This document shows, piece after piece, positions 1 to 34,885 of a stretch of DNA of 34,885 bases; the first letter of the stretch is position 1; each line of letters begins with the position of its first letter. The notes beneath the pieces are model-generated. The model saw only the letters and a program-made list of their open reading frames with translations. It searched no databases and was not told where the DNA came from. The position numbers were made by a program, and so were the translations under genes. This DNA comes from Methylocystis sp. (GTDB lineage: Bacteria > Pseudomonadota > Alphaproteobacteria > Rhizobiales > Beijerinckiaceae): positions 1-34,885 of the forward strand of contig JALHNR010000007.1 in the NCBI GenBank assembly GCA_022843525.1, written 5' to 3'.

Positions 1-303
1 GTCGAGTCCGACGAGGAGAAAGAACTGCGCGAGTTCCGCGAGTTCAAGGCCGCTCAGGCTGCCGAAGCCGCTGCGAAGGTCAAGGCAGCTGCGCCGAAGG
101 TCGACGCTGCTGCTGTTGCCGCTGCGAAAGCTGCCGCCGCGAAGCTCGCCGCTGAGAAGAAGGAAGCTGCCGAGTTCGCTGCCAAGAAGAAGGCTGCGAT
201 CAACAGCACCGTCTCGAAGGCGAAAGAGCCCGAAGCTGACGAGTTCAATTCGTCCCTGCAAAAGGACGAAATCGACAGCCTGCTGTCCGAGCTGGACAGC
301 TAA
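1..303 (+). CDS. 3' end of an Ala/Lys/Glu-rich protein (possibly ssDNA-binding protein)
   Basis: This is an open frame from the window edge to the TAA at 301-303, giving 100 visible residues; the start lies outside. The visible part is a charged Ala/Lys/Glu-rich stretch (probably helical) that ends in an acidic-hydrophobic tail, DEIDSLLSELDS. Phage single-stranded DNA-binding proteins often end in such acidic tails, and the next genes encode a 5' nuclease and RecA, so a gp32/SSB-like protein is a reasonable guess. The low-complexity part alone cannot prove it. A structural or scaffold-like protein is the main alternative. Confidence 0.6.
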   Translation, partial: VESDEEKELREFREFKAAQAAEAAAKVKAAAPKVDAAAVAAAKAAAAKLAAEKKEAAEFAAKKKAAINSTVSKAKEPEADEFNSSLQKDEIDSLLSELDS

Positions 304-310
304 CGAGGTT

Positions 311-335
311 GGTGACCGGCTCCCCTCCGGTCACC
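311..335 (+). terminator. Strong hairpin after the first gene, possible terminator
   Basis: GGTGACCGG (311-319) pairs perfectly with CCGGTCACC (327-335) around a 7-base loop, 8 bases after the stop codon. A second hairpin, CCCCG (360-364) with CGGGG (372-376), follows. There is no clear T-run after the first stem, so intrinsic termination is likely but not certain. Confidence 0.5.
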
Positions 336-410
336 TGCATCGCGCCCTGACGCTGCATTCCCCGCCCGCGTCGGGGCGCGCCCCTTTCCCTCGAATGAGG
401 ATCTTCAATT

Positions 411-665
411 ATGCCCTTGTTTCTTGTCGTCGGTATCGACGTGAACGGCGAAAATATGGACTTCTTTGTGCGCGCCGATGACGCGACGGAAGCCTATGGT
501 CTCTACAAGAGTCAGGTGCTCGATGAATTCAACGATGTTCTGGAGCCCAAGATTTGGACGGTTCCGGGCGTCGAAGGTGAGAAAGAGGTCTGCAGCTGGT
601 CCGATCAGACCATGACAAGTCACCCCTCGATCGTCGCGGAAGACGAGGACGAAGACGGTGAGTAA
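411..665 (+). CDS. Small hypothetical protein, MPLFLV family member 1
   Basis: 84 residues, unknown function. It starts MPLFLVV and has a strand-then-helix look (an AT(E)A...Y stretch near residues 25-35), ending in a very acidic tail, EDEDEDGE. The start MPLFLV and a similar early region recur in the 80-residue protein at 3282, so the two are probably distant paralogs flanking the nuclease/RecA pair. The 3' end overlaps the GTG start of the nuclease gene by 8 bases, which suggests translational coupling. I assign no biochemical role. Confidence 0.75.
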   Translation: MPLFLVVGIDVNGENMDFFVRADDATEAYGLYKSQVLDEFNDVLEPKIWTVPGVEGEKEVCSWSDQTMTSHPSIVAEDEDEDGE

Positions 666-1668
666 AGGCGTTCTCCTCATCGACGGCTCGAATATCGCCC
701 ATGCCGCGAACAACACCCAGGCGCTGCGCGTCGGCGACCTGCCGACACAGGCGATCTTCGGCGTGCTGCGCATCCTGCGGCCGATGCTGAACGTCTATTC
801 CATGCTGACCCCGGTGGTTCTGTGGGACGGCGCATCCTGGCGCCGCATGGCGTTCGAGGAATACAAGGCGAACCGCGACAAGAAGGCGGTCACGCCGAAC
901 GAACTGAAAGTGGAGGCGCTGCGTAAGGACTTTCGCAAGCAGACGCCCTACATCAAGCAGGCGATCGAGCTTCTCGGCGTCAAGCAGATGTCGGCGATCA
1001 ATTACGAGGCCGATGACCTCGCCGGCATGATTGTCGAGCGAATGCTCGGCACCGGCAAGCGGGCCGTGATGATCTCGGGCGATAAGGACTGGGTTCAGCT
1101 TTTGTCGCCGAACACCGCCTGGATCGACCCGGTGCGCGATCAGCGGCTGACGCCCAAGACGCTTGAAAACAAGCTCGGCTGGGTGCCGGAGAAGAAGAAG
1201 ATTTCCGTCGTTGACGACGGGTCAAAGACCGAGGGATTTGTTGGCGTTCCCTCGCCGCGCGCTTGGCTGGAAATGAAGTGCCTGATGGGTGACATATCGG
1301 ACAACATCCCTGGTGTTGGCAAGATTGGGCCAAAAGGCGCGATCGATTTCGTTCGCGAATATGGATCGTTTGCTTCGTTCATCAACCAGTGCGCGGATAA
1401 ATCGATCGATACCGCGGCGCTGCCGAAGAACCTGCGGGATTTCGCCGAGAGCGACGAGAAACAGGAGACCTTCCGGCGCAACATGCGCCTGATGGATCTG
1501 CGATCGACCGAACGTCCGGCGCCGGTCGCGCTGACGACGGTTCAGAAGCCTCTCGATGTGGATGGGTTCGAGCGGTTTTGCGACGATATGATGTTCAATT
1601 CCATCACCGGCGACCTGGAAAACTGGCTACAGCCGTTTGCCCCGGTCCAATTTAAGGCAGCAGCATGA
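658..1668 (+). CDS. FEN/RNase H-type 5'-3' exonuclease
   Basis: A 336-residue 5' nuclease of the FEN / T5 D15 / T4 RNase H superfamily, expected to remove RNA primers and flaps during phage replication. Visible metal-binding acidics fall where the family has them: D9 in LLIDGSN, D57 in LWDG, the E117-x-D119-D120 cluster (YEADD), D142/D144 in SGDKD, and D212/D215 in GDISDN. The helix-hairpin-helix/H3TH DNA grip IPGVGKIGPKGA follows at about 217-228, and a basic clamp helix (YKANRDKK) lies near 69-76. The start is GTG, overlapping the previous gene. There is no polymerase domain, so this is a free-standing nuclease. It is followed directly by a small gene and recA. Confidence 0.93.
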   Translation: MSKGVLLIDGSNIAHAANNTQALRVGDLPTQAIFGVLRILRPMLNVYSMLTPVVLWDGASWRRMAFEEYKANRDKKAVTPNELKVEALRKDFRKQTPYIKQAIELLGVKQMSAINYEADDLAGMIVERMLGTGKRAVMISGDKDWVQLLSPNTAWIDPVRDQRLTPKTLENKLGWVPEKKKISVVDDGSKTEGFVGVPSPRAWLEMKCLMGDISDNIPGVGKIGPKGAIDFVREYGSFASFINQCADKSIDTAALPKNLRDFAESDEKQETFRRNMRLMDLRSTERPAPVALTTVQKPLDVDGFERFCDDMMFNSITGDLENWLQPFAPVQFKAAA

Positions 1669-2171
1669 GCAAGTTATCCCGAGAAGCAGCGGCATCCGTC
1701 CTGGAGGATCGCGTTACCAAGATCGTGAAAGCGATGCAGGTGTTGATCAAGGACGCGCCGAAGATCGCCGACGTTCTCGATGAAGAGGCGCGTCTCAAGA
1801 CCGAGGCGTTTCTGCAATCCCACTTCCAGCTCATGATGCGTGAGTTGGCGCTTGCGGCCGACTTCCGCCCCGCGCGAACCTCGTTCTCGCTCGATGCACC
1901 GCTGCCTGCAGCGCCCCAGCGCCTGAAATATCTGGACGGGCACCCGAGCGCACCTGTGGTGAAAGAGGTGCTGATCGCGGCGCCCCAACCGTCAGTCCCG
2001 CAGCCTGTCGAAGGGCGTCAGCCCTGGCGCAAGCCGTCAGGCCGGCTCGTTGGCACCAAAGAGGCGGTCTACGAGAAGCCCGAGCGCCCGCGCGGCGCCG
2101 GCGACGAGATCACCGAGATACCCGACCCGAAGCACGGCGGCATCGTCGACGCCGGCTTCATTGACGCCTAA
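1665..2171 (+). CDS. Hypothetical protein between nuclease and RecA
   Basis: 168 residues, no family recognised. The N-terminal half (about 1-70) looks helical and charged; the remainder is Pro/Ala-rich and probably disordered (about 75-168, with repeated PQP and KP stretches). The ATG overlaps the stop of the nuclease gene as ATGA, so the two are probably co-translated. Its place between two DNA-repair genes suggests an accessory or mediator role in recombination, but that is inference only. Confidence 0.75.
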   Translation: MSKLSREAAASVLEDRVTKIVKAMQVLIKDAPKIADVLDEEARLKTEAFLQSHFQLMMRELALAADFRPARTSFSLDAPLPAAPQRLKYLDGHPSAPVVKEVLIAAPQPSVPQPVEGRQPWRKPSGRLVGTKEAVYEKPERPRGAGDEITEIPDPKHGGIVDAGFIDA

Positions 2172-2184
2172 CCAGGAGAAGAAA

Positions 2185-3282
2185 ATGGCATCCGCCAAAG
2201 ATATCGCAGCGTCCCTCGAAAAGCTGATCGGAGCGAACGATGAGTCCGCCACCGTGACGCAGTTCCTCGACACCGGCTATCCGCCGTTCAACTATGCCCT
2301 GTCGAACAAGTGGGACGGTGGTTTCCCCGTCGGCCGCATCGTCGAGCTGGCCGGCCCGCCGTCGTCCGGCAAGACTGCGATCGCCACCAAAGCCATGGCG
2401 TCTGCGCAGCGAATGGGCGGCATCGCGATGTTCATGGATCACGAGCATTCCTTCGACGAGAAGCTCGGCGCCCAGATCGGCCTCGACCTGACGCGCGGCA
2501 AGTGGATCTACAAGAAGCCCCGCACGTTCGAGGACTCGCTGTCGATGGTTGTCACCATCGCCAAGCATGTTCGCGCCAACAAGCTGATCCCGAAGGACGC
2601 GCCGATGTGCGCGGTGTTCGATTCGCTCGCCTCCCAGGTGCCGACGTCGGTGCTGATCGACGCCAAGACCGGCGAAGAAAAAGAGCTGGCGAAAAAGTCG
2701 ATGCACGACAATACCGCGCTGGCGCGGGCGACGTCGGGCTCGATGCCGGCGTTCAACCTGTATTGCGAGGAACTCGGCATCTGCGCGATCTTCCTGAACC
2801 AGATTCGCATGAAGCTGGGCGTCATGTATGGCGATCCGCGCACGACGCCGGGCGGTGAGGCTCCGAAATTCTACGCTTCGCAGCGCATCATGCTCGGCGC
2901 CGCCGCGAAGATCACCGACACCAAGAAGGAGGTGCTCGGTATGCAGATCAGCGCGGGCGTCATCAAGAACAAGGTGGCCCGCCCGTTCCGAAAGGCCGAA
3001 TGGCGTTTCATGTTCCAGGCTGACGGTTCCGGCCGCTTCGATGTCGAGCGATCCTTGATCGACTGGCTAGCTACCGAAAAGCTGCTGCCGGTTCCCAAGA
3101 ACGGCTATGTCGAATGGGAGGGTAAAACGATACATCGGGAGCACCTCGCCCGACAGATCGAGAAGGACGGCAAGTTCGCCGAACTCCTCAAGCTGCTGCC
3201 CGCCGCCTACGAGCCGCCGAAGCTAGGTGCGGACGAAATGCCCGCCACCGATGCCGATGCTCCAGAGGAAGTCGCTGCCTGA
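2185..3282 (+). CDS. recA: RecA-family recombinase
   Basis: A 365-residue strand-exchange ATPase. Walker A is GPPSSGKT (57-64); the MFMDHEHSFD segment matches the RecA IDAEHALD region; the Walker B-like strand is MCAVFDSLA; and loop L2 region FLNQIRMKLGVMYGDP...GGEAPKFYAS is almost word-for-word cellular RecA, so this is nearer to bacterial RecA than to T4 UvsX. I chose ATG 2185 because AGGAG lies just upstream and the RecA fold starts there; the frame stays open to 2050 but has no RBS. The tail is acidic (DADAPEEV), as in RecA. It likely works with the Mre11/Rad50 pair and RuvC-like gene downstream in recombination-dependent replication. Confidence 0.95.
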   Translation: MASAKDIAASLEKLIGANDESATVTQFLDTGYPPFNYALSNKWDGGFPVGRIVELAGPPSSGKTAIATKAMASAQRMGGIAMFMDHEHSFDEKLGAQIGLDLTRGKWIYKKPRTFEDSLSMVVTIAKHVRANKLIPKDAPMCAVFDSLASQVPTSVLIDAKTGEEKELAKKSMHDNTALARATSGSMPAFNLYCEELGICAIFLNQIRMKLGVMYGDPRTTPGGEAPKFYASQRIMLGAAAKITDTKKEVLGMQISAGVIKNKVARPFRKAEWRFMFQADGSGRFDVERSLIDWLATEKLLPVPKNGYVEWEGKTIHREHLARQIEKDGKFAELLKLLPAAYEPPKLGADEMPATDADAPEEVAA

Positions 3283-3524
3283 TGCCGCTGTTTCTGGTCT
3301 CCGTCGAGGGTAAATTTCACTACACAGCCGAGGGCTCGTTCGCCATCGAGGCTGCGACCCTCGACGAGGCCAGAATTGCCGGCGAGAAGGCGCTTCAAAA
3401 CGGCACGGCAGATGTCACCTGGGACCAGGATCGTATTCCGGAGGATATCGCGAACAGCCCGCCGGTGGTCACGGAGGTCGAAATTCTTGCCGAAGGCACT
3501 GAGGATATCAAGGAGCGGTTCTAA
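3282..3524 (+). CDS. Small hypothetical protein, MPLFLV family member 2
   Basis: 80 residues, unknown. It begins MPLFLVSVEGKFHY, followed by an ATLDEARIAGEKAL helix, a pattern of a short beta strand then an amphipathic helix that resembles the protein at 411. The start overlaps the recA stop as TGATG, so it is in the recA operon. The similarity to the 411 protein is short and would need a profile comparison to confirm. Confidence 0.75.
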   Translation: MPLFLVSVEGKFHYTAEGSFAIEAATLDEARIAGEKALQNGTADVTWDQDRIPEDIANSPPVVTEVEILAEGTEDIKERF

Positions 3525-3554
3525 TTTCGCTGTTGCAAATCAGGCGAAGCACCT

Positions 3555-4052
3555 ATGACCAGCATTTCCTCTAACGCGGGAATGACAATGCGAGTTTTCT
3601 CCCTCTGGCAGCCCTATGCGAGCCTGCTGGTGCTTGGCTTCAAGATCAACGAGACGAGGCCCTATGCGGTCCCGTCGACCGTTCTCAAGCAGCGCCTGGG
3701 GATCGCCTCGACCAAGATGATCAAGCCGGAACAGCGGGCTTTGTTCGCTGACGAGGAGTTTCAGCACTATTACCGGCAGACGGGTCTGCCGGAAAAGCTG
3801 GACGATCTGCCTCACGGCAAGCTGCTCGGTTCGGTGTTCGTCACGGATTGCGAACTGATCACCGACGAGACACTCGACCTCATTACCGAGGAAGAGACGC
3901 TCTACGGGGACTGGAAGCCTGGGCGCTACGCCTGGGGCTGCCGTGATCCCGAAGTTCTCGATGTGCCTGTCCCGGTCATGGGGCAACAAGGAATTTGGAC
4001 ACTCAATGCCGCGCAAGTCCTCCCTTTCCGTCCTGTTGCACAAAAAAGGTAG
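3555..4052 (+). CDS. ASCH-domain protein
   Basis: 165 residues from the first ATG. The sequence FSLWQPYASLLVLGFKINETRPY is the classic opening of ASCH (PUA-like, RNA-binding) domains, and the late GRYAWG...VPVMGQQGIW matches the closing strands of that fold. ASCH proteins are linked to RNA binding or modified-nucleoside handling; the phage role is unknown. The true start may be ATG 3588, since the domain begins right there (MRVFSLWQ); 3582 is a third option. Its 3' end overlaps the next gene in another frame. Confidence 0.8.
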   Translation: MTSISSNAGMTMRVFSLWQPYASLLVLGFKINETRPYAVPSTVLKQRLGIASTKMIKPEQRALFADEEFQHYYRQTGLPEKLDDLPHGKLLGSVFVTDCELITDETLDLITEEETLYGDWKPGRYAWGCRDPEVLDVPVPVMGQQGIWTLNAAQVLPFRPVAQKR

Positions 4053-4401
4053 GCGCACCTACGGGGCGTATTATACCAACCCCGACGGCACTCGCTTCTA
4101 CATGGCTTGGCGCCGCACCAAGGAAATCTTTCGCTACGGCGAAAAGGACATCAGCACCGCGATCCGAAGCGGCAAGGCGGCCTGGGCGCTCGACGAGGAA
4201 ACTCTGATCGACCTGCGCGCCGCCGGCATCAAATTCGTCGGCGTGATCGACCGCGACACCGGCGACAAATACATGACCGTTCTGGACCTATTCTTCAATC
4301 CGGCCGCCCAGGTGATGAATTACGCGGGTCGCGGCGGATCCCTCCAGCGATATCTGCCGCTGCAGCACTTCCGGCGCCAAGTCGGTAAGACGAAAATCTG
4401 A
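4006..4401 (+). CDS. Hypothetical protein overlapping the ASCH gene
   Basis: 131 residues starting at ATG 4006 (MPRKSSLSV), with AAGGA about 13 bases upstream. The frame is open from 3943, but the part before 4006 lies inside the ASCH gene. It has the look of a folded alpha/beta domain: GRRTYGAYYTNPDGT early, then FVGVIDRDTGDKYMTVLDLF and a basic C-terminus. I do not recognise the family. It overlaps the ASCH gene by 47 bases and ends just before the first promoter module. Confidence 0.7.
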   Translation: MPRKSSLSVLLHKKGRRTYGAYYTNPDGTRFYMAWRRTKEIFRYGEKDISTAIRSGKAAWALDEETLIDLRAAGIKFVGVIDRDTGDKYMTVLDLFFNPAAQVMNYAGRGGSLQRYLPLQHFRRQVGKTKI

Positions 4402-4406
4402 CAAAG

Positions 4407-4460
4407 TTCCATTTGCAACCCTTTTCGAACTGCTCTATGTATAAGTCAGCACTGATTGAC
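4407..4460 (+). promoter_or_regulatory. Promoter module 1 with operator palindrome
   Basis: The box TTCCATTTGCAACCC (4407-4421) is followed by CTATGT at 4435 (21 bases from the GCAACC-containing 8-mer start) and AGTCAGCACTGATT at 4444-4457, one mismatch from the AGTCAG-NN-CTGACT palindrome. It precedes the zinc-ribbon genes. The module recurs at other operon starts in this window. Confidence 0.7.
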
Positions 4461-4479
4461 ACACAACACAGAGAGCACA

Positions 4480-4881
4480 ATGAAGCGCCGAATTTGTGCC
4501 CGTCCGGGCTGCAACGAGGTTATTTTGAACAGGCATGGTAGTGCACGGTTTTGCTGTCAGCCGTGCCAGCACGCGACGTGGCTTGAAGCGAACCCTGACT
4601 CTTACGAGAGAAAAAAAGCGCAAGCCAGAAGAAGACGAAAAAGTGATCCGGGGTATCGGAAGACGCTTAATCAACGAGCTAATCAGGCTCGCAAACTGAA
4701 ATACGCGACCAATCCGGAGTATCGCGAGGCTGCGCGCCAATACGATCGGCAGTGGAAAAACGATCGTTATCGCGACGATCCGGAAAAATTTCTATCCTAC
4801 AAAAGAAGGCGAGCTGAACTTGTCGCGCAGGCCTTGGCGGTCGTTAAAGCCCTCGGCATCGATCTGTCGGTGACCGCATGA
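4480..4881 (+). CDS. Zinc-ribbon basic protein, copy 1
   Basis: 133 residues from ATG 4480. The N-terminal third has a treble-clef/zinc-ribbon pattern: CARPGC, then CCQPC, about 20 residues apart. A long, very basic coiled region (many R, K, Q) follows, and a short conserved end, ALAVVKALGIDL. The next gene has the same layout and the same kind of end, so they are tandem paralogs. Likely a nucleic-acid-binding protein; the target is unknown. It is the first gene after promoter module 1, and its stop overlaps the next start as ATGA. Confidence 0.8.
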   Translation: MKRRICARPGCNEVILNRHGSARFCCQPCQHATWLEANPDSYERKKAQARRRRKSDPGYRKTLNQRANQARKLKYATNPEYREAARQYDRQWKNDRYRDDPEKFLSYKRRRAELVAQALAVVKALGIDLSVTA

Positions 4882-5375
4882 AGCGAATTTGCCTAGCGGC
4901 CGGCTGTGAGGGTGATCTTTCGCACAAGCGCAAGGGCGCGCTCTATTGCGACGCGAATTGCACCGCGCGGGCCTACTACACGGGCGCGCGAATAAAGGCT
5001 TTGGCTGTTCGACCGTTCAGAGCGTGCGGCAATCCGGATTGCCACAACGACATATCGCAGCGCCCCGGACAGACCAAATTTTGTTCCCCTGTCTGCACTC
5101 GTATCGGTCGTGAACCGGATGCAAAAACGCGAGAGAGAAAGCGGCAAGCAAGAGCCGATTATCTAAACAACCGCGAGCTGCGGCTGACGAACAAACGAGC
5201 CTGGCGAGCTAAAAACAGAAAACGCGACCTGGCAACCAAGCGTCGCTTCTACCATAAGCACAAGGCTAGATTGTTTGAAAAAAATAAGGAGTTTAGTCGA
5301 AAGCATCGAGAGAAATTACAAGCCGCGCTGGCGATCTGCCGCGAGCTCGGCATCGAAGTGAAACTAGCAGCCTAG
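4878..5375 (+). CDS. Zinc-ribbon basic protein, copy 2 (two ribbons)
   Basis: 165 residues. Two zinc-ribbon units are visible: C5/C10...C24/C28 (CLAAGC, CDANC) and a second with CGNPDC...CSPVC near residues 50-74. A very basic helix (about 85-145) follows and then a closing motif, LAICRELGIEVKL, like that of copy 1. It looks like an expanded paralog in which the ribbon was duplicated. Probably DNA- or RNA-binding; some homing-nuclease-like phage proteins share this ribbon-plus-basic-helix layout, but I see no nuclease motif. Confidence 0.8.
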   Translation: MKRICLAAGCEGDLSHKRKGALYCDANCTARAYYTGARIKALAVRPFRACGNPDCHNDISQRPGQTKFCSPVCTRIGREPDAKTRERKRQARADYLNNRELRLTNKRAWRAKNRKRDLATKRRFYHKHKARLFEKNKEFSRKHREKLQAALAICRELGIEVKLAA

Positions 5376-5397
5376 CAACCCAACAGGAGAACTACCT

Positions 5398-5895
5398 ATG
5401 TCTATGATCGAGATCAATTCCGGCAAGCGGGCCGTTGTGAAATCCGCTACCCCGACCACGTTGCTTAATTCTATCATCGAGAAGCGTCCTCGCGCCACTC
5501 GTCTGGAACACACCGAAGATTTCCGCGAGCGCATGAAGATGCCTCGCAACGAGGAATTGTTGGACGAAATCATCGATTTCTTTGTTTCTTTTCACTACAA
5601 CAAGCTGACCCGAGTCGCCTCGACGCCGCGTCAACGGGCAGCAAAAGCTGCGTCGCGCAAGGCCGCCATCGTCTCCGGCGTCAGCCAGGGTATGACTCAC
5701 TTTATGAAGGTCGGATACCTCGACTTTCCGATGCCGAACGGCAAGCTGTTCCGTGACTGCACGATCAGCGAGGCCCGCAAAATGGCCCCGAAGATCGGCG
5801 GTCTGATGACCGTTATCGCCCACCTCAAGGGCAAGGCGAGCGACGTGATCGGCAAGGTCTACAGCGAGGCGCAGCTGAAAAAACTCGCCGCATAA
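5398..5895 (+). CDS. Hypothetical protein
   Basis: 165 residues, unknown. A good RBS (CAGGAGAA) precedes ATG 5398. The sequence is helical and basic overall, with a stretch RNEELLDEIIDFFVSFHYNKL (about 50-70) and a basic middle RQRAAKAASRKAA that could contact nucleic acid. The stop is followed at once by a strong terminator hairpin, so it closes the zinc-ribbon operon. Confidence 0.75.
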   Translation: MSMIEINSGKRAVVKSATPTTLLNSIIEKRPRATRLEHTEDFRERMKMPRNEELLDEIIDFFVSFHYNKLTRVASTPRQRAAKAASRKAAIVSGVSQGMTHFMKVGYLDFPMPNGKLFRDCTISEARKMAPKIGGLMTVIAHLKGKASDVIGKVYSEAQLKKLAA

Positions 5896-5903
5896 GTTCC
5901 CAG

Positions 5904-5941
5904 AGAGCGGGTTGAAGATTCCACTCGCAACCCGCTCTTTT
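5904..5941 (+). terminator. Intrinsic terminator overlapping promoter module 2
   Basis: AGAGCGGGTTG (5904-5914) pairs perfectly with CAACCCGCTCT (5928-5938), 11 bp, followed by a short T-run. The right arm contains the CAACCC part of the next promoter box, so terminator and promoter share DNA. Confidence 0.8.
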
Positions 5942-5969
5942 CTCGCTATATTGTAAGTCAGCACTGACT
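5919..5969 (+). promoter_or_regulatory. Promoter module 2 with perfect operator palindrome
   Basis: Box TTCCACTCGCAACCC at 5919-5933, TATATT at 5947-5952, and the perfect palindrome AGTCAG-CA-CTGACT at 5956-5969. This is the best full example of the repeated module. It drives the MazG-like/Mre11-like gene pair. Confidence 0.8.
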
Positions 5970-5986
5970 GCACAGGGGAACACAGC

Positions 5987-6358
5987 ATGAAGCCGACCCA
6001 GGACTACACCGTCGCTTGCGCTCGCGAGGTGTTCGGCGAGATCAACATGGACGACCAGCGCGAACGTGTTCTGCGCTTTGGCGAGGAAGCGATGGAGCTG
6101 ATGCGCGCCGCCGGTCTCTCTTTCAAGGATATCGCCGCCCTCGCCTGCTACGAGTTCACCCGTCCGAAGGGCGAGTTGAAGCAGGAGATCGCCGGCACCC
6201 AGGTCACGCTGTTCGGGCTTGCCTCCGCTCACAAGGTCGACGTCGGCGAAGAGGTCGCAAAGGAATGCGCCCGCATCCTGTCGAAGAAGGACGAGTGCCG
6301 CGCCAAGCACGCCGCGAAGCCCGCCAGTCTCGTCGCTCAGAAGGCGGTCGCGGCATGA
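5987..6358 (+). CDS. MazG-like nucleotide pyrophosphohydrolase family protein
   Basis: 123 residues. The pattern RVLRFGEEAMELMRAAG ... GELKQEIAGTQVTLFGLASAHKVDVGEEVAKECARI resembles the MazG-like all-alpha NTP pyrophosphohydrolase proteins common in Rhizobiales and their phages, which hydrolyse (d)NTPs to monophosphates. The first acidic pair (EExxEL) is clear; the second metal motif is E-x-x-G-T rather than the usual E-x-x-D, so activity is uncertain. It heads the operon after promoter module 2, and its stop overlaps the nuclease start as ATGA. Confidence 0.75.
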   Translation: MKPTQDYTVACAREVFGEINMDDQRERVLRFGEEAMELMRAAGLSFKDIAALACYEFTRPKGELKQEIAGTQVTLFGLASAHKVDVGEEVAKECARILSKKDECRAKHAAKPASLVAQKAVAA

Positions 6359-7437
6359 AGCCCTACGCCATCGTTTCCGACATTCACGCTCATGCCTGGA
6401 CGCACTTTGCGACGACGGGCGCCGACGGGCTCAATACCCGCCTCAAGATCACGCTGGACGAGCTCCGGCGCGCCGTGATCGAACTCCAGGCCGCGGGCGG
6501 CAACACTCTCTACGTCGCCGGCGACGTCTTCCACACCCGCGGCTCGATGGATCCGGAGGTGTTCAATCCGACCCATGCCGTATTCCAGGAGCTTGCCGAC
6601 GAGGTGTCGATCCGCATGATCCCCGGCAACCACGATCTCAAGGGTCGCGACACGACGAAGCTTGGCAACGCGATCCAGACCATCGGCGCCATCGGCGGTA
6701 TCGAGGTCGTGACCGGCAAGGTCGGCCGACTGTTTTACAACGAAAACGTCCTGATGTTGCCTTGGCACGCCACCAAGGATCAACTGCGCGCGACGATCAA
6801 GGGTATCACCGACGCCTGGAGCCCGACGATCGCGGCGTCCGAAGTCGACCTAATCATCCACGTCGGTATCGACGGTATGCTCGATGGCGTGCCGGACAGC
6901 GGGCTTTCGGCCAAGGAGGTTGCGTCCTGGGGCTTTAAGCGCGTGTTTGCCGGCGACTACCACAATTATCGCGAAGCCGAGGACGGCAAAGTGATCTCGA
7001 TCGGCGCCACCAGTCATCAACAGTGGGGCGATATCGGCACAAAAGCAGGCTTCCTGCTCGTCTACCCTGATCGCGTGGACTACCGTGCATCCCATGCGCC
7101 GAGCTTCGTCGAACTGACGGGCGACACCGATCCGAACGACTATTTCAGCACCGTCGATGGCAACTATGTCCGCATCCGCGGCATGAAGCTGACCGACGCC
7201 GAGATCAACACCTTCCGCGCCGAACTGACCGACATGGGTGCGCGTGGCGTGACGTTTCAGGTCACGCGCGAGGTCGTATCCGCTCGGGGGTCTTCGACCG
7301 TGGCTAAAGCCACTACCCTAGATCAGTCGGTCGATCAGTTCGTAGACCAGATGAAGGATGTCGATCCGGATCACCTGGCGCTGATCAAGGCGGGCGCGGC
7401 CGAAATTCTTGCCACCGTCAGGAGCGTCGCGGCATGA
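6355..7437 (+). CDS. Mre11/SbcD/gp47-like metallophosphoesterase nuclease
   Basis: 360 residues. Calcineurin-like phosphoesterase motifs appear in order: SDIHAH (D9, H11), AGDVFH (D57), PGNHD (N92, H93), an HVG segment, and GDYHNY, which replaces the usual GHxH. This is the nuclease subunit of SbcCD/Mre11-Rad50/T4 gp46-47 complexes that resect DNA ends. Its partner, the Rad50-like ATPase, lies at 9596. I chose ATG 6355 because it overlaps the previous stop; the same frame is open upstream to 6016 but that part is a shadow of the MazG-like gene. Confidence 0.9.
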   Translation: MKPYAIVSDIHAHAWTHFATTGADGLNTRLKITLDELRRAVIELQAAGGNTLYVAGDVFHTRGSMDPEVFNPTHAVFQELADEVSIRMIPGNHDLKGRDTTKLGNAIQTIGAIGGIEVVTGKVGRLFYNENVLMLPWHATKDQLRATIKGITDAWSPTIAASEVDLIIHVGIDGMLDGVPDSGLSAKEVASWGFKRVFAGDYHNYREAEDGKVISIGATSHQQWGDIGTKAGFLLVYPDRVDYRASHAPSFVELTGDTDPNDYFSTVDGNYVRIRGMKLTDAEINTFRAELTDMGARGVTFQVTREVVSARGSSTVAKATTLDQSVDQFVDQMKDVDPDHLALIKAGAAEILATVRSVAA

Positions 7438-7649
7438 GATTTCATTGCGCCGACCGCGAAGAACATCGTCGTGCAAAACGTCGGCGTCGGGACGATGCCT
7501 TGCGCGAATGGCACGGCAAGATCGCCTGGTTGCCTATCCGAATTGGAGTCAATTGTCATTGGCTGGAAGTCGTGATGCGCAGACGCTGCATCGGTCAGAC
7601 CCTCCAGCAAGGGTATTTCTTCCACTGGGAGTATCGCTCGCCTCGATAG
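7434..7649 (+). CDS. Small basic hypothetical protein
   Basis: 71 residues, ATGA overlap with the nuclease gene. The N-terminus is very basic (RAKRRRR), followed by a compact Trp/Cys-containing section (WLPIRIG...WLEVVMRRRC...YFFHWEY). The second half looks like a small beta-rich domain. Function unknown. It ends just before the next promoter box, consistent with being the last gene of its operon. Confidence 0.65.
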   Translation: MRFHCADREEHRRAKRRRRDDALREWHGKIAWLPIRIGVNCHWLEVVMRRRCIGQTLQQGYFFHWEYRSPR

Positions 7650-7689
7650 TGCCACCCGCAATCCTTTTCAGAGTTCGATACTCTGAAAA
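7650..7689 (+). promoter_or_regulatory. Promoter box with a 9-bp inverted repeat
   Basis: Box TGCCACCCGCAATCC at 7650-7664 is followed by a perfect inverted repeat, TTTTCAGAG (7665-7673) / CTCTGAAAA (7681-7689), around TTCGATA. A -10-like TACTCT sits at 7679. The AGTCAG palindrome is absent. The dyad could be an operator or a hairpin at the end of the previous transcript. Confidence 0.6.
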
Positions 7690-7719
7690 TCACAGCAACA
7701 ACGCACGAGACACAGCAAA

Positions 7720-8106
7720 ATGGCCTATTTCACCGTCAAGATGGTCTCGAAAAAGACCATCGTCTCCTTCGACGTCAAAGGTGTAAAAACCGGCGAGCGC
7801 ACCGAGCTGATCCCGCAGACCTATCACGATCTGCCGCATGTGACGGCGCTCGCCTACAAGACCAAATTCCCGGACAACCAGGTCGAAATCATCGCCCAGC
7901 ACGGCGAGTTCGGCGGGCAGAGTCAGATCGGCGGATCCCGCAACGGTCACAGGGGCGCAGCGGCATACAGCAAGCGGCCGACGTCCTGGGGCACCGACAC
8001 CAATCGCAAGGTCGCGCAGAAGCAGGTCGATGCGAACGACGAACGGCAGCGCGCGGCGCTGACCGGCGACATGGCAGCAGCAATCAACGCGGAGATCGGA
8101 TCATGA
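7720..8106 (+). CDS. Hypothetical protein
   Basis: 128 residues, first gene after the promoter box at 7650. Residues 1-65 look like a beta-rich small domain (MAYFTVKMVSKKTIVSFDVKG...), followed by a Gly/Ser/Arg-rich linker (GGQSQIGGSRNGHRG) and a helical charged tail. No known family recognised. Its stop overlaps the next ATG (ATGA), so this is the head of a string of co-translated small genes. Confidence 0.7.
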   Translation: MAYFTVKMVSKKTIVSFDVKGVKTGERTELIPQTYHDLPHVTALAYKTKFPDNQVEIIAQHGEFGGQSQIGGSRNGHRGAAAYSKRPTSWGTDTNRKVAQKQVDANDERQRAALTGDMAAAINAEIGS

Positions 8107-8393
8107 GCGAAATTCAGGACGGCTTCGAAATCTCGTCGGACGGCCGCACCGTCTGGGTCAACGACCCCTTCATCAATGTCGGGCGGTTCAGTCGTAACGG
8201 TATCGATATTCACCACAGCGCCGAGCAGCAGATTGTCGGCGGCAAGCAGTGTCTCGACTGCAAGGCTGGCCCCTGCACCGAGGCTGATTGGGAGTATTTC
8301 AAGGCGGGCATGTTGCGCGTCTACAACGTTCTGATCGAGGACAAGCACAAGCCGAAGAACCTGGCGCCGGCGAAGAAGCTGGAGCTGGTGTGA
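8103..8393 (+). CDS. Small protein with CxxCKxGPC motif, copy 1
   Basis: 96 residues, unknown. It carries QCLDCKAGPCTEADW near residues 49-63; a similar CSQCKLGPCTHPDY occurs in the unrelated-looking protein at 16397, which suggests a small shared metal-binding module. It overlaps both neighbours (ATGA upstream, TGATG downstream). Confidence 0.7.
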   Translation: MSEIQDGFEISSDGRTVWVNDPFINVGRFSRNGIDIHHSAEQQIVGGKQCLDCKAGPCTEADWEYFKAGMLRVYNVLIEDKHKPKNLAPAKKLELV

Positions 8394-8608
8394 TGCGCTG
8401 GATCCCGCTCGTCGCGGCGCTGCTGCTTGCCGGGTGCTCTGATCCGGAGAATCCGACGCCCGTTATGATGTGCGTCACGAAGGGCGAGCCTTACTCGTGC
8501 CGAGGCGGACCCTGCTACCCGTGCCTCGAATACGGCATCACCTGCCCGAAGCCGACGAAATTGGCCCAGGGCAACGACAAGCTGATCTGCAAGTTGGGAG
8601 ACGAATGA
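8393..8608 (+). CDS. Small lipoprotein
   Basis: 71 residues with a textbook lipoprotein signal: MRWIPLVAALLLAGC, a short basic start, a hydrophobic run, and lipobox LAGC with the lipidated Cys at 15. The mature part is Cys-rich (SCRGGPCYPCLEYGITC), so it is probably disulfide-bonded in the periplasm. Phage lipoproteins can block superinfection or act as outer-membrane spanins, but no spanin partner or lysis gene is nearby, and the context is early genes, so an exclusion or host-interaction role is the better guess. ATG 8393 overlaps the previous stop. Confidence 0.8.
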   Translation: MRWIPLVAALLLAGCSDPENPTPVMMCVTKGEPYSCRGGPCYPCLEYGITCPKPTKLAQGNDKLICKLGDE

Positions 8609-9090
8609 TGGCGAAGGTAGCCAAGAAAAAGCCCGATCCGAAGCAGAAGGCTCTCGCCAAGATCAAGGGCCTGACGATCGGCGATTGCACGACGTTTCTC
8701 GATTCGATCGCCAGCGACCGCGATAAGGCGATCGCCGAAATGGTCGAGCTGGACGATAACGGCGAGTTCGAATGCGACAACTACATCGTCTCTGAAGGTG
8801 ACGATAATGGCGCCTACGTCATGGGCTGGCGCTGGGTCTCCTTCGAGGACACACCGATGAGCAAGATTTGCAGTTGCTGCCACGAGGAGCCGACCGAGAA
8901 GGTCGTCAAAATGCGCGACGGCACCACCGATACCTTGTGCGAAACGTGCCTCGAAGATGTCACCTGCCCCACCGAAGGCTGCGGCGCGATCGAGGGCACC
9001 GAGAAATGGGGCACGGTCGGCGACGGTTTCGACGGCTACTGCCCATCATGCGCTGACAAGCGCGAGGAAGCTGGAGTTTACGGATCATGA
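8605..9090 (+). CDS. Zinc-ribbon-containing hypothetical protein
   Basis: 161 residues; two in-frame ATGs (8605, 8608) overlap the lipoprotein stop, preceded by GGGAG. The N-terminus is basic (KKKPDPKQK), the middle is an acidic mixed domain, and the C-terminal third has a Cys-rich zinc-binding part: CSCC (near 88-91), CETC, CPTEGC and CPSC. The spacing fits two zinc ribbons or one treble clef pair. A third internal ATG at 8858 begins just before the Cys part but continuity makes one protein more likely. Function unknown. Confidence 0.72.
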   Translation: MMAKVAKKKPDPKQKALAKIKGLTIGDCTTFLDSIASDRDKAIAEMVELDDNGEFECDNYIVSEGDDNGAYVMGWRWVSFEDTPMSKICSCCHEEPTEKVVKMRDGTTDTLCETCLEDVTCPTEGCGAIEGTEKWGTVGDGFDGYCPSCADKREEAGVYGS

Positions 9091-9320
9091 TCACTGGAAA
9101 AGACCTGATTGCGTGGGGCTTCACGCCCGGCCCGTTCTTCAAGGCGGCGATCGTCGAGGCGAACCGCCTTGCCCAAGATTCGGACATCGAGCAATTCGAG
9201 ATCATCGAGGCGCTCAACGCCTTCGCTCCGCCCGAGCCGATCTACATTCCGCGCCACGAGAAGGGCACTCTGGGCTACCGAATGCTCATGGATACCGATA
9301 CCGACGATGAGATCGCCTAG
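9087..9320 (+). CDS. Small hypothetical protein
   Basis: 77 residues, ATGA overlap with the upstream gene. The start MITGKDLIAWGFTPGPFFKAAI resembles the helical TGxDLxxxGxxPGPxF motif seen in tRNA nucleotidyltransferase C-terminal parts and in some small phage proteins; this is a short similarity and does not show function. It ends the operon before the next promoter box. Confidence 0.7.
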   Translation: MITGKDLIAWGFTPGPFFKAAIVEANRLAQDSDIEQFEIIEALNAFAPPEPIYIPRHEKGTLGYRMLMDTDTDDEIA

Positions 9321-9324
9321 CAGC

Positions 9325-9365
9325 TTCCACCCGCAATCCGATTTGTGATCGCGTAGCGTGATCTG
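9325..9365 (+). promoter_or_regulatory. Promoter box upstream of the Rad50-like operon
   Basis: Box TTCCACCCGCAATCC at 9325-9339 is a perfect match to the window consensus. TAGCGT at 9354 takes the -10 place, and an imperfect dyad GATCGCG/CGTGATC surrounds it. The AGTCAG palindrome is absent. Confidence 0.6.
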
Positions 9366-9383
9366 AGCAAGAGAGAAAACAAT

Positions 9384-9599
9384 ATGAGCGATCGATATAT
9401 GACCCTTCTGGGCGCAGAACAGGTGCAATCCGCCGCGTCAAGCATGAGTTCCGCAGCTGACCGGATGCAGCGAGCCGCTGACAGCTTCGCCTTCGCAATG
9501 GAGGCGCAACAGCGCTTCATGGACGATTGGTTGGCGCGTTTCGAGCAGACGCTCGAACAGGCGCGGCCCTACGCGCGGCACGCCGGAGGTCCGCTGTGA
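9384..9599 (+). CDS. Small helical protein upstream of the Rad50-like ATPase
   Basis: 71 residues, almost all predicted helix with heptad-like spacing (AASSMSSAADRMQRAADSFAFAMEAQQRFM). Likely a coiled-coil protein. Its stop overlaps the GTG start of the Rad50-like gene, so a role linked to that complex is possible, but this is inference from position. No family recognised. Confidence 0.7.
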   Translation: MSDRYMTLLGAEQVQSAASSMSSAADRMQRAADSFAFAMEAQQRFMDDWLARFEQTLEQARPYARHAGGPL

Positions 9600-11533
9600 A
9601 ATTCCTATCCATCGAAATTGCGAACTTCATGGCGATCGGCGAGGCGACGATCTCGCTGGCTGACCGCGGCCTGGTCCTGATCGAGGGTATCAATTCCTAC
9701 GAGACCTCTGCCGATTCCAACGGGGCCGGCAAGTCCTCGATCGCCGACGCCCTGTCCTGGTGTCTCTACGGCGTCACCGCGCGCGGTGAAGGCGGCGACG
9801 ATATCGTCAACGACGACGCCAAGACCGACTGCTCGGTTAGGGTCGTGGTCGAGGATGGCGCCGATCTCTACGAAATCGTCCGCTACCGCAAGCACAAGAA
9901 GGGCAAGAACAGTCTGACGGTGCGGAAGCAGGAGACGAACAGCTATAAGGATCTCACCCTCGGCAAGGACGCCCTCACCCAGGTCGTGGTCGATCGTATC
10001 ATCGGCTGTTCCCTCGAAGTGTTCAATGGCGCGGTTTATGCGGGCCAGGAGAAGATGCCCGATCTGCCTGGTATGACCGACAAGACCCTCAAGATGCTGA
10101 TCGAGGAGGCTTCCGGCGCCACGCTGCTGGAAGTCGCCTATGTCGAGGCTAATACGAGAGTTCGGAACACGGCTGCGGAGCTGTCTAGCTCCTCGATGAC
10201 CGTCTCGACCATCGGCCGGCACATTGACGACGCGGAGCGGTCGCTCGTGAACGCTCAGACGCAACTCGCTGATTTCGAGACCCGGCGGCTCGCCGACGTG
10301 CGAAGCCTTGCGACGGACGCCAAGGGCACGAAATCCGAGATCGATACGCGCACCGTGGAGCTGGCGCTGCTTGGTGATGCCATCGATATCAGCCAGAAGA
10401 TCGAGAAGATCGACCGGCAGATCGCGGCTGTCGCCGGCGAACAAAAGACTGAGCGCGCGAAGGCTGACGGCGTCGCGAATGCGGCCCGCGCGCTCCAGGC
10501 TGCTCAGCTGACCGAAAAGAGCAACGAGCGCCATCTGACCCTGGCGAAGAAGCGCCTGGCGGAACTCGACCATCAGGTCGGCTGCCCGTGCTCGACCTGT
10601 GACCGGCCCTACTCGGCCGAGGACATCGCGCCGGCCAAGAAGATCGCCGCCGACGCTGTGACCGGGCACGAATGCGACCTTGTCGATGCAGAGGCTATCG
10701 TGGCTACTGCCCTGATCGCTCACAAACAAGCACAGAGCGACTTGGACGCATATCGCGCTGCGATGACTGATCTGTCAGCGGTGAACGCTCAGCGAGCTTC
10801 TCTGCAAGCCCAGCTGGCCAACATTCGCGAGAAGGAAGGTCTGCTGGTCAGCGCCAAGCGGGAACTGACGCGGATGGTCGCCGAAATCAAGCGCAAGCGG
10901 GACGATGCTAACCCCTGGCTCGCCGAGATCGCCCGCTGCGAGACAACGGTCGAGGACCGCAAGAAGGCGCACCACGACGCTCAGACCAAAGAGGCTGCGC
11001 TGACGACGGCCTTCAGGATCGCGGAAGCGATCGCGAAGGTGTTCAGTCCCACAGGCGTTCGGGCCTTCCTGCTCGACGAGGTGACGCCCTTCCTGAACGA
11101 GCAGACTGCAAAATACCTGGGCACGCTGTCCGATGGGCACGTCTCCGCGACCTGGACCACCCTGATCAAGAACGCCAAAGGGGAACTCCGCGAAAAGTTC
11201 TCCATCGAGGTGACGAACGTCAACGGCGGCAAGAAGTTCGGCCTGGTGTCCGGCGGCGAGAAGCGCAAGGTCCGAATCGCCTGCGCGCTGGCGCTGCAGG
11301 ACCTGGTCGCCCGCCGCGCCTCGAAGCCGATCGAACTGTTTATCGGCGACGAGATTGACGACGCCCTCGACCGTTCCGGACAGGAGCGGTTGATGACCGT
11401 TCTCGAGGAAAAGGCCCGCGAGCGCGGCTCGGTGTTTATCATCAGCCATGCCGATCTCAAGGATTGGATTCGCAACACCGTCACCGTGAAGCGGGAAGGC
11501 CCGCGCTCAACCATTGAGGAGGCTACATCGTGA
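9596..11533 (+). CDS. Rad50/SbcC/gp46-like ATPase with zinc hook
   Basis: 645 residues, GTG start overlapping the previous stop. ABC-type SMC-like ATPase: Walker A GAGKS with K46, a long coiled coil (about 190-500) broken by a zinc hook at CPCSTC (C330-C335), the ABC signature SGGEKRK (S552-), Walker B ending FIGDEIDD (D585, E586), and the H-loop IISH. It is the ATPase partner of the Mre11-like nuclease at 6355 and forms the end-processing complex. It is longer than T4 gp46 but much shorter than bacterial SbcC, with a short hook arm, as usual in phages. Confidence 0.93.
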   Translation: MKFLSIEIANFMAIGEATISLADRGLVLIEGINSYETSADSNGAGKSSIADALSWCLYGVTARGEGGDDIVNDDAKTDCSVRVVVEDGADLYEIVRYRKHKKGKNSLTVRKQETNSYKDLTLGKDALTQVVVDRIIGCSLEVFNGAVYAGQEKMPDLPGMTDKTLKMLIEEASGATLLEVAYVEANTRVRNTAAELSSSSMTVSTIGRHIDDAERSLVNAQTQLADFETRRLADVRSLATDAKGTKSEIDTRTVELALLGDAIDISQKIEKIDRQIAAVAGEQKTERAKADGVANAARALQAAQLTEKSNERHLTLAKKRLAELDHQVGCPCSTCDRPYSAEDIAPAKKIAADAVTGHECDLVDAEAIVATALIAHKQAQSDLDAYRAAMTDLSAVNAQRASLQAQLANIREKEGLLVSAKRELTRMVAEIKRKRDDANPWLAEIARCETTVEDRKKAHHDAQTKEAALTTAFRIAEAIAKVFSPTGVRAFLLDEVTPFLNEQTAKYLGTLSDGHVSATWTTLIKNAKGELREKFSIEVTNVNGGKKFGLVSGGEKRKVRIACALALQDLVARRASKPIELFIGDEIDDALDRSGQERLMTVLEEKARERGSVFIISHADLKDWIRNTVTVKREGPRSTIEEATS

Positions 11534-11769
11534 AGCTGGATCCCGTTCGTGAGGCCCGCGCCCGCCGCATGGTGCTCGACGATAGCGTCTGGCCGCAATC
11601 ATCGCGGCTCTGTATGAAACGCATCGGTGATGGCCCGATGGATTTCGGCGTCATTGTGAGCGGCGACGCTAAGCCGAACCAGATCATCGTCCGCGACTAT
11701 GAGCACGAAGAAGTTCACATCTTCGACAGTATCGACGCGCTGGTAGAGGCCGGATGGACGGTGGACTGA
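11530..11769 (+). CDS. Small hypothetical protein
   Basis: 79 residues, GTGA overlap with the Rad50-like gene. It is basic at the start and ends in a strand-rich part (IIVRDYEHEEVHIFDSIDALVEAGWTVD). Function unknown; no motif recognised. Probably co-transcribed with the ATPase. Confidence 0.65.
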   Translation: MKLDPVREARARRMVLDDSVWPQSSRLCMKRIGDGPMDFGVIVSGDAKPNQIIVRDYEHEEVHIFDSIDALVEAGWTVD

Positions 11770-11772
11770 GCC

Positions 11773-12015
11773 ATGAGCAAGCCCAAAGAGCATCGTGATG
11801 CCGGGCTGCTGCTCTCGGCGCTGATCGACCAGGTGATCGCCAAGAAGGCCGGCAACAAGGAGTTTGCCTTGTTTTATATGGATCCGGGCTGGGTCGCTGA
11901 GATCGGCAATCCGTCCGAGCAGGTCTGTCTCGGCGAAAGCAACGGCGAGTTCAGGAGTTTCACCGGCGTCACCCCCGAGGAAGCCGTCGGCGACCTCTTG
12001 CAGAAGGTCAGATAA
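11773..12015 (+). CDS. Small hypothetical protein
   Basis: 80 residues. Helical N-terminal half (GLLLSALIDQVIAKKAG), then a short strand-rich part with WVAEIGNPSEQVCLGES. The layout resembles small phage proteins with an alpha-beta fold, but I cannot name the family. It lies three bases after the preceding gene and one base before the next. Confidence 0.65.
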   Translation: MSKPKEHRDAGLLLSALIDQVIAKKAGNKEFALFYMDPGWVAEIGNPSEQVCLGESNGEFRSFTGVTPEEAVGDLLQKVR

Positions 12016-12016
12016 T

Positions 12017-12418
12017 ATGCCCGTCAAGTTTCAGAAGTGGATCTATCGCACCGACCTCAAGACCAACCCCGAATGGCGCTATGTGTTCGGCGACAACGTG
12101 CAGCGCTCCGGCTACGGCGGGCAGGCCAAGGAAATGCGCAGCGAGCCGAACGCGATCGGCGTCGTCACCAAGTTCAAGCCGACGACGGATCAGGATGCCT
12201 TTTTCAACGACGACAACAGTGGCTGTTGGGCCGCGGTCGTGCGTGATCTCACCAAGGTCGTAGAAGCGTTGACCGAAGGTCGCACTGTCGTCATCCCGGA
12301 AGACGGGCTCGGCACCGGTTTGTCGATGCTGCCGCAGCGGGCGCCGAAGCTGAACACCTTCATCGCGAAATTCATTCAGAATCTCGCCGAGCACTACCCG
12401 CTCGATAAAGCGGCGTGA
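12017..12418 (+). CDS. DUF7831-like conserved phage protein
   Basis: 133 residues from ATG 12017. The sequence FGDNVQRSGYGGQAKEMRSEPNAIGVVTKFKP is a strongly conserved motif in many phage and bacterial proteins that I recall as a DUF7831-type family; the label is from memory and unverified. The FGDN...GxGGQA...PNaxGvpTK pattern, then an acidic loop with the FFNDDNS segment and a late IPEDGLGTGLSMLPQRAP, looks like a small nucleotide- or ADP-ribose-binding fold. Biochemical role unknown. It closes the Rad50-like operon. Confidence 0.75.
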   Translation: MPVKFQKWIYRTDLKTNPEWRYVFGDNVQRSGYGGQAKEMRSEPNAIGVVTKFKPTTDQDAFFNDDNSGCWAAVVRDLTKVVEALTEGRTVVIPEDGLGTGLSMLPQRAPKLNTFIAKFIQNLAEHYPLDKAA

Positions 12419-12422
12419 CAGA

Positions 12423-12472
12423 AAACGCGCGCAAACCGAGTCGTTTGCGCTATATTGTAAGTCAGAACTTAC
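12423..12472 (+). promoter_or_regulatory. Promoter module 3 with operator
   Basis: CGCAAACC at 12430 lies exactly 21 bases before TATATT at 12451. The box forms one arm of a perfect dyad, GCGCAAAC (12429-12436)/GTTTGCGC (12443-12450). Downstream, GTAAGT-CAGA-ACTTAC (12457-12472) is a degenerate form of the AGTCAG palindrome. It drives the gene at 12486 and the RuvC-like gene. Confidence 0.75.
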
Positions 12473-12485
12473 ACCGAAGAGATTT

Positions 12486-12998
12486 ATGGCCCGAGTAAAA
12501 GCAAAAGACCCCGCCGCTGTCCTGATCGACACCCTCAAGAATGCGATCACGGACGGCGTGATGAAGGATCTCTGTCTGGAGGTCGCGGCGCCGATCAAGA
12601 TGCAAGCGAAATTGGCCAAGAACGGTCAATATCGCACCGTGTCGGTCAGCCGCGGCGAGGAGCTTATGCCGTCGGGAGTTCGCCTTGGCGCCAAAGGCGA
12701 GGCGAAGATCATCTTTGAGTTCAAGCCGGTGGATCCCGGCGACTATGAACAATACGAGCTGGACGACGCCAAGGTCTGGACCGCGTTTCCAGACCTGGAG
12801 AGTCTGGTCATTCGCGCCCTCGACATCGAGGCTGTCAACACCGACGGCGAGTCGGTCCGCTTCGCTCAGGTCAAGCCGCAGTTTCTGAACGCTGCGCGCG
12901 AGAAGGAAGAGATTCGGGTCGAGACCGAAAAGGCCGATGCCGAGCGCAAGGTCAAGAATCACTACGAGGACCACCCGTTGTTTGGAGTTTGGGGATGA
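12486..12998 (+). CDS. Hypothetical protein upstream of RuvC-like resolvase
   Basis: 170 residues. The sequence alternates basic and acidic sections with a likely beta-rich middle (EAKIIFEFKPVDPGDYEQYELDDAKVWTAFPDL) and a charged helical tail (AREKEEIRVETEKADAERKVKNHYEDH). No family recognised. The stop overlaps the RuvC-like start as ATGA, implying joint expression with it. Confidence 0.7.
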   Translation: MARVKAKDPAAVLIDTLKNAITDGVMKDLCLEVAAPIKMQAKLAKNGQYRTVSVSRGEELMPSGVRLGAKGEAKIIFEFKPVDPGDYEQYELDDAKVWTAFPDLESLVIRALDIEAVNTDGESVRFAQVKPQFLNAAREKEEIRVETEKADAERKVKNHYEDHPLFGVWG

Positions 12999-13597
12999 AT
13001 ATCGAAGTTGGACTACTGGACCCTTCCTTCACGCATTTTGGCGTGGTTCGAGCCTCGCTCGATCTCGACACCCTGCTTTTCACCCCGCTCACGATGACGA
13101 CCATCATCACCGAGCCGGCGACCAAGGAGACCCGAAAGATCGTCCGCAAGAACTCGACCCAGCTCGGGCGCTGCAAGATCATCCTCAAGGGCTATCTGCC
13201 GCTCATACAGGGCTGTCGCATCGTGTTCGCGGAAATCCCCACCGGCGCGCAATCAGCGAGCGCAGCCTGGTCCTTTGGGGCGGCAACCATGGCTGTAGCC
13301 GCCTGCCCGATCCCGGTCATTCAGGTGCAGCCGTCCGAGACGAAGATGGCCACCGTCGGCACCAAGACCGCCTCGAAGGAGGAGATCATCGAGTGGGCCG
13401 GCCTGACCTACCCGAAGGCGCCCTGGAGCCGCTATCCGCGCGACATCACGCGCAAAGGCAAGATCATCCGCGCCGAGGGCGGCATCATGGATTCGGAGGA
13501 GCATGTCGCCGATGCGCTCGCCGTCGGACACGCCGGGATTGTCACCGACCAGTTTCAGCAACTGCTGCCGCTGTGGCGTCAGGCGTTGGCTGCGTAG
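12995..13597 (+). CDS. RuvC-like Holliday junction resolvase
   Basis: 200 residues from ATG 12995. The RNase H-like fold of RuvC is suggested by D9 in GLLDPSFTHFG, E80 in VFAEIP, the SAAWSFGAATMAVAA helix, the TKTASKEEIIEWAG motif (compare RuvC KxxVxxM), and the C-terminal EEHVADALAVGHAG with D173. That set matches the DxxxE...DxxD metal cluster arrangement. It would cut four-way junctions or branched DNA before packaging. Sequence identity to bacterial RuvC is probably low, so the call rests on motifs and operon context near other recombination genes. Confidence 0.8.
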   Translation: MNIEVGLLDPSFTHFGVVRASLDLDTLLFTPLTMTTIITEPATKETRKIVRKNSTQLGRCKIILKGYLPLIQGCRIVFAEIPTGAQSASAAWSFGAATMAVAACPIPVIQVQPSETKMATVGTKTASKEEIIEWAGLTYPKAPWSRYPRDITRKGKIIRAEGGIMDSEEHVADALAVGHAGIVTDQFQQLLPLWRQALAA

Positions 13598-13644
13598 TCA
13601 ACCCACACAAAAATAAATTCCTGTTTTGTAAGTCAGTTCTGACT
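13598..13644 (+). promoter_or_regulatory. Promoter module 4 with perfect operator, before ribonucleotide reductase
   Basis: TGTTTT at 13622 takes the -10 place and the perfect palindrome AGTCAG-TT-CTGACT lies at 13631-13644. The upstream box is weak (CAACCC at 13600). The operator overlaps or lies just after the expected transcription start. Confidence 0.65.
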
Positions 13645-13694
13645 TCCTTAATATGGTTCGTTCAACTTCAAATATGACCAAAAGGACACCCTCA

Positions 13695-16199
13695 ATGGGC
13701 ACCCCCGCGCGCGACTATTTCCCAGGCATGGGTCAGGCTGTCGCCGATCGCACCATCAACCGCAAGATCGTCCGCAAGTTCGAGGCTCCCCGACTGATCG
13801 AGTTCTCGGTGCCGCTCGCAGAGGGCCATTTCACGGTCGAGGATCTGGTTAAGGAATACGCCCGGATCCAGGGCTATGTCATGGACCCGAGCGAGAAGCC
13901 GGTTCTGAATATTGGTGACGATAAGGCATTGTCAGGCTTTTTCTGGGCGACCGGGCGAAAAGGTGTCGAAAGCTGGGCCGATGTGGCGGCGCGTGTCGCT
14001 TTGGGCAATTCGCTGCTCGAACCCGACACGTTTTTTCAGGATCGCGAGCGACGCCGCATGGAGCACCATCTGCGCCAGGCCTCGCTGCTGATGTCCGGCC
14101 GGCACCTGCAGCACGGCGACGAGACGCAGCCCTCGCGCAACATGGAAGTTTTCACGAACTGCTCAACCTCGGCCTCGACCTTTCTGATGTTCTACCTGCT
14201 GCTCAACGGCTCCGGCGTTGGTCGCGCCTATGACGACACCATGATCAAATCGGATCTGAACAAGATGCCGATCGTGGTCTGCACCATCAGCTGGGGCCAC
14301 CAGGACGTCGAGAAGGGCATCATTCAGGGCTTCCCGACCCGACGCGATACCGAGCACCTCTACGAGGGCCGCAAGATCACCGTGTTCGAAGTGCCCGACA
14401 GCCGCGAGGGCTGGGCAAAGGGCATCGAAATCATCGAGCGCATGGCGTTCGAGGAACGGCGCGAAGAAGTGTTGATCCTGGAATTCACAGGCGTTCGCCC
14501 GAAGAACGCGCCGATCATGGGTATGCAGGGTCGCCCCGCCTCGGGTCCCGGCCCGCTGATGGCTGCGATCGCCAACATCGCGAAGCTCCGCGACGCCGGC
14601 ATGGCGCCCTGGCGCGCGGCCATGTATGCCGACCACTACGCCGCCGAGTGTGTTCTCGTCGGCGGCGCCCGTCGCGCAGCGCGCATGGCAACTAAGACCT
14701 GGCGTGACGCAACCACCCTTGATTTTGTTCAGGTCAAGCGTGGTGGCTTCCTGTGGTCCTCGAACAACTCGGTCACGGTCGATCAGGAATTTCGCGACGG
14801 CGTGCTTCATGTGCGGGCGTTGATGGCTCGCTTTTTTCAGGGTGCCGAAAGTCACACTGAAAATTGGCTGCGGTTTATCGTCAAGGATAAATACGCCACG
14901 GCCATGCAGGTTCACGCCTATCGTGTGATGATGGCGATCGCCGCGGCCGCCTACCAAGATGGCACCGGGGAACCGGGCATCATCAATCAGGATCGGCTGA
15001 CCCAGAACGACGAGGGCATCGACGCCTATACCGACGGGCTGTTTGCCGACAGCGCCAAGTTCCAGCTCGACCGCGAGTCCCTACCCTTGATGGCCGCGCT
15101 CGCGAAGTCGGCGATGGAGCTCAAATACAAGGTCATCACCAACCCCTGCGGCGAGATCGTGCTGCTGCTGTTGGGCGGCTACTGCGTCATCGCCGACGTG
15201 GTGCCGTTCCATGCCGGCTCGAAGTGGCGCATGAAGGGCTTCAAGAGCCAGAAGTGGCAAGACGATGGCTGGGATGACGACGCCGAGGACGCCTTCCGGG
15301 TCGCCACGCGGGCGCTGATTCGCACCAACCTGATGGACAGTCTCTACAAGCGGGAGGTGACGCGCACCAACCGGATCGGCGTCGGCATTACGGGTTTCCA
15401 CGAATGGGCCTATGCCCGCTTTGGCTTCACCTGGCACGATCTGGTGAACGAGGAGAAATCCAAAGCTCTCTGGCAGACCATGTCGCGGTTCAAGCGCGCG
15501 ATCGTGGCCGAAGCCGCGGCCTACTCGAAGGAGCTCGATGTCGTCGTGCCCCACACCAACACGACGTTCAAGCCCGCCGGCACCACCTCGAAGCTGTTCG
15601 GGTTGACCGAGGGCGCGCATCTGCCCACCATGCGGGAATTCATCCGATGGGTGCAGTTCCGCAACGACGATCCGCTGGTCGCCGAATACGAGGCCAAGGG
15701 CTATCCGGTGAAGCACCTGAAGACCTACAGTGGCACGACCATCGTCGGCTTCCCGACGCGGCCGGCAATCTGTGAGCTGGGCGGCGGCGCCTGGGTTGTC
15801 ACCGCATCGGAAGCGACGCCGGAGGAGCAGTATCGGTTCCTCCAGCTGCTGGAGAAGTATTGGCTTACCGGAGTTGACGCCGATGGCGTCACGCCGCTGA
15901 TCGAGAGCGGCAATCAGATCTCCTACACGCTCAAATACGACCCCAAGAAGGTCACGTTTGATCGCTTCCTGGAGACGCTGATCGAGGGCCAGTTCAAGAT
16001 CCGCTGCTGCTCGGTGATGCCGCAGGAGGACAAGAGCGCCTATGAGTATCTGCCGGAATCCGCAGTAAACAAGGATGAATACGAGCATATCGCCGCTGCG
16101 ATCGCAGCCAGCAATATGGCCGAGGACATCGGCTTGGAGCATGTGGACTGCGGCGGGGGTGCTTGTCCCGTGGATTTCTCTTCCGAGAAAGCGGCGTAA
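13695..16199 (+). CDS. nrdJ: Class II adenosylcobalamin-dependent ribonucleotide reductase
   Basis: 834 residues from ATG 13695, chosen because AAGGA sits 8 bases upstream; ATGs at 13653 and 13674 also stay in frame but 13653 lies too close to the promoter. Key sites match monomeric B12-type RTPR: C156 in NCSTS, thiyl-type C485 in NPCGEI and C497 twelve residues on, and C-terminal redox pair C819-x4-C824 (CGGGAC), as in the C731/C736 pair of the Lactobacillus enzyme. It makes dNTPs from NTPs and needs host cobalamin, not oxygen, so the phage can work in low oxygen. At 834 residues it is longer than the Lactobacillus enzyme (739). Confidence 0.93.
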   Translation: MGTPARDYFPGMGQAVADRTINRKIVRKFEAPRLIEFSVPLAEGHFTVEDLVKEYARIQGYVMDPSEKPVLNIGDDKALSGFFWATGRKGVESWADVAARVALGNSLLEPDTFFQDRERRRMEHHLRQASLLMSGRHLQHGDETQPSRNMEVFTNCSTSASTFLMFYLLLNGSGVGRAYDDTMIKSDLNKMPIVVCTISWGHQDVEKGIIQGFPTRRDTEHLYEGRKITVFEVPDSREGWAKGIEIIERMAFEERREEVLILEFTGVRPKNAPIMGMQGRPASGPGPLMAAIANIAKLRDAGMAPWRAAMYADHYAAECVLVGGARRAARMATKTWRDATTLDFVQVKRGGFLWSSNNSVTVDQEFRDGVLHVRALMARFFQGAESHTENWLRFIVKDKYATAMQVHAYRVMMAIAAAAYQDGTGEPGIINQDRLTQNDEGIDAYTDGLFADSAKFQLDRESLPLMAALAKSAMELKYKVITNPCGEIVLLLLGGYCVIADVVPFHAGSKWRMKGFKSQKWQDDGWDDDAEDAFRVATRALIRTNLMDSLYKREVTRTNRIGVGITGFHEWAYARFGFTWHDLVNEEKSKALWQTMSRFKRAIVAEAAAYSKELDVVVPHTNTTFKPAGTTSKLFGLTEGAHLPTMREFIRWVQFRNDDPLVAEYEAKGYPVKHLKTYSGTTIVGFPTRPAICELGGGAWVVTASEATPEEQYRFLQLLEKYWLTGVDADGVTPLIESGNQISYTLKYDPKKVTFDRFLETLIEGQFKIRCCSVMPQEDKSAYEYLPESAVNKDEYEHIAAAIAASNMAEDIGLEHVDCGGGACPVDFSSEKAA

Positions 16200-16201
16200 A
16201 G

Positions 16202-16259
16202 TTCCACGCGCAACCCGCGTCAAGATCGCTATATTGATTTGTGAAAGTCAGTATTGACT
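16202..16259 (+). promoter_or_regulatory. Promoter module 5 with operator
   Basis: Box TTCCACGCGCAACCC at 16202-16216, TATATT at 16230-16235 (21 from CGCAACCC), and operator AGTCAGTATTGACT at 16246-16259. The gap between -10 and operator is 10 bases, not 3 as in the other modules. The box also forms a dyad, ACGCG-CAACC-CGCGT. Confidence 0.78.
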
Positions 16260-16306
16260 GATCGCAAGACAGTCACTAGAGACGATCATAGCGCGAGGAG
16301 GCCGCG

Positions 16307-16318
16307 ATGAAGCTGTAA
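16307..16318 (+). CDS. Possible 3-codon leader ORF (MKL)
   Basis: ATG AAG CTG TAA with a near-perfect ribosome site GAGGAGG just upstream, lying between promoter module 5 and the terminator at 16343. It may be a leader peptide for an attenuator or simply a chance ribosome site. Three codons cannot be validated from sequence alone. Confidence 0.3.
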   Translation: MKL

Positions 16319-16342
16319 CCCCGTTTCAATTATCTCCCAGCT

Positions 16343-16372
16343 GGCCCCGGTTTAAGCGCCGGGGCCGCTTTT
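16343..16372 (+). terminator. Intrinsic terminator or attenuator
   Basis: GGCCCCGG (16343-16350) pairs perfectly with CCGGGGCC (16359-16366) around an 8-base loop, followed by GCTTTT. It lies roughly 110-130 bases downstream of promoter module 5 and ahead of the gene at 16397, so it may end a short RNA or attenuate the downstream operon. Confidence 0.8.
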
Positions 16373-16396
16373 CCGACAGCACACACGAGGACGACA

Positions 16397-16690
16397 ATGG
16401 CTTGCAACAAGAAGCTCCAGGCGGACGGAGCCACGACATGGCCCCGCACCTGTTCGCAATGCAAACTTGGCCCCTGCACCCACCCGGACTATGCGCCGGG
16501 GAAAAGTGGTCACGCCGACGCGCTTAAGCAGATTGCCGGGCTGATCCAGAAGCTGTCCTACCGGGACATGCTGGCGCTGGGCAAAGAATTGTCCGCCCGC
16601 CTTAATAAGCTGGACGACTGCGATCCTCAGACCTGCGCCGAGGTTCTTGTCGAGGTCGCTGACGAGATTCTCACCAAGGAGCCTAAGTGA
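16397..16690 (+). CDS. Small protein with CxxCKxGPC motif, copy 2
   Basis: 97 residues. TCSQCKLGPCTHPDY near residues 18-32 matches the CxxCKxGPC pattern in the protein at 8103; the rest is helical (ALKQIAGLIQKLSYRDMLALGKELSARLNK). A small metal-binding protein with a helical body, function unknown. Good RBS (GAGGACGAC) upstream of ATG 16397, right after the terminator. Confidence 0.75.
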   Translation: MACNKKLQADGATTWPRTCSQCKLGPCTHPDYAPGKSGHADALKQIAGLIQKLSYRDMLALGKELSARLNKLDDCDPQTCAEVLVEVADEILTKEPK

Positions 16691-16938
16691 GACGATTCGA
16701 TGCGCCCACTCGCCCCGTCAAGCCGGAGGCCTGCGATCTTCGCGTCGGCGACACGGTCAAGTTCGCCCCAGGCTCCGGCTGGGTCAGCGAGTGGCCCGGC
16801 GAATATCGCGTGACCGGGATTAACTGGCATTACCAGGGCAGCGACGAACTCGACATTACGATCGCCAGTGATGAGGAGATCCGCATGAAGTATGGCGCCA
16901 CCAGCGATTTCAAGACCAGCGACTTGATCAAGGTTTAG
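16687..16938 (+). CDS. Small hypothetical protein
   Basis: 83 residues with GTG start overlapping the previous stop. The sequence DLRVGDTVKFAPGSGWVSEWPGEYRVTGINWHYQG resembles an SH3-like/KOW-type small beta barrel, as seen in many phage proteins. No known function. It precedes thyX by 10 bases. Confidence 0.7.
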   Translation: MRRFDAPTRPVKPEACDLRVGDTVKFAPGSGWVSEWPGEYRVTGINWHYQGSDELDITIASDEEIRMKYGATSDFKTSDLIKV

Positions 16939-16948
16939 GGGATAAATA

Positions 16949-17866
16949 ATGACCGTTTCCGCCAAAATGATCCTCGACAGTTCGGCGCACGGCGAGCGCC
17001 TGACCTCGATCGAGGCTCGCTACCCCAAATTCATTCACGGCGAACTGATGACGCATCGGGTGTTCTCCCGGAACGCCTCGTCGTCGCGCGCCATTCCCGT
17101 CGAGCGTCTGATCGAGGACGTGCTGCGCGACCCCGCGCTGCCGGAGAAGTGGTTCAAGAACAAAGCCGGCATGCAGGGCACGGAAGAGATCGTCGGTGAC
17201 GAGCGCGAGGAGCTGATTGGCCTTTACCTGGAGGCGATGAGACTCGCCATTCGGCAGGCTCGTGAAATGATCGCTTTCGGCGCCCACAAGCAGCACATCA
17301 ACCGCATCATCGAGCCGTTCTGCCACATCACGACCCTAATCACCTCGACGCAGTGGTCGAACTTCATCGCCCTGCGCGATCACGATATGGCGGATCCGAC
17401 GATGCAAGCGTTAGGCAAGACAGTGCGCAAGGCGCTGGCCACCAGCCTTTCGACCCCGCTGGAGCCCGGTCAGTGGCATCTACCCTATGTCATGCCTAAA
17501 GATGCCGCCCCGGTTATCGATTATCTGCGCAACGATAAGCAGATCAACCCGACCGACGAGCGTATTCAAAAGGTGATGATCCAGCTCTCGGTCGCCCGCG
17601 CCGCTCGCGTATCCTACAAATTGCAGGACGGCATGTTTCCGACCATCGCGAAGGATCTGGAGCTTTACGATCGCCTGGTCGGCGGCGTTCCGCTCCACGC
17701 CTCGCCGGCCGAGCACCAGGCCACGCCGAGCAAGGTTCGAACCGATCTTCAAGATCGGCCCATTCTCTGCGGCGCCAAGCTGACCTTCGTCGGCCCGAAC
17801 CTGGGCGGCAACCTCGGCCCCGGCTGGATTCAGTATCGCAAGACGTTGGCCGGAGAATGCCAATGA
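16949..17866 (+). CDS. thyX: FAD-dependent thymidylate synthase, ThyX-like
   Basis: 305 residues. The signature THRVFSRNASSSRAIP (35-50) is a variant of the ThyX motif RHRxxSxNExSxRY; the first Arg of RHR is Thr here, and the late-motif EPFCHITTLITSTQWSNFIALR and the WHLPYV element fit phage ThyX proteins that I recall. It makes dTMP from dUMP using flavin and methylene-tetrahydrofolate. The changed first Arg is odd: it is normally in the substrate/FAD site, yet the same TLTR/THR form occurs in phage homologs. It sits between RNR and the methyltransferase, fitting a dNTP supply block. Confidence 0.88.
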   Translation: MTVSAKMILDSSAHGERLTSIEARYPKFIHGELMTHRVFSRNASSSRAIPVERLIEDVLRDPALPEKWFKNKAGMQGTEEIVGDEREELIGLYLEAMRLAIRQAREMIAFGAHKQHINRIIEPFCHITTLITSTQWSNFIALRDHDMADPTMQALGKTVRKALATSLSTPLEPGQWHLPYVMPKDAAPVIDYLRNDKQINPTDERIQKVMIQLSVARAARVSYKLQDGMFPTIAKDLELYDRLVGGVPLHASPAEHQATPSKVRTDLQDRPILCGAKLTFVGPNLGGNLGPGWIQYRKTLAGECQ

Positions 17867-19203
17867 ATATGCACGTTCCCACCCTGCAGCGCAGCCTGGC
17901 CGACGTGGTCGCGGAATACGACACCAAGCGAGCCGCGCTGCCGGCGGCGCTTCAAGCTCACACGCAGGCCGGCAACGACCTCAAAATGTCGGCGACGGTC
18001 GGCGGCACCTATGGCCGCGAGAACATCGACGTGGGCAGCACCTGGGAGCGAACGCTCGAAAGTCATCTGCTCAAGTCCGCCTGGCACCACGTCTATGACG
18101 GCCTGAACATTGCCAGGCTGGCGAGTCCCACTGACAAGCGCCTATTCGAGCAGGCGATGTCCGCCCCGCCGGAGTTCACACTCGACAATATCCGCGGCAC
18201 CTTCGGTAGTTTCGTTCGCGACCCGCGCGGCAACATCCTGCGAGGCCTCGCCGAAGTGTTTTGCGGGCTGGACCAGGCTTACAAGAGCCACGACAAGGTC
18301 AAGATCGGCGTAGAGGGGCTCCCCAAGCGCGTCGTGCTATCCGGATTTGCGCAATACAGCCATTATGGCCGCGACCGGGTCGAGACGATCCTGAATGCTC
18401 TCGCCTCCTACCAGAACAAGCCGTTCGTGACCGGGCGCGAGATCGCGGCGCTGATGACCGACGAGAACGCGCTGCTGGTGCGCGCCGAGCTGCCGACCAC
18501 CAAATACGAAAAGGACGTTCTGGAGACGCCGGGCCGCGGCGTCCGGCTGAAAACCTTCAAGAACGGCAATGGTCACCTGTTCTTCGAAAAGGACACGCTG
18601 ACCGACATCAACAAGGCGTTGGCCGAGTTCTACGGCGACGTGCTGCCCGACACCACCGACGAGAAGCCGACCCAGAAGCAGGCGTCGACCGCGGTCTCGA
18701 AGGATCTGCAATACTACCCGACGCCGCAAAAGCTGGTGGATAGCATCATCGATGACATCTATCAGATCGAAGGAAAGGACGTCCTTGAACCTAGTTGCGG
18801 ATGTGGTCGGTTTCTGGACGCGCTCCGCGCCAAGAAGGCCAAAGCGGTAGGTATTGAGGTGGACGCCGGTCGGGTCGCGGTCTGCAAGGCCAAGGGCCAT
18901 AGCGTTTTGCATGGCAATTTCCTCGAGACCGTGCCGACGCCTAAGTTCGACGTCGTGGTGATGAACCCGCCCTTCTATGGCCGGCACTACGTCAAGCATG
19001 TTCGCCATGCGATCAAGTTTCTGAAGCCAGGCGGCGTGCTCAAGGCGATCCTGCCGGCGACGGCCGCTTACGATCACGGCGAGCTCGATGATCTCAAGGG
19101 TCGCTATAACGACGGCTTCCGCGACCTTCCGGTGGGTTCCTTCAGCGAAAGCGGAACGAATATCTGCACCGTGGTTCTGACATTTCACGCGCAAACCGTT
19201 TAG
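17863..19203 (+). CDS. DUF4942-type adenine-specific DNA methyltransferase
   Basis: 446 residues from ATG 17863 (ATGA overlap). The N-terminal 270 residues resemble DUF4942 domains; the C-terminal part is a class I SAM-dependent methyltransferase with motif I EPSCGCG (E309-G315) and catalytic NPPF (N368-F371), which defines the N6-adenine/N4-cytosine group. It could protect phage DNA from host restriction or mimic host methylation. The target sequence cannot be read from the gene. Its last codons carry the promoter box of the next operon. Confidence 0.88.
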   Translation: MNMHVPTLQRSLADVVAEYDTKRAALPAALQAHTQAGNDLKMSATVGGTYGRENIDVGSTWERTLESHLLKSAWHHVYDGLNIARLASPTDKRLFEQAMSAPPEFTLDNIRGTFGSFVRDPRGNILRGLAEVFCGLDQAYKSHDKVKIGVEGLPKRVVLSGFAQYSHYGRDRVETILNALASYQNKPFVTGREIAALMTDENALLVRAELPTTKYEKDVLETPGRGVRLKTFKNGNGHLFFEKDTLTDINKALAEFYGDVLPDTTDEKPTQKQASTAVSKDLQYYPTPQKLVDSIIDDIYQIEGKDVLEPSCGCGRFLDALRAKKAKAVGIEVDAGRVAVCKAKGHSVLHGNFLETVPTPKFDVVVMNPPFYGRHYVKHVRHAIKFLKPGGVLKAILPATAAYDHGELDDLKGRYNDGFRDLPVGSFSESGTNICTVVLTFHAQTV

Positions 19204-19235
19204 CGCGCGCTATATTGTAAGTCATAACTGACTTA
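19183..19235 (+). promoter_or_regulatory. Promoter module 6 with perfect operator
   Basis: Box TTTCACGCGCAAACC at 19183-19197 lies inside the end of the methyltransferase gene; TATATT at 19211 is 21 bases from CGCAAACC. The operator is a perfect dyad, TAAGTCA-TAAC-TGACTTA (19218-19235, arms 7 bp). Confidence 0.78.
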
Positions 19236-19253
19236 TACCGAAGAAAGAGCCCA

Positions 19254-19499
19254 ATGAGCGATCCGATGCAGGCAGCAATTCGAGAAGTTCCGATCCAGAT
19301 TTTCGACTTTCTCTCCGAGCCGGCCGAGGGTCTGACGCCTGGCTTCTATTTCAACATTCCGGTGGCCGACGAAGACAAGGCCTCGCCCAACGAGGTGCTG
19401 CTCGAAGGCCCCTTCGAGAGCCGCGGCGCGACGCTCGATGCCGCGCGCGACTTCATCCGCGACTGTCTGACCAACCACAACGACGAGACCGTGGAGTGA
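19254..19499 (+). CDS. Small hypothetical protein
   Basis: 81 residues, first gene of the dUTPase operon. Alternating hydrophobic and polar residues (VPIQIFDFLSEPAEGLTPGFYFNIPVADEDK) suggest a beta-rich fold with a helical end (TLDAARDFIRDCLTNH). Not recognised. The stop overlaps the next GTG. Confidence 0.7.
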   Translation: MSDPMQAAIREVPIQIFDFLSEPAEGLTPGFYFNIPVADEDKASPNEVLLEGPFESRGATLDAARDFIRDCLTNHNDETVE

Positions 19500-19783
19500 C
19501 GCCCGACCTGATCAACGGCACCTTCGAGGTGCTGGGCGGTCTCGCCATCGGTCTCAGCGTCCACGCGCTTCACCGCGCCAAGGTGGTGCGCGGTGTCTCC
19601 TGGCCGCACGTCGCCTTCTTCACGAGCTGGGGCCTGTGGAACCTCTGGTTCTATCCGAGTCTCGACCAGTGGTTCTCGTTCGCCGGCGGCGTGTTTCTGG
19701 TCGCCATCAACGCGATCTGGCTCGGTCAAATTCTCTACTACACAAGGAAAGAACGAAAATGGTCGTCAAGTTCATCCGTCTGA
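19496..19783 (+). CDS. 3-TM membrane protein, possibly SemiSWEET/PQ-loop-like
   Basis: 95 residues with three likely membrane helices: about 7-25 (NGTFEVLGGLAIGLSVHAL), 37-55 (WPHVAFFTSWGLWNLWFYP) and 60-82 (WFSFAGGVFLVAINAIWLGQI). The K-x-x-x-GVS turn after the first helix and overall length of about 85 are what bacterial SemiSWEET sugar transporters show, but the PQ signature is absent, so the call is tentative. GTG start overlaps the previous stop, and the gene's end overlaps the dUTPase start by 25 bases. Confidence 0.6.
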   Translation: MTPDLINGTFEVLGGLAIGLSVHALHRAKVVRGVSWPHVAFFTSWGLWNLWFYPSLDQWFSFAGGVFLVAINAIWLGQILYYTRKERKWSSSSSV

Positions 19784-20250
19784 GCTCCACCTGCAAGGTG
19801 CCTGCCTACGCTTCCGCCGGCGCCGCTGGTGCCGATCTGCACGCCGACATCGATATGACGATCCGCCCAGGCGAAACCCGTCTGATCCCGACCAATATCG
19901 CGGTCGAGATACCGACCGGGCTTGAAGGCCAGATTCGCCCGCGCTCCGGGCTCGCCTTCAAGAACCGTATCACCGTGCTGAACTCGCCCGGCACCATCGA
20001 TTCCGACTACCGGGGTGGTATCGGCGTGCTGCTGCACAACACCGGAATCGACTTCTTTCAGGTCAAACAAGGCGATCGCATCGCCCAGCTGGTGATCGCG
20101 CCCTACTTCCGTGCCGATTTCGTCGAAACCGGCTGCGTGTCCGAGACCGGCCGCGGCACCGGGGCTTATGGCTCGACCGGGGTCAGCGGAAATCTCTGCA
20201 AGGAGATCGCAGGGCTCGGTGGCTACAATCGCATGGTCGAGGGTTCCTGA
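19759..20250 (+). CDS. dut: dUTPase
   Basis: 163 residues from ATG 19759, with the five trimeric dUTPase motifs: AGADLHAD (I), PRSGLA (II), GTIDSDYRGG (III), RIAQLVI (IV) and RGTGAYGSTG (V). Hydrolyses dUTP to dUMP and PPi, keeping uracil out of DNA and feeding ThyX. The frame is open upstream to 19636, but that part lies within the membrane gene. The C-terminus extends about 20 residues past motif V. It sits just upstream of the kinase gene. Confidence 0.95.
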   Translation: MVVKFIRLSSTCKVPAYASAGAAGADLHADIDMTIRPGETRLIPTNIAVEIPTGLEGQIRPRSGLAFKNRITVLNSPGTIDSDYRGGIGVLLHNTGIDFFQVKQGDRIAQLVIAPYFRADFVETGCVSETGRGTGAYGSTGVSGNLCKEIAGLGGYNRMVEGS

Positions 20251-20251
20251 T

Positions 20252-20860
20252 ATGGCTTTTGGATTCGCAGGCGCTCATCGCACCGGCAAGACGACGCTCG
20301 CCAAGCTCGTCGCCGAAGACCTCAAGATGACCTATCACGACGCCTCGGTGTCGAAAATCATGAAGGAGGCCGGAATCAACGCCGTCGGCGACGTGCCGCT
20401 GCAGGCCCGCATCGAAGCGCAGGAGTTTCTGCTCAAACGCTACCTGAAGGACCTGCAATGGGCGCCGCGGCCGCTGGTCACCGATCGCACCCCGCTGGAC
20501 ATGATCGGCTACGCCCTCGGCGAGCTGACCATGCACAACACCGATGCTGCGCTGGGTCGGCGGTTCGATGATTTCTGTGACGCCTGCATCGGCGCCACGG
20601 TGCAGCATTTCGACACCATCGTCGTCGTGCGCCCGCTGACCACCTACACGGCGGATCCCTCCAAGCCCCCGCACAATCTCGGCTATCAGACGATGGTGCA
20701 GCTTTTGATCGAGGGCGCGGCCACCTTCGCCGAAGGGAATGTCTACGTCCATCGGCTCTACACGTCCGATCTGCAGGATCGCCGGCTTCAGACCAACGCC
20801 TGGTTGTCGGATCGAATGTCCAACATCGTCGAAATGTCCAAGCAGGTCAGGAAGCACTGA
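20252..20860 (+). CDS. P-loop nucleoside/nucleotide kinase-like protein
   Basis: 202 residues from ATG 20252. Walker A is GAHRTGKTT (7-15), with an early FxGAH start typical of AAA_28-type/dNK-like P-loop proteins seen beside phage dUTPase genes. LVTDRTPLDMIGYALG looks like a DR-type nucleoside-binding motif, and a late FDTIVVVRPLT strand could be Walker B-like. The likely role is (deoxy)nucleotide phosphorylation in the dTTP route, by context. Exact substrate unknown. Confidence 0.75.
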   Translation: MAFGFAGAHRTGKTTLAKLVAEDLKMTYHDASVSKIMKEAGINAVGDVPLQARIEAQEFLLKRYLKDLQWAPRPLVTDRTPLDMIGYALGELTMHNTDAALGRRFDDFCDACIGATVQHFDTIVVVRPLTTYTADPSKPPHNLGYQTMVQLLIEGAATFAEGNVYVHRLYTSDLQDRRLQTNAWLSDRMSNIVEMSKQVRKH

Positions 20861-21015
20861 TGAAGCAGGATAAGGAACAGGCGGTAGCGCGACTGGGCCG
20901 ACGATTTGGCGGAACGGTGCTGACCAAAGCCTTTGACGCTTACGCCAAGGGCGAAGAACGACCCGAGATCGAGGCGCGCAAGATCAAGGTCGAAGACCTG
21001 CAATCTGCCGACTGA
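20860..21015 (+). CDS. Small basic/charged hypothetical protein
   Basis: 51 residues, TGATG overlap with the kinase gene. Read by eye from ATG 20860: MKQDKEQAVARLGRRFG...KAFDAYAKGEERPEIEARKIKVEDLQ. Helical and charged; no family. Its stop at 21013-21015 abuts the promoter box for rIIA. Confidence 0.65.
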   Translation: MKQDKEQAVARLGRRFGGTVLTKAFDAYAKGEERPEIEARKIKVEDLQSAD

Positions 21016-21061
21016 TCCCACCCGCAATCCGACTCGACGTTCGCTATGTTCTGAATAGCGA
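21016..21061 (+). promoter_or_regulatory. Promoter box with TCGCTAT/ATAGCGA dyad, before rIIA
   Basis: Box TCCCACCCGCAATCC at 21016-21030; TATGTT at 21045 is 22 bases from CGCAATCC. Overlapping the -10 region is the perfect dyad TCGCTAT (21041-21047)/ATAGCGA (21055-21061), the same half-site that recurs at the right end of the window. Confidence 0.7.
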
Positions 21062-21096
21062 CGAAAACAACGCAAACACAGCACGAGGAATGAATA

Positions 21097-23604
21097 ATGC
21101 AGGTCAGCAGTGCCCTGGAATCCGATCAATTCGCCATCATCGGCGGAGGCAAGTCTCGGAAATTCCGGATCAACGCCAGCGCGAGCTTCTTCAAGATCCT
21201 TTCCGACGGGCTCTATGCCCACAAGGAAGCAGCCGTCGTCCGCGAAACCATCTGCAACGTCTATGACGCGCACGTCCTGGCCGGCATCCCCGACCGCGCC
21301 GCCGAGATCACGCTGTCGGGGACCCAGATCACCTTCCGTGACTTCGGCCCCGGCATCGCCGACGAGATCATGGATGAGCGGTTCTGCAACTACGGCGGAT
21401 CGACCAAGACCCTCGACGACAGTCAGATCGGCGGGTTCGGTCTGGGCTGCAAATCGCCCTTCGCCGTCACCGATCACTTTATGGTCACCAGCTTCAACGG
21501 CGGGTTCAAGCGCACCTATGCGCTGACGATGGGCGGCGACGAGAGCGAGGGTGAGCCGAGAATCAAGGAAATGGCGTGTCAGCCCTCGCCCGAGACCGGA
21601 TTGCTGGTCACCGTGCCGATCGGCACGCCTGTCATGTATAACCACTTCGAAGCGGCGCTACGCACCTTTCTTCAGCGCAGCGGCATCAAAGCCACGATCA
21701 ACGGCGAAAAGATCGCCGTCCGCGACTATAGCGGCATCGAACAGGCTGGTTTCGGCTTGTTCAAGCAGATTTCGCGAGACCATACCCGCACTCACGTCTG
21801 GGTGCTCTACGGCAAGGTGCTCTATCCCGTCACGCCGCACGAGGAAATTCGCGATCTGCTTGAGAAGCTGGAGCGGATAGCGCGCGGCACTGGCATGGAC
21901 CTGGTGCTTCACGCGCCGCCGTCGAGCATCGCCGTGCAGCCCTCCCGCGAAGGTCTAGGCTACAGTGACCGAACGCTGGAGACGATAAAGCGGATCGGCA
22001 AACGTGCCCTCAACGAGATCACCAGCAACCTGCCGGCCCGCAAGCGCGAGGTTTTTATGGCCCAGGTTGGCAAGTTCCCGCGCGGCCGCTTCCACGAGGC
22101 GCTCCAGTGCTTCGAGCAAAAGACTTTTGAGGGTATTCCTTTGGATCGCTGTGTTGGCGGCAAGGATGCGGCGGCGCGCTATGCGCTAGTGAAGCTCGGT
22201 AATCGCGACGAATACATGAACCCGAAGCTGCATCGGCTGGCCGCGGACTTCTATCGCGAGGGTCGCCGCCTGATACTGCGTCCGCCAAGCGATCGCTGGC
22301 AGAGCAGCAATGTGCCGCGTGGCGTTCATATCTACCACCTGCAGAAGGTCGTTCGCATGGTGTCGGGTGTCGAGAAGCCCAACCTGCAGTTCCGTATTGG
22401 CGCCGGCAACAAGCTGCATAAGGCGTCGGTTGCGACGAGCCACTGTAACCCGATCGCCACTCTGACGATCGCCCCGAGTCGGACGTCGGCGCTGACCACG
22501 TCGCACGGCGGGTTCTTTCTGATCGCCGACAAATTGACGCCCGAGCAGATCGCCGACATCGAATACAAGGCGAAGATGTTCCGCTTTGCGCTGCACTACG
22601 CCGTGTCGGTGAAGGCAAACAAGCCGCGCGGCAAGATTGTGACAGCTAAAACCGTCAAAACCGACCTGTTCACACCGTTCAAGAACGGCGGTTCCGCCGG
22701 CAAGAAGGGCTACGAGCGATATTACAAGCTGGCGCATCCCACGATCGAGACGCCGGCGGCGTTCATGCCGCTCCAAAGCGAGGCGATCGTTCTTCTCGTC
22801 AAGCCGAAAAAGTGCGAAATCGGCCCGATGCAGCCCTCCGTCAAAAAGACGCTGCATGTGATCCCCGCCAATTCGACCGATCAGTTCTATCAGAACTGGT
22901 CAACTGACGAGACCGCTATCCCGATCAATGCTGTAGAGCGTGACCGCCTGGTGGTAATGGGCGTGCCGCGGGTCTGCGAACACCTGGTCGCCGAGCTTCG
23001 CAAGCGGGTGCAGCCCAAGAACGCCGAATGCGCCTTCACCGCCTACATCGCGCTCTATTCCGACGCCAGCAGCTATTATGGGCGGAACGATGACACGCGG
23101 GCGCTGCGGTTCGCATCGACGATGGCGCAGCAAAGCCGACGCCTGGCGTGCGCGGTTTTCATGCAGAAATATCGCTCCTCGCCCGAGCTGGACAAGACGT
23201 TTGCTCTCTGGCGCACGGCCCGCGAGTTCTTTGCGGTCAACGTCGGCAAGAAGGTCTGGCTCGATGACGGTGAGGCGGCGCTCTATCTGGACTGCCGCGA
23301 GCAGTATCAGCAGATCGTCCGGGATTTCGAGAAGCACCAGCCGACCGAAATGGCGGACTTCTTCAACCGTATCAAGAACAAGACCCTCACCCGCGATGAT
23401 GTTGCCCACCTGAATTTTCTCTCCAAGGTGCTCAAAGAGAACCGCTGGGGCGATCTGCGGCCGGCCGAGCAGGATCGCTTCATCCAGATGATCGAGGATG
23501 AGGGCAAGAACTTCGTTTCGGGCAAAATCCCGAAGCAAAAGGCCAAGTTGAAACTACGCCACTCCACCATCCCAACCCCAACCGATGAAGAGGACGACGA
23601 ATAA
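21097..23604 (+). CDS. rIIA: rIIA-like GHKL-type ATPase
   Basis: 835 residues. The opening NASASFFKILSDGLYAHKEAAVVRETICNVYDAH is the GHKL N-box; FRDFGPGI is the G1-box; and GGFGLGCKSPF is the G2-box, all in the order and wording of T4 rIIA. T4 rIIA/B is a membrane-associated pair that counters lambda Rex exclusion. This copy is about 110 residues longer than T4 rIIA. The stop overlaps rIIB start (TAATG), so the pair is translationally coupled. RBS ACGAGGAATGA upstream of ATG 21097. Confidence 0.9.
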   Translation: MQVSSALESDQFAIIGGGKSRKFRINASASFFKILSDGLYAHKEAAVVRETICNVYDAHVLAGIPDRAAEITLSGTQITFRDFGPGIADEIMDERFCNYGGSTKTLDDSQIGGFGLGCKSPFAVTDHFMVTSFNGGFKRTYALTMGGDESEGEPRIKEMACQPSPETGLLVTVPIGTPVMYNHFEAALRTFLQRSGIKATINGEKIAVRDYSGIEQAGFGLFKQISRDHTRTHVWVLYGKVLYPVTPHEEIRDLLEKLERIARGTGMDLVLHAPPSSIAVQPSREGLGYSDRTLETIKRIGKRALNEITSNLPARKREVFMAQVGKFPRGRFHEALQCFEQKTFEGIPLDRCVGGKDAAARYALVKLGNRDEYMNPKLHRLAADFYREGRRLILRPPSDRWQSSNVPRGVHIYHLQKVVRMVSGVEKPNLQFRIGAGNKLHKASVATSHCNPIATLTIAPSRTSALTTSHGGFFLIADKLTPEQIADIEYKAKMFRFALHYAVSVKANKPRGKIVTAKTVKTDLFTPFKNGGSAGKKGYERYYKLAHPTIETPAAFMPLQSEAIVLLVKPKKCEIGPMQPSVKKTLHVIPANSTDQFYQNWSTDETAIPINAVERDRLVVMGVPRVCEHLVAELRKRVQPKNAECAFTAYIALYSDASSYYGRNDDTRALRFASTMAQQSRRLACAVFMQKYRSSPELDKTFALWRTAREFFAVNVGKKVWLDDGEAALYLDCREQYQQIVRDFEKHQPTEMADFFNRIKNKTLTRDDVAHLNFLSKVLKENRWGDLRPAEQDRFIQMIEDEGKNFVSGKIPKQKAKLKLRHSTIPTPTDEEDDE

Positions 23605-24833
23605 TGCGAACGGTAATCATTACCGGCGCCATCGCTGCCAAGGCCAGCATCACGCTGTTCTTTCTCGATGGCTCGACCGAGACCCTGCCCCAGGAGAACT
23701 TTCGCACCAGCGAAATTCTGGACAAAGTGATGCCGGCGCTCGCCGCGCAGCATGCCGCAGGCAACCACGACGGCGTGAGCCTTGATCTGGAGCAATTCAC
23801 CGTTGCTCACAAGATCGCGGCAGCGACGAACGGCGCGTTCACTGCCACCGAGAACATGACCGGCGAGGTCACGATGACTGTCGGCGGGCAGGCGGTCGAC
23901 GCTACCCCGCTGATCCAGCACGCCGAGCGGGCGCTGCTTGACGGCTCGAAGGGCTTTGGTCGGTTCATGACCAAGTTCGCCGAGATCAAGCGTCAGCACA
24001 CCTCCGCCGAACTGCTCAAGTTCATGGATAATGCCGACCTGCCTCTCGCCGACGATGGCTCGATCATCGGCTACAAGGTGCTGAAAAAGACCGACGTCGA
24101 GGGTGTTTTCGTCGATGGCTGGAGCGGCAAGGTCAAGCAGCGGCTGGGCTCTCTCGTCTACATGCCCGACAGCAAGGTCGACGACAATCGCCGCAACCTG
24201 TGTTCCACCGGCCTTCATATCGCTGCCCGCGACTACATCAACGGCTACGGCGGCTATCAGTCGGTTCTGACGCTGGTCAAGATCCAGCCCAAGGACGTGA
24301 TTTCGGTTCCGATCAACGAAACCACCAAGATGCGGGTCGCGGCCTACCACATCGTCAAGGTTCTGAGCGATGAGGACTCGTTCACGATGAAGAACGACAG
24401 CCAAAAGAGTCTGCACGACCTGCCGGCGGCGCTCAAGCTGCTGGAGGAGCTCGTCGCCGGCGATCACACCCCGATCATCGAGCGGGTCGAAGTTGGCGTG
24501 CGCGGCGAACACACCATCACCCCGGTCGAGGTTAAGCGCGACCGGATCGAGCGCAAGAAGAAGGCGCGGGCGCCGAAGAAGGTCTCGCGGCTCGAAAAGA
24601 AGAAAGCCGAGATCACGGCAAAGGCGCTGCGGATCGAGCCGAAGGACATCCGGATCCTCAATAAGATGATCCAGGCCAAGCCTCACCTTGCTGACCAGGA
24701 GCCGAAATACCTGCGAAAGCTGGTCAAGGCGCAGCGAATGCTGGACGACGGCGCATCCCTCCGCACCATCGCAGCCAAGCTCGATATCGACCGTGACGGC
24801 CTGTCGCGCAATCTTCTCAAGAAGGCAGCGTAA
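23604..24833 (+). CDS. rIIB: rIIB-like protein
   Basis: 409 residues. The middle has the rIIB core: DGSIIGYKVLKK, GSLVYMPDSKVD, CSTGLHIAARDYI, VKIQPKDVISVPINETTKMRVAAYHIV. It is unusual in that the C-terminal part adds basic spacer and a probable helix-turn-helix (MLDDGASLRTIAAKLDIDRDGLSRNLL, about 377-403), suggesting DNA binding. It acts with rIIA in the anti-exclusion or host-takeover complex of T4-like phages. No other functional motif is seen. Confidence 0.87.
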   Translation: MRTVIITGAIAAKASITLFFLDGSTETLPQENFRTSEILDKVMPALAAQHAAGNHDGVSLDLEQFTVAHKIAAATNGAFTATENMTGEVTMTVGGQAVDATPLIQHAERALLDGSKGFGRFMTKFAEIKRQHTSAELLKFMDNADLPLADDGSIIGYKVLKKTDVEGVFVDGWSGKVKQRLGSLVYMPDSKVDDNRRNLCSTGLHIAARDYINGYGGYQSVLTLVKIQPKDVISVPINETTKMRVAAYHIVKVLSDEDSFTMKNDSQKSLHDLPAALKLLEELVAGDHTPIIERVEVGVRGEHTITPVEVKRDRIERKKKARAPKKVSRLEKKKAEITAKALRIEPKDIRILNKMIQAKPHLADQEPKYLRKLVKAQRMLDDGASLRTIAAKLDIDRDGLSRNLLKKAA

Positions 24834-24885
24834 TACCACGCGCAAACCGACGCGCTGCGCGCTATATTGTAAGTCAGTATTGACT
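24834..24885 (+). promoter_or_regulatory. Promoter module 7 with operator
   Basis: Box TACCACGCGCAAACC at 24834-24848, TATATT at 24863 (22 from CGCAAACC), and operator AGTCAGTATTGACT at 24872-24885, identical to the one at 16246. It heads the HD-protein operon. Confidence 0.78.
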
Positions 24886-24914
24886 GACACAGCGCGCAGC
24901 GCTAGGAGTTCCCA

Positions 24915-25637
24915 ATGAACAAGCATGTCCTCGTTCCCGCCGAGAGCTTCGAGATCGCCAGGACTGATGCCGGCGAGCTGGATCGGATCATCAAGGGTAT
25001 GTCCCTGGGGCAGATCGTTGGGGACGTCCGCAGCCCCGGCTACCCGGAAAGGCTCGGTCATTACCAGTATTCGAACACGGCCGGCATCTTCTTCCCCTGC
25101 GACCCGAAGCCGGAAGACATCCACATCGAGGATATCGCGCTCGGCCTGGCGCGGAACCACCGCTTCAACGGGCAGACCAGGCAGCTGTGTCCGACCACCG
25201 TGGCTGAACACAGCTATATCGCCTCCTTGATCGTCAAGGGTTCGCCCCAAAAGAAGCTGTGCGCCTTGTTGCATGACTCGCCCGAGGCCTGGATCGGCGA
25301 CATGGTCCGGCCGCTGAAATATCTGCCGATCATCGGCACGGTCTATTTCAAGATCGAGGCCGGCATCGAGAAGGCGGTCGGCGAGAAATTCGGCCTGCCG
25401 ACGCCCTTCTTGTCCGATCCCGACATCAAGGAAGCGGACGAAATGATCGCCGCGGTCGAGGTTCGCGAGAGCATCGCCTCGACCACGATCAATCACCTCA
25501 CCGATCGCCCTGATCTGCGCCGCGACGCCGCGAAGAACTCGGAGATCCGCCTCTACAACTGGGATTCGAAGCTCGCCTACGAAATGTTCATGGCGCGTTT
25601 CCGCTGGCTGATGGCCGAGCGCGCGAGAATCGCATGA
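24915..25637 (+). CDS. HD-domain phosphohydrolase, YfbR-like
   Basis: 240 residues. HD-superfamily metal residues are in AEHSYIA (H99), LLHDSPEAWIGDMVRPLK (H120, D121, D129), as in YfbR/HD nucleotidases; late residues include EADEMIAAVEVRE. These enzymes dephosphorylate deoxynucleoside monophosphates and phages use them to control nucleotide pools. First gene after promoter module 7; its stop overlaps the next start (ATGA). Confidence 0.85.
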   Translation: MNKHVLVPAESFEIARTDAGELDRIIKGMSLGQIVGDVRSPGYPERLGHYQYSNTAGIFFPCDPKPEDIHIEDIALGLARNHRFNGQTRQLCPTTVAEHSYIASLIVKGSPQKKLCALLHDSPEAWIGDMVRPLKYLPIIGTVYFKIEAGIEKAVGEKFGLPTPFLSDPDIKEADEMIAAVEVRESIASTTINHLTDRPDLRRDAAKNSEIRLYNWDSKLAYEMFMARFRWLMAERARIA

Positions 25638-25876
25638 GCGAGTGGCCCGAACATAGCGCCGAGCTAGGTCGCAAGTCGATGGAGCGGCTCACCGCGGCCG
25701 TCGACCGCTACCAGAAGAACGCGATCGGGCTGACCACGCTGAGCGAGACCATCAAGCTCTACCTCACGGCCGACATTCTCTCGGACGTCACCCAGGGCCT
25801 GATCGACAACGAAACCTGGAACACAATCTACGCGGTGCGCCAGGAAATGGCGCAAATCATAAAGGCGATAAAATGA
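25634..25876 (+). CDS. Small hypothetical protein
   Basis: 80 residues, ATGA overlap on both sides. Helical, amphipathic (GRKSMERLTAAVDRYQKNAI...LSETIKLYLTADILSDVTQGLIDNETWNTIYAV). No family recognised; coupled to the HD gene. Confidence 0.7.
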   Translation: MSEWPEHSAELGRKSMERLTAAVDRYQKNAIGLTTLSETIKLYLTADILSDVTQGLIDNETWNTIYAVRQEMAQIIKAIK

Positions 25877-26451
25877 ACCTCGGACCGACGACCCAAGGCT
25901 GGACGCACAGCCTCTCCTTCATGCAGCAAGCCGTGCTGCTGTCGGCGATCCGCGGCTGCGACGGCATGCCCAAGCTGCACAAGCACAAGCCGCTGGTGAA
26001 GTGGTATCGGCGGTGCATTTTGCTCTCGGCGTTCGATGGGGTGGCATTGACCGATCCCTGGGCACCTGGCGGCGGATCCTTCACCGGTCCGCTGGCGGAA
26101 ATGTCTGCCGATACCCTCAAAACTTTCCAGCGCTTCGAGGAACGGGGTCGCGGCCACAAATTCATCTACGACTGGCGCTGTTCGCAGCTTCAAAAGGCGT
26201 CCGACGACTTCATGGACAGCCGCGATGAACTGCCGGCCCACTACACCACCCACTTCATGCACGCCATCGAGGTCGTCGGCTACAAGCACCCCGATCTCGA
26301 GATCCGCGAGTTCTGGCACGATCTCTACGTCCGCATGGTTCACGCGCTGCACACCTGGCCCGAAACCGAGGCCCAGATGGACAAGCGGCTCGGCGACAAT
26401 CAGGGCGACTGGGAAGCTCGCGGCGATGTCTCCTGCAACTGCTCGGATTGA
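25873..26451 (+). CDS. Conserved phage protein of unknown function
   Basis: 192 residues. The sequence SLSFMQQAVLLSAIRGCDGMPKLHKHKPLVKWYRRCILLSAFDG...GGGSFTGPL is a pattern I recall from many phage and prophage proteins (unknown function, sometimes linked to DNA metabolism). Helical with conserved Trp and Arg residues. The C-terminus ends CNCSD. No catalytic motif identifiable. The stop is 4 bases before the next ATG. Confidence 0.72.
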   Translation: MNLGPTTQGWTHSLSFMQQAVLLSAIRGCDGMPKLHKHKPLVKWYRRCILLSAFDGVALTDPWAPGGGSFTGPLAEMSADTLKTFQRFEERGRGHKFIYDWRCSQLQKASDDFMDSRDELPAHYTTHFMHAIEVVGYKHPDLEIREFWHDLYVRMVHALHTWPETEAQMDKRLGDNQGDWEARGDVSCNCSD

Positions 26452-26455
26452 ACCG

Positions 26456-26995
26456 ATGATCGCCGATCCCTTCGACAAGGACGCCTGGTTCCTGCGCGCC
26501 GTCGATGCGGGCGTGGTGCGCGTGGAAAAAGACGGCGTGATCCTGCGGCCGGGCAATTTCTGTCTGAAGGAGATACCGCTCCAGACCCACAAAAAAACGG
26601 GGCGGGTCTATTTCAATCTCACCTTCGAGAAAACCACCAAATCGATGCTGGTCAACCGCGCGGTCGGCCTCGTCTACATACCGAATCCGGACAACCTGCC
26701 GCAGGTGAACCACATCAACGGCGTCAAGGCTGACAACTGGTTCTTCAAGGCCGGCGCCGTGCCGGAATGCAATCTCGAATGGTCGTCGAAATCGGCCAAC
26801 GAGAAGCATGCCTTCGCCACGGGCCTGAAATCGAACCGCGGCAGCAACAACGGCAACGCCAAGCTGACCCCGGAGCTGGTCGAAATGATCCGGGCAGCGC
26901 CAGCCGACACCCTCACTGCAATCGCGCATGATCTGCGTCTAAGCAGAAAAACGATCACAGACGCCCGCGAGGGCAACACCTGGAGCCACCTATGA
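26456..26995 (+). CDS. HNH homing endonuclease with C-terminal HTH
   Basis: 179 residues from ATG 26456. HNH part: LVNRAVGLVYIPNPDNLPQVNHINGVKADN...NLEWSSKSANEKHA, the typical NHxNGxKxDNxxxNLEWxxxxxNxxHA pattern of phage homing endonucleases. The C-terminal KLTPELVEMIRA...TAIAHDLRLSRKTITDAREG (about 135-172) is a HTH. It is free-standing in an operon, not in an intron. It overlaps the next gene by ATGA, so it seems domesticated in the operon layout or recently placed at a boundary. Confidence 0.87.
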   Translation: MIADPFDKDAWFLRAVDAGVVRVEKDGVILRPGNFCLKEIPLQTHKKTGRVYFNLTFEKTTKSMLVNRAVGLVYIPNPDNLPQVNHINGVKADNWFFKAGAVPECNLEWSSKSANEKHAFATGLKSNRGSNNGNAKLTPELVEMIRAAPADTLTAIAHDLRLSRKTITDAREGNTWSHL

Positions 26996-27312
26996 CCGTA
27001 GCGCCGCAAGTTTCGCTCAAGCACGGCAGCAACAGCGGCATCCCGTTCGTTGACTGCTTCATCGTCCATGAAGGCAAACGCTTCTACTCGCGCGGCGTCA
27101 TCGACTATCCGGACACGCCGCAGAGCCGCGCAATGATCGGCCAGGAGTTTCTGCGCCGCTTGAAGCGCTTCCCGTCTGTCTTCGTCGGCGGATCCCAGGC
27201 TCATAAGCCGGTTCACGGCGGCTATCCGTCGGACATCAACCATCTGGTGGCGTTTCATCCGGAGGGCGCGCCGCCGGCTAACCGCCCTGCCCTCTCAATC
27301 GTAAGGAACTGA
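26992..27312 (+). CDS. Hypothetical protein
   Basis: 106 residues, ATGA overlap with the HNH gene. It reads as a small mixed domain (FVDCFIVHEGKRFYSRGVIDYPDTPQSRAMIGQEFLRRLKRF) ending with a Gly/Pro-rich stretch. No family recognised. Confidence 0.65.
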   Translation: MTVAPQVSLKHGSNSGIPFVDCFIVHEGKRFYSRGVIDYPDTPQSRAMIGQEFLRRLKRFPSVFVGGSQAHKPVHGGYPSDINHLVAFHPEGAPPANRPALSIVRN

Positions 27313-27315
27313 TCT

Positions 27316-27438
27316 ATGGAAGTCCTCATCGGCGCCATTTCCATCGTGGTGGTCATCCTCATCGCCATCTGGTTCACCAACCGCAACAAGCCGTCCGAGA
27401 TCCTGGCTCCGCCGCCGCGCCCCGGCGACAACGTCTAA
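27316..27438 (+). CDS. Small single-TM membrane protein
   Basis: 40 residues, read from ATG 27316. MEVLIGAISIVVVILIAIWF is one strong hydrophobic helix, followed by a positive turn (TNRNKPS) and a Pro-rich tail. Probably an inner-membrane peptide with the C-terminus in the cytosol by the positive-inside rule. Function unknown; its stop overlaps the next start (TAATG). Confidence 0.65.
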   Translation: MEVLIGAISIVVVILIAIWFTNRNKPSEILAPPPRPGDNV

Positions 27439-27611
27439 TGCCCTCTTGCGCCTATAGCGCCGGATTCCAGGATGCGATCGAGGGCAGCTACACCTGCCCT
27501 CATTCGTCCTGGAGCCTCGACTTTTGGTCGTGGCATGCCGGCAACTTCGCCGGGCACCAGTATCTGTGTGCCTCCCTCGAATTTATCCACGGCCACTTCC
27601 AACAGGACTGA
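27438..27611 (+). CDS. Small hypothetical protein
   Basis: 57 residues, ATG in TAATG overlap. Aromatic and Cys-containing (YTCPHSSWSLDFWSWHAGNFAGHQYLCASLEF); possibly a metal- or disulfide-stabilised mini-protein. No family recognised. Two bases separate it from the exonuclease gene. Confidence 0.6.
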   Translation: MPSCAYSAGFQDAIEGSYTCPHSSWSLDFWSWHAGNFAGHQYLCASLEFIHGHFQQD

Positions 27612-27613
27612 CC

Positions 27614-28189
27614 ATGCTGATCGCGGGAAGCGACACAGAAACCACCGGCCTGCTCGGGCCTGACGGAACGCCCGGTGATCACCGCATCATCGAGTTTTAC
27701 GCCAGCCTCTGGGACAGTGCGACGCGAACCAAGGTGGATTCGCTGTTTCTGCGGATGGATCCGCAGCGCTCGATCCAGCCTGGTGCGCAGGCGGTTCACC
27801 ATATTTCGCTGGCTGATCTGGCGGGCAAACCGCTGTGGAAGGCTGTCGCGGGCGACATTCACACGTTCCTTGGACGTGCTGACCTGGTCGTCGGCCACAA
27901 CTGGGACGGCTTCGATAAGCCGTTCATTGACGGCGAGCTGGTCCGTGCCGGCCTGGCCAAGACGACAAAGCCGACCTTCGACACCATGACGGAGGGCCGC
28001 TGGGCGACGCCGACCGGCCTGATCCCGAATCTCGGTGCGCTGTGCTGGGCCTGCGACGTGCCCTACGACGCTTCCAAGGCCCACGCCGCCGAATATGACG
28101 TTGAGGTCATGATGCAGAGTTTCTTCCGCGCCCTTGATTGGGGCTTTTTTCAACTACCCCAGCCCCTCGCTCGCGCGCTCGCGGCATAA
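27614..28189 (+). CDS. DnaQ-like 3'-5' exonuclease
   Basis: 191 residues from ATG 27614. DEDDh motifs: DTET with D7 and E9 (exo I), VGHNWDGFDKPF with D101 (exo II), and H157-x4-D162 in HAAEYDVE (exo III). It is a free-standing proofreading-type exonuclease (DNA polymerase III epsilon or RNase T family), with no polymerase domain. It probably trims DNA or RNA ends in phage metabolism. Substrate is not readable from sequence. Confidence 0.88.
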   Translation: MLIAGSDTETTGLLGPDGTPGDHRIIEFYASLWDSATRTKVDSLFLRMDPQRSIQPGAQAVHHISLADLAGKPLWKAVAGDIHTFLGRADLVVGHNWDGFDKPFIDGELVRAGLAKTTKPTFDTMTEGRWATPTGLIPNLGALCWACDVPYDASKAHAAEYDVEVMMQSFFRALDWGFFQLPQPLARALAA

Positions 28190-28199
28190 GGAGAACCAC

Positions 28200-28625
28200 T
28201 TGTTGCTCACAAAGTCCGATTTTTTCGAATCCATCGTTGCGCTCACCGACCAGAAGATACTGGCGCATCTGGCGGCGGCGAATCACACCATCGAGCAGCA
28301 GACCAAGGTGCTCGACAATCAGCGGGAGCTGATCGAGGAGCTCCAGAAGCTGCGCCCGGACCGCGCCATCGATGTCAAGAAGCATCGCCGCGTGAAATTC
28401 GCCCGCAACAAGAACTGGGGTCAATCCGCATGGCTCGGTCTGCGCGAGAGCATCTGGTTCGCCCCGATCAATTTCCTCGAGATCGTCGGCGTTAAGCTGG
28501 CCGGCCTGCTGGTCGGCGTCGTGATCGTCGCCGGATCGCTCGCGATATGGATCCTGGCCCGCCCCGTGCTGCTGGTCTTCGGCTTCAGCGGGTATCTGAT
28601 CGAAAACCCCAAGGAGATAAAATGA
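28200..28625 (+). CDS. Two-helix membrane protein with coiled coil, TTG start
   Basis: 141 residues starting at TTG 28200 (second TTG at 28203), chosen because AAGGAG sits 6 bases upstream; the frame is also open to 28134. An N-terminal helical, coiled-coil-like part (about 5-55: ILAHLAAANHTIEQQTKVLDNQRELIEELQ) is followed by two membrane segments near 100-118 and 119-135 (AGLLVGVVIVAGSLAIW; ILARPVLLVFGFSGYLI). Likely an inner-membrane protein; role unknown. Overlaps next gene by ATGA. Confidence 0.65.
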   Translation: MLLTKSDFFESIVALTDQKILAHLAAANHTIEQQTKVLDNQRELIEELQKLRPDRAIDVKKHRRVKFARNKNWGQSAWLGLRESIWFAPINFLEIVGVKLAGLLVGVVIVAGSLAIWILARPVLLVFGFSGYLIENPKEIK

Positions 28626-28915
28626 GACCGATCCACTTCGAAGGCGCCCAGATCATCGGGAAACCGAAAAACTGGGACGATGCGAAGGATGGCCAGTGCA
28701 TCGGCCTGCCGGCGATGGTCGGCGTGCTGCCTAACGGCATGAAGTCCTTCACCTCGGTCTGGAAACCGTCGGATGAGGAACGGATCGCGATCTCCCTTGG
28801 CGCGAACATCGCCCTCTCCTCCTTCGGCGTCCAGACGCCCGTGACGCTGTCCGCAGCCGACATCGACGGCCCGATCGTGCCTTTCGCCGACGATATTTCC
28901 AGCGAGACAGCGTGA
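28622..28915 (+). CDS. Hypothetical protein
   Basis: 97 residues from ATG 28622 in an ATGA overlap. A beta-rich start (IHFEGAQIIGKPKNW), an IGLPAMVGVLPNGMKSFTSVWKP core and an acidic end. No family recognised. It closes the HD operon just before the next promoter box. Confidence 0.65.
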   Translation: MRPIHFEGAQIIGKPKNWDDAKDGQCIGLPAMVGVLPNGMKSFTSVWKPSDEERIAISLGANIALSSFGVQTPVTLSAADIDGPIVPFADDISSETA

Positions 28916-28917
28916 TG

Positions 28918-28960
28918 TCCCACCCGCTATCCGCAGGTCGCTCAGCTACATTTCGATTGT
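28918..28960 (+). promoter_or_regulatory. Promoter box before the acidic wHTH-like protein
   Basis: Box TCCCACCCGCTATCC at 28918-28932, one change from the others; TACATT at 28947 is 22 bases from CGCTATCC. No AGTCAG palindrome is seen. Confidence 0.55.
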
Positions 28961-29001
28961 CAGACGATGACGAAACACACACACAACAGGAGACGACGAA
29001 A

Positions 29002-29673
29002 ATGAATATCGAAACCGAAGTCGTTGCAAGCACCGACTTGAACGACGATCTGCTCGCCGACCTGGTTCTCGACACCTGCGAGGACGTCACTGATTCCGAG
29101 ATCATCGAGGCTCTCGGCGGCGACGACCTCGATGCGGTCGAGGTTCTCAACGAGAAGTCCGACGCCCTTGAAGGTCAGACCTCGACCATCGAGGCCACGA
29201 CCGAAGCCGCTGAGAAGCCGGCGAAGGAGAAGAAGGCCCCGAAGGAGCGCAAAGCTGCTGCGCCGAAGGTCGAGCGTGACCTGAACGCCATCGGCGACGA
29301 GTTCTTCCAGCTCGACGTGAACGGCACGGCCGACAAGGCCGCGGTGATCGCGACGCGCCCGACGCAGAAGAAGGTCGCGGAGAAGTTCGACGGTCTGTTC
29401 ACGTCGATCGCCGCCGGCCGTCATCCTTCGATCTACACGATGGTCTGCTTCCGGGTGCTCGAAGCCGCCGGCGAAGTCACCTCCTCCGACCTCGTCGCTG
29501 CGATGAAGGCGTCTGCCAGCCGCTCTGGTTCGGCCTACAGCGAGGGCACTGCGCGCTCACAGGTCGGGCAGATGATGAACCTGTTCGATGTCGTCGGCAT
29601 CGCGCAACGTTCGGGCAACAAGCTGACCTTCAACAAGGACAGCAAGCTCGCCGAGCGTCTCGCGGCGCTGTGA
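29002..29673 (+). CDS. Acidic two-part hypothetical protein with possible winged-helix C-terminus
   Basis: 223 residues from ATG 29002. The N-terminal ~85 residues are acidic and disordered-looking, then a Lys/Ala/Glu linker (KPAKEKKAPKERKAAAPK) and a C-terminal domain with an alternating helix and strand pattern (MVCFRVLEAAGEVTSSDLVAAMKASAS...SQVGQMMNLFDVVGIAQRSGNKLTF) that looks like a winged helix. It could be a DNA-binding regulator or a structural DNA protein. It is the sole gene of its transcription unit, ended by the terminator at 29682. Confidence 0.72.
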   Translation: MNIETEVVASTDLNDDLLADLVLDTCEDVTDSEIIEALGGDDLDAVEVLNEKSDALEGQTSTIEATTEAAEKPAKEKKAPKERKAAAPKVERDLNAIGDEFFQLDVNGTADKAAVIATRPTQKKVAEKFDGLFTSIAAGRHPSIYTMVCFRVLEAAGEVTSSDLVAAMKASASRSGSAYSEGTARSQVGQMMNLFDVVGIAQRSGNKLTFNKDSKLAERLAAL

Positions 29674-29681
29674 TCGAGATA

Positions 29682-29720
29682 GGGCGGGTCCCGCAAGGAT
29701 CCGCCCTTGCTTCGAGCGTT
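29682..29720 (+). terminator. Intrinsic terminator
   Basis: GGGCGGGTCC (29682-29691) pairs with GGATCCGCCC (29697-29706) with one G-U pair and a 5-base loop CGCAA; a loose T-rich tail (TTGCTTCGAGCGTTTT) follows. It lies 8 bases after the stop at 29673. Confidence 0.75.
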
Positions 29721-30071
29721 TTGTTGGACGGTGACACGGATTAGGGGCCTCTTTCTTTGCTCCCGTGCATACCCGGCGGGAATTATCCCTCGGTCACCTT
29801 CCTGCAAAGCGCTTTCGGGGCCGTGTTTTGACGTTGACCGCGCGAAAATCGGCGTTGCTCTGAAGGCGGCGCCGATACTGCCCCAACGAATATCGGGAAG
29901 TGACCTGGTGGCCCCACCCGCGCAAGCGGATATGTCAGCTTCAAGGTTACGAGGGCCGCGCAAGATTTACGATCCCCAGCCGTGGGAACATGGGCGTAAG
30001 CGAATCCCAGCCCTGGGAACATCGGCCGCCCGCTCGCCGGCGTCATGGCGAGCAACCTTTTGGAGAAACTG
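29721..30071 (+). other. Gene-poor stretch with two 16-bp near-repeats
   Basis: No convincing gene; an open frame of 121 codons at 29707 has biased Arg/Pro/Ser content, overlaps the terminator arm and lacks an RBS. The clearest structure is a pair of near-identical repeats, CCCAGCCGTGGGAACAT (29975-29991) and CCCAGCCCTGGGAACAT (30006-30022), each with a CCCAG/CTGGG-type dyad and centred 31 bases apart. They may be protein-binding sites upstream of the gene at 30072. Confidence 0.4.
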
Positions 30072-30284
30072 ATGCCTGAGCCCGGAACCATGCACTACGC
30101 GCCGGAAAAGCTGCGAATCTGCCGCATGAACCTGCGCAAGGGTCAAGCAACCTTGAGCCTGGCGCGGAAAAACGGCTTTTCGCGCGACACGCTGGCCCTG
30201 CTGGAGTTCTTCTTCGGGGCGCTTCTCGACGAGCTTTGGGAAGCCCAGGAAGACCTCAAGGCTGCGCGGAGGCACTGGGCATGA
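30072..30284 (+). CDS. Small helical hypothetical protein
   Basis: 70 residues from ATG 30072, preferred over the in-frame ATG 30045 because TTTTGGAG lies 6 bases upstream. Mostly helix, basic then acidic (MNLRKGQATLSLARKNGFSRDTLALLEFFFGALLDELWEAQEDLK). Contains an HTH-like stretch, but too short to assign. Its stop overlaps the next start (ATGA). Confidence 0.65.
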   Translation: MPEPGTMHYAPEKLRICRMNLRKGQATLSLARKNGFSRDTLALLEFFFGALLDELWEAQEDLKAARRHWA

Positions 30285-31027
30285 TGACCACCGAACCTCA
30301 TCCTCGCCCCCAGCCAGCCAGCGCAAGTGAACTTTTGCCGTGTCCGTTCTGCGGGAAACCGGCGAGCCGCCAAATCGCGAACACCGGGACATGCTGGGTT
30401 TGCTGTTCGTCATGCGACGCCGAAGGGCCGCTTTCGCATGACGAAGCGAGCGCAGTTGTAAAATGGAACGCCCGCTCCCCTAAATGGGAATGCATGACGT
30501 GGGTCGAGCGGCAATTGCCAAGCCCGCGCAAGGTCATCGCCGAATCGAACGGCCATCACTGGATTGAGCGCTTCAACCTCGTCTGTTGCCGTGACTGCGG
30601 CTTTGTGCGCCGGGCTGACGATCAGAACAAGCCGTGCAAGGGCGTCGTCAAGGTCGAGTTGCGCGCTCCTGCTCGGTGCGACGTGCTCAGTGAAAGTGTG
30701 GCCGATGAGTTGCGAGAACTTCGCGGCGTAGTCGAGGCTGTGCGAGGCGACCGTGGCGTGTTGCGAGTATCGGGCACGCGAGGGGACTCGCAAGACGTTG
30801 GTGTGATTGGCATCAAGCCGTTCTTTGAGATTATCGACCGCGCGATTGCCGCACTTGCGCTGCCATCGGCAATGTCGGGATGCGGCTGGCCTGGCTGCGA
30901 AGACCCGAATTGCGACTATGGGCGAGGCCCGAACACTGACCCGCTCCTCGATAGCCGCAATCCTAATCACGGCCGGATCGGCGGGCTGCGCGAGGGAACA
31001 TCGGCCAACCAAGGAGGCAAGCAATGA
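30281..31027 (+). CDS. Lar-like zinc-ribbon protein
   Basis: 248 residues from ATG 30281. The N-terminal LLPCPFCGKPASRQ...WVCCSSCDAEGPLSHDEASAVVKWNAR matches the Lar-type restriction-alleviation zinc-ribbon pattern (PCPFCGxxA...C..C...gP...eEA...WN). The rest is atypical: a second Cys cluster (VCCRDCGF), a middle (about 130-190) with an acidic helix, and a third Cys set near the end (CGWPGCEDPNCDYGR). At 248 residues it is several times longer than Lar itself, so it may combine a Lar-type ribbon with another domain. A restriction-alleviation role is only suggested. Confidence 0.7.
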   Translation: MMTTEPHPRPQPASASELLPCPFCGKPASRQIANTGTCWVCCSSCDAEGPLSHDEASAVVKWNARSPKWECMTWVERQLPSPRKVIAESNGHHWIERFNLVCCRDCGFVRRADDQNKPCKGVVKVELRAPARCDVLSESVADELRELRGVVEAVRGDRGVLRVSGTRGDSQDVGVIGIKPFFEIIDRAIAALALPSAMSGCGWPGCEDPNCDYGRGPNTDPLLDSRNPNHGRIGGLREGTSANQGGKQ

Positions 31028-31278
31028 GCTTGGGTCATTTCTTCGACGGCAAATACAGGTCTAATTTTGACCAGCGCGTTCCTCCTTTCGAAAAAGGCGA
31101 TCGTCTCAAGCTGGTCCAGATGGGCAAAGACCCCTGCCCGATCGAGCCTGGCGCCGAGGGCACGGTGATCATCCCGCCGGTCTGGTTCCAGGATAATTGG
31201 CAGGTCTGTGTCAAATGGGACAACGGGCGCTCGCTGAACTTGGTCATACCACCTGACGAAGCGGTGAAAATAGGTTAA
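31024..31278 (+). CDS. DUF4314-like small protein
   Basis: 84 residues, ATGA overlap. FEKGDRLKLVQMGKDPCPIEPGAEGTVIIPPVWFQDNWQVCVKWDNGRSLNLVIPPDEAVKIG follows the DUF4314 pattern (GdrV.lv.M.DP.PI..Gt.GtV......V.WDnGrsL.li...D). Function unknown; the fold looks like a small SH3-type barrel. It is the last gene before the long noncoding region with the parS site. Confidence 0.82.
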   Translation: MSLGHFFDGKYRSNFDQRVPPFEKGDRLKLVQMGKDPCPIEPGAEGTVIIPPVWFQDNWQVCVKWDNGRSLNLVIPPDEAVKIG

Positions 31279-31293
31279 GGTTCCGTTAACCTT
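31272..31293 (+). repeat. AT-rich inverted repeat at the end of the DUF4314 gene
   Basis: AGGTTAA (31272-31278)/TTAACCT (31286-31292), perfect 7-bp arms; a second overlapping pairing AAGGTT (31277-31282)/AACCTT (31288-31293) is possible. It lies immediately before the parS site and could be a weak terminator or part of the same protein-binding region. Confidence 0.45.
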
Positions 31294-31309
31294 TGTTTCA
31301 CGTGAAACG
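31294..31309. promoter_or_regulatory. parS-like centromere site
   Basis: TGTTTCACGTGAAACG matches the bacterial chromosomal parS consensus TGTTTCACGTGAAACA at 15 of 16 positions, and its 14-bp core GTTTCACGTGAAAC (31295-31308) is a perfect palindrome. By base counting, a random exact 14-mer is expected far less than once in this window (about 1.3e-4 for equal base frequencies). ParB binds this site in almost all bacteria. No ParA or ParB gene is seen in the window. Confidence 0.85.
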
Positions 31310-31717
31310 TTAAATAGCGATGCCGTTTTTTCGCTAAAGGACGACCTTTGTCCGTGGCCCCTCCCCGAACCGGCGGGCCGGATCGAATCCAAGGTCGGAT
31401 TGCACCCGCCGGTTCGAAAAGAGGATCGCCGCGGTCGGGAGGCGACGGTGGCGACCACGATTAATTCTGGCCTCGCTAGATCGTTCCAAAGCGACGTCGC
31501 TGAATAGCGACTTCGCGTTATCGTTCGGACCCGGCCGGGATCGAGCAGCGCGAGTCGGCCTTGCGTTAGATCGCGCTCGACGCACACAGACAGCACTTGA
31601 GCGCCCCGTCGCTCAGTGAGCTTCCCTGAGCGTCGCAGTTCCCAGCAAGTTCCTGCCGCATTCCTCGTTTTTTCGTGTGATCGTCTTAAAGCGACATAGC
31701 GAAAGAGGGAAAAAACG
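31310..31717 (+). other. Structured noncoding region
   Basis: About 400 bases with no credible gene. Visible structures: TAGCGA (31315-31320) with TCGCTA (31331-31336); CGAACCGGCGGG (31366-31377) with CCCGCCGGTTCG (31405-31416), a perfect 12-bp arm pair enclosing a 27-base loop; the palindrome CCCGGCCGGG (31530-31539); GTCGCT-GAAT-AGCGAC (31496-31511); and CGCTCAG/CTGAGCG (31610-31616/31626-31632). It also includes ATGCCGTTTTTTCGCTAA (31320-), a 5-codon remnant-like start. It could be a partition site, replication origin or a structured RNA. Confidence 0.55.
31650..31683 (+). promoter_or_regulatory. Degenerate promoter box before 31718
   Basis: TTCCTGCCGCATTCC at 31650-31664 is close to the box; TGTGAT at 31676 is at the usual distance. 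CGTTTTTTCG lies between, as at 32478. No AGTCAG palindrome, but AGCGACATAGCGAAAG follows. Confidence 0.45.
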
Positions 31718-31993
31718 ATGGCGTTTTTCTATTCCGAGCAGCGCGAGCCGTTCACCGGATCTGTGGACTTTCACAAGCTGAACGCGGTCAAAGGCTACCT
31801 GGGGCATTACGACAATCTCCTGTTCCTCACGTTTATGTCGAACAAGGGGACCTTCCAGGAGAAGGCCCAGGCTCGCAAAGAGCTGGTAATCTGCGAGCGG
31901 AAGCTAAAATGGTGGCAAAACCACCCTAATTACGTCCAGAACGAGGTTCTGGCGGGTATCGACAAGTTGAAGGCGGCATGGAGCGCGAAATGA
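31718..31993 (+). CDS. Hypothetical protein
   Basis: 91 residues. GAGGGAAAAAACG gives a good RBS. Helical with aromatic residues (FTGSVDFHKLNAVKGYLGHYDNLLFLTFMS...KLKWWQNHPNYV). No family recognised. Its stop overlaps the next ATG. Confidence 0.7.
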   Translation: MAFFYSEQREPFTGSVDFHKLNAVKGYLGHYDNLLFLTFMSNKGTFQEKAQARKELVICERKLKWWQNHPNYVQNEVLAGIDKLKAAWSAK

Positions 31994-32259
31994 CGATAGG
32001 GCGAAAAGACGAAACGCTCCGATACGGGGAGTTTCGGGACAACCGGCAGCGCTTGTTCGACGTGGTCAAGCACGAGCACGGATCTCTAACCGTGCAAGAG
32101 CAGGATACCGGCGTGTATTGGCACTTCGAGCCGCCGATGTCTCTGGCGTTCCTCATGGCCGACCTGATGCGCGAGCGGAAGATGCGCAGCGCGGTTGGTT
32201 TGGTGATCTCAGGGCACATGCCCAGCGGGCCGGCGACCATGCGCTGGGTCGTGAAATAG
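31990..32259 (+). CDS. Small hypothetical protein
   Basis: 89 residues from ATG 31990, which makes the usual ATGA overlap and has GGAG 7 bases upstream; an earlier in-frame ATG at 31978 is possible. Beta-rich (LTVQEQDTGVYWHFEPPMSLAFLMADL...VGLVISGHM). Function unknown. Confidence 0.65.
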   Translation: MTIGRKDETLRYGEFRDNRQRLFDVVKHEHGSLTVQEQDTGVYWHFEPPMSLAFLMADLMRERKMRSAVGLVISGHMPSGPATMRWVVK

Positions 32260-32277
32260 CGAAAGGACGAAATAGCG

Positions 32278-32448
32278 ATGCCTGTTTTTACCGCGAAAGC
32301 GATCGCCTACGACGCGGCGCATCAGCGCCTGGCCGAGGTCGAGGTTCGTCATGAGGACGAGGAATACGCCGCCGTGAAGGCGCTGCAGGCGGTCAAGAAC
32401 ACATCCCAGGGCGCCTACTGGGTCACCATCGAGCTCCAGATCAGCTAA
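32278..32448 (+). CDS. Small hypothetical protein (MPVF start)
   Basis: 56 residues from ATG 32278, RBS AAAGGACGA upstream. MPVFTAKAIAYDAAHQRLAEVEV...EYAAVKALQAVKNTSQGAYWVTIELQIS has the same strand-then-helix shape as the MPLFLV proteins at 411 and 3282, a weak hint of a third relative. Unknown function. Confidence 0.6.
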   Translation: MPVFTAKAIAYDAAHQRLAEVEVRHEDEEYAAVKALQAVKNTSQGAYWVTIELQIS

Positions 32449-32460
32449 ACTCCCAGCCGA

Positions 32461-32524
32461 TCCCAGCCGCAATCCACGTTTTTTCGCTGCATCGTGAAAT
32501 CGTTCTTTAGCGAATAGTCGCTAA
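32461..32524 (+). promoter_or_regulatory. Promoter box with TTAGCGA dyad
   Basis: TCCCAGCCGCAATCC at 32461-32475, directly after a partial duplicate TCCCAGCCGA at 32451-32460. TGCATC at 32488 is the nearest -10-like sequence (20 bases away). A perfect dyad TTAGCGA-ATAG-TCGCTAA lies at 32507-32524, in the place where the AGTCAG palindrome stands in other modules. Confidence 0.6.
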
Positions 32525-32547
32525 GACGAAATCACGGTGAAACGAAA

Positions 32548-32994
32548 ATGCACACGGAATCAAGGGTTTGGGATAAGGAAGCCGTTCAGAGCCTGATCGC
32601 CACCTCCGATAAGGCGCTCGCGCGCGCCCTGTGGCTGATCTTCCAGCGTCAGACCGCGGCCGAGCAGTCCGCGCTGCAGACCATCGAGCATAATGGTCGC
32701 GGGTTCACCGGGACCGACGCCGAGTTCCTGTCTGACGTCGCCCGCAAGCTGCCCCGCTACAACAACCGAATGACCGTGCGCCAGATCGCCAAGGTGCGCC
32801 CGAAGATGAAGAAGTATTGGCGCCAGCTCCTCGAGGAAATCGAGGCAACGGGAAAAAGCGTTTGCAAGAAAGCGCCCAAAAGCGCGAAAGCATTGCCGCT
32901 AAAAAGCGAAATGGCGATACCGCCCCAAAGCGACATCGCCAATTCGTCTGACCGTGCAACCACGAACCCGCTTTTTGGCGCGTTCGCTTTATAA
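32548..32994 (+). CDS. Conserved phage protein of unknown function
   Basis: 148 residues. AVQSLIATSDKALARALWLIFQRQTAAEQSALQTIEHNGRGFTGTDAEFLSDVARKL...VRQIAKVRPKMKKYWRQLLEEI fits a family I know from phages (DKAxxRALxxIxxRQTxxEQ...HNGxGFxGxDA...Y..QL), function unknown. The C-terminal third is basic and repeat-like (KKAPKSAKALPLKSEMAI), and at DNA level it contains several AAAGCG/GCGAAA repeats. It is convergent with the minus-strand gene at 33003. Confidence 0.75.
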   Translation: MHTESRVWDKEAVQSLIATSDKALARALWLIFQRQTAAEQSALQTIEHNGRGFTGTDAEFLSDVARKLPRYNNRMTVRQIAKVRPKMKKYWRQLLEEIEATGKSVCKKAPKSAKALPLKSEMAIPPQSDIANSSDRATTNPLFGAFAL

Positions 32995-33002
32995 CGATGC
33001 CG

Positions 33003-33614
33003 CTATTTCGTCCTGTGCCAAGCAGGAGAGGGGAGCGCTACGCGCCAGGTCGGCGCGTGGCGGGCGAGCCAGGGTAACACGACAGCCAGGGTAATCGAGC
33101 CGATCGCCATCCCAATCTCGATCTTGGTCGGCTGAGAAAAGGCGAGAGGGGATCCGATCACGAAAAAGTTGTTCAAGGAGTAGCTAATGCCGGTGTGAAG
33201 TAGTCCATGCACCGACCCGAAAAGCATCGCGATGGTCACGATCCCGAAGGTTATGGCCCAATAATTGCCCCCGCCAATGAAATGGTAGAGGAGTGCGCTC
33301 ACCGGAAGGGTAACGCCAAGCGCCACGATCGACCAAAAAAGAGCAGCGGAAAGCCGGGGAGGGTCGGTTTCGGACGGCGTCGTCTCGACGGTCATGTCGT
33401 TCTCGTCGCCGCGCGCTGATTCGGGCCATACGTCGCAGCCAAACATCAGGAGCTCGCCGGCGGTGTGATCCAGATCGGTTGACATCTGGTGAAGCGCCGC
33501 TCGATTTAGCGGTAAGAGGGTATTTTCATGGGCATAGAGGCTGGTTGCTTCTTGCAGGCGCTCCCCAAGCCTTGTTTTGAGGCTGTGGAACTCGCTGACA
33601 CTGTGGAATGACAT
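33003..33614 (-). CDS. Minus-strand membrane protein (moron candidate)
   Basis: 203 residues and the only minus-strand gene with convincing support in the window. A cytosolic helical N-terminus (1-80) is followed by three membrane helices near 88-113, 117-145 and 163-187 (LSAALFWSIVALGVTLPVSALLYHF; ITFGIVTIAMLFGSVHGLL; IEIGMAIGSITLAVVLPWL). RBS AAGGCGG lies before the ATG. Being opposite to all neighbours and next to terminators and repeats, it looks like a late-acquired moron, perhaps for exclusion or host modification. Function unproven. Confidence 0.75.
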   Translation of the reverse strand: MSFHSVSEFHSLKTRLGERLQEATSLYAHENTLLPLNRAALHQMSTDLDHTAGELLMFGCDVWPESARGDENDMTVETTPSETDPPRLSAALFWSIVALGVTLPVSALLYHFIGGGNYWAITFGIVTIAMLFGSVHGLLHTGISYSLNNFFVIGSPLAFSQPTKIEIGMAIGSITLAVVLPWLARHAPTWRVALPSPAWHRTK

Positions 33615-33668
33615 CTTGCGTCCGCCTTTTCTATAACTACCGTTCTTGTTTTGTATCAGATTGTCGGG

Positions 33669-33702
33669 TATTCCGAAAGAATCATTTCTGCTATTCCGAA
33701 AG
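33669..33702 (-). repeat. Two direct repeats TATTCCGAAAG upstream of the minus-strand gene
   Basis: TATTCCGAAAG occurs at 33669-33679 and 33692-33702, 23 bases apart (about two helical turns), both upstream of the minus-strand start. A good candidate regulator binding pair. A TATTCC (33734) also occurs next to the CTTTAGCG/CGCTAAAG dyad at 33719-33746. Confidence 0.55.
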
Positions 33703-33718
33703 TATTTGGGCGATTAGG

Positions 33719-33746
33719 CTTTAGCGAATTCGTTATTCCGCTAAAG
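33719..33746. repeat. TTTAGCG inverted repeat
   Basis: CTTTAGCG (33719-33726) and CGCTAAAG (33739-33746), perfect 8-bp arms with a 12-base spacer. Belongs to the TTAGCGA family of dyads also at 21041, 31315, 31496 and 32507. Confidence 0.6.
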
Positions 33747-33883
33747 CGCGATCCGATCTACAATGCCCGCCACGATTCCGTCAATGGCTACTTTGGTCCG
33801 GATTCGAGAAAAACGTAGTTCCCCCCGTTGCTTAACTGCATCACCTCATGCCCGTAATTCTACGGGAAGGAAGGAACAACCCG

Positions 33884-34036
33884 ATGAAACCGAAGAAAGT
33901 CGATTTCGCCGACTTCGACCAGCGACCAAAGATCAGGTGGTGTCCCGATCCACACCGCAGGTCGCGCGTGATCCCAAGCAAAAAGCTCTACCGACGAAAA
34001 CCCCGGACCCCGATCCGGGGTTTTCATTTGTGGTAG
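33884..34036 (+). CDS. Small basic hypothetical protein
   Basis: 50 residues from ATG 33884, with a very good RBS, AAGGAAGGAACA. MKPKKVDFADFDQRPKIRWCPDPHRRSR is plausible, but the last ten residues coincide with the terminator hairpin at 33997-34024, which is unusual for a gene. It may be real with an overlapping terminator or a chance frame. Confidence 0.45.
   Translation: MKPKKVDFADFDQRPKIRWCPDPHRRSRVIPSKKLYRRKPRTPIRGFHLW
33997..34024 (+). terminator. Strong bidirectional-type terminator
   Basis: AAAACCCCGGA (33997-34007) pairs perfectly with TCCGGGGTTTT (34014-34024), 11 bp, loop CCCCGA, with A-run and T-run on both sides, so it could end transcription from both directions. Confidence 0.85.
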
Positions 34037-34059
34037 CTGATCAGGCTGGAACGTATTGC

Positions 34060-34100
34060 CGCGATCAAAGCTGTCATGGGGAGCTATACTAGAAGTAGCG
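34060..34100 (+). promoter_or_regulatory. Possible degenerate promoter for 34127
   Basis: GCTATACT at 34083-34090, with TATACT as the -10, followed by AGAAGTAGCGA, resembles the module -10 GCTATATT followed by GTAAGTC. GCGATCAAAG (34061) is at roughly the box distance. No clear palindrome. Confidence 0.35.
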
Positions 34101-34126
34101 AAACAGACACAGCGCAAGGATACAAA

Positions 34127-34399
34127 GTGAGCCTTTTGACCCTCGACCACGTCACCAACCAGCCCTTGACCGCCGGCGATGCCGGAATCATTCTCAAGGA
34201 AGACGGCACGTTCCGAATTTTCAATCTGCACGAGAACATCGACCCGCAAAATGTGACGGACACGCAGAAAATGCAGATGAAGAAGCTGATGGCGCTCGCC
34301 GTCGCTCTTCAGGTGCCGCAGGTCATGGATCTGCTCTACGAATGCGCTTCCGATCCCGAGATCGTCGGAAGTGTTCTTGATCTTGGTCAGAAACACTGA
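34127..34399 (+). CDS. Small hypothetical protein, GTG start
   Basis: 90 residues from GTG 34127, with AAGGA 6 bases upstream (34116-34120); a longer frame to 34076 lacks an RBS. Alpha-beta mix (LTLDHVTNQPLTAGDAGIILKEDGTFRIFNLHENIDPQNVTD...QVPQVMDLLYECASDPEIV). Function unknown. Confidence 0.65.
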   Translation: MSLLTLDHVTNQPLTAGDAGIILKEDGTFRIFNLHENIDPQNVTDTQKMQMKKLMALAVALQVPQVMDLLYECASDPEIVGSVLDLGQKH

Positions 34400-34406
34400 G
34401 GTCGAA

Positions 34407-34781
34407 ATGCCAGGACCGATGAAATCCCGCTATGCGGAGCTAAAACGTGTGGCGGAAAGCCTCGCGGCCGTCGATGTGACGGACGAGAAACTGCCGCGCG
34501 TGATCGGCAGACTGCGGCGCCAGGCCGAGAAGGCGCTCGCCTTCAAGCAGGCGCCCCGCAACAACAACATGGCCGGCGCGCGCGAGGCTGCGCGGCTGGC
34601 CACCAAGAACAAGGCGGATGCGTTTCGCGCCCGGATTCTGCCGGCGATCGCCGAGGCGCGAAAGGGCGGCGCCGAAACTGTGCGCGAGATAGCCGACGCT
34701 CTGAACAAGGCGGAGGTCAAAGCGCCGCGGGGCGGCGCCTGGTCGGCCGGCAGCGTGTTCCGGTTCCTTAGCGGGAACTAA
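34407..34781 (+). CDS. Free-standing recombinase-type C-terminal domain protein
   Basis: 124 residues from ATG 34407 (34419 also possible). The C-terminal half, ADAFRARILPAIAEARKGGAETVREIADALNKAEVKAPRGGAWSAGSVFRFLS, is like the C-terminal part of rhizobial serine recombinases/resolvases (LNxxGIxTxRGGxWSxxxVxRxL). No catalytic serine domain is present, so it is probably a DNA-binding protein derived from, or sharing a module with, recombinases. Confidence 0.72.
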   Translation: MPGPMKSRYAELKRVAESLAAVDVTDEKLPRVIGRLRRQAEKALAFKQAPRNNNMAGAREAARLATKNKADAFRARILPAIAEARKGGAETVREIADALNKAEVKAPRGGAWSAGSVFRFLSGN

Positions 34782-34810
34782 ACTGCCACTAGACACCCAG
34801 TTTTTATTTG

Positions 34811-34838
34811 CGTAGTGACATTAGTCAGCACTGACTAA
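34811..34838 (+). promoter_or_regulatory. Promoter module 8 with an 18-bp perfect operator
   Basis: TTAGTCAG-CA-CTGACTAA at 34821-34838, the most extended perfect palindrome of the family; a weak -10-like TAGTGA at 34813. The upstream box is poorly conserved. GACACAGC follows at 34846-34853, then the last gene. Confidence 0.65.
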
Positions 34839-34857
34839 CAACGAGGACACAGCACCA

Positions 34858-34885
34858 ATGGATCTGTTGCGAAACCTGTTTCGAC
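34858..34885 (+). CDS. 5' end of a gene running off the window
   Basis: ATG 34858 follows module 8 with ACGAGGACAC upstream and reads MDLLRNLFR up to the edge. Too short for any prediction. Confidence 0.4.

Follow-up and report, generated by a model that had tools for sequence, protein, structure and literature searches.

A start-stop minigene recurs behind an operator promoter in related phages and probably marks a short regulatory RNA

Between a ribonucleotide reductase gene and a thymidylate synthase gene of a phage, a strong ribosome-binding site (RBS) stands ahead of an open reading frame of only three codons, with a promoter before it and a terminator-like hairpin behind it. Is this arrangement a regulatory device, and does its function lie in the peptide, in the act of translation or in the ending of the transcript? 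The locus belongs to a stretch of 34,885 nucleotides, here called the window, which is contig C7 in an assembly of 488 contigs. An earlier note had described a unit of promoter, RBS, mini-ORF and terminator at 16202-16372, and all of these parts were recovered at their positions:

13653-16199, forward strand: class II (B12-dependent) ribonucleotide reductase, the upstream gene (Pfam RNR-II insertion domain, E 5.3e-9).
16210-16235, forward strand: promoter predicted from the sequence, with GCAACCC at the -35 position (16210-16216), a spacer N12 and CTATAT(T) as the -10 element (16229-16234).
16245-16260, forward strand: palindromic operator AAGTCAGTATTGACTG, at or just past the predicted transcription start.
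16295-16301, forward strand: Shine-Dalgarno (SD) sequence GAGGAGG, 5 nt ahead of the ATG; the RBS-ATG spacing is similar in relatives.
16307-16318, forward strand: minigene ATG-AAG-CTG-TAA, ATGAAGCTGTAA, encoding MKL; the core common to relatives.
16333-16339, forward strand: anti-SD-like TCTCCCA, the predicted partner of the minigene's own SD.
16342-16372, forward strand: predicted intrinsic terminator, with arms GGCCCCGG (16343-16350) and CCGGGGCC (16359-16366) and TTTT at 16369-16372.
16397-16690, forward strand: gene for a 97-aa protein, downstream of the terminator, with relatives in L004 and L005.
16949-17866, forward strand: ThyX-type thymidylate synthase (PHROG 85 thymidylate synthase, E 8.4e-68; Pfam Thy1 slightly below the cut-off).

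The window reductase is 62.5-65.4% identical to the reductases annotated in Rhizobium phages (tblastn). The 97-aa protein matched no Pfam or PHROG family, and its search against phage records gave no match. The promoter module of 16210-16235 is also present at other sites in the window, and its -10 element fits the alphaproteobacterial RpoD signature, CTTAGAC-N17-CTATAT in the available part of PMC10746234. The operator palindrome, searched as AGTCANNNNTGACT with at most one mismatch, occurs seven times in the window compared with 0.49 copies expected. Both promoter and terminator are non-canonical by E. coli rules, because a consensus scan (TTGACA-like -35; five T in eight) listed neither the promoter at 16210 nor the terminator at 16342. 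If transcription is assumed to start about 7 nt past the -10 element, the predicted RNA would be about 130 nt long. The distance from the end of the operator to the gene at 16397 is 136 nt, compared with 7-28 nt in the five other modules measured. The gap between -10 element and operator is also wide in the module at 16245, with 9 bp after TATATT compared with 2 bp in typical modules. The earlier note had called this gap unique in the window, which is true, but the same gap recurs in the C3 copy (of the same phage) and at the corresponding promoters in L005 and L010. Elsewhere in the window, a perfect inverted repeat of 8 bp, GCGCAAACCGAGTCGTTTGCGC (12429-12450), overlaps the promoter module ahead of the gene at 12486, and a direct repeat with copies 76% alike occupies 31640-31684 and 32451-32495, with CGTTTTTTCG in both copies.

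The hairpin stands out from shuffled sequence. An equally good hairpin followed by TTTT appeared in none of 2000 shuffles of 16200-16396 and in one of 60 shuffles of the whole window, and the hairpin at 16343 has the highest number of G-C pairs among the 14 hairpin-plus-TTTT sites on the three phage contigs (C3, C4 and C7). The leader fold has a z of -2.2, with three of 200 shuffles equally good. GGAGG-N3-8-ATG on its own shows no enrichment across the whole window (6 found, 7.1 expected), and the case for the mini-ORF is therefore a comparative one.

The earlier note had made its proposal depend on conservation in related phages, and the core of the unit does recur there, the shared part being the minigene and not the terminator. 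Among 14 operator promoters chosen by hand in the interval from reductase to thyX, seven were followed within 130 nt by an SD and an ORF of one to four codons (the window, L005, L006, L007, L010, L011 and L198), compared with 0.15 expected, and seven were not (L008, L009, L062, L063, L066, L079 and L182); some of the minigenes had been noticed by eye before this test was fixed. The test was repeated because several loci had a second site outside the hand-picked 14. The repeat took every operator site scoring at least 9 of 10 in the interval between reductase and thyX, with a stretch of 2500 nt used in loci without a placed thyX, and it included L181, where no site reaches that score. Across the 15 near loci, the window among them, 7 of 22 operator sites were followed by an RBS and an ORF of one to four codons, compared with 0.27 expected from dinucleotide shuffles. 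As a control, 431 distinct operator-like sites or reading directions in phage loci gave 12 matches, namely the same seven (L005 appearing as L053) and 5 of the 424 others. A second control, 94 more distant reductase loci with 35 operator sites in 23 of them, gave no minigene (0 of 35).

Altogether, 14 minigene carriers were found, nine through their proteins (reductase, 97-aa protein, ThyX) and five through cassette DNA only. The ThyX search led to nine loci and to the minigene in three of them, L170 (on the contig of L011), L171 (on that of L231) and L175 (on that of L230), and no minigene was found in L172-L174 and L176-L178. In L171 and L175 the operator scores 8, under the 9-of-10 threshold, yet the minigene is present; the contig of L231 was also reached through the 97-aa protein, as L004. 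The cassette-only carriers are L235, found by a hairpin motif and used as L236, and L237-L240, found by blastn with the L235 cassette. These five are examples and do not measure a frequency, and the carrier count leaves out the blastn matches RHph_N2_6 and RHph_Y2_17_1 as well as one duplicate record. Eight of the 14 carriers (L198, L230, L231 and L236-L240) are close relatives, and the independent lineages number about six. Ten near relatives have no minigene at the locus (L008, L009, L062, L063, L066, L079, L181, L182, L241 and L242, the last two obtained for their reductase and without a minigene in the stretch read), which indicates that the minigene is not essential. A strict pattern search for the MKL cassette gave no match, a search for the promoter-operator-RBS pattern returned only the contig of L006, and the feature tables of five relative records, of which the plasmid table is incomplete, hold no feature at the minigene.

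What is kept among the carriers is the position and brevity of the ORF. The ATG lies 35-46 nt from the end of the operator in 13 of the 14 carriers and 67 nt from it in L010. The encoded peptides are MKL in the window and in L011, MTRG in L005, MR in L006, M in L007, MK in L010, MKK in L198, MKLI in L230, MTKF in L231, MKRL in L236, MKSL in L237 and L238, MKHL in L239 and MKQ in L240, and the second codon is AAG in 10 of the 14. Within the group of close relatives, the SD, the ATG and the flanks are alike, whereas the inner codons, the number of codons (three or four) and the stop (TAA or TAG) vary, so that the length differs by one whole codon. Because the flanks, SD and ATG stay while codons, length and stop change, it is the short translation that is kept and not the peptide. 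This runs against the part of the earlier note that gave weight to MKL itself, as peptide, length and stop codon all vary among carriers. The apparent target of selection is a quick start and stop, not MKL, and the pattern, as far as sequence can tell, is what peptide-blind selection for a very short translated ORF would give.

An SD, one to four codons and an AAG second codon in 10 of 14 cases also recall the toxic minigenes, of which the phage precedent is lambda bar, a start codon and stop described in the available part of PMC8012679 as AUG-AUA-UAA and toxic when Pth is deficient. A minigene of this kind would act in trans, with peptidyl-tRNA drop-off starving the host of a tRNA. In contrast to bar, the phages studied here have one to four variable codons in a promoter-controlled leader, and the window minigene has three codons and not two. 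According to the available part of PMC8708949, the identity of the lost tRNA depends on the last sense codon, and this codon is not conserved among the carriers. The two-codon length that the same text calls most toxic is confined to L006 and L010, with one, three or four codons in the remaining 12 of the 14. We consider a toxic role very improbable.

Downstream of the minigene, a hairpin with a U tract lies within 400 nt in 2 of the 14 carriers, the window and L005, and in none of the other 12. Between these two the stems differ in sequence with the pairing kept; their leaders align poorly beyond the operator. The earlier proposal of a stand-alone RNA of about 130 nt is plausible for these two phages, where the terminator ends the unit. 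In L006 a hairpin without a U tract follows the minigene. In L007 a second operator promoter stands ahead of the next gene, and the minigene RNA there stands alone because the next gene has its own promoter.

The earlier note had also suggested that translation of MKL controls readthrough. The unit would then be an attenuator in which translating the minigene, or failing to, decides how much polymerase passes the terminator and goes on to the 97-aa gene and thyX. An intrinsic terminator does follow the leader ORF in the window and L005, and the long distance from operator to gene, noted above, would accommodate such a device. The stem begins 20-24 nt past the stop codon in the window, inside the zone of less than about 27 nt within which, in the available part of PMC4824070, a ribosome at the stop codon represses an E. 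coli terminator; in the same text, amino-acid attenuators keep a distance of more than 20 bp between leader ORF and terminator. However, the spacer measures 29 nt in L005, and the same source finds termination to be efficient when the terminator falls within the first 100 bp of a coding region. Readthrough control is weakened by this spacer geometry (20-24 and 29 nt against about 27 nt) and by the absence of a U-tract terminator, under the 400-nt rule, from 12 of the 14 minigene loci. Moreover, the ORF is very short and its codons are not conserved, MKL offers no sensory codons of the kind that an attenuator reads, and the predicted folds include no strong antiterminator, with only short alternative pairings seen by eye. 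The suggestion is doubtful, and we regard attenuation as unlikely.

The S. meliloti trp attenuator, whose released RNA is rnTrpL, offers an alphaproteobacterial parallel. There a short leader ORF is likewise followed by an attenuator and the leader product is reported to act in trans (PMC7298713); unlike the minigene, whose peptide is not conserved, the leader peptide peTrpL has a role of its own.

A simpler account is that promoter and terminator insulate thyX and that the ATG and stop between them are incidental. L062 and, by eye, L079 and L242 do combine a promoter with a terminator-like hairpin and no minigene. Insulation leaves both the excess of minigenes (7 of 22 against 0.27 expected) and their similar spacing without explanation, however, and we judge it improbable.

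In most of the other carriers, the minigene is followed by a different kind of RNA. The element CGTCAGAAAAYAAGCCYGG is present in 10 of the 14 (L010, L011, L198, L230, L231 and L236-L240), and a conserved structured RNA follows the minigene in L010, L011, L198, L230, L231 and L235-L240. It comprises a hairpin around GCCGGGATCGTCAGAAAATAAGCCCGGC and then, in most of these loci, a long stem with many compensatory changes. When a 17-pair stem was compared in six CGTCAGAAAAYAAGCCYGG loci, five kept 16-17 pairs, and at many of these pairs both partners had changed; in the sixth, L011, the pairing partner looks right by eye only. A tRNA-Cys lies downstream in L011, L198 and L235. Rfam gave no family at gathering score in the window and the 13 other carrier loci except tRNAs, which were found in L011, L198 and L236 and not in the window. 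In or after the long stem, L198, L230 and L235 carry a tRNA-like sequence, GGATGACAGTTAGAGC.TAATCGCTGCTGAAAG.CGG..., in which some parts resemble a D-arm and others a T-arm and the middle is very short; ARAGORN made no call for it. At about 3210-3353, L004 also has ends that resemble those of a tRNA, GGTGTCCCG...GGTTCGACTCCTCGGCGGGATACCA, around a large middle, again with no ARAGORN call in L231 (same contig).

Could the RNA itself, through its anti-SD motif, be the effector? Folding predicts that a pyrimidine run further downstream pairs with the minigene SD, with a probability of 0.66-0.79 in the window and 0.80-1.0 in L005, a prediction to be read with the many hairpins of GC-rich leaders in mind; the folds of L006 and L007 do not predict pairing of the SD with a downstream anti-SD. 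The motif [TC]CTCCCA follows the minigene in 5 of 14 carriers (the window, L005, L010, L011 and L238) and is absent from nine. In L010 and L011 it takes the form CCUCCUCCC, the anti-SD motif of the rhizobial alpha-r14 RNAs (available parts of PMC3927594 and PMC10746234). The unit might thus encode a trans-acting sRNA like rhizobial NfeR1 (alpha-r14) or AbcR, with an anti-SD seed that silences host or phage mRNAs and is masked by the minigene SD until a ribosome opens it. The window unit has its own promoter and terminator, and its CTATAT -10 element resembles that at NfeR1 (available part of PMC10746234). In those sources, however, an alpha-r14 RNA contains three hairpins that all carry CCUCCUCCC, whereas the loci described here have a minigene and no more than a single [TC]CTCCCA motif within 420 nt. 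The motif is missing from 9 of the 14, the window has UCUCCCA only, predicted to be paired and not in a free loop, and Rfam, as stated, recognized no non-tRNA family. A trans-acting sRNA of this type seems to us quite unlikely.

The operator is not confined to the unit. Copies with both half-sites perfect number 28 on contigs C3 and C4 and six in the window (C7), 34 in total. C3, C4 and C7, of 43,373, 38,072 and 34,885 nt, sum to 116,330 nt, compared with 114-119 kb for the largest near relatives, and we infer that they form one phage; the C3 and C4 loci are L224-L229. The palindrome AAGTCAGNNCTGACTT is found mostly ahead of genes, at several positions relative to -10 elements, across this phage of about 116 kb, and also in distant phages near tRNA-cluster promoters (L012, L014, L016, L056 and others). 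It looks like a genome-wide operator, such as a phage-plasmid repressor would be expected to have. Among the relatives are plasmid records of Methylobacterium, Shinella and Pararhizobium together with Rhizobium phages such as RHEph10, which L235 matches at 100% identity over 291 nt; judged by the type and size of the records, the group seems to include phage-plasmids. When 397 genomes of the host family were searched for the reductase at E 1e-100, the window's own genome was the only match. Genome-contig relatives of at most 60% identity (80 of 173) were kept and were left out of the cassette scan. PadR-like regulator genes lie divergent from the post-reductase promoter in L240 (1068-1370, reverse strand) and L241 (6542-6841, reverse strand), adjoining repeated GTAAG/CTTAC motifs; the L240 promoter drives a minigene and that of L241 does not.

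Taken together, the short RNA with its start-stop minigene is probably a real regulatory device and not a product of chance. Our preferred reading, which we hold tentatively and put close to an even chance, is that the unit is a leader RNA under operator control, with a minigene that draws in a ribosome and exerts its effect in cis, and that in the window this RNA ends at a terminator. Host RNA polymerase would start near 16241-16245, where the palindrome may let a phage regulator switch the promoter. The transcript is predicted to fold with its strong SD paired to the downstream UCUCC. A ribosome that won the SD would initiate, add two residues and stop, the peptide being irrelevant, and a ribosome repeatedly parked near the 5' end of the RNA would open the SD/anti-SD helix. 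By analogy with leader minigenes elsewhere, the parked ribosome would probably shield the RNA or set its fold. In the window phage and L005 the intrinsic terminator would end most transcripts at about 130 nt, and some transcription would leak through to the 97-aa gene and thyX. The same minigene would head a structured RNA in ten relatives, Rhizobium phages included, followed in some by tRNA-Cys.

Cis-acting leader minigenes are documented in the available part of PMC8708949 for axe-txe mg2 and, as cited there, for LEE4 esp and LEE1 ler. As in those systems, where the ORF has two to six codons, an SD and very few codons lie inside the leader at all 14 loci, given the predicted 5' end of the transcript. 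There, ribosome binding or translation acts in cis and the peptide is not the effector; in the phages cis action is inferred, and comparison among carriers points to an irrelevant peptide. In the same text, each of those minigenes affects a single gene downstream of it, in a toxin-antitoxin or a virulence operon, whereas the minigene described here sits in a phage leader under a phage-wide operator, is kept across a phage group and is followed by a terminator or a structured RNA. A more speculative extension, which we rate as unlikely, is that the minigene RNAs of phages and phage-plasmids form a family of ribosome-operated switches under an operator common to other promoters of the phage, in which loading of the SD would break the SD/anti-SD helix and expose an anti-SD seed or refold the RNA, coupling host translation capacity to phage expression.

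The minigenes described so far, in leaders and in lambda, are single cases. Our literature search (titles and abstract openings among the matches listed, outside subscription journals and preprints) returned no minigenes in rhizobial phages and none kept across a phage group. The isolated phages RHEph10, whose record names Rhizobium etli CFN42 as host, RHph_N1_15, RHph_N1_10 and RHph_Y2_11 offer material for testing the unit. A set of minigenes retained at the same locus across a group of phages, with a free peptide and a length that changes by whole codons, would show that near-instant starting and stopping of translation is itself a selected function.
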